A stretch of DNA of 64,000 nt, taken from positions 119,313,374 to 119,377,373 of the forward strand of contig OW804098.1 of NCBI GenBank assembly GCA_942159475.1. The letters are read 5' to 3'. This DNA comes from Sthenelais limicola. Lineage: Eukaryota; Annelida; Polychaeta; Phyllodocida; Sigalionidae. The first letter of the stretch is position 1. Every line of letters begins with the position of its first letter. Both the position numbers and the translations under genes were made by a program. The notes below the pieces were generated by a model. The model ran no database searches. It was not told where the DNA came from and saw only the letters and a program-made list of their open reading frames with translations. Shown here piece after piece: positions 1-64,000 of this stretch.

Positions 1-1700
1 AAATACATCTTATTCATGTGAAAGTAAAAATTTGTTACCGTCCAAATGCAAAGGAATCAATGTGGGTGTTAATTAAGAAAAATCAGCTCCATTGGTGAAA
101 TTAATACTATTATTTGGTTTTACATTCTTTCAAGAACGAATGTACAATTTTGATATAAGAAATAAATTCATTTTTGGGGTTATAAATGCAATAAATGACC
201 AGTGTGAATAGCGTTACCATCCAAATGCAAAAAGGATCAAAGCTTTTTTGATGTGTAACTAATTTGTTATTTTGAAACACAATATAATGAAGTATCAGGG
301 GCATAAAGGATATAATGTCAATAAATTGACATTGATTTTGATTGTCACAAATGATTATTACCAAAGATTCACTCTGGAACATAAAAAAAATAATAATAGA
401 AATAAAATAATCTGACGAAAATTTGCATCTAATTACTTGATAAGTATTTGTTTCACCTATATACCTACTCCTATATGAAGGGACAATATAATTAGAAATA
501 TATAGCTCAGTAGGTTCTTGCATTTGGACAATATTATAACAACAATACCATGTATCACTAGCGTTACCATCCGAATGCACAAAACTCAATGCATTCCCTA
601 TAGAGAGAACATTTGTTTTTTACAAATTGTTCAAACTAAAGCAAAACATGACGTTGACATATACCCAAACATTATTCTGACTCACTTAAATACATTTAAA
701 GAACATTTTTGTGGCACCCCCCCTTACATCACACATTTTTTACAGCAAAAACATGAACAATAAATGACAAATTCATGAAAAAAATCGTATACACAAGGCT
801 TTGTTTCATCAAAACATAAACTCAGTACCTAGACGAATATTTTGGTGATATTTATAAATATCTATGAAAGATCCATAGGACGATATGCTCTTGTTTTCGA
901 AAAGCTTATAAGGTTACCGTCCAAATTAGTGTTACCATCCGTATGACATTAAAAACAGCAGGAGATGTACCATAAATGACCAGCGTCCAAATGACAACAA
1001 CTACTTGAGGCTAAAAATCATCATCATGTTAATACATTAATTATCGAAATTCTCCTTAAAATCACAAGTATTCCCCTCAATAATATCATATTTTAGCAAG
1101 CTATCATCAACTTTTAGTGTCATGTTTGCGAAATCTTGCAAAAAAACAAAGTAATACACTCACCACTGCTTAAAAGTTCGCCAACATGTGCGTGATAGTG
1201 GGCCGTTCATGGACGTTCATGTCTGCTTTCTTCATCATACTCCAGAGGTCACCACAGGTGCTGTTTAAGTGCTGCCATCTGGTGCATTTGGTCGGTAACC
1301 GCATACGGACGGTGACGTTAGTGATTAACGCTCAAGTTATGAGGAAGTTATGCAATATTGAAATATGTGATATATTGATTATGATACGTCTAGAAGGGAT
1401 GTACAATATCTGGGAATATCTCTCACTAATATTTAAATCCAATGGCTTAAATTGATCTTGAAATCGCATTTGGATGGTAACAAATAAATTACACAAAAAT
1501 TGGAAAACTTATTCTGGGGGATGAAATATCACATCTACACAAAAAAATGTTGTGCATTGGGGTGGAGACATGTTTGAGTATGGCGAGAATTGACATCAGT
1601 TCAATGTATTGGAATATTCCATGTTCATTTAGGGTTATTGAAAGTTGCATTTGGACGGTAACATTGAAATTACCCCAAAATTTAAACAGGTGTGGTGGGC
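1..1700. repeat. Degenerate ~178 bp-period block with conserved GTTACCRTCCAAATGC motif
   Basis: An AT-rich stretch cut by the window's left edge. Forward motif copies start near 34, 213, 563, 913 and 931, with a partial at 983. Inverted copies start near 1284, 1466 and 1646, with a related one at 1301 and a partial at 519. Spacings are about 179, 350, 350, 353, 182 and 180, so a unit of roughly 175-182 bp or double. Outside the motif the units barely resemble each other; a secondary string ATAAATGACCAG recurs near 190 and 972. Orientation flips near 1 to 1.2 kb, so the block is symmetric overall. No coding capacity and no recognised family. The right boundary is a guess. Confidence 0.6.
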
Positions 1701-2144
1701 TAAGTGGTACTCATAGAATTTTTATTTTTTTTCCAAGTGGTGCTAGGAGTATAGGGAATGAGATAAGACATACAAAATATGTCACCAATGGAAATTCTTT
1801 TTAATATGAATGCAAATATCGTGAAGAAATTATTAAGTATGTGGAAATAAACTTCAAAAATGGAGGTTTTTTAGCCCCAGATCTTAAAATATCCCAGATA
1901 GGCCTACAAAAGTGGGTACCCCCTGAAAGCTCTTGTCTTGGCGCATCCATACAGCGTAAAAGCAAGCTTTAACTACCAGTTCCAAGCAAGTTAAATCCCT
2001 TAATATGAGTGACGACAGTTCGTGAGAATAGACCATATGCAACTACAATGTTGAGAAGAGTTACATTGTTCTCAATGAAAGTCAGAGAAACCATATGGAA
2101 AGAGATAAGAAGCATGAGGATGACCAACTTGCTAATCTTGATTG

Positions 2145-3320
2145 TTCTCTGCAATGGAATTCTTATGTAATCTGTCAAACAAAGATCTTTTGACAATTGC
2201 AATTCGGGATGCAAGTACAGTATATCCCAGGGGCCAGAGACAATTAGAAACATCTGTGTCAATGAGGCTGATTGAAACACCTGAAAACTTCAATGATCCA
2301 ATGGTGAGGAATAATACCCTTACTTTCTGTTGCTTCTACAAAATCAAGAAAAAGGGAAAGACAAAGGATAAAAACATCATTCTTAAAGCAGATTGTAACA
2401 CTCTGCAGAGACTATGTAGCTGGAAGAGAGTTGGATTGGATTACACAGATGTCTTTACTGATACAGTTCTGAAAGTGGGAAATGCATTTGGAAGAATTGA
2501 TCTTTTATTTGACCAGTACAAAGACATTACTATCAAAGCACAGACAGGAAAGCACCACCAGAAACAGAAAGTACCCATCAGGAAACTGGCTGACAATCGG
2601 AATGTGCCACTTCCAGCCAACTAGGCTAACTATGGGCCTAACTAGTTGGCTCATCCAAATAACTAGCAAAGTTAAGATTTTAGAATGTGCTGGTCAGAAG
2701 TTGATTGTTTTTAGTGGCAGCTTTCTCAATGGTGAGGTGAAAAGTACCATTCTCCTTGACCTTGGTCCTCTGGTAGCAGAGCATGAAGAAGCAGATACTA
2801 GACTCCATGCCATCCATTCTTCTTCAAAAGTATATTCCAGTGCATGAGGTTATACACAATATCCCAGAAGGTTCCTACTAGCATTTTCCTACCTTCCATG
2901 CTATAAGAAGGCCAGACACAACATCATTCATAGCATTCACCACAGACAACAAACCAATGTGTTTCTTGAAAACCACTACTTACTTGGAGCAAACTGGAAC
3001 TCAGCCAAGATATGGATCTTCAGTTGAGAAGTTCTTGTGCTATGTATACAAGATACCAGGAGCAACATCAATTGATAATGCAAGGTTACTTCTGCTTGGA
3101 AAACTGAATAAGACAGAAGCGTTGCCATCCACTGCTGATGCACTGATGCTGCATACTCAATGTGCCCATTACTAAGCCCTGGTTTAGAATTTTGCCCATA
3201 TGACTTATACATTCCTGACCCTACAACACTTGGGTGGAAACTAAAGGACCAGCAATTTGTGCCCATCCTTATGACCAAAGATGCTGTAACTGATAGCTTG
3301 CATATCACTGACATCAAGTC
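2145..3320 (+). pseudogene. Broken copy of an uncharacterised invertebrate protein family (HEEADTR / FHA..DTTS / LP.T.DAL)
   Basis: Similarity to a large family of uncharacterised metazoan proteins, thought by some to carry a PIN/FEN1-like fold, is spread over three forward frames. Frame 3 (2145-2624) gives the N-terminal part, ending in the block RNVPLPAN. Frame 1 (about 2625-2840) gives HEEADTRLHA. Frame 2 (about 2831-3172) gives YIPVHEVIHN, PTFHAIRRPDTTSF, SVEKFLCYVY and ALPSTADALMLH. Frame 1 again (about 3178-3320) gives LGWKLKDQQFVPILMTKD. Block order matches the family as I remember it. The segment normally lying between HEEADTR and YIPVH, which usually holds a DTDVLVLL-type motif, is missing, and several in-frame stops occur, including one after CAHY. 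No intron is evident over this span. It is dead by frameshifts, a deletion and stops. Family assignment is from memory of the blocks; the molecular function is not established. Confidence 0.72.
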
Positions 3321-3784
3321 AATGCATGACTGGGAGTACAAATCAACATTGGGGTTGCAGGAACACCATTCTTCCATGCACTTCAAAACAGTCAGTGTGA
3401 TAAAAGTGCAGGTGTCTACAGCAACATAAGTGAATAGATACAACACTTTATGAAGGTTGGCTTGTAACCATTGCACTGTACCTCTGATTTTGTACATTGT
3501 ATATATTTCTAAACGTGTCTCTGTCTCTGAATTGCCTTCATGAATCTATATCCTTCATAGCAATATTGATATGCCAATGATATTGCATGCAATCAAGTTG
3601 ATGTACTACTTGTGTACAGACCACATACACAAGGCAGTTCTTGATTGAACAATGATTGAACAATGAAGTTATAGTCAGGAATGTATGGACTTTTTATTCA
3701 GATTGTTTTGCTATGGTATGGCCTGATATGCTATAACATGTCCTTACAACAATGAGAATATCATAAATGGATTCCCCTCTGCAT

Positions 3785-4012
3785 TACCATCATTTTGAGG
3801 TATCACATGACCATATATGTGTTTTTTTATGATTTTTCTCAGAAATGAGTGAAAAACACATATTATGTGTGGATATTTGGTTGTCATGGTAACCACATTG
3901 CCGTGACATCCAGGTAAGTGTGTAAAATTGATTGTCCTCTCAATTCCCATCATTTTGAGGTATCACACGACTATATATGTGTGTTTCATGATTTTTCTGA
4001 AAAATGAGTGGC
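3785..4012. repeat. Pair of direct repeats ~160 bp apart
   Basis: About 75 bp beginning CATCATTTTGAGGTATCACA at roughly 3789 recurs near 3949 with small differences; both copies run through ATATATGTG, a T-rich stretch and an AATGAGTG segment. Between them lies the short palindrome GGTTGTCATGGTAACC. It looks like a two-unit tandem duplication. Confidence 0.7.
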
Positions 4013-4326
4013 AGCCATTTTTGTTTTTGATTTTTGACAAAGAAGGAGTCAGATTTCAGCTGTCCAACAGTGATTTTCGTGTTCAGCACACCCAAATTAG
4101 CCAGAAAAGTGCTGATGTACCTTTGTACTCAAAAATGCTCCTAGGAGTATTAAGAGTGATGTTTAGGTGGATTTTGCCTAGTCTATTATTTAAAACTCAT
4201 TTATATAAAACTTTTATTAAATTAAATAAACATTTAATTTCCCAAGCTGCCTCTCAACTTATTTATTCATCACTATCACAACATTGGTCGAATCAACAAT
4301 GATAATGAGTTGTCACTAAAAGACTG

Positions 4327-4557
4327 TGGGTCATACCTTCAGAAAATCTACAGTTTCACACAACTCTCAAAATCTGCTAAATTAGAGTGAAAAATGTTAA
4401 AATACTGAATATATCTGAATGCATTCTGTATTTTAGTCATCAAGTCAATCAGTATGGTTATGTTGAACGGTATTTGGAACCTAATTGTCGTCTTTAATTT
4501 GGGTTATTTGAGGGGTTTGGTGAAGGCCAATTGTACATTTTCTGAAGACTTGACCCA
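4327..4557 (+). mobile_element. MITE-A copy, subfamily 3
   Basis: The left end is degenerate (GGGTCATACCTTCAGAAAAT); the right end reads TTGTACATTTTCTGAAGACTTGACCC. The interior has the subfamily-3 signature (AATACTGAATATATCTGA, then TGGTTATGTTGAAC). Confidence 0.75.
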
Positions 4558-4724
4558 TATACGCATACCAGCATTTGTAATGAGTTTTCATTAAAAGGCT
4601 GTCATACCAGGTTATGCACTTATTTCCGTTGCATATGGGTGAGATCAATGGATAATATACATTTCACAGTGACCAATCTTCTCTAATATTCCAAATTTAA
4701 GATATAATTTAAATTCCTTTATGG

Positions 4725-5330
4725 GCGATGCGTTGTAGGAAAATGAGTCAAAAGTTGCAAGAATTTACATTTTTGGAGGTCTTTTTTTGCATAATAACCC
4801 TTGCTTAGAATGTATTACTCTTTGAGTTCTATCTGGTACTGCTACACTGTATCACTTTTTAAATTTGCCATATTAGTTTATCACATTAATGTAGTCGCTG
4901 TATCTACCTATCTATCAAATACTACTGTATCTATTTAATAGCGTAACTCCATTTTCTCCAAAGGGGGCTCTCAGGAAGATCTATGGTTTCATAGAGGAGA
5001 CCCACCCCCTTTTTCGGTGTCAAAATTTGATATGTTATTGAAAAGTGTAAGCTTCCGGAAATAAAAACATATACATACATACATACATACATACATACAT
5101 ACATACATACATACATACATACAATTTGTTAAGGTTAATTGTAAATTTGAGATATGTTACAGAGCAATGAGACAGAAGTCGCAACAAATATATACTTGTA
5201 CCAAACATTAAATTTGGGTTATTTTAGGTCAGTTGGTGAAGACTAATTGTAAATTTGTGCTACGTTACAGAAAAATGAGACGGATGTCACAAAAAAGTTG
5301 ATTTTGAGGAACATCATTTGCGAATTATCA
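4725..5330. mobile_element. Degenerate MITE-B/MITE-A mosaic around a LINE 3' end
   Basis: MITE-B-like starts recur at about 4729, 5151 and 5262, each an altered form of TTACAGGAAAATGAGTC followed by AAGTCGCAA. A short MITE-A piece (GGGTTATTTTAGG, GGTGAAGACTAATTGT) sits near 5217-5250. The pieces look like nested or recombined relics rather than one element. Confidence 0.5.
4925..5121 (+). mobile_element. LINE 3' end with (ACAT)n tail
   Basis: The sequence resembles the 3' UTR at 36.86-37.02 kb: an AGGAAGATCTATGG stretch, a GAGGAGACCCACCCC stretch, then GGAAATAAAAACATAT and a tetranucleotide tail. That fits a severely 5'-truncated non-LTR retrotransposon whose tail is the ACAT microsatellite at 5068-5121. 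No coding part is present here. Confidence 0.6.
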
Positions 5331-5531
5331 ATCATTTGTGACTTTAATTGCTTCCTTAACATGTATGAAGAATGAATTGTATGCATATCAACAAGTAGCT
5401 CTCGCCGACGCCATATCAAAGTGGCAGGGGTCCAAAATGATCATAGATAGGGGTGTTCTGTTAGTCTCGTCTTGCATGGACCAGCCCAGTGTGATATTCA
5501 TGTATTTGTAGGTACAAGGGAATGACATTCA

Positions 5532-5767
5532 TGGGTCAGATTTTCAGAGAATGCACAATTGGCAGCTCTACACATATAGGAAATTCTCCTAAATTAGGCT
5601 GAAAAATGATGAATACCGGGTATATCTGAGTATATTTGGTATCGCATTTATTTAAAGTATCGGTTCTGTTATGTTAAACTGCATTTTGAAGCTCATTTTT
5701 GTCTAAAATGTGGGTTATCTAAGAGGATTGGTGAAGACGAATTGTACATTTTCTGAGAATCTGACCC
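5532..5767 (+). mobile_element. MITE-A copy (reference description)
   Basis: MITE-A is a non-coding element of about 230 bp. It begins GGGTCAGATTTTCAGAAAAT, then GTACAATTGGCAGCTCTACA and CTAAATTAGGCTG, and ends in the inverted terminus ATTTTCTGAAAATCTGACCC. Near-identical 4 bp flanks at many copies suggest a 4 bp, AT-rich target duplication (TCAT here). This copy is subfamily 2: TACCGGGTATATCTGAGTAT, a TTTAAAGTATCGGTT stretch, and TGTTAAACTGCATTTTGAAG. A 4 bp target is known for Sola- and Chapaev-type transposons, but no transposase was seen, so the superfamily is open. Confidence 0.85.
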
Positions 5768-5997
5768 TCATGTATTTGTAGGTTATAGAGAATGTGTTAA
5801 GGTATGACTGAAGAATACAAACGAACGTGTGGTCTTCGTGAGAAGAGCTAAGTAACTGATTTAATGAACTAGAATCCAACTACATATCTTCCTCCAGGAT
5901 GTGGGTAAAGAGTAGGGGGCGGAGCCCTTACGTAATACCTATGGCTTAGCATGAATAAGTAGACTTGCACAGTACTGGGTAGCTAATTATACATAAG

Positions 5998-6034
5998 AGA
6001 GAGAGAGAGAGAGAGACAAAGAAAAAGAGACAGA
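5998..6034. repeat. (GA)n microsatellite
   Basis: A pure GA run (about 5998-6017) grades into purine-rich AAAGAAAAAGAGACAGAAAGG. It resembles, in reverse complement, the TTTCTGTCTCTTTTCTCTG unit duplicated at 45.7 kb, so both may derive from one repeat family. Confidence 0.7.
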
Positions 6035-6092
6035 AAGGCACTTCATGGCCCAGATGTTGTCTAATTCCTGGTATCAGTGTCGAAATGGAGCA

Positions 6093-6650
6093 CTAAAATC
6101 TTATTTTCTGTTCCCAACAATTTCCAATAGCGGGAAAGGAACCTGCAAGAATCGTCAAATTATGATACCTTTTTGAAATGTGGTATGCTGTTAGGTGAGG
6201 CCATACTTTTTTCAAAAACCAACAGCAGCACGTTGGCCCACGCCCCTGGTGGCCGGTAGCTGCGAAATACACAATGGCCGACATCAGAATCAAATGCACC
6301 ATATCTTTGCTTCTATTGATCCTATTTTCAAATACAATATATTAATGTTTTAAGGTATGATGGATCCATTTCTGAAGTTATTATATATTTAGTTTTAAAT
6401 ATATTTTAGTTTTTATCACTGTCAAGATCCAATATGGCCGATGTCTGGAAATACAAATAACATAACCTAGCTCCTATTAGCACGGTACCTATGTATGATA
6501 CCAGTTTTACTATGTTTTGAGGTATGAGGAATCCATTTACAAAGTGATTTCTTTATTTCAAGGTCATGTTCAGGGTCAAAATCCAATATGGCGGCCACCA
6601 GAAAACAAAAATGTGATATCTCAGCTCCCATTAACATTTTGCACTTAGAA
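6093..6650. repeat. Degenerate ~155 bp tandem repeat, AATATGGCCG/GG
   Basis: Three to four diverged units, each ending in an ATCCAATATGGCSG-like string (about 6248, 6427, 6580) and followed by TATCTCAGCTCC-like and GGTATGATGGATCCATTT-like strings. The last two full units are about 155 bp apart; the first is longer. No coding potential. Confidence 0.6.
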
Positions 6651-7489
6651 AACTAAAAAAAATCATAAAAATAAAGGGACGCGATTTGATTGAACCGTTA
6701 GAATTGTAAGAGCCTCAATGGCAGGATAAACTTGAATAAAACCTTTAAAAAAGAACAAAACACACATTTTGCACTATACCCATGTCTATGTATTCCATTT
6801 CTAAAATCAATTTTCTGTTTTAAAATTCTTCCTACACATACCGAACCATTTTTTTGCGACTTAAGACGCATTTCCCTGAAACGGATCACATATACAATTC
6901 CAAAACTAATACTCTGAGATACATATATATATAGCGATGCCAGCTCTAAGTTAGCTTAAACCATTGTGGGGAGATTCTGAGGAAGCTATGGGCTTGAATG
7001 GACCAGGGACTCTGTATAGACGGAATAACCTGCCCCTGCTATCTTTAGTAGTGCATGCTGCCACTGCACGTGCATCTCTAAGAACATTTCTTACAAGGGG
7101 TTGATGGAATGTACCATTTACGATTGAAGGGGTGAGTGGGTATGTCATTTGGAGTCGCTAGATAAGAGTAATAACGCCTGAGTATATTCACAAAGTCAAG
7201 GGGAAAGCAGTTTGTTTCCATAAGGGAAACTTGGACGTCACATTTCCAGAATCTTCCATTTTTAGCTTCTCAGAAAATTCGAGAAGCTTAGTGAATTGCG
7301 TACCATTCTGTCAATCATCTTCATCCATCATGAATGTGTGAGATGGTTGTGGGGTAACAATCAGTGTGAAATCATCTGTCTGATCAGTTTGCATGTTTGC
7401 AGAAGGCTTATCTACTCCACCCATTTCCCACCTCCAAACCTCCACCCTGCCCCCTCTCTGGTTATTACATAATAAGACAAACAAGGTCT

Positions 7490-7690
7490 GCCCTTGCCTT
7501 CCAGCTCCCTCCCTCCCTCCCTCCCTTGCCTTTCACTCATTACCCCCATCTCTCTTTCTCTCTCACTCTGAGTGCTGTTTTAGTGCACTATCTCTATCCC
7601 TTCTTCCCCCCCCCCTCTCTCTCTCTCTGTACATCCCTCTCTCCCCTCTGTCTCTGTCCCTCCCTCCCTTTAGTTGGAGAGGGGGAGGAA
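7490..7690. repeat. Polypyrimidine tract turning purine-rich
   Basis: Runs of TCCC, CTCT and C (CCCCCCCCCC near 7606) cover about 7500-7665, followed at once by a purine-rich stretch (GGAGAGGGGGAGGAAAGGGG). Long apparent frames here are artefacts of low complexity. Confidence 0.85.
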
Positions 7691-7895
7691 AGGGGGAGAA
7701 GGAAAATTGATAGATGTATAGGAGTGTTTTTATTCTTTTGTTGGAAAACCTATTATACATGATCAATCTTTGGAGGGATTTAGACTCTCTCTCTCTCTTT
7801 CTGAAATTCTCTCAGAGAAACAATGTCACTGGATGGGGTGAACTCTTCCTCACACTCCACGTGCTTCATATACCTGTATATATATGGGACAATCA

Positions 7896-8063
7896 ACTTT
7901 ACGAGGGGGTACCTCGACTTTACGAGGGGGTACCTCGACTTTACGAGGGGGTACCTCGACTTTACGAGGGGGTACCTCAACTTTACGAGGGGGTACCTCG
8001 ACTTTACGAGGGGGTACCTCGACTTTACGAGGGGGTACCTCGACTTTATGAGGGGGTACCTCG
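7896..8063. repeat. 21 bp minisatellite, 8 copies
   Basis: Eight tandem 21 bp units (ACTTTACGAG then GGGGTACCTCG), nearly identical; one unit ends TCA and the last has TATGAG. Because 21 is a multiple of three, the array is open in all frames, giving an apparent LYEGVPR repeat. Flanks show no gene. Confidence 0.95.
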
Positions 8064-8537
8064 ACCTCGGCGTAGGTGAAGGGTTCTTTCTTTTATCTCA
8101 GCAGGCTTATGTAAACAAACTGTATGCTACATATGGATAAATTATATAGGTCTGTACACACTTTTATCGATGTACCGAATAACTTGCTTCAACTTAGGTT
8201 TGTAGTTATTGCAGAACAAAAATTAAATCTATGTTAGAAATAATGAAACATTTTGTAACCTTAATATCAGGCTATTCTGAGAATATTTATACTTGATGTA
8301 TAAAAATGTTTATTAGACCTGAATAAAATATTTGCAAAATCAAAATCAATAGTATGTTGTCTTGTTTCATCAACAGGTTAACCATTGTACATGGTTAAGG
8401 GATTGTGTATTTACACATTTACACATATAAGCACTTTTAATTAAATATTCTGCATTTTCAGTTGAACAAAAACTAAATATCTGTAACTATGACTTGACAT
8501 TGTGCACAAATAGTTGATACTGAGAAGTTGTTTCCTT

Positions 8538-8675
8538 TGGAAACGCAGAATATATATACATTAAGTGAAACTGATTATAAAGTTAAATAGAAAAATAGTT
8601 GATTAAATGGAAATGCAGAATATATACATTAAGTTAAACTGATTATAAAGTTAAATAGAAAAAAAGTTGATTAAA
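8538..8675. repeat. ~69 bp tandem duplication
   Basis: Two adjacent copies beginning GGAAACGCAGAATATATA and GGAAATGCAGAATATATA, each continuing through CATTAAGT, AAACTGATTATAAAGTTAAA and AGTTGATTAAAT. Confidence 0.85.
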
Positions 8676-8802
8676 TCATTGATTAACTTAATAAACTTAT
8701 AACTTGTTTTCTGTATTTCAAGGTCATATTTAGTGATTTAACCGTGATCAAGGTAACTGACAGCTAGTCCTTATGCATACCATCAATGATCCCAAGTCCC
8801 AA

Positions 8803-8873
8803 TAAATCCGGGTTATTTAAGAGGGTTTCTAAATGTGAATTGTGCATTTTCTAGAAATTCCACCCATATATTG
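8803..8873 (+). mobile_element. MITE-A right-end fragment
   Basis: Only the right ~70 bp is recognisable: CGGGTTATTTAAGAGGGTTT, GAATTGTGCATTTTCT and a terminus ending CCACCC. Confidence 0.55.
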
Positions 8874-9097
8874 ACTTATACACATTGGTGACCATATATA
8901 TATATATATATTCGGAGTAGCAAGGAGAGCATGTCTGGGGAATACGTCTCATGATACACATACCGGAAGTGCAATCACGTGAGCTCACAAACACTTCCGG
9001 TTGGAAAGCTGGGCTGTCTCTGAGCTATGCATCACTGTATAGCAGTGTCATGTTCCGTTGGTAGGGCGGGGGCTGTTGCATTGCATGGACTCATATG

Positions 9098-9505
9098 TGA
9101 TGTGTTTTGAGAAAATCAGTCATAAGTCGCAAAAAATGCATTTTGAGATACCATTATATTTGAAAAGATGAGATCAAGCCGATTCCAATGATAGTAAACC
9201 GTCAAATAATCTAATAAATATTTCTAGATTTTAAGTTTGATATTTTCTTTTTTTTTAAAAAGTTTCCAATATTTCTGGGGGTCAATGAACAGAAAAGTAA
9301 CTAAATGTAGTCCATATAAGGACCTTTAAAACGAAAGAATATGTTACATACATTGTCCTGAAATTTAATACATCGATTGATATAGCTATAAGTAATAAAC
9401 TCCCCAACAATCAAAAAATTCCAATAATGTGATCCTGAGAAAAAAACACTTTAAAAGAAATCAATTTTGCGACTTATGACTCATTTTCCTGAAACACATA
9501 ACAAT
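9098..9505. mobile_element. MITE-B copy (reference description)
   Basis: MITE-B is a non-coding ~405 bp element. Intact copies begin GTGATGTGTTTCAGGAAAAT then GAGTCATAAGTCGCAAAA, and end in the inverted complement, TTTGCGACTTATGACTCATT then TTCCTGAAACACATCAC. Shared interior strings are GATGAGATCAAGCCGATTCC, AATGATAGTAAAC, TTTCTAGATTTTAAGTTTGA and AGGACCTTTAAAACG. This copy has both ends (left altered to GTGTTTTGAGAAAATCAGTC). Its superfamily is unknown. Confidence 0.82.
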
Positions 9506-9883
9506 TATTAGAATATCAGAAATATATGGCAGCTCTAGAAATTTCTGCTAAATTAAGCTGGAAGATTTGGTTTGGTTGCTTTTGCTACAGGGCTACATGA
9601 GCTATCCACAGAGCATGAAACAATGACAATGTCAAATTATATTAGACCAAACATACAGGTCTATCTATTTTCTGGAGAAAATCCCAGGGCTATAACGCAG
9701 ACAAATCATGTGTAACTGTACGAATGTCGAGAGAGTTCAAATACCACCGCTTATAGTTATAGTTATGAAGGGAAATATCCGAAAATTGACAGAGACAACG
9801 CCCCGATGTGGTAGATAATACCGCCATAGTTAGATTAGCCGAACATGACTTGCTATTAATGTTACATGTACGTGTACATGTAT

Positions 9884-9935
9884 GTAACATGTATGTATGT
9901 ATGTATGTATGTATGTATGTATGTATGTATGTATA
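9884..9935. repeat. (ATGT)n microsatellite
   Basis: About a dozen tandem ATGT units after the palindromic TACATGTACGTGTACATGTA. It may be the tail of a minus-strand LINE relic like the ACAT tail at 5.07 kb, but no LINE sequence is clear beside it. Confidence 0.85.
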
Positions 9936-10530
9936 CATCATGGCAACCAATATGTTTTTTTATTAAGATTACCGTAAAACTCAAATTTATTACCCGATCT
10001 ATTTGTATTTACATGATTGAAAGCATGTATGATAATCTGGTAACTAACACGTTGGTTTCAGTCGCTTATTATATTGCACCCATTGCTACAAGACTTATGA
10101 AATAGTCACACTCCTTCAACCAACGAGTTAGTTAACCTGTATATTCTATAATTCCGGTTGGTCATGAATCATAGTAAAACAAGTAAATTAAATAATAAGG
10201 ATTTATTCTACAATTCTCATTTGTGATAATCATAGGTCTACCAGGGGCTCCTATGCTACTCACTATAATATAATATAATTTGTATGCATGTAGACTAATT
10301 GTACAACATCTCGGTTAGGCTGATATGACATTACTGGATGGTTTTATAAATGTAAAAGTGTATGAATATCAGATCTCAATACCAAAAAACGTTCGGATAA
10401 GCAGCTAAATAAGTAGATGTCTTACAAAAAACAATCAAGATCTTGTCACTGGCACTCTTGGAAGATCTATACTTGCTCGGATAGAGATTGACCCTCTTCC
10501 ATGGATTAAATGTAACTGTATACAAAATGA

Positions 10531-10740
10531 GAAATAAGATAAGATAAGATAAGATAACCAATTCTTTATTTCCAGAAAGTAAGAGTGTACACAGAAAATA
10601 GGTTATGGGCTTATCGGGAGATCTCTTCAAGCCCATGCCTTCTTCGTTAACCTTAGTCTTGGTTTGTTTCCTAAACTACTTAAGTGTTAAAGTCTTAATA
10701 AAATAAAATAAAATGTCATAAACCAACATCTGGTTTTACA
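10531..10740 (-). mobile_element. LINE-type 3' end with (TTATC)n tail, minus strand
   Basis: On the minus strand the sequence reads GAGATCTCCCGATAAGCCC, a 3'-UTR-like stretch, then CTTTCTGGAAATAAAGAATT followed by a TTATC repeat tail (plus strand AAGAT/AGATA run at 10531-10558). An AATAAA-like signal just before a short tandem tail is typical of CR1/L2-type retrotransposon ends. No reverse-transcriptase part is detectable upstream. Confidence 0.55.
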
Positions 10741-11232
10741 ATTTTTCTATAGCTACTATATACGTCCGTCTTTTTAAAAGGACATTAGGTAATAGTACTA
10801 CTTTAGTACTAATAGTACTAATAGTACTAAATAAAAACACTCATATACTTGATATAAAACAACCATTTAGCAAGTATTAAAAAATGATTCCAGAAGTTAT
10901 TTAAGGCCAATTTCGGCTATACAGATAGATCTACTCAGTGTATTACAATTATTTTTTAAAATCCCTTACAAACAAACCATAAAGGACAGGGGGGAATGCG
11001 ATTTGTACTGAATTATACATCATCTAGCTTTGATGTTATATCAGTGTAAAAGCTGCGTGAAAAAGGCTCTTTGAAATTATTAATTTGGAAAATGGACAAA
11101 TGAATAGAACTTGCTTTGGGCTATTGTAACCTGTCTCACTGAAAGCATGTTACATTGTGGTCAATATCTCTTCAGGTAAATCCTTTGTTAGTTCATAACA
11201 ATCATACAATTTTAAAACTATCAATAATTTAA

Positions 11233-11492
11233 AGGGTGGTCTCCACTGTCTGCGATAAGCTCTGCGGTAAGCCTTGCAATGGTTTGTGCTGGTTCTGTAG
11301 GTGGATGAGAATGATGAGGTCCTTGCCTACATGGTCAGTGAACCATGTAGGCAGGACCTCGCCACTCCTCAACAACACAGCACCATCGCAAAGCTTACCG
11401 CAGAGCTTACCGCAGAGCTTACCGCAGAGCTTACCGCAGAGCTTACTGCAGAGCTCGCCGCAGAGCTCACCGCAGCCAGTGGAGACCACTCT
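11233..11492. mobile_element. H1 Harbinger-like palindromic element (compact)
   Basis: H1 starts AGGGTGGTCTCCACTG and ends in the inverted complement CAGTGGAGACCACTCT, flanked by TAA on both sides, the TWA target type of PIF/Harbinger transposons. Subterminal arms are 12 bp direct repeats (GAGCTTACCGCA), about six copies at 11390-11475 on the right and fewer on the left. The centre is a near-perfect palindrome around CATGGTCAGTGAACCATG. Non-coding; the apparent LTAE repeat peptides are artefacts. Confidence 0.85.
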
Positions 11493-11506
11493 TAAGAATA
11501 CATGAG

Positions 11507-11741
11507 TGGGTCAGATTTTTCGGAAAATGTACAATTGGCAGCTGTACACCTGTAGTAAATTCTGTTAAATTAGGCTGTAATTTGGTTAATACTGGGTAAA
11601 TTCGAGTATATTTGGCATTGCATTGATTCTAGCAATATGTTTGATTAGGTTGAACTGTATTTTAAACTTTCTTTTGTCTGAAATCTGGGTTATTTGAGAG
11701 GATTGGTCAAGGTGAATTGTACATTTTCTGAAAACGTGACC
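11507..11741 (+). mobile_element. MITE-A copy, subfamily 1
   Basis: It lies 15 bp after the H1 element. Left terminus GGGTCAGATTTTTCGGAAAA, right ACATTTTCTGAAAACGTGACC. Subfamily-1 marks are TCGAGTATATTTGGCATTGC and TAGGTTGAACTGTATTTT. Confidence 0.82.
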
Positions 11742-12219
11742 AAAATGTTAAATACCGAGTACATCTGAATATATTTGGCCCTGCGTTGATTCAAATCATC
11801 TGTTTCTGAATAAATCCTGAACTATAATATGGACTTCTTTGTATTACAATTGATATATTGGAGAGGATTTTAAAAAAGGCTGATACCAGTACAGAGTTTA
11901 ATCAATCATTCACTGAAAATAGTTGTTGCCAGTATGGTAGTGTGCTTTAGAATTGGTTGCCATGGCAAAATGTGGCCCTAGGGGCAGTGGTGAATGTCAT
12001 GAATCATACCTGGAGAGCTTGAAAATATTCCTAATGCTCACACTCCATTTTTGTTCATGAGATATGTTGTGTTTTGTATTGTATTGGGATTATTTTCGAA
12101 GTAGGAGCTTTTATCATTCCTTTCCTAGAATAAATATAGTAGCCCTGTGAGGTGTGAATGCCCGTAGGCTTGATTGATTGGCAGTGCTCTTTCGATTTTA
12201 GATGCAAAGTGCAATTACA

Positions 12220-12285
12220 ACTCAAGTTACAAACGCCGCAAAAAATGGATTTTGAGATATCATCATATATCATCAAACTTTGTAT
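12220..12285 (+). mobile_element. MITE-B left-end fragment
   Basis: Altered start (CAAGTTACAAACGCCGCAAA) followed by AAATGGATTTTGAGATATCA, as in intact copies; the rest is missing. Confidence 0.45.
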
Positions 12286-12299
12286 TGTTAGGTTCGGTT

Positions 12300-12345
12300 A
12301 ATATCGCCGTCATTGATGACGTCAGACCAATTGATGACGTCAACG
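12300..12345. promoter_or_regulatory. Two full CRE palindromes 18 bp apart
   Basis: TGACGTCA at 12317-12324 and again at 12335-12342, each inside ATTGATGACGTCA. TGACGTCA is the consensus CREB/ATF bZIP site. No neighbouring gene is recognisable, so function is unknown. Confidence 0.5.
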
Positions 12346-12424
12346 CTTCTGTATTACACACCTACAGAAATGAACAAACTATTAAATGGGCGTATTCTTC
12401 CTGCTCGAAATGATATACAAATAG

Positions 12425-12615
12425 TTGGCAACATTTTTTCCAAAATTACAAGAATGTTTTCACCAACATCATAGCTATTATGTATGATCTATGAAAACCA
12501 AATGCATGATGGGAAAGATGAAGGCTTTTTTCATGGCGACATGTATACCACATGGCTATTGACACTAGAGCATTGATAACGAGTCCATGATGAACATGGC
12601 ATGTTTTCTATATGT
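12425..12615 (+). mobile_element. MITE-C internal fragment
   Basis: Shares with full MITE-C copies the strings AATTACAAGAATGTTTTCAC, GATCTATGAAAACCAAATGC, ATGATGGGAAAGATG and GAACATGGCATGTTTTCTAT. Both termini are lost. Confidence 0.65.
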
Positions 12616-12773
12616 TTCTATATATGTTTTCTAAATAACTAAAATACCTGGCAATGGGTGTCCCCATCTATGACAATCATAGCTCTTCATGGGGGTCACA
12701 TCCATACTATCTTTTAATATTTAGAGACATGCTAATACTATAACATTATCTAGCAAATAAACTAAAACTGTTA

Positions 12774-13210
12774 TGGTGCATTTCCACTGGATTGCTTGTA
12801 TCTGCTTTCATGGCCTGCTCTTGCCTCACTTCTTTATAGTGTAATTTTCATTCGCTCTATGTCCGCTTTTATTTTTAGTGCAATACAAGCACAGAGCGAT
12901 TCTACTGGTTAGCTTGTTTCCTTATGAAATCAATGGTAAATTACTTGGGCTGCTCTCATTGCACTCTTGGACCACTACTTAAACAGGCAGGAAGAGCATC
13001 ATGTAGTTGTGCTCATATCAAACACAACAGATATGAGCGCAGCATCAAAAAGAAACACCAACATCATATTTTAGGTGCATATAGAAAGCCTATCAACCAA
13101 TCTCAATGGACTGCTCTGGTTTCGCTCTAACTTTTCTTGTTATGCGCTCAGGAAAGATTAAAGAGCGGACCAAGAGCGGACCAAAAGAGCGATCCAGTGG
13201 AATCACACCT
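12774..13210. mobile_element. H3 Harbinger-like element
   Basis: Ends TGGTGCATTTCCACTGGATT and, inverted, GATCCAGTGGAATCACACCT, with TTA on each side. The right arm holds tandem GAGCGGACCA repeats (about 13160-13195) and scattered GAGCGA strings, parallel to the short direct repeats in H1. Both arms are diverged; no transposase was seen. Confidence 0.7.
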
Positions 13211-13607
13211 TTAGCAGTTGCAAGATGTGGACTTATACATGCTCTCATGCTCTCAGATTTTATATATCGCGCCTGATTTTATCTGAACCAGAATAAGTTT
13301 CTCCGATAGCGAGCTCCTTAATGAATGTGATCTAGTAAAAAATCAAAGATGGAGACAGTTATAAACTACACAATAACGAGACTGTTTTTTCTTATTCCTG
13401 GAAAGATCAAAGAAATCGTATAAATGGAATGTCTCTTATTCTCTGGGTCTCTTTATGTGTGAGAGAGCAGACATCGTGAGGCATTAAATAATACGGATGC
13501 TTTTAGTATCGGAGTAATGGGTTAGGTCTCCAGATTATGTGCATTACTCCCTGATGAAAGGAGGATTAACTGCAGTTTCGTAGGATTGCATGCAAGTCAG
13601 CAGCATA

Positions 13608-13832
13608 TGGGTCAGATTTTCAGAAAATGTACAATCGGCATCTGTAAACATTTAGTGTATTTTGCTCAATTAAGCTGCAATTTGGTCAATACTAGGTAAA
13701 TCCGAGTATATTTGGCATTGCATTGATTCTCGCAATCTGTTTGGTTAGGTTAACTGTATTTTGACCTTTATTTTTGTCTGAAATTTGGGTTATTGGCGAA
13801 GGTGAATGGAACATTTTCTGAAAATTTGACCC
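13608..13832 (+). mobile_element. MITE-A copy, subfamily 1
   Basis: Left GGGTCAGATTTTCAGAAAAT, right ending GAAAATTTGACCC, with a small deletion before GGCGAAGGTGAATGG. Confidence 0.85.
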
Positions 13833-14257
13833 ATGTATTCGGTTTGCTGCCATGCAAACACCCTCCCCCTCTTTTTGCCATGCTGTTATATCTTACATAG
13901 GATCTCACTTACACGCCGGTGGGAGGTGGCGAGCTTTTAGGAACAGCCATTTGTTCTACTTCCAGTGAAAAGTTTTGTTTCACGGAAACCTTGGCCGTTG
14001 TTTGTGCTACTTCTTTAGCCCCTACATACAGCATTCATTAAATGAAACTAGATTCTGAAAGGGGATAGTTTAGTCTACAATAATTGTAAATCCCATTGTT
14101 CTGTAACAATAAGTTTTTACTAAAGTCTAAGATCTGTCAACTGTTGATTTTCTTTGTAAATATGTTGTACTTGTATTCTTATATCACCGTGAAGTAAAAG
14201 TAGAACACCAACTCGTAGATATTATTGGCAATATGATTGCATGGGTTCTCCATTACT

Positions 14258-14307
14258 TGCGAGGGTTTCTGAATGTGAATTGTGTATTTTCTGGAAATCT
14301 CACCCAT
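14258..14307 (+). mobile_element. MITE-A right-end fragment
   Basis: GAGGGTTTCTGAATGTGAAT, GTGTATTTTCTGG and a CTCACCC terminus. It resembles the 8.8 kb fragment more than the full copies, hinting at a separate truncated lineage. Confidence 0.5.
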
Positions 14308-14451
14308 ATGCAGGCCTATTGTGGGGACGGTATGCCTGAAATCAGCTTAATACAGTTAGACTAATTGTTTGCCATTGTGTCAAGGAGTCAAGGAGCTCAG
14401 ACATACAGGTAGAAGTCAATGGGCAGTTAGCCCGCATGACACACAGTGTGT

Positions 14452-14652
14452 GGGTCAGACCGTCAGACAATGTACAGTTGGCAGCTCTACACATTTAGTA
14501 ATATCTGGTAATTTAGACTGAAAAATGATGAATACCGGGTACATCTGATTATATTTGGTATGGCATTGATTTAAAGTGTCTGTTTGCCTATGTTAAACTG
14601 CATGTCGAAGCTAGTTTCTGTCTAATATGTGGGTTATTTGAGAGGATTGGTA
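14452..14652 (+). mobile_element. MITE-A copy truncated at the right
   Basis: Starts GGGTCAGACCGTCAGACAAT and follows the subfamily-2 interior to GAGAGGATTGG, where it is replaced by a G-rich stretch (GGAGGGGGGGGTAGGG) and the right terminus is missing. Confidence 0.7.
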
Positions 14653-14930
14653 AACTCCAAGGGAAGGGAGGGGGGGGTAGGGCAGGAACTATGTGATTGG
14701 TTATCACATAGTAATAAGAGATATCATCATATTTGAAAAGATCACATCCAGAAAGCATGCATACTTAAAGCTTGCAAGGTAGCACATTATAGCCAGACTG
14801 TTGATTGTGCATTTTTGAAAATCAACTTGTTGACAACCATTTCCTCCAAGATAATTAAGCAACACTTTTATCTTAATTGACAGTCTGGAAATGTTGGCAC
14901 ATTTTACGTGTTTATCTCCTCACGCGAATT

Positions 14931-15164
14931 GGGTCAGATTTCCAGAAAATGTACAATTGGCAGCTCTACAAATTCAGGAAATCTTGCTAAATTAGGCTGA
15001 AAATGGTGAATCCCGGGTACATCTGAGTACAATTGGTATCGCATTGATTTAAAGTATCGGTTTTGTTATGGTAAACTGCATTTTGAACTGCATTTCTGTC
15101 TTAAATGTGGGTTATTTGAGAGAATTGGTGAAGGTGAATTATACATTTTCTGAAGATCCGACCC
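14931..15164 (+). mobile_element. MITE-A copy, subfamily 2
   Basis: GGGTCAGATTTCCAGAAAAT to GAAGATCCGACCC. Flanks read AATT on both sides, a clear candidate 4 bp target duplication. Confidence 0.88.
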
Positions 15165-15463
15165 AATTATTCTGTCAGCAGAAGATTTGTATCAGTTCAC
15201 CATTGATTTAATTTGTAATTAAAGTTTGCTGATTAGAAAATCAATCCCCCAGTTCATGTTCTGTGGTCAACGACAACCGTGTTACTAGGACACAATCCAG
15301 CCTATATCAATAGTAATTACCACATGTGCTGCTTGTCGGTATCGTGTAATAGTTACTGAGATCCTACTGTAACAGAGATAATATTTGTCAGCGAGCGATG
15401 TAGACATACAGAGAAAGATAGCAACAGATTGTGACACGGTGCGTGTAAGGGCCCGTTGTACAT

Positions 15464-15694
15464 GGTCAGATTTTCAGAAAATGTACAATTGGCAGCTCTA
15501 CACATTATGCAATTTCTGCTAAATTAGGCTGCAATTGGGTCAATACTAGGTAAATTTGAGTATATTTGGCATTGCATTGATTCTAACAATCTGTTTTATT
15601 AGGTTGAACTGTATTTTGAACCTTATTTTTGTCTGAAATGTGGGTTATTTGAGAGGAGTAGTGAAGACGAATTGTACATTTTCTGAAAATCTGA
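15464..15694 (+). mobile_element. MITE-A copy abutting a pogo-like element
   Basis: Starts TGGTCAGATTTTCAGAAAAT and ends GAAAATCTGA, where the terminal CCC is replaced by the start of the next element. Interior is subfamily 1. Confidence 0.82.
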
Positions 15695-15698
15695 TGTA

Positions 15699-15986
15699 CA
15701 GTGGAACCTCTCTATTGAGACTACCATTGGGACTGAACGATTTGTGACCTATAGCGAGGTAGTCTCGTTAGAGGGGCTGTTCTAATAAGAGGAAAGCAAT
15801 TCGGGACTGAGAGAAACCGGTCTTGATAGAGAGGTGGTCTGTATAGAGGGTGTAATAACAACACCCCTCCTACCATCATGCATATCCATATTGTATACTA
15901 TCCTAAGTGGACTCATGTTTCATCATCTACTTCCATCACTGCAAGGTGAGATCTTTACAAGGGGAGATCATTGCGAGGTTTCACTG
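15699..15986. mobile_element. Pogo/Tc1-like MITE with TA target
   Basis: Begins CAGTGGAACCTCTCTATTGA and ends GCGAGGTTTCACTG, flanked by TA. Repeated GAGGTAGTCTCGTTAGAGG and GAGAGGTGGTCTGTATAGAG motifs fill the left part. These ends are the general type of pogo/mariner-class miniature elements. Non-coding. Confidence 0.7.
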
Positions 15987-16139
15987 TACAATACAATCAT
16001 GTATTAAGGTTGAAATCTCAGCTATTATGATAAACAGGATCATACCAAACTCACTCACATTAAGACTTAAAGTCTCAATCATCAATATTCTGCTACTGCT
16101 ATGTATGTTTAAATACGAGAATTCCAAGTTGGATCGTAC

Positions 16140-16270
16140 ATGAGAAAATGGCCGCCAGTGAGCGATAATAAGTGAAGCTTGCGCAGGACAGGATTTGGGC
16201 GAGTCCTCCAAATATAAATGCGAGCATTTGTGAAGCCCTGTAGCAAAAGCAGCAGGACAAAATCCTCCGA
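16140..16270. repeat. Dispersed repeat paired with 33.18-33.32 kb
   Basis: GTGAGCGATAATAAGTGAAG occurs exactly in both places and is followed by a similar ~110 bp (AGCAGGA, AATATAAATG/AATTTATATATGG, GTAGCAAAA/GTGCAGCAAAA). Family unknown. Confidence 0.6.
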
Positions 16271-16391
16271 ATCTTGTGATGAGTGAGTGATGAGTTAACA
16301 ATAATTTGGGAAAAAAGGAATAAAGGGTGGTCTACACTGGCTGCGATAAGCTCTACGGTAAGCTCTGTGGTTAGCCTTGCGATGGTGTTTT

Positions 16392-16568
16392 GGGTCAGAT
16401 CACTAGAAAATGTACAATTCACCTGATACTTTACAAAACTGATACTTTAAATCAATGCAATACCAAATATACTCAGATATACCCGGTATTCATCATTTTT
16501 CAGCCTAATTTAACAAAATTGTCTAAATGTGTAGAGCAGCCAATTGTACATTTCCTGACGATCTGACC
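16392..16568 (-). mobile_element. MITE-A copy nested in the foldback arm
   Basis: Starts GGGTCAGATCACTAGAAAAT and ends CATTTCCTGACGATCTGACC. It splits the H1 string GCGATGGTG, which resumes after the insertion, so it arrived after the larger element. Shorter than usual by an internal deletion. Confidence 0.85.
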
Positions 16569-16617
16569 ATTGTGATGGTGAGAAGTGGTGAGGTCCTGCC
16601 TACATGTACGGAAGCCC

Positions 16618-16872
16618 ATCGCTGCCATCTCGCCTCTCGCCTCTCACCTCTCGCCTCTCGCCTCTCGCATCTCGCCTCTCGCATCTCACTTTTGAATTCT
16701 CGCCTCTCACCTTCTAAGTCTCACCTCTCACCTTCTAAGTCTCGCCTCTCACCTTCTAAGTCTCGCCTCTCGCCTCTCGTGTCTCGCCTCTCGCCTCTCG
16801 CCTCTCGTGTCTCGCCTCTCGTGTCTCGCCTCTCGTGTCTCGCCTCTCGTGTCTCGCCTCTCGTGTCTCGCC
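16618..16872. repeat. CTCGCCTCTCGC minisatellite (left foldback arm)
   Basis: Tandem CTCGCCT/CTCGTGT/CTCACCT heptamer-like units with TTCTAAGT interruptions. It is the reverse complement of the GAGAGGCGAGAGGCG array at 18340-18455. Confidence 0.9.
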
Positions 16873-16947
16873 TTCCGTTTCCCACATAGTAGATCCATTT
16901 TTTCAATGAGACTGAACTTATAATGGCAGACTTCCTTGACTCTAGGT

Positions 16948-17418
16948 ATGAGGGTGAGAAGGAGAGGGAGGGTGAGAGGGAGAGGTAGGGTGAGAGGGAG
17001 AGGGAGAAGGAGGGGGAGAGCGAGAGGGAGGGGGAGAGGGAGAGGTAGGGTGAGAGGAGAAGGGAGGGTAAGAAGGAGAGGTAGGGTAAGAAGGAGAGGT
17101 AGGGTGAGAGGGAGAGGGAGGTTGAGAGGGAGAGGTAGGGTGAGAGGGAGAGGTAGGGTGAGAGGGAGAGGTAGGGTGAGAGGGAGAGGGAGGGTGAGAG
17201 GTAGGGTGAGAGGGAGAGTGAGAGGGAGGGTGAGCAGAAGAGGTAGGGTGAGAGGGAAAGGGAGGGTGAGAAGGACAGGTAGGGTGAGAGGGAGGGTGAG
17301 AGGGAGAGGTAGGGTGAGAGGGAAAGGGAGGGTGAGAAGGACAGGTAGGGTGAGAGGGAGGGTGAGAGGGAGAGGTAGGGTGAGAGGGAAAGGGAGGGTG
17401 AGCAGGAGAAGGAGGGTC
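16948..17418. repeat. Purine-only minisatellite, GGTAGGGTGAGAGGGAGA
   Basis: About 470 bp of nearly pure A/G (plus T in GGTAGGGTGAG) built from 6-18 bp units, with 66 bp higher-order copies (GGGAAAGGGAGGGTGAGAAG at about 17253, 17319 and 17385). Open frames on both strands are artefacts. Mirror-symmetric purine tracts like this can form triplexes. Confidence 0.92.
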
Positions 17419-17479
17419 ATTGTCATCATTGGTACATATGTCTTCTTTGGGACATAACAACATCAATATTCAATACCAA

Positions 17480-17605
17480 AATATCTAACAAACCGCCGCC
17501 TACCCAATCCAGTCGCCCACCCCCTCCAGCTGCCCCTACCCCACTACCGCCTCCCCCTCTCCTGCCTCCCCGTCTCCCCACCCCCCACTCCCGCCCTCCC
17601 TCATA
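17480..17605. repeat. C-rich low-complexity tract
   Basis: CCGCCTACCC, CCACCCCCTCC and CCTGCCTCCCCGTCTCCCC strings. It follows the purine block closely and has the opposite strand bias. Confidence 0.8.
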
Positions 17606-17629
17606 TTTCCATATCTCCCAGTCTCAATT

Positions 17630-17702
17630 TTAAGTTTGATGAATGAAAATATGGGAAATAAACAGTATATCATTGTGACTCATTTCCCTGTAACACATCA
17701 AT
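17630..17702 (+). mobile_element. MITE-B right-end fragment
   Basis: TTTTAAGTTTGATGAATGAAA followed by TTGTGACTCATTTCCCTGTA and ACACATCA. Confidence 0.5.
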
Positions 17703-17865
17703 ATAAACTCGAAGGTATGCAAGGAATTAGACTATTGAATTGGAAACATTATTCAGTGGAACTAATATTTCCTCTCATTAGGGGAAAGGTGAGAGGGGAG
17801 AGTTGAGGGACGAGAGGTGAGAGATATCACTCCTGGGCCAAAAAACTGGTATGAAAGACAGAGAA

Positions 17866-17912
17866 GAGGGAGAGAGGGAGAGAGGGAGAGAGGGAGAGAG
17901 GGAGAGAGGGAA
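17866..17912. repeat. (GGGAGAGA)n microsatellite
   Basis: Six clean GAGAGGGA units between 17866 and 17912. Confidence 0.9.
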
Positions 17913-18012
17913 GTATATATGGGGAGAGAGGGTGACCGTCCTACATGCAGAGGAGTGGGAGAGTGAAGAAGAGGGTTAAAATACAATTGTAATTCAAAAT
18001 TCTATTTTTGTG

Positions 18013-18194
18013 CCCTGTATGTAACTCGTTTTCCAGTAACACATCATCATTTTTTCTATAATTGTTTAAGATATTATTATGACTCATTATCCTGAAACGC
18101 ATCCCCTGTATGTAACTCGTTTTCCAGTAACACATCATCATTTTTTCTATAATTGTTTAAGATATTATTATGACTCGTTATCCTGAAATGCATC
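18013..18194. repeat. 91 bp tandem duplication of MITE-B ends
   Basis: CCCTGTATGTAACTCGTTTT starts at 18013 and again at 18104. Each unit contains two MITE-B-like right termini (AACTCGTTTTCCAGTAACAC and GACTCATTATCCTGAAACGC), so a double-ended relic has itself been duplicated. Confidence 0.85.
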
Positions 18195-18989
18195 CTTTAT
18201 TTACTAATAAAAAGCAAGGACACAATGTAGGCCTACCATGCCACCATGCCACATGTGATTGAAGTGCCACATGTGGGGAATTCCCCTAGTTCCAGTTCCC
18301 TTGGTAAAAGGTGGAATCTCCACTATGCAGATGGAAAACGTGGTGAGATGCGAGAGGCGAGAGGCGAGAGGCGAGAGGCGAGAGGCGAGATTTAAAAAGT
18401 GAGATGCGAGAGGCGAGAGGCGAGAGGCGAGAGGTGAGAGGCGAGAGGTGAGATGGCAGCGATGGGCTTCCGTATTCATGGCCAGTGATCCATGTAGGCA
18501 GGACCATGTCACTCCTCTCCACCTACAGAACCAGCACAAACCATCGCAAGGCTTACCGCAGAGCTTACCACAGCCAGTGGAAACCCCCCTTAAATGATAC
18601 TGCCTAGTTGGTGAGATATACTATCCATGATAGCATCTATATTATTGGTACTTTAGCTGGTAGATGGCTAATGATCTGCCTCTAAATATAGACCTAACTT
18701 TACCCGGGCGTCTAACATCATTTACTACTGCTAGTATTCTATAGGGCACTCTATATAATGTCATTAGTTGGTGAGAAGGACATTCAGATGTGTGGGTCCT
18801 CAATCATACAGCTCCCCCCCCCACACACACACACACTCACACCTCCTCTACCACCCTGGAATATGAGAATTTGTTCATTTACCTTTTTTTTTAAAAAAAC
18901 AAGTACTAAGTTAAGAAATTATCAAGTTAAGTTTGGTTTATCTATTTAATATTACAATTAGTGTCAACTTAATTTATGTACATAAAAAA

Positions 18990-19110
18990 AAGTTGGTGGT
19001 AAAACAAAAGTTGGTTGAAAAAAAGTTGGTCGAAAAAAAATTGTCGTTAAAAAAAAATTTGGTCGGAAAAAAATTGTTAAAAAAAGTTGGTCGTTAAAAA
19101 AGGTTGGCTA
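18990..19110. repeat. A-rich degenerate repeat, AAAAAAGTTGGTCG
   Basis: Six to seven units of roughly 15-18 bp combining an A-run with GTTGGTSG or TTGTCGTT. Confidence 0.75.
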
Positions 19111-19202
19111 TGGCTGAAAAACAAAAAAACAAATATTATGAACACATGTCCTAGACATGTAATATATATGTTTCATTGTCAAAAGCGGCAAATCTTTATA
19201 TA

Positions 19203-19437
19203 GGTCAGATTTTCAGAAAATATACAATTGGCAGCTACACACATACAGTGAATTCTGCTAAATTAGGGTGCAATTTGGTTTAACACTAGGTAAATTCGAG
19301 TATATTCAGCATTGCATTGATTCTACCAATCTGTTTGGTTAAGTTAAACTGTATTTTGGACTTGATTTTCGTCTGAAATGTGGGGTATTAGAGATAATTG
19401 GTGAAGGTGAATTGTACATTTTCTGAAAATCTGACCC
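19203..19437 (+). mobile_element. MITE-A copy, subfamily 1
   Basis: GGTCAGATTTTCAGAAAATA to GAAAATCTGACCC; flanks ATATA and ATATG support the 4 bp target. Confidence 0.87.
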
Positions 19438-19547
19438 ATATGACAAATTTTTATCTAAACTACATCGAAATACCTCTTACGTTAATCCTTCAATCCTTTT
19501 ACATTCATAACAATACATAGTATGCATATATGCATAGTACATACAAC

Positions 19548-19735
19548 CTCAATGTCGGTACAAGTCGCACTCCAAGCCTTTGGGATGTTGTGCGATTTGT
19601 CCGTCTGTCTTGATCCAATACACTTATATTTAAGACACACCAAATATGAGAACATTACCACAAAGAGATCTTGTGAAAATATCACATTGGTAAATATCAA
19701 TTTTTGCTACTTGTGACTCATTTTCCTGAAACATA
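19548..19735. mobile_element. MITE-B-related right half with central hairpin
   Basis: Hairpin arms around AAGTCGCACTCCAA and TTGTGCGATTTGTCC (about 19563-19605), then the usual path to GTGACTCATTTTCCTGAAAC at the right end. The same hairpin family lies at 60.09-60.19 kb in an element also containing a MITE-A. Confidence 0.6.
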
Positions 19736-19736
19736 T

Positions 19737-20157
19737 GTGATGTGTTTCAGGAAAATGAGTCATAAGTCACAAAAAATGGATTTTGAGATTCCATTATATC
19801 TAAAAAGATGAGATCAAGCCGTTTCCAATGATAGTAAACAGTCTAATAATCTGATAAGTATTTCTAGATTTTAAGTTTGATATTTTTATTTTGGAAAAAA
19901 ATAGAGTTAGCAATATTTATGGGGGGGGGGGGAGAGTAAACAGTATAAAATAAATAAAGTAACTAAATATAGTCCATATAAGGACCTTTAAAACGAAAGG
20001 ATATATTGCATAGATTGTCCTGAAATTTGATACATCGGTTGATATAGCTATAAGTGATCAACCCTCCAAAAATTAGAACATTCCAATATTGTGGGAAAAA
20101 ACACTTTGAAAAATATAAATTTTGCGACTTATGACTCATTTTCTCGAGACACATCGC
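19737..20157. mobile_element. MITE-B copy
   Basis: Full length: starts GTGATGTGTTTCAGGAAAAT directly after the preceding right end, and ends GACTCATTTTCTCGAGACAC. Contains a G12 run near 19920. Confidence 0.88.
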
Positions 20158-20254
20158 AAATATAAGAACATTACCACAAAGAGATCGTGTGAATATATCA
20201 CTTTGAAAAATATCAATTTTTGCGATTTGTGACTCATTTTCCTGAAACACATCA
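20158..20254 (+). mobile_element. Extra MITE-B right end
   Basis: A second right-end segment (ACCACAAAGAGATCGTGTGA to GACTCATTTTCCTGAAACAC) follows the full copy. The 19.5-20.25 kb tract is therefore three MITE-B pieces end to end. Confidence 0.75.
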
Positions 20255-20300
20255 GCTTTTAAGTTAGAGTTTTAAGTTTAAGTTTAGTAGGATACCTTAT

Positions 20301-20535
20301 GAGTAAGATTTTCAGAAAATGTACAATTGGGAGCTGTGCACATTTAGTAAATTCTGCTAAATTAGACTGCAATTTGGCCAATTCTAGGTAAATTCGAGTA
20401 TATTCGGCATTTCATTGATTCTGGCAATCTGTTTGGTTAGATTAAACTGTATTTTAAACTTTATTTTTGTCTGAAATTTGGGTTATTTGAGAAGATTGGC
20501 GAAGTTGAATTGTGCATTTTCTGAAAACCTGACCC
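20301..20535 (+). mobile_element. MITE-A copy, subfamily 1
   Basis: GAGTAAGATTTTCAGAAAAT to GAAAACCTGACCC, flanked by TTAT on both sides. Confidence 0.87.
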
Positions 20536-20979
20536 TTATGCAACCAACCCTTGGAACCAATTTCCATGATCAAGCTTTTAAGCACCTGGGCCCCTGAGGG
20601 GATGATCACTCAGCTGCCTATATATCCATCCCACGCTAATTACCTTGCTAATTAGATTTTAATAGGTTTTAATAGAAGATCTTACCTCCGGTAAGCCAGG
20701 AATAATTAGAAATTATTCCTCTTAGCTGACAATTAATCTTGACTTGTAAATTGCTTCGTGTTTTTCTTACTCATAATGACTGCATGTTTTATAACTGTTT
20801 AATTTAAAAGTGTCCCCTAGGGATTGTTGATTGGAGTGTTGGAAAAGAATAGGGGATTTGTATTGATGTCATTGTGGATTCAGGTCATAAAGGTGTCATA
20901 TATAGGTTGCATTGCATTGTAGTTAATATAGAAAACACATCTTAATAGATTACCAATACACAGTAGGTAAACATCCACC

Positions 20980-21168
20980 ATAGGATGACCTTCAAAATGC
21001 AAGGATATATTTAATGTACCATCTTAAAAAATGGTACCTAATTTAGTACAAATTAACGCGCTGAGCCCTTCAAGAATGAGAATATTCCAACAAACAAAGA
21101 TCTTGTGAATAAATCACTTTGGAAAATATCAATTTTGCGAATTGAAACTAATTTTCCTGAAACATATA
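20980..21168 (+). mobile_element. MITE-B right-half fragment
   Basis: GATGACCTTCAAAATGCAAG, then CAAAGATCTTGTGAATAAAT and ATCAATTTTGCGAATTGAAA, ending TTTTCCTGAAACATAT. Confidence 0.6.
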
Positions 21169-21185
21169 TTACAGTTGGGCTACAC

Positions 21186-21504
21186 GGGTCAAATGTTAAG
21201 AAAATGCACAATCTACATTTCTACACATCTCTCAAATTCTGCTAAGATAGAGTGAAAAATGGTAAATACTGAATATATATGAGTATATTCTATATTCTAT
21301 TCATTCAATATTTTTTTTTAATTTTTAGAGACTTACCATGGAAGTTGAATTAAAATTTATATTTTTATGAGCAACACATAGGGTTGCGGGAGTAAAACTG
21401 TCTGGTTACATTGAACTGCATTTTGAACCTGATTTTTGTCAGAATTTTAGGTTATTTGAGAGGATTAGCGATGGCCAATTATACATTTTCTGGCGACTTG
21501 ACCC
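21186..21504 (+). mobile_element. MITE-A copy, subfamily 3, with insert
   Basis: CGGGTCAAATGTTAAGAAAA to TCTGGCGACTTGACCC, flanked by ACA. About 85 bp of unrelated sequence (roughly 21315-21400, starting with a T-run) interrupts the interior. Confidence 0.75.
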
Positions 21505-21614
21505 ACAAGATTTACTACGTTTGTTGTAGACTTAATGTCGATTCCTGGATAAAACCATTGAAACAAACACAAACAAATGCTGATCAAGTTACAAGCTTTC
21601 ATACACTCGTATTT

Positions 21615-21832
21615 GGGTCAGATCCTCAGAATATGTACAATTCGCCTTCACCAACCAGAATTTCAGACGAAAATAAAGTTCAAAATGCAGTTCAACTTAA
21701 CCCAACCGATTGCTAGAACCAATGCAATGCCAAATATACTCGAATTTACATAATATTGATCATTTTTCAGTCTAATTTAGCAGAATTTAAAAGATGTATA
21801 CAGCTGCCAATTGTACATTTTCTGAAAATCTG
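21615..21832 (-). mobile_element. MITE-A copy, subfamily 1
   Basis: GGGTCAGATCCTCAGAATAT to CATTTTCTGAAAATCTGC; interior reads in the complementary sense (CAGACGAAAATAAAGTTCAA). Confidence 0.83.
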
Positions 21833-22129
21833 CATCTTCATTGCACCCTGGAGAGTGAAAGTATTAACATCTTGCTGGCGGTATCGAGTAAACCACAATA
21901 CTTTCATATCCCGCTTGATTAGATTTCTGACAGAGCTCAGATGAAATATTTTCCTCGGGGCACAATTCAGAGGAATGATATAGCGATGGAATTGCTCATA
22001 CTATTACTGTGGTTGGGATAGATTGAATGAATCCTCTCCCCTTTGGCCCGTTGCATAACAAATCATTACTTAAAAGAATGTGTAAATAAGTAAAGTATTG
22101 GTGGTACGATGATAACATTCGCGGACGAA

Positions 22130-22312
22130 ATATGATTAGGTAAATAGTGTTATATTTGGTCCTCATGGATAGATATATCTAATACACAGTCCTGGGATTT
22201 ATCACATCTATTCATTCACTTGAATCACTACATGCCCAAGAAATGAAAAGATTCGGAGCAACATTTGAAATACATCTTTTTTTGCGGCCCATTTTCCTGT
22301 CACATATCATAT
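22130..22312 (+). mobile_element. MITE-B right-half fragment, diverged
   Basis: AAATACATCTTTTTTTGCGG followed by CCCATTTTCCTGTCACATAT; upstream similarity is weak. Confidence 0.4.
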
Positions 22313-22599
22313 TTTCCGTACACACAATGATAATGAAATAAAGTAGGCTTTTAATCAAGCGAAATTATATATCAAATTATTAACTAGACCAATTACTTTA
22401 GACAAACTACTTCAACTCTCAACTTCTCTCTACTTGTTATACAAGTACACATGATCATTATAATTATAGAGAAGGAATTCTACTCCTCAATTAAACACCT
22501 TTGTTACACTACTTTGTATTCCTACATCAGGAACTCCTGAGAAAATATCTCAGCAAGGAATACGAAGGCATTTCTCAGTATGCAACGGACCCCTTAGAC

Positions 22600-22900
22600 A
22601 CATTGCTATGAGATGGGGCTCTGTGATATGATATGGAAGTAAATCCTGGTCCTGGATTAGTGTTTCCATTTTGAATGTAAATCGGGGAACCCCAGCTCTC
22701 TGCATGGTATGTACATACTGAGTTAACCTTGTAAGGATCCCATGAATTTTAAGCATGTTATGCTCAAATTCGGTTAGAAAAAGTAATTTAGAACAGATTA
22801 AAGTCGGGACTATTGCTTATCTTTGTTAACATGGATTGACGACTGTTTCTGATCGCCATGCAATACCTACTGACGGATCTGTATGTACGTGTGTAGTTAT
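22600..22900 (+). pseudogene. Remnant of LINE ORF 5' region with 2A-like motif
   Basis: At 22630-22653 one frame reads DMEVNPGP. It matches the D-x-E-x-NPGP core of 2A-like peptides, which occur at the N-terminus of several invertebrate non-LTR retrotransposons. A stop lies two codons upstream and a GATAT duplication disturbs the frame. About 150 bp downstream (roughly 22800-22890) two frames give fragments resembling the start of an AP-type endonuclease domain: TWIDD in one, VSDRHAIP in another, where the family has ETWL-x-V-D-x-I. Everything is frameshifted and interrupted by stops, so it is a dead relic. The motif is plain in the sequence; the LINE reading is an inference from family patterns. 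Confidence 0.42.
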
Positions 22901-23379
22901 GAAATTTAAATGTAGAATTTTCTTGCACACAATATATCAATTAGATTGCACGTGGATCGCCAAATGATGTAATGAAATAGACACATTGTCACATCACCTG
23001 AGAATGCATTTGGTTCAATTCAGAATTCCTTAACCATGAATGTTGGCCTCCGCTAGACCAATCGCGCCAATTCCGCCTTTTGTATGCAAAAGCGCAGCTT
23101 CTTCCAAAACATTACAAATGGCGCCCCATAACCACTTCCGACACCACTTAGACCCAAACCGCCTATATTCCACTTTTCTTCCGTTTTTTCCCCGGCTTCA
23201 TCCGCCACCGCCTGCTGGAACATATATCTCTTAACTACCTATACCGATCAAGGCCGTCAGAATTAGTCAACAGCACGGTGTAAAAATCTCTGAAAATTAT
23301 TACCAACGATCTGTTAAATGATTCCAACTGCCCGAAATGCATGGGAACTGTACGTAAGGCTTCTCATAGAACTGACTGA

Positions 23380-23720
23380 GCGCTGGGTCAGTGCTCTGGC
23401 CAATCACATAGCGCTACGTCATCGCGCCAGCAGCTCAAAAAGAGGCTTTAGTCAATGACGTCATAACGTTGTAGTGAGGAAACCCCCCCCAAATCGCTAC
23501 GAACGGGACAAATCAGTATCGGTATGAATATTTAACCAAATATATAATCTAATTGTCTGCCCCATCTTATGGTGATATACCATAAGAATGGCGGCAGACA
23601 TGACCAGGCAAAACACTTGACGACACTTCTTTCTGAGCAGCAACACGTTTAGTGACCGTTTAGTGACCACGGGTCTCCCAGGTGGTGATGGCGGCGGGAC
23701 GGTGGGCACATATCAATGCT
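23380..23720. promoter_or_regulatory. CpG-containing promoter-like stretch
   Basis: A locally GC- and CpG-richer interval with GGCCAATCAC (CCAAT box, 23398), CTACGTCATCGCGCC (23414), a full CRE in CAATGACGTCATAACG (23453) and AGAATGGCGGCAGACATG at 23584, a good start context that meets a stop after ten codons. A short duplication CGTTTAGTGACC lies at 23647-23670. No coding exon could be attached on either strand, so this is only a candidate. Confidence 0.3.
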
Positions 23721-24068
23721 GTCAGTCAACAATTTATAAGGTTAGCTATAACCAACTAATTTATCACAGAAAACAAATATACTCAATGATTCTGGCGGCT
23801 AAACTTCTCTGGACGCGAGACACTATAAGTGACTGAGTGATTTGTTGCTCTAGTTCTTTTATTTCTTTTCCTTTTTGAATGTAAAGTACTTTGTTTAAAC
23901 ATTTTTTTGCTAATTTTTTTGTTTGGACTATCATGACTATGAGTTTAAACGCAATCAGTGCGATCATAATTTAGTTTATTCTGTATGTTTTACCTCATGG
24001 CGATGGAAGACCTGCTAGAAATCTAGCTACATTTCATTTATATCTTGGTTACCTTTTTTTTCTATTAT

Positions 24069-24308
24069 GGGTCAGAATTTCTGAAAGTGTATAATTGGCA
24101 GTTGTACACATTCTGTAAATTCTGCTAAATCAAGCTGCAATTTGGTCAATACTATGTAGATTCGAGTATATATATTTGGCATTGCATTGATTCTAGAAAT
24201 ACCATTTAGTTAGTTTGAACTGTATTTTGAACTTTGTTTTCGTCTGAATTGTGGGTTATTTGAAAGGATTGGTGAATGTGAATTGTACATTTTGTGGCAA
24301 CTTCACCC
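24069..24308 (+). mobile_element. MITE-A copy, subfamily 1
   Basis: GGGTCAGAATTTCTGAAAGT to TGTGGCAACTTCACCC, the right end diverged. Confidence 0.78.
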
Positions 24309-24480
24309 TTACATCTAACTTCTCTAATGATTTCGTGATTTATTGAAGTACAGCTTCAACTGCGAATAGTGTGTAATCGCATATTGTTTGGCTGAATAAC
24401 AATTTTTAAATGCAAAATACAATCCATCCCTCTTAGTGAAGCCATTGTAGGGACATGAGCAGACGCAAAGACAGTTATCA

Positions 24481-24714
24481 GGGTCGGACCATCAGAAAAT
24501 GACAATTGGCAGCTCCTCACATGCAGGAAATACCGCTAAATTAGGCTGAAAAATGATGAATACCGGGTATATTTAATTATATTTGGTATCGCGTTGATTT
24601 AAAGTATCGGTTTTGCTATGTTAAACTGCATTTTGAAGCTCATTTTTGTCTTAAATGTGGGTTATTGGAGAGGATTGGTGAAGGCCAATTGTGCATTTTC
24701 GGAAGATCTGACCC
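24481..24714 (+). mobile_element. MITE-A copy, subfamily 2
   Basis: GGGTCGGACCATCAGAAAAT to CGGAAGATCTGACCC with ATCA on both sides. Confidence 0.87.
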
Positions 24715-24939
24715 ATCAGTGGTGTTTGCAATGTCGATTGCCCATAATATCTATCCAAATTAGACAGAACTTTGTATTCTAACTGAAACAGACAGTTACC
24801 AGCCTTTATTTGCAGTAGCGGCTGAACAGAGCCTAGTGATGGGACAGATGGAAAATCCTCCAATTAAAGGTGTAATCTATTCAATCAGTCGAATAAAGAC
24901 TTTAGATGGAGTATAGGGTTTGCAGTACTGGGAAAACTA

Positions 24940-25060
24940 CCAACTGGTGAACTACCAACTTAGAAAACTGTCAACTGACATGACTACTAACTGTCAAGAC
25001 TTATGGTATAACTGTCAACTGACATGACTGTCAATCTTTCAACTGACATAATATTATATC
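24940..25060. repeat. Short CTGTCAACTGACATGACT repeats
   Basis: Irregular iterations of AACTACCAACT and CTGTCAACTGACATGACT over about 120 bp, in no fixed register. Confidence 0.65.
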
Positions 25061-25282
25061 ATATATTACTGACAGCTGTAATATTTTAGGTCTCTGCCTA
25101 TTAAAGGAATAACAGTGCCCTAGAAGGCCCAGAATGGAAGTTATTAATCTGCTTATTCTCTGCCCATTGATGCCATAGCTCCAGAATGTGACAGGCAGTG
25201 ACTGGCCCCAGGTCTGGTATCTATTGCTGTCGTTGGTGTTTGAAAAAAACTCTACAACAACAAAACCTGTTTAAAAAAGTAA

Positions 25283-25786
25283 ATGTTAGATTTGATGGAC
25301 CACTATATTATAGGGCACCAACAAATTTTGTTGTTTCCCACTAATTTGTTGCAACAAATATCCATACAGAAACAGTTTCCAGAGAATGTGGCAACACATC
25401 TGACACTCCTCCATTTGCGTTTTCATTGCAAACATGAAATGAACCGATGTTTGGGGGCAACAAAAAACTTTAATAACAACTCTGGTCCCAAACTTGAAGT
25501 CAGTCCCGGCGACTGCCACTTGTCTGAGAATCTCTTATTTCTCATGACACCTGCCCCACCTCCTGTCTTATTTACATCAGTCTCTCCTCTTTCAGCAGAG
25601 TCAAACATGACACAGAGATTAAACATTTTCACTGCAATATCCCAAGCTTTATGGAAAAGCATCATGTTACTTATATTAAAATGTCGGGGAGAAAGAGCCG
25701 GGAGGAGAAGTGATCATATAACTTTGAATGAATGTCTTATTTTAGGAGTTCAACTTCTGCAGTTGTGTTTTACTTATGAATGTTGA
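25283..25786 (+). other. 167-codon open frame, unrecognised
   Basis: ATG at 25283 opens an unusually long frame for this AT-rich DNA; AATAAA occurs at 25788, just after its stop. The composition (MLDLMDHYIIGHQQ..., then MTPAPPPVLFTSVSPL) shows no domain, signal peptide or repeat that I recognise. It may be a terminal-exon-like relic, a retroposed 3' end or chance. I assign no function. Confidence 0.2.
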
Positions 25787-25867
25787 AAATAAAGAATTGA
25801 AACAAGTTCTAAGCTTTATTATTGCAGTTTGTCCAACTACAAAGATATATAAAGTATCTGATCATCC

Positions 25868-26900
25868 AAAGAGTCTTTCATAAAGCATTTGAGATGCATT
25901 CTAATGGTGGAAATGAAAGCGCTGGCAGAAATACAGGCAAAGTAAATAAATCATTTTAAATATATATTATATATTTCAGTTAACCGAAATACTTACTTGA
26001 GGATTAACTGGGATTATCCCGAGGTAACACGGTTGTTGATGGGACTAGGCGCCCGCCCGCCGTCCCTGCGTTACTGTTTTACGCACAGGATAGTGGGGGT
26101 TTCAGCTCTACAAGCTCACCCTCGTGATAATATTTTAATGGATTATTTTGTTGTTATTTGTTGTGTTAATTATTTAGGAGAGTTTTTCGACTACCTCTCT
26201 CCCCTCTTTAAATACTGCCGTCACGTGATACGTTCCCGCCTCTCATAAAGTATTTGATTGATTTAAAATATCTCGATAATTACAACTGTAACTGACTGAA
26301 TTAGAACTAATACATGCTTTTTATTCATAACCTTTCTCTCACAACTGAGCTTGTTATCAATCCCATAACTAGCTGATCCACTCTATGCATAATGTTTCAG
26401 AATAGCACATGTGTGTTCTGCCGGGTAACAAAGCCATGTGTTATCTTAAATCTGATTGGCTTGTCAGGTTTGATGTAAAAAAACCCACCATATTCCCAAT
26501 GCATTGCCATTTAGGTATAGATAAAAAGAATATTATTCGGAACAAGTTTAAAATATTCAATATTTTAAATCATTTATGGGTCAGACTTTCAGAATATGTA
26601 CAATTCACCTTCACCAATCCTCTCAAATAACCCCAATTTCAGACGAAAATAAAGTTCAAAATACAGTTCAACCTAACCAAACAGATTGCTAGAATCAATG
26701 CAATGCCGAATATACCCGAATTGACCTAGTATTGGCCAAATTGCAGTTTCAGAAAGAGGCCAACAGCCTCGTTCTGACATCAACCCATTATCAAATCAGA
26801 TTGAGTCTTTCATAAAGCATTTGAGATGCATTCTCATAGTGGAAATAAAAGGGTTGGCGGAATTACAGGCGAGGTAAATAAATCAGTTTAAATATGGAAT
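25868..26900. repeat. Direct repeats flanking a ~0.85 kb unit
   Basis: About 95 bp starting GAGTCTTTCATAAAGCATTT at 25871 recurs at 26806, both continuing GAGATGCATTCT, GTGGAAAT and AATAAATCA/AATAAATCAG. The interval holds a GC-richer frame at 25997-26248 (unrecognised) and a truncated MITE-A. The arrangement could be a duplication or an element with direct terminal repeats. Confidence 0.65.
26578..26747 (-). mobile_element. MITE-A copy truncated at the right
   Basis: GGGTCAGACTTTCAGAATAT, then the complementary subfamily-1 interior to GGCCAAATTGCAG; the distal ~60 bp is missing. Confidence 0.78.
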
Positions 26901-27054
26901 GCACCTCAAGGTTGCTCTGCTCCTGGATAACATAAGCACTTCTAGTGGAACTAGGTGCATCGGCACCACCACAATGATACACCCAGTTCTAATACTCATG
27001 CATACAATATCCACTCACAGACCAACTTATCGGTGCATTCCATCTAAGTATAAA

Positions 27055-27105
27055 AAAATAAAATAATAAAAAAGAAAAAGAAAAAAAAAGAAAAAAAAAG
27101 TATAA
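27055..27105. repeat. A-rich tract
   Basis: AATAAAATAATAAAAAAGAA followed by AAAAAAAGAAAAAAAAAG. Confidence 0.85.
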
Positions 27106-27195
27106 CAATATTCTAAGCTGAATAGAATATTAGATGTTTTAGCGACTACCTTGAAAGGTCCCGATGATATAAAACGTTAGTTATATGAAACATTT

Positions 27196-27429
27196 GATGA
27201 GATTTCCAGAAAATGCACAATTCACATTTAGAAACCCTCCCAAATAATCCAAATTTAATGCAAAAACGAGACTCAAAACACAATTCAACATAACCAAACA
27301 CATCCTTTGAATCAAATTGATGCCAAATATACACAGATACTCCTGGTATTTATCTTTTTTCAGTCGTATTTAGCAGAATTTCCTAAATATGTGGAGCCGG
27401 CAATTGTACATTTTCTGAAAACCTGACCC
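27196..27429 (-). mobile_element. MITE-A copy, diverged left end
   Basis: Left end reduced to GATGAGATTTCCAGAAAATG; right CATTTTCTGAAAACCTGACC. Interior is between subfamilies 2 and 3. Confidence 0.75.
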
Positions 27430-27604
27430 ATATATAATCACCTTGGCCAGATACTAAGAGGATTACAAACCTCCATTTCGGACCTGCTGGTGCACAAATA
27501 GTGCACCAGCAGACCCTCAATGTGGGTCATTAATCTTTTTATAACCTGCTGACATCTGGGAAAATAAACGATAACGAAGTAGTGCCTTGTAAATAGAGCG
27601 GGTC

Positions 27605-27955
27605 CTAATAGGGTAGTTGCATGTGCCACTGCGCATGTCTGTTAAAGTGCATGCTGGGATGGATTTTGATGAAATCTGAGATACAAATGTTAGCTACATT
27701 TTTATCGAAAATTGCAACAATGTTTTCCCCAATGTCAGAGCTTGTATAAATGACCTATGAAAACCAAATGCATGACGGGAAAGATGGGGACTAGTGTTAT
27801 GTAACCATGTGTAACACATGAATATTGACATTAAAACATTTATAAATATTCCATGCTGAACATGCATGTTTTCTAAAGATTTTACACTGTACCGTTACTC
27901 CCATAATTCCATGCGAATCAAGATTCAAAATGGTGGCTATGCAAATCCCCTATTA
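27605..27955. mobile_element. MITE-C copy (reference description)
   Basis: MITE-C is a ~350 bp non-coding element with ends CAATAGGGGAGTTGCATG and, inverted, ATGCAACTCCCCTATTG. One terminal region carries CCACTGCGCATGTC; the other has GGCGGCTATGCAA preceded by GAATCAAGATTCAAAATGG. Shared interior: TTGCAAGAATGTTTTC, AACCAAATGCATGATGGGAA and CATGCTGAACATGACATGTT. This copy starts TAATAGGGTAGTTGCATG and ends GCAAATCCCCTATTA. Confidence 0.82.
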
Positions 27956-28229
27956 GACCCTATTGTTTGTTTTATCATTTGCCCTTGAAAAAGAAGACAA
28001 CACTGTTCACTTGGCTGAAGAAGTCTTTTGTACACTTGTTCTCCTAACCACCTCCGAAGCAACAATGACTGGACTGTTTTTTTGACTGACCCAAGCATTG
28101 TCTGATGACCAATAGGAACAGAGCATTTGTGTGACGACACATTTCATAGTTCATGGAATCCGGGGTCAAGATAGTTCCTTGATTTTACTGCAATTTATAC
28201 TTATATTGCGACCTATATATATACCATAT

Positions 28230-28465
28230 GGGTCAGATTTTCTGAAAATGTACAAATGGCAGCTTTACACATTTAGAACATTTTGCTAAATTAGGCTGAA
28301 CAATGATAAATACCGGGAATATCTAAGTATATTTGGTGTTGCCGTGGTCTGTACTATCTGTTTTACTCTTTTAAACTGCATTTTAAAGCTAATTTATGTC
28401 TTAAATGTGCGTTATTTGAGAGAATTAGTGAAGGCAAATTGTACATTTTTGCGAATATCTGACCC
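28230..28465 (+). mobile_element. MITE-A copy, subfamily 2
   Basis: GGGTCAGATTTTCTGAAAAT to TTGCGAATATCTGACCC. Confidence 0.85.
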
Positions 28466-28841
28466 TTATATTGCATACGCCTATTATACATAATCATTAA
28501 TACGTCCCAGCCTTTGCCTTGAAAACCAATGTGAAGCTTCAACACTGGTCTTTCCCAATACCTAATACTTGCAATATGAACTTATTTCAGTATTCCTCTA
28601 TTTTTGCTACTAATCCAGATCTTTGCAGGGGATAAGCAATGATTTGGAAGAGTAATAAAGATGGCCGTGTAATCTCACTACACGAGGAAAATGTTGAAAG
28701 AACATTCGATTCAGTTGATTTAAAGCCTTGCCGAGATCGAATGGGACAGATTAAATGCAAATTGATCCCGTTTCAATAAGGTCTGAAATTCAATTACCAT
28801 CTGCCCAATGTTTTGGTTTATGGTGGGCAATGAAAACATGT

Positions 28842-29075
28842 GGGTCAGGTTTTCAGAAAAGGTACAATTCGCGTTCAACAATATCTTCAAATGATCTAAA
28901 TTTAAGACGGAAATCTGGTTTAAATACAGTTCAACGTAACAGGACAGATTCATTAAATGAATACAATACAGAATACACTCAGGTATACTCGGTATTTATC
29001 ATGTTTCACTCTAATTTAGCAGAATTTGAGAGAATGAGTAGAACTGTAGATTGTGCATTATCAAAAATCTGACCC
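28842..29075 (-). mobile_element. MITE-A copy, subfamily 3
   Basis: GGGTCAGGTTTTCAGAAAAG to ATCAAAAATCTGACCC, with ATG next to both ends. Confidence 0.83.
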
Positions 29076-29532
29076 ATGGTATTAAGGGGAGTAGGGACGA
29101 GTTTGGGCTGAATAAAACTGTTGCACATTTCCTAACATTCAACGGTTTGCTGGTTATTTGCAACGGCGACCAAAATGGATTAAATCTATAAATTGTGAAC
29201 GATGGTGACAATAAAAGGTTAATACCATGGTAAGGTTATTTAGATATGTACATATATATGTGTTGTACGCATTGGATGCCCAAAGTCCAGCATTTGGAAT
29301 TTTGTAATTCATTATACAGAGGCTCACAAACTCTAAGATCAGTTATACGTTTGTCAAGATTGGACGCCTACTGCACTAATGATTTTCCTGGCTCTGGAGT
29401 AGGCGTCTTAATGTGATTATTATGGCATTTTGTGATTTGGAGCCATAGGCTTTCCTTTAGTTTAGAGGGACTGTCAATTTTGACTGTTCTCTACTCTGTA
29501 GTTGTTGCGGTTGCATTCTATAGTTAATTTCA

Positions 29533-29732
29533 AGGGTGGTCTCCACTGGCTGTGGTAAGCCCTGCGGTAAGCCTTGCGATGGTGCTGCGATTGTGACAAC
29601 TGGCGAGGCCCTGCCTACATGGCCAGTGAACCATGTAGGCAGGACCTCGCCACAACTCTCCACCTACAGAACTAGCACAAACCATCGCAAGGCTTACCAC
29701 AGAGCTTACTGCAGCCAGTGGAGACCACCCTT
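29533..29732. mobile_element. H1 palindromic element (compact, 200 bp)
   Basis: AGGGTGGTCTCCACTGGCTG to CAGCCAGTGGAGACCACCCT, followed by TAA (left flank CAA). The centre has GAGGCCCTGCCTACATGG and its inverted partner. It has two 12 bp subrepeats per arm where the 11.2 kb copy has up to six. Confidence 0.88.
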
Positions 29733-29877
29733 AATTTATTACTGCTCAAAATAAATTAGTTGCGGTCGCATTATACAGTTAATTCTCAATCTGAATATAA
29801 TGACAAATGGAGCTGGCCAGAGGAGAGTTTTGATATGTTGTGCAACATAAGTTATTTATAATAATTGATATCATCCT

Positions 29878-30240
29878 TCCCTCACCTTCTCCTCCTCTGA
29901 TCCCTCCCCTTCTGCTCCTCCTCATGAATCCTCCTCCTCTTCCTCTTCTTTCTCCTCTTCCTGTTCCACCTTCCCCTCCGTGTTCATCTTGCTCTTGTTT
30001 CTGCTCATCTTCCTCTCCTCCTCCTCCGTCTTCCTTCTCCTCCTGCTCCCTCCTGCTCCCTCCTGCTCTCTCCTGCTCTCTCCTGCTCTCTCCATCTCCC
30101 TTCTGCTCCTTTTTGCTCCTTCGCCTCCGTCTCGCCCTTCTCCCTTTTCTCCTTTTCCTCCTTCCCCATTTCCCGCCTCCTCCCTCTTACCATCTTATTC
30201 CTGCACCTTTTCCTCTACTTCTTCCTTCACTACTTCCACC
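29878..30240. repeat. Polypyrimidine (CTCCT)n tract
   Basis: About 360 bp of CTCCTC/CTGCTC/TTCCTC units, including CTCTCCTGCTCTCTCCTGCT at 30066. The long predicted proline/serine/leucine frames are compositional artefacts. Confidence 0.9.
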
Positions 30241-31043
30241 CAGTCTAGGCCCAAAGTTGAGAGAGTCCCTTCAAATGGAGGGAAAGCCTCTCGCCTTAAT
30301 CCACAAAACGCCATTATAATTCCATTAAGACCACAAAATGTTGTTATATACCTATTAGAACGCCTAGGTTCTAATCACCAACTTACCATTCTTATCTGAT
30401 CTGAGGGTTTGGACCTAGATGGTCTGGTCTGGTAAAAGTTGGCTGGATGGGGAGGGGGCAGGGGAACTTCCCACTTTCATGGTAGGCCCCATGCCCATCC
30501 TACCGGGCCCATAGCCTATGATGGCAAGAGCCAGTGTTTTTTTGGGGGGATAAGACGCGACAAGGAGCGAGGACTGCAACCCAAAAACCTAACACACAGA
30601 AGAAAGTGAGGTTTGAGCCGGGAAAGGAAGGCGTGGAATGGAAAAGGGGGAAATAGTTTGGTATAAGTCTATTTGGGAGGAGGGATAGGTGCGAAGAGGC
30701 AGTACGGTTGAGCAGTCGTCCAGCAGAAGAGATCCGTCTGCCCCATTCCCTTGCATATCATTCTCCTCCTACCCCTTCTCCCCATATCCCTCCCACCCTC
30801 CACCCCTCCATCCCTTCAACTCTACAAACACCTAGAGCCCCTGTACACATGTACTATTGTAGCGAGTTGCTCAGTACGATTAGCTCAGTGTATGAGCTGC
30901 TCACACCCATTCCTGTAGTGATGTATGTATCATTCTACCACATGCCACACCCACCATCTGTCAACAGTCAAAGGTGCCCGCCAGTCATTCCCGCCACTTC
31001 CTCCAAACTCTCTCTACGCCTCGCCCATACCGTCCTAATACCT

Positions 31044-31279
31044 GGGTCAGATTCTCGGAAAATATACAATTGGGAGCTCAGGAAATTTAGGAAGTTCTGC
31101 TGAATTACGCTGAACAAATTATGAATATCAGGTAAATCTGAGTATGTGTGGTGTTAAGTTGATTTATAGTATCTGTTTTGTTATGTTAAACTGCATTTTG
31201 AAGTTCATTTCTGTCTTAAATGTGGGTTATTTGAGAGGATTGGCGAAGGCGAATTGTACATTTTCTGAGAATCAGAGCC
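31044..31279 (+). mobile_element. MITE-A copy, subfamily 2
   Basis: GGGTCAGATTCTCGGAAAAT; the right end degenerates to TTTCTGAGAATCAGAGCC. Confidence 0.78.
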
Positions 31280-31284
31280 ACTTA

Positions 31285-32000
31285 TACATTGGCATTGTTT
31301 TGGGGGGATGGGCGGGGTGCCATTGATTGATTTGAAAACATTTTTGTTCAGGACCAAAGACTTCTCCGATGCTATTCTTAGAATTGCCTGATATTACACA
31401 AAATGTCTACGTTTTTTATATTCTTAAGACATTCGTTGGTTGACATTACATAAGTTGCAAGTTATATAAAAATAGAGTCAAAGAGGTACAACAATTATAA
31501 GATAACAAAAGAGTTAATTTATGAAAATAATTAACATTGGACATGCAAATAAACTTCTGTTTGTAACAAACATGCAATAAATGAAACAAGTTTCTACACT
31601 GAAGGTGAGGCGTAAGTAGTGATTTTAGTTTTTTTTATTAGGAGTATTTATCAGCCATTACACATAAATAACATTGTAATACAGACATTGAACATATCAT
31701 AAACAAAGTAGGATAGTGTGTTGGACGAGTAGGGAACAGCCTCAGTCTTAGTCTAGCTAAGTCTGGTAAGTAAGTAAATCATAGTAAATAGTAAATCAAG
31801 GTTGATATAATTTCTAAAAACAGAAGTATAGCGTCGTGCTTTGACAGAAAACCGTTGGGTATTACATAGTGATATATCAGAATAAAATATATTAAGCATC
31901 AGTACTTGCCAGGAAAATAATATATTCGGCCAAGTTCAACAATCAAGCAAAATTCAATCTCATATGGGTCATATATACTACACAGATATAAGTCTGTACA
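31285..32000. other. AT-rich stretch without recognised feature
   Basis: No exon-like frame, terminal repeat or tandem repeat was found on either strand. Confidence 0.5.
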
Positions 32001-32005
32001 CAAAT

Positions 32006-32241
32006 GTGTCAGATTCTCAGGAAATGTACAATTGGCAGCTCTACACATTTAGTAAAATTTATTATGTTAGATTAGGCTGAAAAATGGCCAATTCTAGTTA
32101 AATTCGAGTATATTAAATGTGGTATTGCATTGATTCTAGCAATCTGTTTGGTTCGGTTGAACTGCATTTTGAACTTTATTTTCGTCTTAAATTTGAGAAG
32201 ATTAGTGAAGGTGAATTGTACATTTTCTGGAAATCTGACCC
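32006..32241 (+). mobile_element. MITE-A copy, subfamily 1
   Basis: GTGTCAGATTCTCAGGAAAT to GGAAATCTGACCC, flanked by AAAT on both sides. Confidence 0.85.
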
Positions 32242-32723
32242 AAATACAGCGATTTAGGGCTTAGTCTTGGGATTATGCACCAAACAGTGGACCAGCAGCT
32301 CATCATTCCTTTATAATATAGTATAAAGCCCTATATACAATATAGATCTATAGCAGTACATAAATATAATTGTATTTCTGGACACACTCCAGTGCAGAGC
32401 GCTATAGAATACAAACAGAGGTGTCACATATGAAGCTAGGAATTTGTAAGTCAGCCCGTATCACATTCACTCGACAAAAATGATGGTGATTTCTGCCCGT
32501 TTGGGTGCGCTGTCATTTCCCTCAGGGCTTGGGTGTTGTCATCGCGCGGGGTAATATGGGGCAATAGAATGGCCTTCTGGGAGTTGTTGTCACACTGGGA
32601 CGATAATAGGGTGAAGTTGCCATTCAGAATGCATGTATGTATAAATCTGTATATGGGCCAGGCTATTGCATTGTGGGTGATAAAGAACCATATGGGGTTC
32701 TGGCGTGAGATGATTGCTCATAT

Positions 32724-32960
32724 GGGTCAGATTATCAAAAAAATGGACAATCAGCAGTTCTGCACATTTAGTAAATTCTGCTAAATTAGGCTGAAAGATA
32801 ATAAATACCCAGTGTAGCTGAGTACATTTGGTATTGTGTTGTTCTAAACTACCTCTTCAGTTAGGCTAAACTGTAGTATGAACTTATTTTTTGTCTAAAA
32901 TTTGGGTTATTTGAGAGGATTGATGAAGACCAATTGTACACGTTCAGGATATATAGCTCA
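32724..32960 (+). mobile_element. MITE-A copy, degraded right end
   Basis: GGGTCAGATTATCAAAAAAA-type start; interior TGAAGACCAATTGTACACGT, then CAGGATATATAGCTC instead of the terminus. Confidence 0.68.
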
Positions 32961-33179
32961 TAGGCAAAAAGCTTCCACCTTTTATGTGTACTATGGAACA
33001 TATTTTAGTAGTTTGGGTTGATATTTTGCGGTACCTGTTCAGAGCGTTCTGCATTCTCTGCTATTACTTGAAGAGTAGTCTTGCCGAATTCACTGATATT
33101 ATGATGTATAGGAATGAGGTTACCATTATTCTGGTGTCGTTATATATGTTGATACCATGGTTTCAAATGCAATCGGCCA

Positions 33180-33322
33180 AGACAAAACTGCCGTCGGTGA
33201 GCGATAATAAGTGAAGCCACCAGCAGGAAGGTTTTCAGCGGGTCCCAGAAATTTATATATGGAACTTTATGAAAGCGTGCAGCAAAAACACAACTGGTCA
33301 GAATCCACTTGATAAAAGTTTT
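33180..33322. repeat. Dispersed repeat paired with 16.14-16.27 kb
   Basis: Second copy of the GTGAGCGATAATAAGTGAAG repeat. Similarity ends near CAGAATCCACTTG. Confidence 0.6.
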
Positions 33323-33503
33323 GGGCATATAACAATAAAACATATACATATGTATAAAGATTTAAAGACAATGGTAATAATGTACCATGACATCACAAAT
33401 AGCTAGTGATTGCGTCAGTGGTGCGTTTTGCTTGCTAAATCACCCTATTGTCTCAGGAATGCAACATGTCCGACAAAGCATGTCAAATACAGACATAAAA
33501 CCT

Positions 33504-33545
33504 ATGTGACAACTGTCAAGTCGTTCATTTTGACAGTTGTCACAT
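33504..33545. other. Perfect 16 bp-stem hairpin
   Basis: ATGTGACAACTGTCAA is followed after ten bases by its exact complement TTGACAGTTGTCACAT. Too short for a typical animal microRNA precursor; it may be the core of a decayed palindromic element. Confidence 0.7.
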
Positions 33546-33890
33546 TAGTTTTGCATGCATTATGAGAGTCGGGAATCCATCCATAGAGGTTGATTGTCAT
33601 AGAGGTGTGAGGACTCAAACCTATAGCCCTCTCTCTTCTGGTATAACTTCTATAGATATTTTCAATGTATAATAGGAAGGTTTGTACGTAGATATTAAAG
33701 ATATGAATGTTTGAAGAATTGATTAATTTAGATATGATTAATTAAAGGGTTTGAGGCATATTTAAAATATCTAAGCCAATTAAAAATAGTGTTAATTAAA
33801 CAATCAAGGACTCAATTAAGGAAAGGTAAATTAAACAATTAAAAAATGTTAATTAAAAATACATGACCAATTAATATAGGCATGCCATAT

Positions 33891-34124
33891 GGGTCAAGTT
33901 TTCAGAAAATGTACAATTGGCCTTCACCAATCTACTCGAAAAACTCATATTTAAGACGAAATCAGGTTTGAAATTCAATTCAACATAACCAAACAGATTT
34001 ATTGAATGAATACAATACAGAATATACTCAGATATACTCAGTATTTCTCATTCTTCACTCTAATTTAGCAGCATTAGAGGGATGTGTAGAACTGTAGATT
34101 GTGCACTTTCTGAACATCGGACAC
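33891..34124 (-). mobile_element. MITE-A copy, subfamily 3 (tandem pair, left)
   Basis: GGGTCAAGTTTTCAGAAAAT to TTCTGAACATCGGACAC. It ends six bases before the next copy. Confidence 0.82.
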
Positions 34125-34130
34125 ATATAT

Positions 34131-34365
34131 GGGTCAGATTTTCAGAAAATGTACAATTCAACTTCACCAATCCTCTCAAATAACCCAAATTTCAGAAGCA
34201 AATAAAATTCAAAATACAGTTCAACCTAACCAAACAGATAGCTAGAATCAATACAATGTAGAATATACTCGAATTTGCCCAGTATTGCCCAAATTGCAGC
34301 CTATTTTAGCCTAATTTACTAAATGTGTAGAGCTGCCAATTGTACATTTTCTGAAAATCTGACTC
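34131..34365 (-). mobile_element. MITE-A copy, subfamily 1 (tandem pair, right)
   Basis: GGGTCAGATTTTCAGAAAAT to GAAAATCTGACTC with ATAT-type flanks. Same orientation as its neighbour but a different subfamily, so the pair reflects two insertions at one AT-rich target rather than a duplication. Confidence 0.86.
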
Positions 34366-34689
34366 ATATAATTCATACACTTCTTTAGAGAGGTGTGCTC
34401 CTGGAGCCTTGCCCCGTTTCCCTATGCTACTCACTACTCCGACACCACTCTGACGAGTAGTAGATGCAAATGGGAATCAGTGAATGGCACCACATTAAGC
34501 AGTATCCACGAGATGTATATATATAATGTGCCATATACCTATAGTCTGTAACCTGATAACATTCAAGCGGCGATATAGCTTTGATGGGGATGTGTGGAAG
34601 ACGGAATGGCATTAAATCTCTCAACATCTGTCACCTCCTTATTAAAACACCAGCTGGGTTAGGCTGGAGGAACTCGTATTTCGGAGGCA

Positions 34690-35038
34690 GATCTCCCTGT
34701 TTAATAGCCGCTATTTTGAATCTTGACTCGAATGGAATTATGGGACTAGTGGTACAGTGTAGAATCCATAGAAAACCTGCCATCTTCAGCATGGAATATT
34801 TATCAATGCCCTAATGTCAATATCCAAGTGCACACATGTTTCCAAAACAGAAGCCTCCATCCTTCCTATTATGCATTTGGCTTTGATAAATCGTTTACAC
34901 CAGCTCTGATATTGGTGAGAACATTCTTGCAATTTTCGATAAAAATGTTGCCAAATATTTGTATGTCAGATTTCATCAGGATCTATCCCAGGATGCACTG
35001 TAACATACATGCGCAGTGACACATGCAACTCCCCTATT
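34690..35038. mobile_element. MITE-C copy, degraded left end
   Basis: AATAGCCGCTATTTTGAATC, GGAATTATGGGACTAGTGGT, then the shared interior and a clean end CACATGCAACTCCCCTATTA. Confidence 0.75.
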
Positions 35039-35194
35039 ACCAACCTCTACGCCACAACTTCGGAGGCGGACCAAATTGATAAGCGTTATGTAATATGCCA
35101 TGTGTTAAATAGTTTCCCACTTCCAGAATAAACGGATTCAAGCTTAAACAGACCAGCAGAGATTCAGTGAGAACAATTATGTCACAAACGGTGG

Positions 35195-35232
35195 AGGGGG
35201 GGGGGGGGGGCGGGGGGGGGGGGGGCAGGGGG
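35195..35232. repeat. G-run
   Basis: Two G tracts of 12 or so bases separated by C and A; potential G-quadruplex. Confidence 0.9.
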
Positions 35233-35314
35233 TACATGCTGCAGATGGAGTGGATACCTGCGATGGTATCTTCTCAGGGACAAGTGATGTTAAACCATTG
35301 TTGATCAAAGGCTC

Positions 35315-35740
35315 CCGAAGGGGGATTTGCATAGCCATTATTTTCAATTTTGAGGCGCAAGGAATTATGGGACTTATCATACAGCCCAAAATAGAAAACA
35401 ATACTCAACATGGAATTGTTATCGGTCAGTGTAATAATGTCAGTATCCATGGGTTATATCTGTTTCTTTAACACAAGTTGTCAACGATCTTTTAAATATA
35501 AGATGTGATATTGGTGAAAAAATTCTTGCATTTCTTGATGAAACTGTTTGTATGCCAGATTTCATCAGAATCCATCCCAGTTGTGCGCAGTAAAGGCCTA
35601 GTCCACTAACCCAATTCTCATATGATTTTGCGCCAATTTACAACTTTGCGGCGCAGAGGACTCTTTTGCACTAGATTTTGTGAGAATCGCATGAGAATCA
35701 GCTTAGTGGACTAGGCCCTGTAGCACATGCAACTGTCCTG
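35315..35740. mobile_element. MITE-C copy interrupted by a palindromic element
   Basis: GGGGGATTTGCATAGCCATT start, shared interior, then after GTGCGCAG a ~128 bp insertion, after which CACATGCAACTGTCCTG completes the right end. Confidence 0.72.
35593..35720. mobile_element. ~130 bp palindromic MITE nested in MITE-C
   Basis: GGCCTAGTCCACTAACCCAA at the left and its inverted partner TTAGTGGACTAGGCC at the right, with arms ATTCTCATATGATTTTG / GAATCGCATGAGAAT. TA (possibly GTA) flanks both sides. Non-coding. Confidence 0.8.
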
Positions 35741-36007
35741 TTTAGTTTGCATAAGGTCAGAGGGTGCCTTAGAGGTCTAAAGAGATTGACTCAGGGTGTC
35801 ACAAGAAGGTTAAGCTTTTGATCTTTGGTATAACCTCCTCCACCAGGACACCCATAACAGCTGATGGAGTCTGGGTAATAAAGGTTACATGAAGGTTACA
35901 AGAAAGTGATTGTCAAATAGAGAGAATGGAACTGATTTTTACAAATTGAATATTTATTGGAGTTTGTTTTGGCTTCTGAATTGCCTTAAAGTATTGTAAA
36001 GTTAACT

Positions 36008-36022
36008 TGGGGGGGGGGGGGG
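36008..36022. repeat. G14 homopolymer
   Basis: Uninterrupted G run after AACTT. Confidence 0.9.
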
Positions 36023-36240
36023 TACTTGTTATGTACTTGTTATTGTGCATGTGGGATAATGCTTCTGTTATTACACCCCTGTTATTGCATCTTTCATTCA
36101 GCATGGGCATGTAATACATCATTGATATCATTCATTGTGAGGAGACATAGGACCTTCAGAGATAAATATGGAATATCTGAATGAAAGGAGAGACTCACAC
36201 CTGACACCTAGCATATGAGATGAGTCATGACAAAAGATAA

Positions 36241-37024
36241 CTTGACAACAGACAAATCAATCTGCGAAGTCTGACAAAGAGTAAAGTCCTAAAAATACCA
36301 ATGACAAAAACAGAGAGGATCAGAAAATCATTTATTCGACTAGCCCCAACCCTTTTGAATAAAATTCCACGAGCTTGGAGAAACTGCCCAACACTGGTTG
36401 AATTCAAAATATACCTTGAAGAAAACTTCTTCTCCCACATGGGATAATGGAGAGACCCCAGCATTGCTCACTATCATTCAGGCCGTTAAGATATTAAAAA
36501 ACTAGTCAAAAATATTTATACAATTGTGAAGGATGTGGATGCAAATCGGGGCCAGTGTTCGCCAGAATGTTACCCCACATGCATCTAGTCATCATAACAT
36601 TTTTAAAGAATGTAAAGATATATAACAGCAGTCAATGTAGTGTTCGCAGAATGCCAGGACCTAGCAGATTTTGAAAATGGGATACACTACCTGCACAAGC
36701 ACACAACCCATTTTCTCTCATTTTATCCATCAAACTTAAATTAACCCAAACAAAAGGACGACTTACACAAAATTATACACAAGAAAACCCAATACCATAA
36801 GTGACACCTTGATAAAGATATAGCTATTGCATCCATTGCAGTAGAGTAGGTAACTAGTCACTTTATACCTCTATATATACTGTAAATTGTAACTGAAAAG
36901 GCTACTCTGAGGGATCCTCTGGAAGAACTATGGCTGCCAAGAAGAGGACCGACCCATTTCCAATGTAAATTATCATGTACTTACCATATACTGTTTTCGG
37001 AAATAAACAATATACATACATACA
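36241..37024 (+). pseudogene. Non-LTR retrotransposon: RT C-terminus, 3' UTR and tail
   Basis: From 36241 a forward frame runs 68 codons to the stop at 36446-36448, containing IPMTKTERIRKSFIRLAP, LLNKIPRAWRN and LVEFKIYLEENFF. This is the pattern that closes the reverse-transcriptase ORF of CR1/L2/Rex-type LINEs: arginine-rich T.R...SF..., W/LN.LP, then L..FK..L. A stop (TAA, 36238-36240) and frame breaks directly upstream show a 5'-truncated dead copy; catalytic RT motifs are absent. The ~575 bp after the stop fit a 3' UTR. It ends with AGGATCCTCTGGAAG-like and GAGGACCGACCC strings, GGAAATAAACAATATA and a short CATA tail, as at 5.1 kb. Clade assignment is tentative. Confidence 0.65.
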
Positions 37025-37254
37025 AGCTGATGATACAATGGTGCAGCAGGTGGAGGTTGCAGCCCTGCGGGGGGTATGTGTGGTATAGTGAATGTGTTGG
37101 GTTCTTACTACACCAACCCTACCATATGTATCATAGCGCTGTCTTTATCCTTAGGGGGGATGTCAAAATTGTATGACAAACATAGACAAACATTGTTGGG
37201 AGGAGTAACAAAATGTTAATTTGAGAGGGATGAGTGTTTTGGGGGTTCACCTAG

Positions 37255-37416
37255 AAATTTCGCTTTTTTTTAAAATATGAAAATATCAAACTTAAAATAT
37301 AGAAAAACTGATTGGATGTGCTAGTGGACACTGCCTTCAGAATCTGCTTTATTTCATCATTTATGATATCTCAAAATCAATTATTTGCGACTTGTGACTA
37401 ATTTTCCTGGAACACA
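37255..37416 (+). mobile_element. MITE-B right-half fragment
   Basis: TATGAAAATATCAAACTTAA, TGATATCTCAAAATCAATTA and TTTGCGACTTGTGACTAATT then CCTGGAACACA. Confidence 0.7.
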
Positions 37417-37857
37417 ACTTGAAATTGTATTTCATATTTTCAATAGAACATTTTAATGCCTGCTTTATCATCCATCATAAAGTATAGGCACTCAATAACA
37501 AACACTATTTTCAGGGTTAGCATTAATCCCAATAATGCCAATAAACTCTTTTTGGAGGGAGTATAGGATCTTCTTTGGCTCTACCCTCAGAGCTTACATC
37601 TAGTCCTAAACCCAACTGGGTGCTGGGGGGGATGTATAGATAATTAGGAGGAGACGATAGAGAATCAGGACTCCATTGTCTGTTACTGGTCCCTTGTTGA
37701 AACAGGCCATGTTGCTGCAGAGGGTCACAGGAGACCCACAGAGGGACTGAGTGATGGTAGCGTGGCCTTCAGTCTATAGATCTCTCACTTATATTGACGA
37801 TCTTACGAGAAAGTGTATCATGCCTGATTATTATATGTGATAATATCTAATATGTAA

Positions 37858-38099
37858 GGGTAAGATTTTCAGAAAATGGACAATCAGCAGATACACATTA
37901 GTAAATTCTGCTAAACCAGACGGTAACATGGTCAATACTAGGTATATCTGAGGATATTTGACATTGCCTTGATTCAAACAATCTGTTTGGTTATGCTGAA
38001 CTGGATTTTGAACCTGATTTTTGTCTTTATTATTATTTTTGTCTGTTATTTGACAGGATTAGTCAGGATGAATGGGACATTTTCTGGCGATTTCATCCA
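37858..38099 (+). mobile_element. MITE-A copy, diverged
   Basis: GGGTAAGATTTTCAGAAAAT to TTTTCTGGCGATTTCATCC. A short T-rich duplication (TTTTTGTCT near 38019 and 38037) lies inside. Confidence 0.75.
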
Positions 38100-38124
38100 T
38101 TATCATTTTGTCCACAAGCTCTCT

Positions 38125-38275
38125 TTGTAGGAATGTTCTCATTTTTAAAATATAGAAATACTTATTGGACACCATCATTAGAGTCACGCTGATCACATCT
38201 TACCAAATATGATTATATCTAAAAATTATTTGTTTGCGACTTGTGATTCAATTCTCTGTAACACACCACACGGAT
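38125..38275 (+). mobile_element. MITE-B right-half fragment
   Basis: AAAATATAGAAATACTTATT, CATCTTACCAAATATGATTA and TTGCGACTTGTGATTCAATT then CTCTGTAACACACCAC. Confidence 0.68.
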
Positions 38276-38279
38276 GATA

Positions 38280-39360
38280 TATTGTTGTGTTATCAACATG
38301 TATCTGTGCTATAAGTTGATTACAACTTTGTTGAAATGTTTAGAATATTGTAGATCTATTAAAGAAAGAGAAGGAGGCTTTAGATCCTGGGATTCGACTG
38401 GTATACTTTATTAATCAAATGATACACTAGAGCTGTAGAATGCTGGTTATTGGCTAATACATGTTTATATAAACTCTGCTGCTACCTGATCTTCTTACTA
38501 GACTTGCATAGTTCTGAAATTAATTGATTTAGTAAGTAATGATTATTAAGTGTTAATGATAATTCGGAATATTACTGGTAATATGGTTAATCACTAGTAT
38601 GCAATGATTGTGTGATATTGTAATTCATGACGAAACATCAGCGCACCAATCTTTATACATGTTTATTGTCAGTGGATTATTAACCCAAGTCATTGTTGAC
38701 GCCAGGGATTTACATTACTTCAAATCATCCTGAAGTGAAGCCAAATGATGATTGAAGGACTGTAAAGTGTCCACCATGCCAAGGTCATTAATCTTTTTAG
38801 TCTCCCCCAACCTGTATTGCCTAAATAGATCAAGTAAATCCATCTAGGGCATGGGTCACTATTAACAGCACTTGCATCTGGGCGTTATATACTCAATTGC
38901 GTAATCTACCAGTGATTTATAGCTTTCCATGCATCCTCCCAAAAAAGGCAGAAAGAGGGACTAATATAGCAATAATACCCGAGGTTTTGCAATAGACCAC
39001 CCAGACCATCCAAAACCGAGGGTATTAGTGCTTTTAGACCCGATTTGGTCAGATTTGACTGAGGGCTATTAAGAAGAAAAGATTCACCGACCTCTAGACC
39101 TTTTATTTACCAGTTCTTTCGAGGTCTATAACCCCCGGAAGTTGCCGGAAGTGATTGCCATGGTCTATTGTGAAAAAATACACCCCAGAATCTGACCAAA
39201 CCTGGTCTAAGAGTGAATAGTATGGGAGGCAGCGGGAGGCTGTGGTGTACTCCCAACATTGTCATTACTCCTCCAGCTCCCACAGGAGCAGGTAATGGAG
39301 CTGTTACAACATGTATTCACCCACATATAGCCTCCTCCAGGCTGTGTGCACTATTCCCCC
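38280..39360. other. Stretch without recognised feature
   Basis: AT-rich to mixed DNA. Two similar CTGACCAAACC/GGTCAGATTTGACTG strings (39046, 39192) are too short to assign to MITE-A. No exon-like frame. Confidence 0.45.
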
Positions 39361-39364
39361 ATTT

Positions 39365-39756
39365 GTGATGTGTTTCAGGAAAATGAGTCACACATCGGAA
39401 CAATTAATCTTTCTAATGTGTCTAATGTCTTTTCTCAGAATGTTTTCATGTTTGAGGTGTCTATCGCTGGTAGTTACAGGAATACATGTACCAAATTTCA
39501 AGATCGAATATTGAAGAAACCTATCCATATCTGAGGTTTTCATAAGGAGCATAGTATTAATACTTTACTGGTTTGGACCATCAAGAAATATAGAGCTCTA
39601 ACTGTTTATTCATTCATATACAAAAATTTAAATACCTATTAGATGTCGTAATGTTTACCATCATTGGAATCGGCTTGAACTAATCTTGTCATATGTGATG
39701 ATATCTAAAAATCCATTATTTGCGACTTTGCGATTCATTTTCCTGTAACACACCAC
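39365..39756. mobile_element. MITE-B copy
   Basis: GTGATGTGTTTCAGGAAAAT to GATTCATTTTCCTGTAACAC. The left interior diverges after GAGTCACACATCGG. Confidence 0.82.
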
Positions 39757-39799
39757 ATATAGGCTCCTCCAGGCTTTGTGCAGTCTTCCACCAACAGTT

Positions 39800-40023
39800 T
39801 TAAGGCCAATAATTATTGGCCTTCAACAATCCCCTCAAATAAACCAAATTTAAGACAAAAATCAGGTTTAAAATTCAGTTCAACATAACCAGACAGATTT
39901 ATGGAATGAATACAATATAGAATACACTCAGATATACCTAATATTTATCATTTGTCAATCTAATTTCGGACAATTTGATACGTGTGTAGAACTTTAGCTT
40001 GTGCATTTTCTGAAAATCTGACC
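39800..40023 (-). mobile_element. MITE-A copy, subfamily 3, left end lost
   Basis: Begins AAGGCCAATAATTATTGGCC, a small palindrome in place of the terminus, then the complementary subfamily-3 interior to TTTCTGAAAATCTGACCC. Confidence 0.78.
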
Positions 40024-40583
40024 CAAATACAAATTTATGAAGTTGTTGAGATTGATTTTGTATTTGCCCTTTTAATCTTGGCAGTTGGGTTACAATAATT
40101 AAATTTAAAAAAATTCAGAATTGTTGTTTTGATGGAATTAGCTATTGATAGTTGTTCACTTATTTAGTATTTCCTTTGTCAAGTGCTGGTTAAATAAGGG
40201 TGGTCATATTTCAAACTAGTAACTGGATTTGTTATCAAGAAAGTGTGTGACACAGCTGTAGTTAATCAGAAGCTTTGCAAGGTACTAAATAATCGATTGG
40301 TCTGGCATTTCTAAAGATTCACAAAGTTCTTAGGAGGTAGTGAAGTTCAGTGCGCTGATTATTGAACTCAGTGATGTGGAGAAGACCCTAGAAGTTCAGT
40401 CTTTGCTCTTATGTTGTGTCTAAATCTAGAAGAAACCTTCTGAAATCGTGCAACTCAAGCAGAATAGAAGGTTTGCATCTGTCACTAGAGTAATATTAGG
40501 TATAGGAGGCATAAATCTCTCGGACTGAGCAATGCTTGGTTGCCTTTAAATATTTTTTATTTTATATTTGCTACTTCCTGTAA

Positions 40584-41070
40584 AAGCTGTGTTCCACTGC
40601 GCGGCTACTTCTCCCACTTTTGCTCCTGCTTCTTGCATAAGAAGTGGGAGCAGAAGCGGGAGAGTAATGGGGACGGGTGCTATTGAGCCCGCTACAAAGC
40701 TATGTTAGTTCTCGCTTCTTTTGGAGCATTTTCGAAGTCTAGAGTGCTCCCGCTTCTATCAAACATGTTTGATTTGAAGCAGCCACTACTTTGTAGCGGG
40801 AGGTAGTGGGAAGTAGCGGGAGCTGAAGCGGGGCAATAAGACCACTCTATGTTACTCCTCACGTTACATGATGCATTTATTTCCATATGAAAAAAAAATG
40901 TTGTCTGCCCACATTTCTGAGGATCGGTAGAAGTAGCGGTGGATGTAACATCCCCTATCCCAGTTGCTTTCAGTTGCTTGCTCCCGCTTCTAAAGAAGCA
41001 GGAACAATAGACTGTCAAAGTAGCGGGAGGAGTAGCGGGAGTAGTAGCCGGCCAGTGGAACCCAGACTTT
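40584..41070. mobile_element. H2 Harbinger-like element
   Basis: AAGCTGTGTTCCACTGCGCG to GCCAGTGGAACCCAGACTT; flanks TAA and TAC. Arms contain iterated AGTAGCGGGAG/CTCCCGCTTCT blocks (about 40620-40830 and 40975-41045), again subterminal direct repeats. A further GTGGAACCCAGGTTTTAG at 41131-41148 may mark an alternative or older right end. Non-coding. Confidence 0.75.
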
Positions 41071-41149
41071 ACCTCCCACTCCTTCTAATGTAGATGGACC
41101 AAAGAAACGTAGTAGTAGAAGTAGCAGGAAGTGGAACCCAGGTTTTAGT

Positions 41150-42705
41150 CCCAAGAAATGGAATGAGATAAGTATCCAAACACAGTTACAACTTAAATGA
41201 TCCATCCGTTACTGTGAGGCATCACATTTATAATGGATGGTCCTTCATGCAAGTCCCCTATTAGACAGTTTTCCCTCTTTAACTCATCTTATCTCGGCTC
41301 TTCAGATAAAATCATTTTTAATCTTGGCCACAAGGAGCCACAAGGAACCACACGGATTCCCACAACATATAAAACCACTGGCCCCCCTAATTGAATTAGA
41401 ACTTGAACAAGTGCGGGCAATGTGGTGAAAATTGCACGCATGAAAACAACCTCCACTTAATTCTGCATTCATCAAATTGGCGTGTATTTGGGATTATTAG
41501 GGTCTTTTCATTCTTTAAACGAACATCACAAAGAGGGAAAATTAGGTTTTGGTGTTCAGGGATGGTTTTTGCTAGAAATAATTTTCCCTGAAGTTCCTCC
41601 TCAGCAAGGACATTTCAGTGAGATTCATATTGAAGTGTGATTTGAGGTCGCTAAGAAAACAATAAAGCTTCAAGTACATACTGGAAATACTGGGAATATA
41701 TGCAGGGATGGGATTTAGTGGTATGCCAAACACATGTTTGTTGACCGGAACAGAATATTCCCATAGGCTCAGCATTGTGAACATAATTATTCACTGTTCG
41801 TTCCCCCGCTCCGAGAGATCAGAACAAATCAGAGTGTTGTTTCATAATGAAGGAGACATGGAAAGATTCATTTGGAAAATTTGCAAATGGTGTTCAAATG
41901 TTACAAAGAATGTCCATGTTCATCTTCGCAGCACTTCACAGCACTTTGCAGCCACAACAGTGTGCACCCAACCATGACTGGGTGAGGGTGGATCATGGGA
42001 CTGGCCATATGTGTTTGTCTTATTACGTAATAACTGTAAAAGCAGACAGGGTGGCGACATGGGCTGTGAATCTTTGAGAAGTCCCTGCGAATCCTTGAGA
42101 AGTTCTCAACTTTGATTATGAAACTGACTTTATCCTAAATGGGATGAGCTATGTCCCGGATTATGAAACAAGGCCCTGATAATAAGGTGTTCATCTGTAG
42201 ATCTGTAGCGGCCAAACATTATTCAATCATTCCTGTCAGACTCTTTAAAACTCTTCATAATAAATGTCTACTGGGGTTGTGCTGAGTGAATATTTTCACC
42301 TGCAATGCTAAGTCCATGGCGAGTTTTTAATTTCGGGATATGAAACAATGGAACGGTTACTAGATTATTGCTCTTCCATCAATTTTATGAGATAATAATC
42401 AATACTTTTGACTCTACTCTAACTTACTCTAAGCTGATACGTGATCAGGTTCATGGTTAAAGAACTTATCACAGTTTCTACGTCAATGCAGAATGCTTAT
42501 TTATCTAGAAAAAGTTTAAGTTATTTTATCCCTGTTTTACTCTTTCCATGCCTCTCCCTTATTTAACGGTGCATGCTGAAGGACTTGGAAAACCTCTTTC
42601 AGAATCACAGAACCGTTTTGAGCCGTCTCAAAAAAATAATTCATTCATTCATTTATCAGATTCTAAGTTATTTTCCCCATGCTTTACTCTTTTTCTGCCT
42701 CTTAG
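41150..42705. other. Stretch without recognised feature
   Basis: Contains a MITE-C-like tail scrap (CATGCAAGTCCCCTATTAGA, 41248) and a short direct repeat CTTTGAGAAGTCC/CCTTGAGAAGTTC near 42070. Open frames of 60-90 codons show no recognisable domain. Confidence 0.4.
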
Positions 42706-42711
42706 TTATAA

Positions 42712-42947
42712 GGGTCAGATTTTCAGAAAATGTACAATTCAAATTCGCCAATCTTCTCAAATAACCCAAATTTCAGACGAAAATAAAGTTCAAAATACAG
42801 TTCAACCTAACCAAACAGATTGCTAGAATCAATGCAATGCCAAATATACTCGAAGTTACCTAGTATTGACCAAATTGCAGCCTAATTTAGCAGAATTTAC
42901 TAAATGTGTACAGCTGCCAATTGTACATTTTCTGAAAATTTGACCCA
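42712..42947 (-). mobile_element. MITE-A copy, subfamily 1
   Basis: GGGTCAGATTTTCAGAAAAT to GAAAATTTGACCC, flanked by ATAA on both sides. Very little decayed, one of the youngest-looking copies. Confidence 0.9.
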
Positions 42948-43110
42948 TAAAACAGTGCATGCTGGAAGACCTGCAAAAGACTTTTTTCAGAATCATTGAA
43001 CCATTTTCAGCAGAGTCCCAACAAAAGAATGCATTCATTCATTCAGCAGATGCGAGTGCACATCTTCATTAGAAATCGGGGAAAGTTAAGAAGTGCCAAA
43101 TTACCTATAT

Positions 43111-43343
43111 GGGTCAGATTTTCAGAAAAGGTACAATTGGCAGCTGCACTCATTTAGGAAGTTCTCCTAAATTAGGCTGAGAAATGACAAACCAGGTATA
43201 TCTGAGTATATTTGGTATCTAATTGATTTAGATTATCAGTTTTATCATGTTAAACTGCATTTTGAAGCTCATTTTTGTCTTAAATGTGGGATATTTGAGA
43301 GGATTGGTGAAGGCGAATTGTGAATTTTCTGAAAATCTGACCC
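43111..43343 (+). mobile_element. MITE-A copy, subfamily 2
   Basis: GGGTCAGATTTTCAGAAAAG to GAAAATCTGACCC; ATAT/ATAC flanks. Confidence 0.88.
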
Positions 43344-43974
43344 ATACTTTTTTTAATATAGTACCAAAGGCCTGTAGTGTAACCTGTGCAGGCAGATAGT
43401 GTGCGCTGTGACACATCCTGACATCGACAGAGCAGTGCGCATCGGGGAAAGTTAAAAAGAGCTTTCTGCCACAAAATTACCTTCAGATGGGTGCACTGTT
43501 AAAAACATTTGTCAGATTTGCGAGCTATGAAAGCTCGGACTGAAGGGGCTTGGGTAAAAGCTGCTTGCCATTAAGTGCTCTAATGATTTTCCTCTTATCT
43601 GAAATGGTGTGATCAGCGATGATTCAAAGTTTGAAGCACACTCGCGGACAACCGCTAAATGTGTTTTGATGTGTTTAAAATACCTGCTTTCAACCTATAA
43701 AAGCGAAATTGTTGGGGAATTAAAGAAGTGTAGGACAAGGGTAACGATGTATGAAGGTTTTTGAAACAGATTAAAGCATTTTGCGTACTGGATGATGTAT
43801 CGAAACCATACTCAATGTTGTCAATTCATTGCTTTTTACATATCAAATCTTAGAAATTAGTTTAAAAGATTTGATTGCACTTTTTCTCTATACTTGAATG
43901 GATCTGTTCTAATCGAAAGAAATGATATCTTAAAACCTTAAACCTTTAATATATGAATTTAACGGAGGTTTTAT

Positions 43975-44035
43975 TATTAATTCCTGAAGAAGACCGTTAC
44001 AGGTCGAAACGTTGAAAATAAAAACCATCAAACTT
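43975..44035 (+). other. CTGAAGAAG...CGAAACG hairpin, retroelement 3'-end type
   Basis: CTGAAGA at 43984, hairpin GACC-GTTACA-GGTC (43992-44005), then GAAACGTTG and AATAAA. This composite is familiar from ends of invertebrate retroelements, notably Penelope-like ones. It partly resembles a hammerhead core (CUGANGA, stem II, GAAA), but an extra A before the stem and no clear stem III spoil the match. No reverse-transcriptase frame lies upstream. Confidence 0.35.
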
Positions 44036-44211
44036 ACCTTCCATCTTGGCGTCTGTTTGCGATACTACATCAAAGCTATTTTCTTATTAAGAGTTACATT
44101 ACCTCTTTCGTATACCTGTATCCAAATTATGCTTTTTTAATTGAGTCTCATGAGATTATCATATAATATGAAAATGTACTCAATAACATTTATTTTAAAA
44201 AAAGAATTGTA

Positions 44212-44371
44212 CAGGTCTTCGCCTCTCTAATGAGACCATACCTCTGTTCAGACCAGTTTCTCCCAGTCCCTAAATGCTTTGCTCTTATTAGTTTAGCCCC
44301 TCTAATGAGACCACCTCGCTATGACAGCACATGTTTAGTCCCAAGGGTGGTCTCACTACAAAGGTTCCACT
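44212..44371. mobile_element. Pogo-like MITE, second copy
   Basis: Right end AAAGGTTCCACTG followed by TA; left end CAGGTCTTCGCCTCTCTAAT preceded by TA. Interior TAATGAGACCACCTCGCTAT corresponds, reversed, to the 15.7 kb element. Confidence 0.68.
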
Positions 44372-44544
44372 GTACATTGTTTTTAAACAAGGTGTGCATT
44401 GTTTACGTAACAATCCATGGGCATCACCATATCCAATCCAAACCTAGCTTTGATAACCAGACTCGCCTATGCGTGGAGAACGAAGTGCCTACGTTAATCC
44501 AACGGGCATTCCGTTCCCAACACTTTCAGAGAGAGACATAAATG

Positions 44545-44763
44545 TGGGTCTGATCTTCTGGAAATGTACAATTCACCTGCACCAATCTCAAGACTGAATT
44601 GAGCTTTAAAATGCAGTTGATCATAACAAAAGAGATACTTTAATTCATCGCTATACCAAATATAGTGAAATATACCCAGTATTCATCATTTTCAGCTTAA
44701 TTCAGCAAAATTTCAGCAAAATGTGTAGAGCTGCCAATTGTACATTTTCTGATGGTATGACCC
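44545..44763 (-). mobile_element. MITE-A copy, subfamily 2
   Basis: GGGTCTGATCTTCTGGAAAT to ATTTTCTGATGGTATGACCC; the region to its right is duplicated at 50.7 kb. Confidence 0.8.
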
Positions 44764-45030
44764 ATTATAGGGCTGACATAGAGACATGCCATATAATAAG
44801 GATGATAATTATGAGGACTTACTAATAAGATAACAACTAGATGATATCTAAGACTGTCTAGTCCTTGATGTGTACCGTAGCAAGATAACAACTTATCTTC
44901 CTAAAGCTCCAAGAGCTTGTCAGTACTGATTGACAGTTGATTGTTGATTGCTTTATGTCGATCACTTTGATCACACCAAGACCACTTCTTCATCATAAGG
45001 AGGGTTTTCAAGTAGGCCTTGGTATCTTAG
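44735..45030. repeat. Duplicated segment, copy 1
   Basis: Runs from the MITE-A right end (ACATTTTCTGATGGTATGAC) through ATAATTATGAGGACTTA, AAGACTGTCTAGTCCTTGAT, AACTTATCTTCCTAAAGCT and GGTTTTCAAGTAGGCCTT. Its partner is at 50.68-51.26 kb. Confidence 0.85.
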
Positions 45031-45052
45031 ATGGATAGTAGATAACACTATG

Positions 45053-45450
45053 GGATGTGTTTCAGGAAAATGAGTCACAAGTCATGAAACATGGATTTTA
45101 AGATATTATTATATGAAAAGATGAGATCAAGCCGATTCCAATGATATCAAACAGAAGGATATCTAATAAGTATTTCTATATTTTAAGGGTAATATATGGT
45201 GTGATTATTTTTGGAAAAAATGTTATGCAATATATATAGGTAGGCAATGACCAGTAAAGTAACTCCAGACGAAGACCTTCAAAACGCAAGAATATTATAA
45301 TATATTAACGCATAGATTTATATGACTAACTGTGCTAGACCCCCCCCCCCCCCAAAGATCAGAACATTTCAATGAAGCAATCATGTGAATGAAACGCTTT
45401 GAAAAATATCTATTTTGCGACTTATGACTCATTTTCCTATAACACATCAC
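45053..45450. mobile_element. MITE-B copy
   Basis: GGGATGTGTTTCAGGAAAAT to GACTCATTTTCCTATAACAC. Contains a C14 run at about 45341. A further right half follows at 45540-45666. Confidence 0.86.
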
Positions 45451-45539
45451 ATATCTGGCAGTGACCATCTACTATGGTTTTAGATAATGGGTATAAGTGC
45501 AGTCGTCTGTTTTTGGCATAGAAACACTTACAGTGTGTA

Positions 45540-45666
45540 TCCCTCTGATATCTATGCTGAATGTTTACTATCATTGGAATCAGCTTGATCTCATCTTTTC
45601 AAATATGATGATATCTCAAAGTATTTATTTCGCAACTTGTGACTCATTTGTCTGTAGCACATTACA
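45540..45666 (+). mobile_element. MITE-B right-half fragment
   Basis: TTACTATCATTGGAATCAGC, GATGATATCTCAAAGTATTT and CAACTTGTGACTCATTTGTC. Confidence 0.72.
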
Positions 45667-45674
45667 TATTGGTT

Positions 45675-45895
45675 GACTAGTCCTGGGTAAGACCATGAAG
45701 TGCTTTTCTGTCTCTTTTCTCTGCCTCTCTCTGCCTTCTTCTCTATCTCCAATACCTGGGTATGATCATACAGTGCCTTTCTGTCTCTTTTCTCTGTATC
45801 TCTCTCCCTTCTTCTCTATCTCTATTACCTGGGTAAGATAACCATATCAAATGTGTTGATAAGGGCGTAAAGCAACCAATCTCACTCACTCACAC
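45675..45895. repeat. ~85 bp duplication of CTTTTCTGTCTCTTTTCTCT unit
   Basis: Two units, each CCTGGGTAWGA-CATACAGTGCCTTTCTGTC-like, then pyrimidine repeat and CTTCTTCTCTATCTC, followed by GATAAGGGCGTAAAGCAACC and a (CACT)-like tail. The last string recalls SINE/LINE 3' ends, but I could not confirm a promoter or body. Confidence 0.55.
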
Positions 45896-46819
45896 ATATT
45901 AGTTGATTGTAGCATTAGCTGAAAATGCAGCAATGAATAATAGGCACAGAAAAGGATGTGTATAAAAAAACGATATCAGAACGCTTTACCCTAACCCAAT
46001 GTTAACCTTTAACAGCGGAGATATAAAAACAATAGTAAAACAAATAAAGAACATTCCCCCATGTTGGGGCACCCATGACATTTACAGGAGTCACACAGGG
46101 TAGCATATTCTATAGCTGCTGCTGCCCAATTCATGCTGGTAAGCTGGCATTATAGTAGTCAGTGATTAGGGCAAAGCTGACTTTATTGCACCTCGAGCTG
46201 TCATATTGCTGCCCCGATAGGCTATAAAACTCTACCAACCCTGAATAAATGCTATAGTCCATCACAGTTGGTGCTGAAACGAGGGAATTGGGAATGGGGA
46301 GAGACCATGGTTTATATGTGTGTTATGGTCTGTTGTGATTGTGACTGATAGAATAAGTAACTTCAGCCATGAGTTCGAATTATTTAGTCTTCACTAATAG
46401 TAATAGTGGTAATATCATTTTTAGGTCTATTATAGTTTAACAAAAAGGTGCTGAAAATCTTGCATACCTGAAAAATGAAAATTGATTAATAATCATATTT
46501 AAACAGATGGGATTAAACAGATCCAACAATGTTATAAACTATTAGGAAATATAATGCTTCTATAATATTTTGTTTGAGAAAAGGTTAGGAATATTTCTGG
46601 ATGGACAATCAGTACTAGATTATAGAACTAAGACTCATTAGGATGACTTCAGAAACACAAATTATATTTAATACACAGTCTTGAAATTTGATAAATGCAT
46701 GTGTTCATGTGACCGACACCATTAAACCAGTGAAAACTATTCCTGCACATTTTTTGTACACAGAATAATCGGATAATATGAATCTTGCGAATCCTCTATT
46801 GGAAAGTGTTTGTGGATCC

Positions 46820-49632
46820 CCTATTGTACCTTGTACGGGTGAACAGGTGTATGGGTACAATTCCTTATTGTAGATGAGGGTGAATGCCCTATTGTACATG
46901 TATGGGGGAATCCCCTATTGTACATGTGTGGGGGAATCCCCTATTGTACATGTATGGGGGAATCCCCTATTGTAAATGTATGGGTGAATCCCCTATTGTA
47001 CATGTATGGGGGAATCCCCTATTGTACATGTGTGGGTGAATCCCCTATTGTACATGTATGGGTGAATCCCCTATTGTACATGTATGGGGGAATCCCCTAT
47101 TGTACATGTGTGGGTGAATCCCCTATTGTACATGTATGGGTGAATCCCCTATTGTACATGTATGGGGGAATCCCCTATTGTACATGTTGGGGGGAATCCC
47201 CTATTGTACATGTATGGAGGAATCCCCTATTGTACATGTATGGGGGAATCCCCTATTGTACATGTATGGGGGAATCCCCTATTGTACATGTATGGGGGAA
47301 TCCCCTATTGTACATGTATGGGTAAATCCCCTATTGTACATGTATGGGTGAATCCCCTATTGTACATGTGTGGGGGAATCCCCTGTTGTACATGTGTGGG
47401 GGAATCCCTTATTGTACATGTGTGGGTGAATCCCCTATTGTACATGTGTGGGGGAATCCCCTATTGTACATGTGTGGGTGAATCCCCTATTGTACATGTG
47501 TGGGTGAATCGCTTATTGTACATGTATGGGGGAATCCCCTATTGTACATGTGTGGGGGAATCCCCTATTGTACATGTATGGGTGAATCCCCTATTGTACA
47601 TGTATGGGTGAATCCCCTATTGTACATGTATGGGTGAATCCCCTATTGTACATGTATGGGTGAATCCCCTATTGTACCTGTATGGGGGAATCCCCTATTG
47701 TACATGTATGGGGGAATCCCCTATTGTACATGTATGGGGGAATCCTCTATTGTACATGTATGGGTGAATCTCCTATTGTACATGAAAGGGGGAATCCCCT
47801 ATTGTACATGTATGGGGGAATCCCCTATTGTACCTGTATGGGTGAATCCCCTATTGTACATGTATGGGTGAATCTCCTATTGTACATGTGTGGGGAATCC
47901 CCTATTGTACATGTATGGGTGAATCCCCTATTGTACATGAAAAGGCGGAATCCCCTATTGTACATGTATGGGTGAATCCCCTATTGTACATGTATGGGTG
48001 AATCCCCTATTGTACATGTATGGGGGAATCCCCTATTGTACATGTGTGGGGAATCCCCTATTGTACATGTGTGGGTGAATCCCCTATTGTACATGTGTGG
48101 GTGAATCCCCTATTGTACATGTGTGGGTGAATCCCCTATTGTACATGTATGGGGGAATCCCCTATTGTACCTGTATGGGGGAATCCCCTATTGTACATGT
48201 ATGGAGGAATCCCCTATTGTACATGAATGGGTGAATCCCCTATTGTACATGTGTGGGTGTATCCCCTATTGTACATGAAAGGGGGAATCCCCTATTGTAC
48301 ATGTATGGAGGAATCCCCTGTTGTACATGTGTGGGTGAATCCCCTATTGTACATGTGTGGGTGTATCCCCTATTGTACATGAAAGGGGGAATCCCCTATT
48401 GTACATGTATGGGTGAATCCCCTATTGTACATGTGTGGGGGAATCCCCTATTGTACATGTGTGGGGGAATCCCCTATTGTACATGTGTGGGTGTATCCCC
48501 TATTGTACATGAAAGGGGGAATCCCCTATTGTACATGTATGGGTGAATCCCCTATTGTACATGTATGGGGGAATCCCCTATTGTACATGTATGGGTGAAT
48601 CCCCTATTGTACATGTGTGGGTGAATCCCCTATTGTACATGTATGGGGGAATCCCTATTGTACAATGTATGGGGAATCCCCTATTGTACATGTATGGGTA
48701 AATCCCCTATTGTACATGTATGGGGGAATCCCCTATTGTACATGTATGGGGGAATCCCCTATTGTACCTGTATGGGGGAATCCCCAATTGTACCTGTATG
48801 GGTGAATCCCCTATTGTACATGTATGGGTGAATCCCCTATTGTACATGTATGGGGGAATCCCCTATTGTACCTGTATGGGGGAATCCCCTATTGTACATG
48901 TATGGAGGAATCCCCTATTGTACATGTATGGGTGAATCCCCTATTGTACATGTATGGGTGAATCCCCTATTGTACATGTATGGGGGAATCCCCTATTGTA
49001 CCTGTATGGGTGAATCCCCTATTGTACATGTATGGAGGAATCCCCTATTGTACATGTATGGAGGAATCCCCTATTGTACATGTATGGAGGAATCCCCTAT
49101 TGTACATGTATGGGTGAATCCCCTATTGTACATGTATGGGTGAATCCCCTATTGTACATGTATGGGTGAATCCCCTATTGTACATGTATGGATGAATCCC
49201 CTATTGTACCTGTATGGGTGAATCCCCTATTGTACAATGTATGGGGAATCTCCTATTGTACATGTATGGGTGAATCCCCAATTGTACATGTATGGAGGAA
49301 TCCCCTATTGTACATGTATGGGTGAATCCCCTATTGTACATGTATGGGGGAATCCCCTATTGTACATGTATGGGGGAATCCCCTATTGTACATGTGTGGG
49401 TGAATCCCCTATTGTACATGTGTGGGTGAATCCCCTATTGTACATGTGTGGGTGAATCCCCTATTGTACATGTATGGGTGAATCCCCTATTGTACATGTG
49501 GGGGGGAATTCCCTACTGTACATGTGCGTAGGGTGGGTTCCACTGCCCTGCCACTATTGTAAATGTGTGGGGCAATCCCCTATTGTACATGTGTGGGTGA
49601 ATCCCCTATTGTACATGTGTGGGTGAAGTGAA
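46820..49632. repeat. 26 bp minisatellite, about 100 copies
   Basis: Unit: GAATCCCCTATTGTACAT plus GTATGGGG or variants GTGTGGGT, GAAAGGGG and GTATGGAG. The array is regular from about 46893 to 49500, with degraded units at both edges (for example GGATCCCCTATTGTACCTTG at 46814). Single-base indels occur at about 47890, 48046 and 48650-48670. Since 26 is not a multiple of three and no frame has a stop, 26-residue peptide repeats (MGESPIVHVWGNPLLYMYGG...) appear in all forward frames; these are not genes. Confidence 0.97.
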
Positions 49633-49634
49633 CC

Positions 49635-50330
49635 ATTGTAAATAAATCCCTGATCTGTTACCCAGAGTTACCCCATGGCATGGAATATGTATAGGCTGTA
49701 TAGGCCGACCTTACCCTCACCTCCATACAGTAGAGTCTCAGTAATTATTGAGAAAGGCCACAGTCTCCTTCCTTGGGTCTTTATATGGAATAGCAGGGGC
49801 AGTGGTTGGTGGACGTATCAAACAGAACAACTGCTCTGTAAATGAATGAAAACAAGATGTGACACCTAATGAGAAAGTTGACAGTAATGATGTGTATCAT
49901 AATGATCTATATCTTCCAGCCACAGTCAATCATAATGATCTTCACACTAAATCATGAACGCCAGTCACATCTTGTATAATTCATGAATATCAAGATGTAT
50001 CATGTGATCATAACATGACATTATGAGAGTTTGTGAGAATATCTATAACAAATGGCATGATGTAGGTTTGTTTTCGGGTTGAGACAAGCTGAAGAAAGGA
50101 AGGGTTCCCAAGGGACTTCTGCTAATTGAGACTCAATTATAAACCATACAGAGTGCCATTTGGTATTAATTACAAGCTGATTTTTAGATTTATTTATACA
50201 ATGTCTGAAAACTTTCTAAACATACACATTTCTACAAATTTCCACAGACTACAGCAAGCCCAGCTGCCCCATTAGAATCAAATCTTCCCATAGCCCTGAT
50301 GTATCGGAGCTGTGTTCATATCTACCCTCG
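49635..50330. other. Stretch without recognised feature
   Basis: AT-rich, with short iterations of ATAATGATCT and ATCATGA near 49890-50010. No exon-like frame. Confidence 0.45.
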
Positions 50331-50333
50331 GGC

Positions 50334-50685
50334 CAATAGGGGAGTTGCATGTGCCACTGCGCATGTCTCTCACAGTGCATCCTGGGATGGATTCTGAAGA
50401 AATCTGAAATACAAATATGTAGCAATATTTTATCGAAAATTGCAAGACTGTTTTCACCGATATCTTAGCTTTTATAAATGATCTATGAAAATCAAATGCA
50501 TGATGGGAAAGATGGGGACTTGAGTTATGGAAACATTTATTTCACATGAGATATTGACATTGGAGCATTGAAAAATAGTCCATGCTGAACATGACATGTT
50601 TTCCATAGATTGTATACTGTACCATTTGTCCCATTATTCCGTGTGAATCAGGATTCAAAATGGCGGCTATGCAATTCCCCTATTG
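50334..50685. mobile_element. MITE-C copy
   Basis: CAATAGGGGAGTTGCATGTG to GGCTATGCAATTCCCCTATT, essentially full length. Its right end abuts the MITE-A terminus TGTACATTTTCTGATGG of the duplicated segment, so it lies inside or against an older MITE-A. Confidence 0.87.
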
Positions 50686-51262
50686 TACATTTTCTGATGG
50701 TATGACCCATATAGGGCTGACATAGTGATACACCATCCTTTATCTATTAAAGATTATAATTATGAGGACTTATTCACAAGATAACAACTAGAAGATATCT
50801 AAGACTGTCTAGTCCTTGATGTAAACCGTACCAAGAGTGGGTCAAATGTACAAATTATAATAATAATTTTACAAAGTGGCGTGGATGTATAGTTATGAGG
50901 TAAAATGATGGGGTGTATTGAAAGTATTTTTAATTGTCCTCTTACGTGAAAGTTAAATTTAAAGAAGTGGAGGTTAAGAAAAAACCGAAAATCCCCAAAA
51001 AAACATAAAAATAGGGTCAACGTAATAAAATGTCTTAGCATTGTATGAGCCCAGACGGCAGGTATGTTGGAATAAAACCCTTTAAAAAACAAAGAAAAAA
51101 AAACGTACCAAGATAACAACTTATCTTCCTAAAGCTGCAAGAGCTTGTCAGTACTGATTGACAGTTGATTATTGATTGATTGATTGATGGACCTTCATTT
51201 CAATCACGTTGATCACACCAAGACCTCTTCTCCAGCATAAGGGAGGTTTTCAAGTAGGCCTT
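50686..51262. repeat. Duplicated segment, copy 2 (interrupted)
   Basis: Matches 44735-45030 in order, from TTTTCTGATGGTATGACCCA to GAGGTTTTCAAGTAGGCCTT, with a 267 bp insertion inside CCGTACCAAGATAAC. Confidence 0.87.
50837..51103 (+). mobile_element. Retroposed insert with poly(A) tail and 10 bp target duplication
   Basis: It sits between two copies of CGTACCAAGA (50827-50836 and 51104-51113); only one copy is present at the paralogous site (44877 region, CCGTAGCAAGATAAC). The insert ends with GGAATAAAACCCTTT and then A-rich AAAAAACAAAGAAAAAAAAA, i.e. a polyadenylation signal followed by a tail. That is the signature of LINE-mediated retroposition of a transcript's 3' end. The source transcript is unknown: no domain or stem sequence was recognised, and no second copy was noticed in this window. 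Confidence 0.8.
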
Positions 51263-51330
51263 TGTCATCCCATAATTACGTGTGAATCAAGCTTCAAAAT
51301 GGCGGCTATGCAAATCCCCCTATAAAGCGG
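51263..51330. mobile_element. MITE-C right-end fragment
   Basis: TCCCATAATTACGTGTGAAT, then CAAGCTTCAAAATGGCGGCT and ATGCAAATCCCCC. Confidence 0.75.
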
Positions 51331-51636
51331 CGAACCCTAGCCATCTCTAGCCACACCATGCCTGGGTGGGCACATCATTGCCTTCAGTCAGAATCAAATG
51401 TCACAAGTCATGAACTACATGATTATCTGGCAACCCCAGACCCTCTGGTCACTGCCAAATTAGATATCATACGGCCAGTCTATATTTGGCTGGTCTGGGT
51501 TAGTTTATTCACATATGTAGACTAGATTTCCCTCCAGTGACTTTACTTGAAATGTTTCTTGCTAAGCTATTTCCCCTTGCTTAGGTTGGAAGTTCCTACA
51601 GTAGGAATACAAATCGTATAGCAAATTCCTTCCCTA

Positions 51637-52307
51637 AAGGCGGGGTTCCACTGCTCTGCTACTTCTTCCGCTACTCCTCCCGCTTCTTGATTATGAAAGC
51701 GTGAGTACACAGAGAAAAATGTGGGTTAGAAAGTTAGTCAAAAGGTCGAAAATTTTTCAAAAAAGTTACTCTTTTGGACTGTGCTTACTTGTCCGAAGTT
51801 TCTAACCCTTTTTTTGTCTACCCCATAGGCCAATTGACTAAGTTTGTTGAGAAAGGTTAGCTCTTTTGACTAGGGGTTAGTGAAAATATTTCAGCAGGTC
51901 CAGTGTAGTAGAGGAGTAGTAACAGAGATGGGTGCTATAGGGTCCCGCTAAATAGCCACGTTACTTCCTGCTTCTTTTGGTGCATTTTTCGAATCGTATA
52001 GTGCCCCCGCTTCTATCAAACATGTTTGATTTGAAAGGGCTGCTACGCTACTTTGTAACTGAACTAGTGGGACGTAGTGGGAACTGAAGCAGGGTACTGG
52101 CACCACCCTACGTTACTACATGCATTACTTGATGCATTCAAAAAAAAACTTGTCTGCTCAGAATTTTGAGGAGCGATATAAGTACCGGTGAACGTAATGT
52201 GCCAATAGCACCCATTCAATTAACGTCCTGCTTCTAAAGAAACGGGAGCAATTTAGACTGTAATAGTATAACGGCAACCGTAGCAGGGCAGTGGAACCCA
52301 GGCTTTA
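51637..52307. mobile_element. H2 Harbinger-like element, second copy
   Basis: AGGCGGGGTTCCACTGCTCT to GGCAGTGGAACCCAGGCTT with TAA at both sides. Relative to the 40.6 kb copy it carries an extra ~180 bp (about 51710-51900), itself bounded by GGGTTAGAAAG and inverted TTTCTAACCC strings. The rest aligns, including AAACATGTTTGATTTGAA. Confidence 0.8.
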
Positions 52308-52592
52308 AAGGTTCCTTACCGACTGCTTATCAAGGAAAGGGAAGAAGATCATAACAAAGGATTTGTTATGCAACGGGCGCCTGATGAAGCAGCATGTCCC
52401 ATGACATCAGTGTTATCAGTAGCGTGTGAAATAAAGCTTCTCCATGTGTGCATCTCACCAACTGATAGACATTGACGGCCTTCAGTCTCATTATCTCATA
52501 CAGATACAGATGGGCAATCAGCTGCTATAGACCTCTACAGTGGGTAGTCAAATCTAAGCTATTTTTAAACATGGAAATTAAGTTAATTATAT

Positions 52593-55500
52593 GGGTCAGT
52601 TTTTTCAAGTGTGCTGTTTTGCCATATAGGGGTGTAAGGGAAGGGCCAAATTTGAAAATATCTTAAACTGTTTTTCGAGACCCTGTTGGTATTATACAAG
52701 GTTTGAGCTGCCAGGAAAACTTTATTCCAACAAATTCGGACCAGCAAGTCTGTCTTTTTGGGCCTTTTGAATATCTTTGCTTATATACTGTGACGTAAGT
52801 ATATCCTTCATTGTTGGAATTTATTGAAAACTCTTAATTTCCATTGATGGATATCTCAGATGAGAACCATATTTTGTTCAAAGAATCCTTTTATTAGATA
52901 TGATAAGTACTTATAGTGCCAATATCTCATGAGCAATATGTACAATGTGGCCTTCAACTGATTTATATCATTTTATCTTGTTTTTGCAGGGGTTTTCTGC
53001 TATTAAAAATAATTTTCATTCCAATTTGTCCTACTCTTCAAGTAAACAGCTGACTATATATGTATTTCTATGTACTGTTTTCTGACATATCTTTTTATAT
53101 AGTACAAGCTCACAATTTAGGCCACAAACCTATAATATTTTTTTAGGGCTCCTTTTAAATACCTCAAAATGGGATATACTTACGTCACACATATGCTTTA
53201 AAATTCGAATTTTCAAATTTATGAAATAGAAATGAATAAAGATATGTTTGTAACATTAGAAATACATTCTCAACTTCAGGTAGCATCATCACAACCTTAA
53301 AAGCCAAGTGAAAAATGATCTTGGCTCACAGTGCATGCCCTTTCAACCTTGAAATTCATATAATTTTGACCAAAATTCCAACTATTTAACCAAGATACAT
53401 GAATTATTGATTTATTTCACAATAAAACCAGTAAAGAATGCACCCCATACCTCGTTCACTTCCATATATATCCATTTGAAACTAATCATTCAACTTATAA
53501 ACATGTCAAAAGGCCAGATCCCTATGCCAGGCAGGGATATACCTACGTCACATATTAAAGATAAAATACTTCACATGAGCTGAATTAATTAGATTTAAAT
53601 AGCCTAATCATGTCGGATATGATATTAACTTGATAACAAATGTTTCCAGAATATATTTTACTAAGAAAACCTGTTGGAAAATAAATTTGGATGAAAATGA
53701 GACATTTTCTATCCCAGAATTTCATTGGAATTTGTACAAAATTCCACTTTTTCATCTGAAATCTCAGGAATAAATATTTTGTTTCAAATAAAACCTATAT
53801 AGGTCCAACTTGATACACCATTAAATATCTGATATCTATTTAAAACTATTACTTCAATCATTTGCACAGTACAAAATGCTCAGATCTCTAGGCCAGCAAG
53901 GGATATACTTACGTCACATACTAAAGACACTAAACTTCCAATAAGCAGAAACAATATTCCTTAAATTACAATAGCCTAATTGGACTATATATGGCCCACA
54001 TACACCATTAAATATCCCATGATAGAGTTGAAACGATCATCTCAACTATTTACACATGAAAAAAGGGTCCAATACAATGGCCATCAAGGGCTATACTTAC
54101 GTCACATGAAAGAAAATAATTCACACCAGATGAATGACTTCACATCAGGTGAATTAATTATTTTAACTTGAAATAACAACAATATGGCACACCCTATACA
54201 CCATTCCAAGTCCCATATCCACTTGGAATTTTTTTAGAACTATTTATACATGGAAAAAGGGCCAGATGCTATGGCCAGCCAGGGATATACTTACGTCACA
54301 GACTAAAGACAAAATACTTCACATGAGGTGAAAACAATAATGATTATATTAGAATGGTGAAACTTCACTGTTTATAATTTAATTAGATTAACAACAGTTA
54401 GTAGAATGGATTCTAGGCAGAAAACCAGTTGAAAAAACCACTTGGGTCATGAAGAGTCAGTTCTTAAATTGTGAATCGATCAAAATTTATAGAAAATTCT
54501 ACATTGTTAACAAAAAATGTCAAAAAAAATTGTTTCATTTCAGAACAAAGACTATTTACATCACACCCTATACACTTTTCAATATACCATAATCAGTTGA
54601 TAATATTATCTCAATTATTTAGGCATTGGAAAAGGGTCAATGTCATGGCCAGAAAGGGATATACTTACGTCACAAAATACTTCACAGGTGGTATTAACTA
54701 TAATTTTGAGATAATAATAACCAAATTTCACTTACTATAGCTTCAAATTAGCTATTCCAATAGACCATATGATATACCCTATCTCCTATTATTTAGTATT
54801 TTAACTATTTATGTATGACAGAAGGGTCAGATCTAATGGTCAGCAGGGATATACTTACGTCACAAACTAAACAACACATAATTGTACAAAATAATGGTAT
54901 TATGTGAGATGGAATTTAAGCATTTATGGAGTCCACATGATGCAGGTATTGACAAAGTTTGCATCCAAGTACAAAATATTGATTGGAAACTGTCTGCAAT
55001 ACTTTTTGAAACTGTATTGTCTACTAATTTAGGAGGATATACCTACGTCACAAGTTGGTATTTTGAAGGGTTTTCGACCTTAGATGGCACTTATTGAGTA
55101 TATTTAAAAAAAATGAAAGTTTTCTCATTAAGAGACGTTGAAAAGAACCCCCAAAATAGGTAATCCAATTCTTAATATTTTAATGCCACTTCTGTGCAGT
55201 TAATTGTATGATGGTGACGTAAGTATATCCTAAAAGTTGGAAAATGGGGTTATGAAAAATAAACTGTTTCTGGACAAAGGATTTTGAAGTTATGCATTCA
55301 ATTTTTTGCCTTGATAAAGAGATTATATATACCTTAATTGTAGTTGGGTTTTTAGGTATGTGCTTGAAACATAACTTATCACAAATGGCTTTTTTAAAAG
55401 GGATATACTTACGTCACATAATTGGAAAAATTGTGTTGGAAAAATGTGGAAGGCCATGGGGAGTAGTGTTGAGGCCTAAATAACATCAAAATCTGAACTC

Positions 55501-55814
55501 ATAGAGAGTTCCTACCTTGGTATACAAATTTAAGTCCAATAGCTGTACATTCTTAGGCCTTTGAATGTGTGAACATTGTTACAATCTATTTGTTTTACGT
55601 TTTTTTCAACAAAAAGTGAGGTAAAATAGCAGTTTTTTCGATTTTTAAACACTAAATATTGGTTTAGGATATGGAAAAGTATATGTGGAATGAAAGAGCT
55701 CATCGAGTTGAATCACATGAGACATAAATAATGAGTATTCAACTCATGATGTTGGAAATATTCCTGGAAATGTAGCCATAATGCAAAACAGCACACATGA
55801 AAAAACTGACCCAC
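52593..55814. mobile_element. 3.2 kb TIR element with 11 CRE-like motifs
   Basis: Left end GGGTCAGTTTTTTCAAGTGT then GCTGTTTTGCCATA; inverted right end TATGGC..TGCAAAACAGC then ACACATGAAAAAACTGACCC, giving arms of about 32 bp with few mismatches. Flanks are ATAT and ACAT. Between them lie only short frames and no transposase. The first seven bases equal the MITE-A terminus, so both may use one transposase. The interior is the degenerate satellite annotated separately. I know of no described element of this layout. Confidence 0.75.
52790..55417. repeat. Degenerate ~187 bp satellite with GGATATACTTACGTCAC core
   Basis: Core starts: 52790 (inverted), 53172, 53535, 53901, 54089, 54283, 54657, 54847, 55035, 55214 (inverted), 55401. 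Intervals: 382, 363, 366, 188, 194, 374, 190, 188, 179, 187, i.e. one or two ~187 bp periods. Nine of eleven cores keep TTACGTCAC or its complement exactly and two have CTACGTCAC; 54089 has GGCTATAC. Some context is also shared (AGGGTCAGAT, ATGGCCAGCAAGG before the core; AAATACTTCACATGAG after it), but most of each unit has diverged. TTACGTCA is a CRE-type bZIP site. Confidence 0.88.
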
Positions 55815-55845
55815 ATACCATACCATAACTCAATATAGTTACAGC

Positions 55846-55990
55846 CGGGGCCGCAGTAGCTGCAATAGACCTTGCAATAGGCTTTGCAACAGGCTTTGCA
55901 ACAGGCCTGGCTATTGCAGAGACCTATCGAAAAGGCCTGTTGCAAACATAGTTACACTTCTGCAATAGAGCTTTGCAATTGATCACAATA
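55846..55990. repeat. GCAATAGGCTTTGCAA iterations, H4 fragment
   Basis: CCTTGCAATAGGCTTTGCAA, then AGGCTTTGCAACAGGCC and AAAGGCCTGTTGCAAACAT. The same strings fill the arms of H4 at 56.9 kb. Confidence 0.65.
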
Positions 55991-56894
55991 GCATGGTGGC
56001 TTCTGCGATGCAATCCTTATTGCCAACAAAAATTAAACATCTGTATAATATACGTAAAGAGGGGTTTCTTTGTCTGACTTGTTATTGGAATCTATTATGT
56101 GAATAACCGTATTTCTGATCTGTACAGTTCCGTCCATCCTCTCTAGAGGACAATGTGTGTGGTTTGTGAAGGTATCTGGGATGAAAATATGCTTTTAAAG
56201 CACTTTTAAGTTTTTTTAGTTTTGGTCTATACAACCATTTTTAGCCAGGGAAAGTTGGAAAAGCTTTTGGGAGAGCCCTTCTGGGACGTTCTTGGTCAAC
56301 GTCATTCCCTATTGAGGTCATGCTTTTTTACTCCACGTTGGTGTATGTACCACATGCTATTTGTATGGGCGGGAGTAGTGTAGTAATCTATCGCGAAATT
56401 CACGCGTGAAGGATGGGGGTAGTAACAAGGGCTCCCATTGGTTGATACAGTCACCTGATCATATTGTTGTCATCGACCAATCAGATCACAGCTTTCTCCT
56501 GGGTTTTGAGCTGCTGGTCTAAAGATGAGTCAAGTCAAGATCTATGGCTGTATTTGATTTTGTAAGTAAAATGCCTTCATTATTCTTTAATATACTTGAA
56601 CATAGCAACGCGGGAGTAAATATAGTACCTAAATTTGAATGTGTTACTTGGGACACTTCTGCACTGGCCTTGATGTTTGTTTTTTTTGTAACCCACCCGC
56701 CTATCAGCTTGTGGGCCACGAAAAAACATCTCGGCCAGTGCAAAAGTGTCCCGAGTACCACATTTCCATTAGGTAGTATATATATTTCCCGCCGTCTGTG
56801 CAATGTGGGATTCCCTAGCAACTCTTTCTGCAGAGTACCTAGCAACAGGAGAGAGAGATCAGAGCTTATTGCAGCTAGGGTGGGCCTGCTCTTA

Positions 56895-57211
56895 AGGCGG
56901 GAGCACACTGGCTGCGATAAGCCTCGCAATAGGCTTTGCAATAGAAACAACAGAATTTGATTTTGGTGGTCAGTGAATTGCAGCCATGTGGTCAGTGGAT
57001 CGCAGCTATTTGCAATAGCCTCTGCACCAGCTTTGAGACAAGCCTCACGATAAGGAATGCGTCGCCGTCTATCAGAGAAATATTAGACATTATATATAGA
57101 ATTAAATGCAAAGGTGTGGTCACATTTGCAATAGGCCTCTTCAATATCTGGGCCTATCAGGAAGGCCTCTTGCAAAGCTTATTGTGAGGATTATTGCGGC
57201 GACTGTTGCGC
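56895..57211. mobile_element. H4 Harbinger-like element
   Basis: AGGCGGGAGCACACTGGCTG then CGATAAGCCTCGCAATAGGC; the right end is CAATAAGCTTT-type sequence inverted, ending GACTGTTGCGCCGGAT. TTA on each side. The arms repeat GCAATAGGC/GCCTATTGC. Compared with H1, the start of the arm (CACTGGCTGCGATAAGC) is the same, showing common descent. Confidence 0.7.
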
Positions 57212-57376
57212 CGGATTTAGATATATTTCGTCTCTGTGTAGTCATTCAAAAAGTATGAATCCATTGCTGAAAAGAATTATTATATATGAAAGCTATCAAA
57301 CAGAGATATTGCACAGAAAGTATTACATGCATTGGTAGAGTCGGGCACCATTGTTCAAAGAAGTAATGCAGTATAC

Positions 57377-57611
57377 GGGTCAGATTTTTAAAAAATGTAC
57401 AATTGGCAGCTGTACACATTTAGTAAATTCTGCTAAATTAGGCTGCAATTTGGCCAATACTAAGAAAATTCTAGTATATTCAGCATTGTATTGATTCTAG
57501 CAATCTGTTTAGTTAGGTTGAACTGTATTTTGAACGTTATTTTCGTCTGAAATTTGGGGTATTTGAGAGGATTATTGAAGGGGAGTTGTACGTTTTCTCA
57601 AAACCAGACCC
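57377..57611 (+). mobile_element. MITE-A copy, subfamily 1
   Basis: GGGTCAGATTTTTAAAAAAT to CTCAAAACCAGACCC, flanked by ATAC on both sides. Confidence 0.87.
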
Positions 57612-57671
57612 ATACACAAATTCAAGTTGGAGAGACAAATGCAGCCCGGCTCTGATTCCAGCTCTGTAAAT

Positions 57672-58022
57672 CAATAGGGGAGTTGCATAGCCGCCATTTT
57701 GAATCCTAATTCGCATGGCATTATGGGACTAATGGTACAGTATAAATTCTATAGAAAACATGCCATGTTCAGCATTGGATATTCATCATTTCTCTAATGT
57801 CAACATCCATGTGTTATACATGTTTCCATAACACAAGCCTCCATCTTTCCCATCATGTATTTGGTTTTCATAGATGATTCATACAAGCTATGATATTAGT
57901 GACAACATTCTTGCAACTTTCTATAAAATATTGCCATATATTGATATGTCAGATTTCTTCAGAATCTATCCCAGCATGCACAGCAGTAGACATACGCAGT
58001 GAGACATGCAACTCCCCTATTA
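57672..58022. mobile_element. MITE-C copy
   Basis: CAATAGGGGAGTTGCATAGC to GACATGCAACTCCCCTATT, full length, opposite in orientation to the 50.3 kb copy. Confidence 0.88.
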
Positions 58023-58163
58023 AGGTGAATAAAGCTACTGCCTGTATGGCGAGCACTACTTCACATGACAGAACAAACATGCTATGCACTTTAGGCAGCC
58101 ATATGTATTGCCACACAAACTCGGCATATTGCTTGCCAAAGTACATAGCGAATCCGACCAAAT

Positions 58164-58568
58164 GTGATGTGTTTCAGGAAAATGAGTCATAAGTCGCAAA
58201 ATTGATATTTCTCAAAGTGTTTTATTCACAAGATCACATTATTGGAATGTTCTAATTGTTGGTGGGTTGATCAGTTAAGCTATATCAATCGATGTATCAA
58301 ATTTCAGGACAATCTATATAATATGTCCTTTCGTTTTAAAGGTCCTCATATGGACTACATTTAGTAACTTTACTGTTTATTGACCCCCAGAAATATTGGA
58401 AACTTTTTTTTCAAAAACGAAATTATCAAACTTAAAATCTAGAAATATTTATTAGATTATTTGACTGTTTACTATCATTGGAATCGGCTTGATATCATCT
58501 TTTCAAATATGGTGATATCTCAAAATCTATTTTTTGCGACTTATGACTCATTTTCCTGAAACAGATCT
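58164..58568. mobile_element. MITE-B copy
   Basis: GTGATGTGTTTCAGGAAAAT to TCATTTTCCTGAAACAGATC, with AAAT at both sides. Interior inverted relative to the 9.1 and 19.7 kb copies. Confidence 0.9.
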
Positions 58569-58674
58569 CAAATGGTTTCAATACAATAGCCTCATAGTCT
58601 GTGTTATATGGGTATTATGAATGTTATGTTAGTGATCTGACAAGCAAGACAAATGCATATTGGTGTACATTGTT

Positions 58675-59024
58675 CAATAGGGGAATTGCATAGCCGCCAT
58701 TTTCAATCCTGATTCGCATGGAGTTATGGGAATAATGGCACAGTATAAAATCTTCAGAAAACATGTCATGTTCAGCATGGTATATTTATCAATGATCTAA
58801 TTGCAATATCCATGTGTTGTACATGTTTCCATAACACAAGCCTCCATATTTCCCATGATGCGTTTGTTTTTCATGGATCATTTATAAAACCAATGCTATT
58901 GGTGGAAACATTCTTGCAATTTTCGATGAAAATATTGCCAAATATCTGTGTCAGATTTTATCAGAATCTAACTCAGAACGCACTGTGACAGACATGCGCG
59001 GTGGCACATGCAACTCCCCTATTG
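58675..59024. mobile_element. MITE-C copy
   Basis: CAATAGGGGAATTGCATAGC to GGCACATGCAACTCCCCTATTG, full length and in the same orientation as the 57.7 kb copy, which lies 650 bp away with a MITE-B between them. Confidence 0.88.
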
Positions 59025-59176
59025 ACATGACAACTAATCAAAAGGAACCATTTCTAAGCGTAATTGTTATCCCAACCTATTACAGAGACATGTTTAGCAA
59101 GGGAATACCAAGAGACTGAATATGGTAGGGAAATATATGCACAGGTATTGTAACATGTTGAAAGGCATATATATAT

Positions 59177-60270
59177 GTGACGTGTTACAGGACAATGAGC
59201 CGCAATAAAGTTATTCTTCCACATTATTCATCCACCCTTGCTTTGAATGTTCTCGTTCTGGGGATGCTCAGCGTTTGTAGCATAAATGGGTCAGGTTTTC
59301 AGAAAATGCACAATCTACAGTTCTACACATCTATCAAATTATGTTTACTTGGAGTGAAAAATGATAAATACTGAGTATATCTGAGTGTATTCTGTAGTAT
59401 ATTCATTCAATAAATCTGTCTGGTTATGTTGAACTGTGTTTTACACTTGATTTTTGTCTTAAATCTGGGTTATATTAGGAGATTGGGGAAGGGCAATTGT
59501 ACATTTTCTGAAAACTTGACCCATGTATATCTACCGAATCCCAAGACAGAATTGACAGTATCTATGCATATCTGAAGTTATCTTAAGGAGTATAATTAAT
59601 TGTATTTACCTCAGGAAAAGAAGAAATAAACATATATTTACATATAAATAAACATATGAAAACTATATTTACCTACTTCACTATAGTAAAAGACCGTTGA
59701 AAAAGAAATATGACTAACTTTGTGTTCATGCATACCAAACTATAGAAGTGCTTTTTAGCTGTTTTATTTTTTACTCATCTTTTCAAATTATAATAACATA
59801 CGTACATGATTTCAACGAAGTGATACAGGGGTGCCATCTGATAATTTGTATGGCATACTAATGCTATACGGGTTGTCATGGAAGCACGTGACCCTGAAGA
59901 CGCAATTTGATTGGTTTGGCAATGTTGCGCTCTTGGTGACGTTGTGTTATGCTGCATACCGCTGCCTTCCAAGTTTCGTAAGTTTTCAAGCAAAGTTCCG
60001 ATAATTTGCCAAGAAATACAGTAATAATAAGGTAGATATAACAAATAGATCTACAAATCAGTATGTAATAAATATCCAATGGCAATCTATTCGGTTTCAA
60101 ATCGACCTTGATGTTGGGTCAAATCGCACTCCACCCCTTTGGTGTATCGTGCGATTTGACCCTCCGTCTCGATCGATTTGAAACCTTCATTCTGCCATTA
60201 GATATAATAATAGTATCGCAAAATTCATTTTTTGCGACTTGTGGAACCCAATTTCCTGTAACACATCACA
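59177..60270. mobile_element. Long MITE-B relative with nested MITE-A and hairpin
   Basis: Left TGACGTGTTACAGGACAATG; right TTTGCGACTTGTGGAACCCA then ATTTCCTGTAACACATCAC. It contains a MITE-A at 59288-59522 and a ~98 bp hairpin at 60088-60185 (GGTTTCAAATCGACC...GGGTCAAATCGCAC, then GTGCGATTTGACCC...CGATTTGAAACC). Its layout parallels 19.2-19.74 kb. Confidence 0.6.
59288..59522 (+). mobile_element. MITE-A copy, subfamily 3
   Basis: GGGTCAGGTTTTCAGAAAAT to TTCTGAAAACTTGACCC. Confidence 0.86.
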
Positions 60271-60883
60271 AATGCACATCTTTGTTGTCACATATTCAAA
60301 GCATATGAAGTTCTCAATACCAGTAGGTGTTTTTGAACGGCTGTATTGAGACAAAAGCTATTATTATGGAACCAAACGTAGCACAACCAGGAACCAACCT
60401 ATACATCAATTAGCTTGAATAACTCCACTCACTGTATCATGGCCAATTCTCCAAATGACAGAACACACATAATGTGTAGATAGGCCCTATTTATGCTCAA
60501 ACAGATTCCATATATTGCTTGCCAAACCACGTGAATGGTTTCAATATAATAGCCGCATAGAAACGGCTGCGGCTGTCATATGAATATTATATGTATATTC
60601 TGAATGTTATGTTAGTGATACCGGATGTGGAAAACAAAGGCATATTGGTGCACATTGTGTACATTAAGTGGATTAGCATACAGCAGTCTGAATGTATGAT
60701 ATAACAGTGTATATATATATAACTATTTATAACCAGTACATGACTACAATATTGTATACACGTACACACGATCATACATGTAATATATATATCAATTACT
60801 AGCACCTCGTTCCATTGTCTAATTATATCATTCGATAACAACAGCAGACTAGCGCCCCACTCTTGAAAGAATACTGACATATA

Positions 60884-61119
60884 TGGGTGAGATCATCCGA
60901 AAATGTACAATTGGCAGTTCTACACATTTGGTCAATTCTGTTAAATTAGACTGAAAAATGGTCAATACTAGGTATATCTGAATATATTTGATATTGCCTT
61001 GGTTCAAACAATCCGTTTGTTTATTTTAATCTGTATTTTGAACGTCAATTTTGTCTTAAATTTGGAATATTTGAGAGGATCCGTGAAGGCGAAGTTTACG
61101 TTCTCTGGCGATTTCACCC
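60884..61119 (+). mobile_element. MITE-A copy, diverged
   Basis: GGGTGAGATCATCCGAAAAT to CTCTGGCGATTTCACCC; ATAT on both sides. Resembles the 37.9 kb copy (TTGCCTTGGTTCAAACAATC). Confidence 0.84.
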
Positions 61120-61308
61120 ATATAAAAGCGATAATCTTGTTTTCCCACAGAAAGTAAAACGGAACTTGATACAACTGCCCCGACAGGTCAACAAGAACTG
61201 ACCAGTGTATGTCCATATCAGCCCATGACCTGACCTTGTGAAGAGGCCTCAGGCTGATAGATAGATCATATAGATATGACGGCTACATCTCTCACCACTT
61301 ATGTATAT

Positions 61309-61543
61309 GGGTCAGATTTTCAGAAAATGTACAATTGGCAGCTGTACACATTCAGTAAATTCTGCTAAATCAGGCTACAATTTGCTCAATACTAGGTAAA
61401 TTCGAGTATATTCGGCATTGCATTGATTCTAGCAATCTGTTTGGCTAGGTTGAACTATATTTTGAACTTTATTTTTGTCTGAAATTTGGGTTATTTGAGA
61501 GGATTGGCGAAGTTGAATTGTACATTTTCTGAGAATCTCACCC
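61309..61543 (+). mobile_element. MITE-A copy, subfamily 1
   Basis: GGGTCAGATTTTCAGAAAAT to CTGAGAATCTCACCC; ATAT on both sides. Confidence 0.9.
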
Positions 61544-61599
61544 ATATATGGATATAATATATAAAAGGTCTCATCCCCTGAATGGGAGCTTCAATAGAT

Positions 61600-61837
61600 G
61601 AGTCAGACCATCAGAAATTGTACAATTGGCAGCTCTACACATTTAGAAAATTCTACCAAATTACGTTGAAAAATGATGAATACCGGAACTATTTAATTAT
61701 ATTTGGTATCACATTGGTATCGCATTGAATCTCTTTTGCTATGTTAAACTTCATTTTAAAGCTCAATTCAGTCTTAAATATGGGTTATTGGAGAGGATTG
61801 GTGAAGGTGAATTGTACATCTTCTGAAGATATGTCCC
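61600..61837 (+). mobile_element. MITE-A copy, subfamily 2
   Basis: GAGTCAGACCATCAGAAATT to CTTCTGAAGATATGTCCC, with ATAGAT on both sides. Confidence 0.84.
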
Positions 61838-62108
61838 ATAGATATGTTAGCTACAATGTAATGTATATATCTCTCACTAGATGGGGCCCCTCCATCTTCC
61901 TGTCACACACCTTGTAGCTCTTCCTGACCTCAAGGTCAACCCCAAGGTCAACTGGGCTTATCTTCCATCATTCATAGTAGGATTTGGATACAGTAGAGGG
62001 AGTTAAATTCATCAACTTGTTTGAAGTGGTCTGAATATATATAGACTGCTTCTGTTTGCCTTACAAACTCATCCATTCTGTAATTCAGTTATCTATCCAG
62101 GTATATAT

Positions 62109-62342
62109 GGGTCGGATTTTCAGAAAATGTACAATTGGTAAATCTACACATTTAATAAATTCTGCTAAATTAGACTAAAAGGACCGATACTACGTATATT
62201 CGACTATATTTGGCATTGCATTGATTCTAGCAATCGGTTGGGTTAGGTTGTACTGTGTTTTGAACTTTACTTTTGTCTGAAATGTGGGTTATTTCAGAGG
62301 AATGGTGACGGCGAATTGTACTTTTTCTGAAAATCTGACCCA
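62109..62342 (+). mobile_element. MITE-A copy, subfamily 1
   Basis: GGGTCGGATTTTCAGAAAAT to CTGAAAATCTGACCC; ATAT on both sides. Confidence 0.89.
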
Positions 62343-62439
62343 TATTATGAATAGGGTAAATTGTAAAGTCTTAAAAGAATTTCTGTGAATCAGGAACAAT
62401 AAGACTACGTGCAGAATGTCTGCAATGATTTAGAGAATC

Positions 62440-62578
62440 GATTATGTCATTAAATAAATCAAGCGATACCGAATACACTGAGATACACCCGGTATTCTTT
62501 TCCTTTCAGGCTTATTCAGGACAGTTTTCTAAATGTGTAGATCTGCCAATTATTGTTCATTTTCCGACGATCTGACCC
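62440..62578 (-). mobile_element. MITE-A copy, left part lost
   Basis: ATACACTGAGATACACCCGG to CATTTTCCGACGATCTGACCC. Confidence 0.75.
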
Positions 62579-62965
62579 ACATGGAGGAGTATACAGGACA
62601 CACACATCACATTGAAAATTCAGTGATTACCACGAAGGATCAATCACCAATACATGTATAATGTATGACCAATAGACCAACCGGTGTGGATCCCGGAATC
62701 TCTCTGTCAGACTCATTCCTTTCGCTACAATAGTTACTATAATATAGTACCATAGTATAATATACAATATACACTCAATATATGATAATATCTTGAATAT
62801 ACTCATAATATCTTGCATCATATAATTGACCATATCTCGCCACCATTGACTGTCAAGTCCAAAGTGATTGCAGTAGATACTAGCAGCTGCTGTACTCAGC
62901 TGTTCTACTATCAGCTGTTCAGCTATCAGCGGAGCCTCGTCCCATCCAACACTGCCCAATATCAG

Positions 62966-63100
62966 GATAAAGCGTGAAACAATCCCTGTATCAGTCAGAC
63001 AGACAGGAGATAATTGTTACAGCGATGAGTTCTCTGAATGCATCCGATTCCTGTAATAGATATTCACGTATTGATTATCTTTATATTATGCTATTTAAAA
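62966..63100. repeat. Local duplication, copy 1
   Basis: AAGCGTGAAACAATCCCTGT, GGAGATAATTGTTACAGCGA and CATCCGATTCCTG match 63393-63520 in order. Confidence 0.85.
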
Positions 63101-63324
63101 CAACAACACAATGAACGTGGGTCGAAAAATTGAATTTTATTTAAAGATTTTTTTTTCACTTAGAGTTACACTTTCTGAAGGGGCAGGATTTTCTACTGTC
63201 CCCAGCAGGTTATTAAAGCAGTAGAAAATTTATAGATGAAAAGAAGACCAATTAACCAGTAGTGAGAAGGATTCATAGATAGATTATCCATTATCTATTA
63301 TAAGTATGCAGGAATAGCCACTGA

Positions 63325-63388
63325 TTATCATTCATGAACATATTTGTGTTACTTGTGACTTTTTTTTCTGTAACATATCACATATCAG
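63325..63388 (+). mobile_element. MITE-B right-end fragment
   Basis: TGTTACTTGTGACTTTTTTT then TCTGTAACATATCACATAT, directly before the second copy of the local duplication. Confidence 0.5.
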
Positions 63389-63392
63389 AATG

Positions 63393-63520
63393 AAGCGTGA
63401 AACAATCCCCATATCATTCAGACAGATGGGAGATAATTGTTACAATGATGAGTTGTATGGGTGATATTGAAAGCATCCGACTCCTGATATTCACGTATCT
63501 TTACATTATGCAACGAAAGC
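63393..63520. repeat. Local duplication, copy 2
   Basis: AAGCGTGAAACAATCCCCAT, GGAGATAATTGTTACAATGA and CATCCGACTCCTG. Lies about 430 bp from copy 1. Confidence 0.85.
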
Positions 63521-64000
63521 AGCCTGGAGCAAAATATATCATATTTGCTAATTTTCTATGTAACATTATATTTTTTATATATTACCTGATTAAGATTCTA
63601 AGATGATCCGACACGTTGGAAAATAAACATCACTCAGCTAAATTCTTCCAACATAGTCTTACATCCGGATTTTGTGTTCTATTCACTCGTTTCATTTTTT
63701 TTATTGTGATTTGAAAAGGTTTATTTACAGGATATCACAGTACATCATATACATGTTGAAGTGAATTTTACATTACTTTCTATCCTGTACATCTAGAAAT
63801 ATTCAGACAAAACTTTATTCCAGTTAAATTATTATAATAAGCTAGAGAAGATTTACACAAATAAATATTAGTGACCCAGTCACCTAATATCAATTGGGCA
63901 CCGCATGAAAACATCCATTAGAGATACTGTGTTTTTTCTATAATACTGTTTAAATATGTTTATAGCCTGACATGAATAGAAAAATAAAAATATACAACAT

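Follow-up and report, generated by a model that had tools for sequence, protein, structure and literature searches.

The window analysed here (the whole 64,000-nt stretch of Sthenelais limicola DNA) contains a DNA transposon, a copy of what is termed family A below, which is flanked by a target site duplication (TSD), bounded by terminal inverted repeats (TIRs) and occupied by an array of short conserved cores (Table 1). No stop-to-stop open reading frame of at least 110 aa lies inside 52593-55812, and no Rfam family reached its gathering score when structured RNA was sought over 51500-57000.

Table 1. The window element and its parts, in window coordinates
Feature	Position	Strand	Remark
Non-autonomous DNA transposon, family A copy, 3,220 bp	52593..55812	+	non-coding
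Left 30-bp TIR, GGGTCAGTTTTTTCAWGTGTGCTGTTTTGC	52593..52622	+	
Right 30-bp TIR	55783..55812	-	differs from left TIR at the W position
Left TSD, ATAT	52589..52592	.	
Right TSD, ACAT	55813..55816	.	one mismatch against the left
Subterminal block, ATTCCAACAAATTCGGACC	52724..52742	+	common to family A and sister family B
GTTGGAA adjoining core 1	52813..52819	+	aligns with GTTGGAA in the equivalent slot of family B
GTTGGAAA adjoining core 10	55236..55243	+	aligns with GTTGGAAA in the equivalent slot of family B
Core 1, exact	52790..52806	-	points to left end, 197 bp inside element
Core 2, exact	53172..53188	+	
Core 3, C at position 9	53535..53551	+	
Core 4, exact	53901..53917	+	
Core 5, C at position 3	54089..54105	+	identical spelling GGCTATAC in 8/8 aligned copies
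Core 6, exact	54283..54299	+	
Core 7, exact	54657..54673	+	
Core 8, exact	54847..54863	+	
Core 9, C at position 9	55035..55051	+	
Core 10, exact	55214..55230	-	inverted
Core 11, exact	55401..55417	+	points to right end; unchanged in 8/8 aligned copies

The window copy has the 30-bp TIR at each end, as do the other copies that were read whole; several fetched copies were truncated and had one TIR or none. Target duplications were assessed in 30 insertions with both flanks read (19 from family A, nine from the sister family B, one miniature and one composite). A 4-bp duplication was exact in 23 of these, ATAT accounting for 11 of them, as against 11/30 at length 2 and 0-1/30 at lengths 3 and 5-10, and the position counts (A49 T37 A36 T49 of 60) describe an AWWT-type site. 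Two hallmarks of a cut-and-paste DNA transposon, TIRs and a target duplication of fixed length, are present.

At up to 3 mismatches, the window holds 11 matches to the family A core, GGMTATACYTACGTCACA (17-18 bp), where 0.11 would be expected, and none of 100 shuffles reached 11. The initial annotation had reported eleven cores, nine direct (+) and two inverted (-), over 52790-55417; the number, places and strands hold, but three of the eleven carry one mismatch that went unremarked, the other eight being exact. Successive cores are 179-194 or 363-382 bp apart, in agreement with the one or two ~187-bp periods first described, and they lie, as was also claimed, inside an element with TIRs.

The units of the window were placed by their cores and compared without gaps. 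Identity was 0.97 within the core, 0.35 and 0.40 in the adjoining 10 bp and 0.31 beyond, where composition alone predicts 0.285; a gapped alignment gave 0.45 outside the core. This alignment had been named beforehand as the comparison on which the idea of a specially conserved core could fail, and the core came out far more conserved than the rest. That the DNA lying between cores has largely lost its similarity is true of the five outer units, which show no homology beside the core (0.28 upstream, 0.29 downstream), but only partly so of the six middle ones, where residual homology persists by the core (0.47 over 60 bp upstream and 0.42 over 40 bp downstream). The CENP-B box is a 17-bp conserved box in the diverged units of alpha satellite, and had been offered as an analogy only. 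The likeness extends to a 17-bp box in diverged units of ~170-190 bp, but the CENP-B box pattern itself, NTTCGNNNNANNCGGGN, has no match at one mismatch or fewer in 52593-55812, and unlike alpha satellite the array sits in a dispersed TIR element.

Genome-wide searches (1.13 Gb, 161 contigs) found the exact A 17-mer 492 times, the form GGMTATACYTACGTCAC 877 times, the sister form GGGMYTTCATGCGTTAY 1,261 times and the TIR, at one mismatch or fewer, 691 times; the backward control of each gave 0. Element homology was found at all loci of the exact 17-mer among the matches listed (100 of 492), with blast of the window region detecting it in 27/27 loci fetched round the 100 listed. The left 194-199 bp of the window element match at 99-100% at six or more other loci (40 of 649 candidates scored), and since near-identical copies indicate recent transposition, the subfamily to which the window copy belongs seems to have moved recently. 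As for spacing, a gap was counted as on period if it differed from a multiple of 187.5 bp by no more than 12 bp for each period, as would about 37% of uniform gaps. Among the matches listed (100 places for each core), 82/82 A-core gaps and 80/82 B-core gaps shorter than 1 kb were on period, and 6/100 A places and 2/100 B places had no neighbour within 1 kb. At the places listed the 17-mer is therefore not randomly spaced, which was the second check proposed at the outset. In the copies examined (17 A, 8 B), the single step has a median of 187 bp in family A (95 gaps) and 188 bp in family B (82 gaps), and the double step in family A has a median of 372 bp (69 gaps); such gaps are inherited by related copies and so are not independent of one another. 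Single-step spacings in eight B copies (L038-L045) fall into groups near 178, 188 and 198 bp, which differ by about one helical turn, in a sample of few independent slots.

Family B was found by its paired TIRs. It has the TIRs, the layout and the ~188-bp step of family A, with another conserved core, GGGATTTCATGCGTTAY, in place of the A core throughout. At up to 3 mismatches, each of 19 A copies has 10-13 A cores and no B core, and each of the nine same-TIR elements examined as members of family B (L038-L045 and L047) has 9-13 B cores and no A core. Variant forms, GGGATTTCACGTGTGAC and GGGATTTCATGTGTGAA, occupy the two slots of family B nearest the left end, so the switch was not uniform. Slot orientation runs -, + ... 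+, -, + in both families alike; the first core begins 196-204 bp from the left end, and in copies that have no inserts at the right the last two begin ~587-600 and 397-412 bp from that end. Over the left 260 bp and the right 630-640 bp, the alignment of the window copy with one B copy (L041) continues across the slots, each copy having its own family's core, and both families have ATTCCAACAAATTCGGACC near the left end and GTTGGAA beside the end cores. Further occurrences of the 8-mer GTTGGAAA in the window element are at 55435, near core 11, and, away from cores, at 53673 and 55751. The window interior shows no clear further homology to that of another B copy, L040 (best match E 0.013). All told, the cores were replaced throughout, whereas the TIRs, the ends and the orientation and spacing of the slots stayed as they were. 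Off-register comparison within family B gives similarities of roughly 67-89% across hundreds of bases, and differences between copies amount to whole units. The likeness of B units means that many B cores may stem from one amplified unit rather than from site-by-site co-evolution; that said, B cores also stand in the unlike contexts of the two ends, and these cannot be explained by amplification alone. A pair of families with the same ends and layout and mutually exclusive cores offers a ready test of how a DNA-binding protein and its multiple sites change together.

Constraint on the core was measured between copies. In an alignment of eight full-length family A copies, 3.2 kb each, private changes numbered 11 in 187 core columns and 1,010 in 3,033 others (0.059 versus 0.333 per column), making them 5.7-fold rarer in the core. 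Shared changes came to 0.064 per column in the core and 0.156 outside, and private changes at CpG columns to 0.136 and 0.611. When the core mask was slid round the element, one of 3,219 shifts equalled the observed conservation. Ranked individually among non-core windows, the slots run from 0.80 (54657) and 0.85 (52790, 55214) up to 0.998 (54089, 55401), so the signal belongs to the set of slots and not to every slot. Family A copies had been fetched for holding at least one exact 17-mer per region, which biases them towards conserved copies. The eight copies of the family B alignment were selected by paired TIRs and length without regard to the core, which removes this objection, and in them private changes numbered 10 in 221 core columns and 609 in 2,609 others (0.045 versus 0.233), with 2 of 2,833 mask shifts equalling the observed conservation. 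Fisher tests of core against outside, which treat columns as independent, gave 1e-18 for family A and 1e-13 for family B. The 19 A copies yielded 217 sites when up to 4 mismatches were allowed. In these sites 15 of the 17 core positions are at least 94% fixed and position 18 is A in 88%; most of the variation is between A and C at position 3 and between T and C at position 9, and the core changes of the eight-copy A alignment are mostly of these two kinds as well. CpG density is 56/kb in A cores against 6.9/kb outside them, and 51 against 2.7 in family B. The deficit of private changes in both families supports the initial proposal that the core is under selection, most simply, to judge from sequence, for binding by a sequence-specific protein.

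The reading that we favour, and hold to be moderately probable, is that these are non-autonomous cut-and-paste transposons whose cores are putative cis-acting sites for a protein supplied in trans by an autonomous partner. That protein would be either the transposase, with a DNA-binding domain that is itself site-specific, or a further protein of the element resembling TNPA. We infer that it binds the core and is encoded by the element, and the array would then help to recruit the transposase and to join the ends of an element 3-4 kb long. A ~188-bp step would place one site per nucleosome, perhaps in every linker, and motif and binding protein would switch together, as has been proposed for CACTA elements and TNPA.

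The core might instead bind a host transcription factor, for example of the bZIP/CREB type (TGACGTAA), so that the element would be transcribed, germline-accessible or insulated and would owe its mobility to a host regulator. The A core does contain TTACGTCA, and a host factor that favoured mobility would likewise constrain the lineages that move. Still, the constrained stretch is 17-18 bp with little slack, 13 of the 17 positions being at least 98% fixed over the 217 sites, and a bZIP dimer site is shorter than that. Moreover, the A core is missing from all nine B copies, which have the same TIRs and layout with CATGCGTTAY-type cores instead, and this account would therefore call for two different host factors. 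We regard a host factor as unlikely, and the bZIP protein suggested at first is not borne out; an element-specific protein fits better with the absence of any A core from those nine copies.

The description of the array as satellite-like survives in part. Copies are dispersed transposons lying between TIRs and TSDs, unlike a contiguous satellite array, and the layout is inherited with the element; a tandem-repeat table has no row inside the window element, where no contiguous array of like monomers was found. Family B interiors, by contrast, are nearer to satellite. An ordinary satellite might have been captured by a transposon, its core being a chance slow spot or a stretch homogenised by gene conversion. 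The off-register similarity and whole-unit differences of family B are as in satellites, and the six middle A units retain homology, but the outer A units share only the core; conversion tracts of 17 bp that spare the flanks would be implausible, and spellings peculiar to some slots persist across copies (GGCTATAC at 54089 in 8/8 copies, GGGCCTTC at B slot 1885 in 7/7), contrary to homogenisation. A captured satellite was already disfavoured and is hardly credible.

Evidence on when selection acts comes from core and flank divergence, which were measured for all pairs of whole copies compared. For A pairs whose flanks diverge by 8-24%, the ratio of core to flank divergence is 0.21-0.32, and for B pairs at 8-13% it is 0.30. 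In four independent A pairs at 0.7-4.5%, hand-picked from the pair list with two overlapping pairs of the L012/L031/L046 trio left out, there were 11/737 core changes and 209/12,383 flank changes (ratio 0.88, p 0.88), a result that differs from the eight-copy A alignment with a z of 3.7; one pair, L014/L016 (ratio 0.97), supplies 7 of the 11 core changes. The trend is not smooth, for five pairs below 1.3% give a pooled ratio of 0.54 and six B pairs at 3-8% give 0.48. Since the core changes as fast as the flanks in those four recent pairs, selection seems to act on moving lineages and not on settled copies. Taken at face value, and the numbers are small, core loss in settled copies runs at roughly the neutral rate, and movement continues only in lineages whose cores are intact. 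This contrast between recent and old copies is what a cis-acting transposition site would be expected to show and argues, on few events, against selection by the host in place; it points to a constraint that serves movement rather than the host.

The regular spacing invites a different interpretation, in which a protein bound every ~188 bp phases nucleosomes or blocks silencing, and so keeps the element accessible rather than joining its ends. Consistent with such a chromatin device are the medians of 187 and 188 bp, the 162 of 164 gaps below 1 kb that are on period among the matches listed, the equality of the period where the window interior and one B interior have no clear homology, and the survival of core CpGs in a CpG-poor element. 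The period could, however, be the mere legacy of an ancestral array. The 2-period gaps of family A contain no core remnant (at 32 midpoints the mean best mismatch was 8.78, against 8.22 in control windows), and elements with many empty slots have spread. In this form the chromatin reading seems quite improbable. Spacing could also be combined with the favoured role in transposition. The elements would then be transposons with a chromatin-scale array, one site for their own protein per nucleosome repeat from end to end, that assembles or opens a long element, and cross-mobilisation between families would be avoided through a joint change of the protein and of the motif at every site, with TIRs and layout left as they were. 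This fuller proposal is doubtful. If it is true, motif-switching families have naturally recorded how protein and DNA co-evolved across a dozen sites simultaneously, and the A and B arrays are in any event a test of whether transposons tune binding sites to nucleosome spacing.

A further alternative is that the core is a site of recombination or replication, concerned with unit expansion or copy-out replication and not with recruiting a transposase. Unit number in family B does vary by whole units, and the sites are asymmetric and oriented. Unequal exchange accounts for the gain and loss of units, though, and the near-end sites of A and B agree in orientation and lie about equally far from the ends, which suits recognition of the ends better; a role of this kind is very improbable.

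Several known systems resemble the arrangement favoured here, that of sites for an element protein. In CACTA elements, a short motif present in direct and inverted orientation near the ends is recognised by TNPA and needed for transposition (PMC2613891). The A and B elements likewise repeat a motif in both orientations, here a putative binding site. The same source describes soybean CACTA families, Tgm1 and Tgmt*, whose subterminal motif differs by 6 bases and whose binding proteins its authors infer to be diverging (PMC2613891), and there too the motif differs between families of one genome with common TIRs. Unlike CACTA elements, A and B have termini that begin GGGTCAG and not CACTA or CACTG, a 4-bp duplication and not one of 3 bp (1/30), and sites that are not confined to the subterminal regions but run through the whole 3-4 kb at ~188-bp steps. 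Galileo, of the P superfamily, is reported to have a footprinted 18-bp THAP-domain site that recurs in tandem repeats inside the element, and the authors of that work propose higher-order transposase multimers and suggest that extra sites may offset element length (PMC3688188). A site of 17-18 bp repeated within the element is common to both systems; Galileo-G, however, as described there, has a 1.2-kb TIR and three located sites, compared with a 30-bp TIR and 9-13 sites between the ends here. The long, internally repetitive TIRs of Galileo and Foldback elements are absent, the longest inverted arms in the window copy being 40 nt. Sola2 elements have a 4-bp AWWT TSD (PMC3627910), and this likeness to the Sola superfamily, which is one of TSD, is a lead and not a placement. 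The A and B elements would thus work like CACTA and Galileo and, on the features tested, are members of neither. What seems new is that sites are distributed over the entire element at a nucleosome-like step and that, between families with the same ends, one core has given way to another throughout. No title or abstract in the literature searched, with subscription papers and Repbase outside its scope, describes a comparable array, and the strings for the TIR, the A core and the B core are absent from the open literature searched.

Short and composite relatives bear on how much of the array is needed and on the putative partner. A 364-bp miniature (L048, C1:148697180-148697543) joins ~278 bp from the left end of family B to ~85 bp from its right end and has an exact 4-bp target duplication and one exact left-end B core, and an 846-bp same-TIR element at C5:111527683 has one exact A core in the 490 bp read. 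Since such elements exist, movement does not strictly depend on a full array, which may nonetheless matter for long elements. One family B copy (L047, C1:58076597-58083972) has a second right half joined on and contains a retrotransposon gag fragment twice, two ORFs carrying a retrotransposon gag domain. A 12.3-kb same-TIR family B element (L036/L037, C1:156943700-156956400) holds an LTR retroelement whose frames, assigned by eye from the ORFs, are gag-like and env-like and whose two LTRs are identical over 699 bp. The extra length of both is at least partly LTR retroelement sequence. Two further same-TIR pairs of 12.34-12.37 kb (C1:72614749, C2:31529455) are known by TIR positions alone, and their similar length suggests that the LTR-bearing composite may itself have moved.

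L036/L037, the one of the three 12.3-kb pairs that was read, had been a candidate autonomous partner and proved to be family B with its LTR retroelement. No transposase, autonomous partner or DNA-binding protein was found in the same-TIR copies read, a minority of the 691 TIR matches. Of 20 unpaired C1 ends examined among the matches listed, 19 continue past the TIR with a match to A or B, which in L052 and L065 is weak or brief; the sole end unlike A or B, L066, showed no convincing ORF in itself and the 2 kb beyond. Exact TIRs followed by unusual bases number 6 and 6 genome-wide, and of these 12, L066 and the 846-bp element were read.

Other repeats lie elsewhere in the window. Between 46859 and 49525 there are ~103 copies of a 26-bp unit, AATCCCCTATTGTACATGTATGGGGG, with 92% matches, and further copies occur at 49554-49627. 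Several purine/pyrimidine-rich tandem tracts (GAGAGG and TCTCGCC units) occupy 16628-18453. Short repeats of the GCAATAGGCTTTGCAA type are found at 55861-55906, just outside the right end of the element, and at about 56905-56950, and are perhaps the ends of another mobile element.
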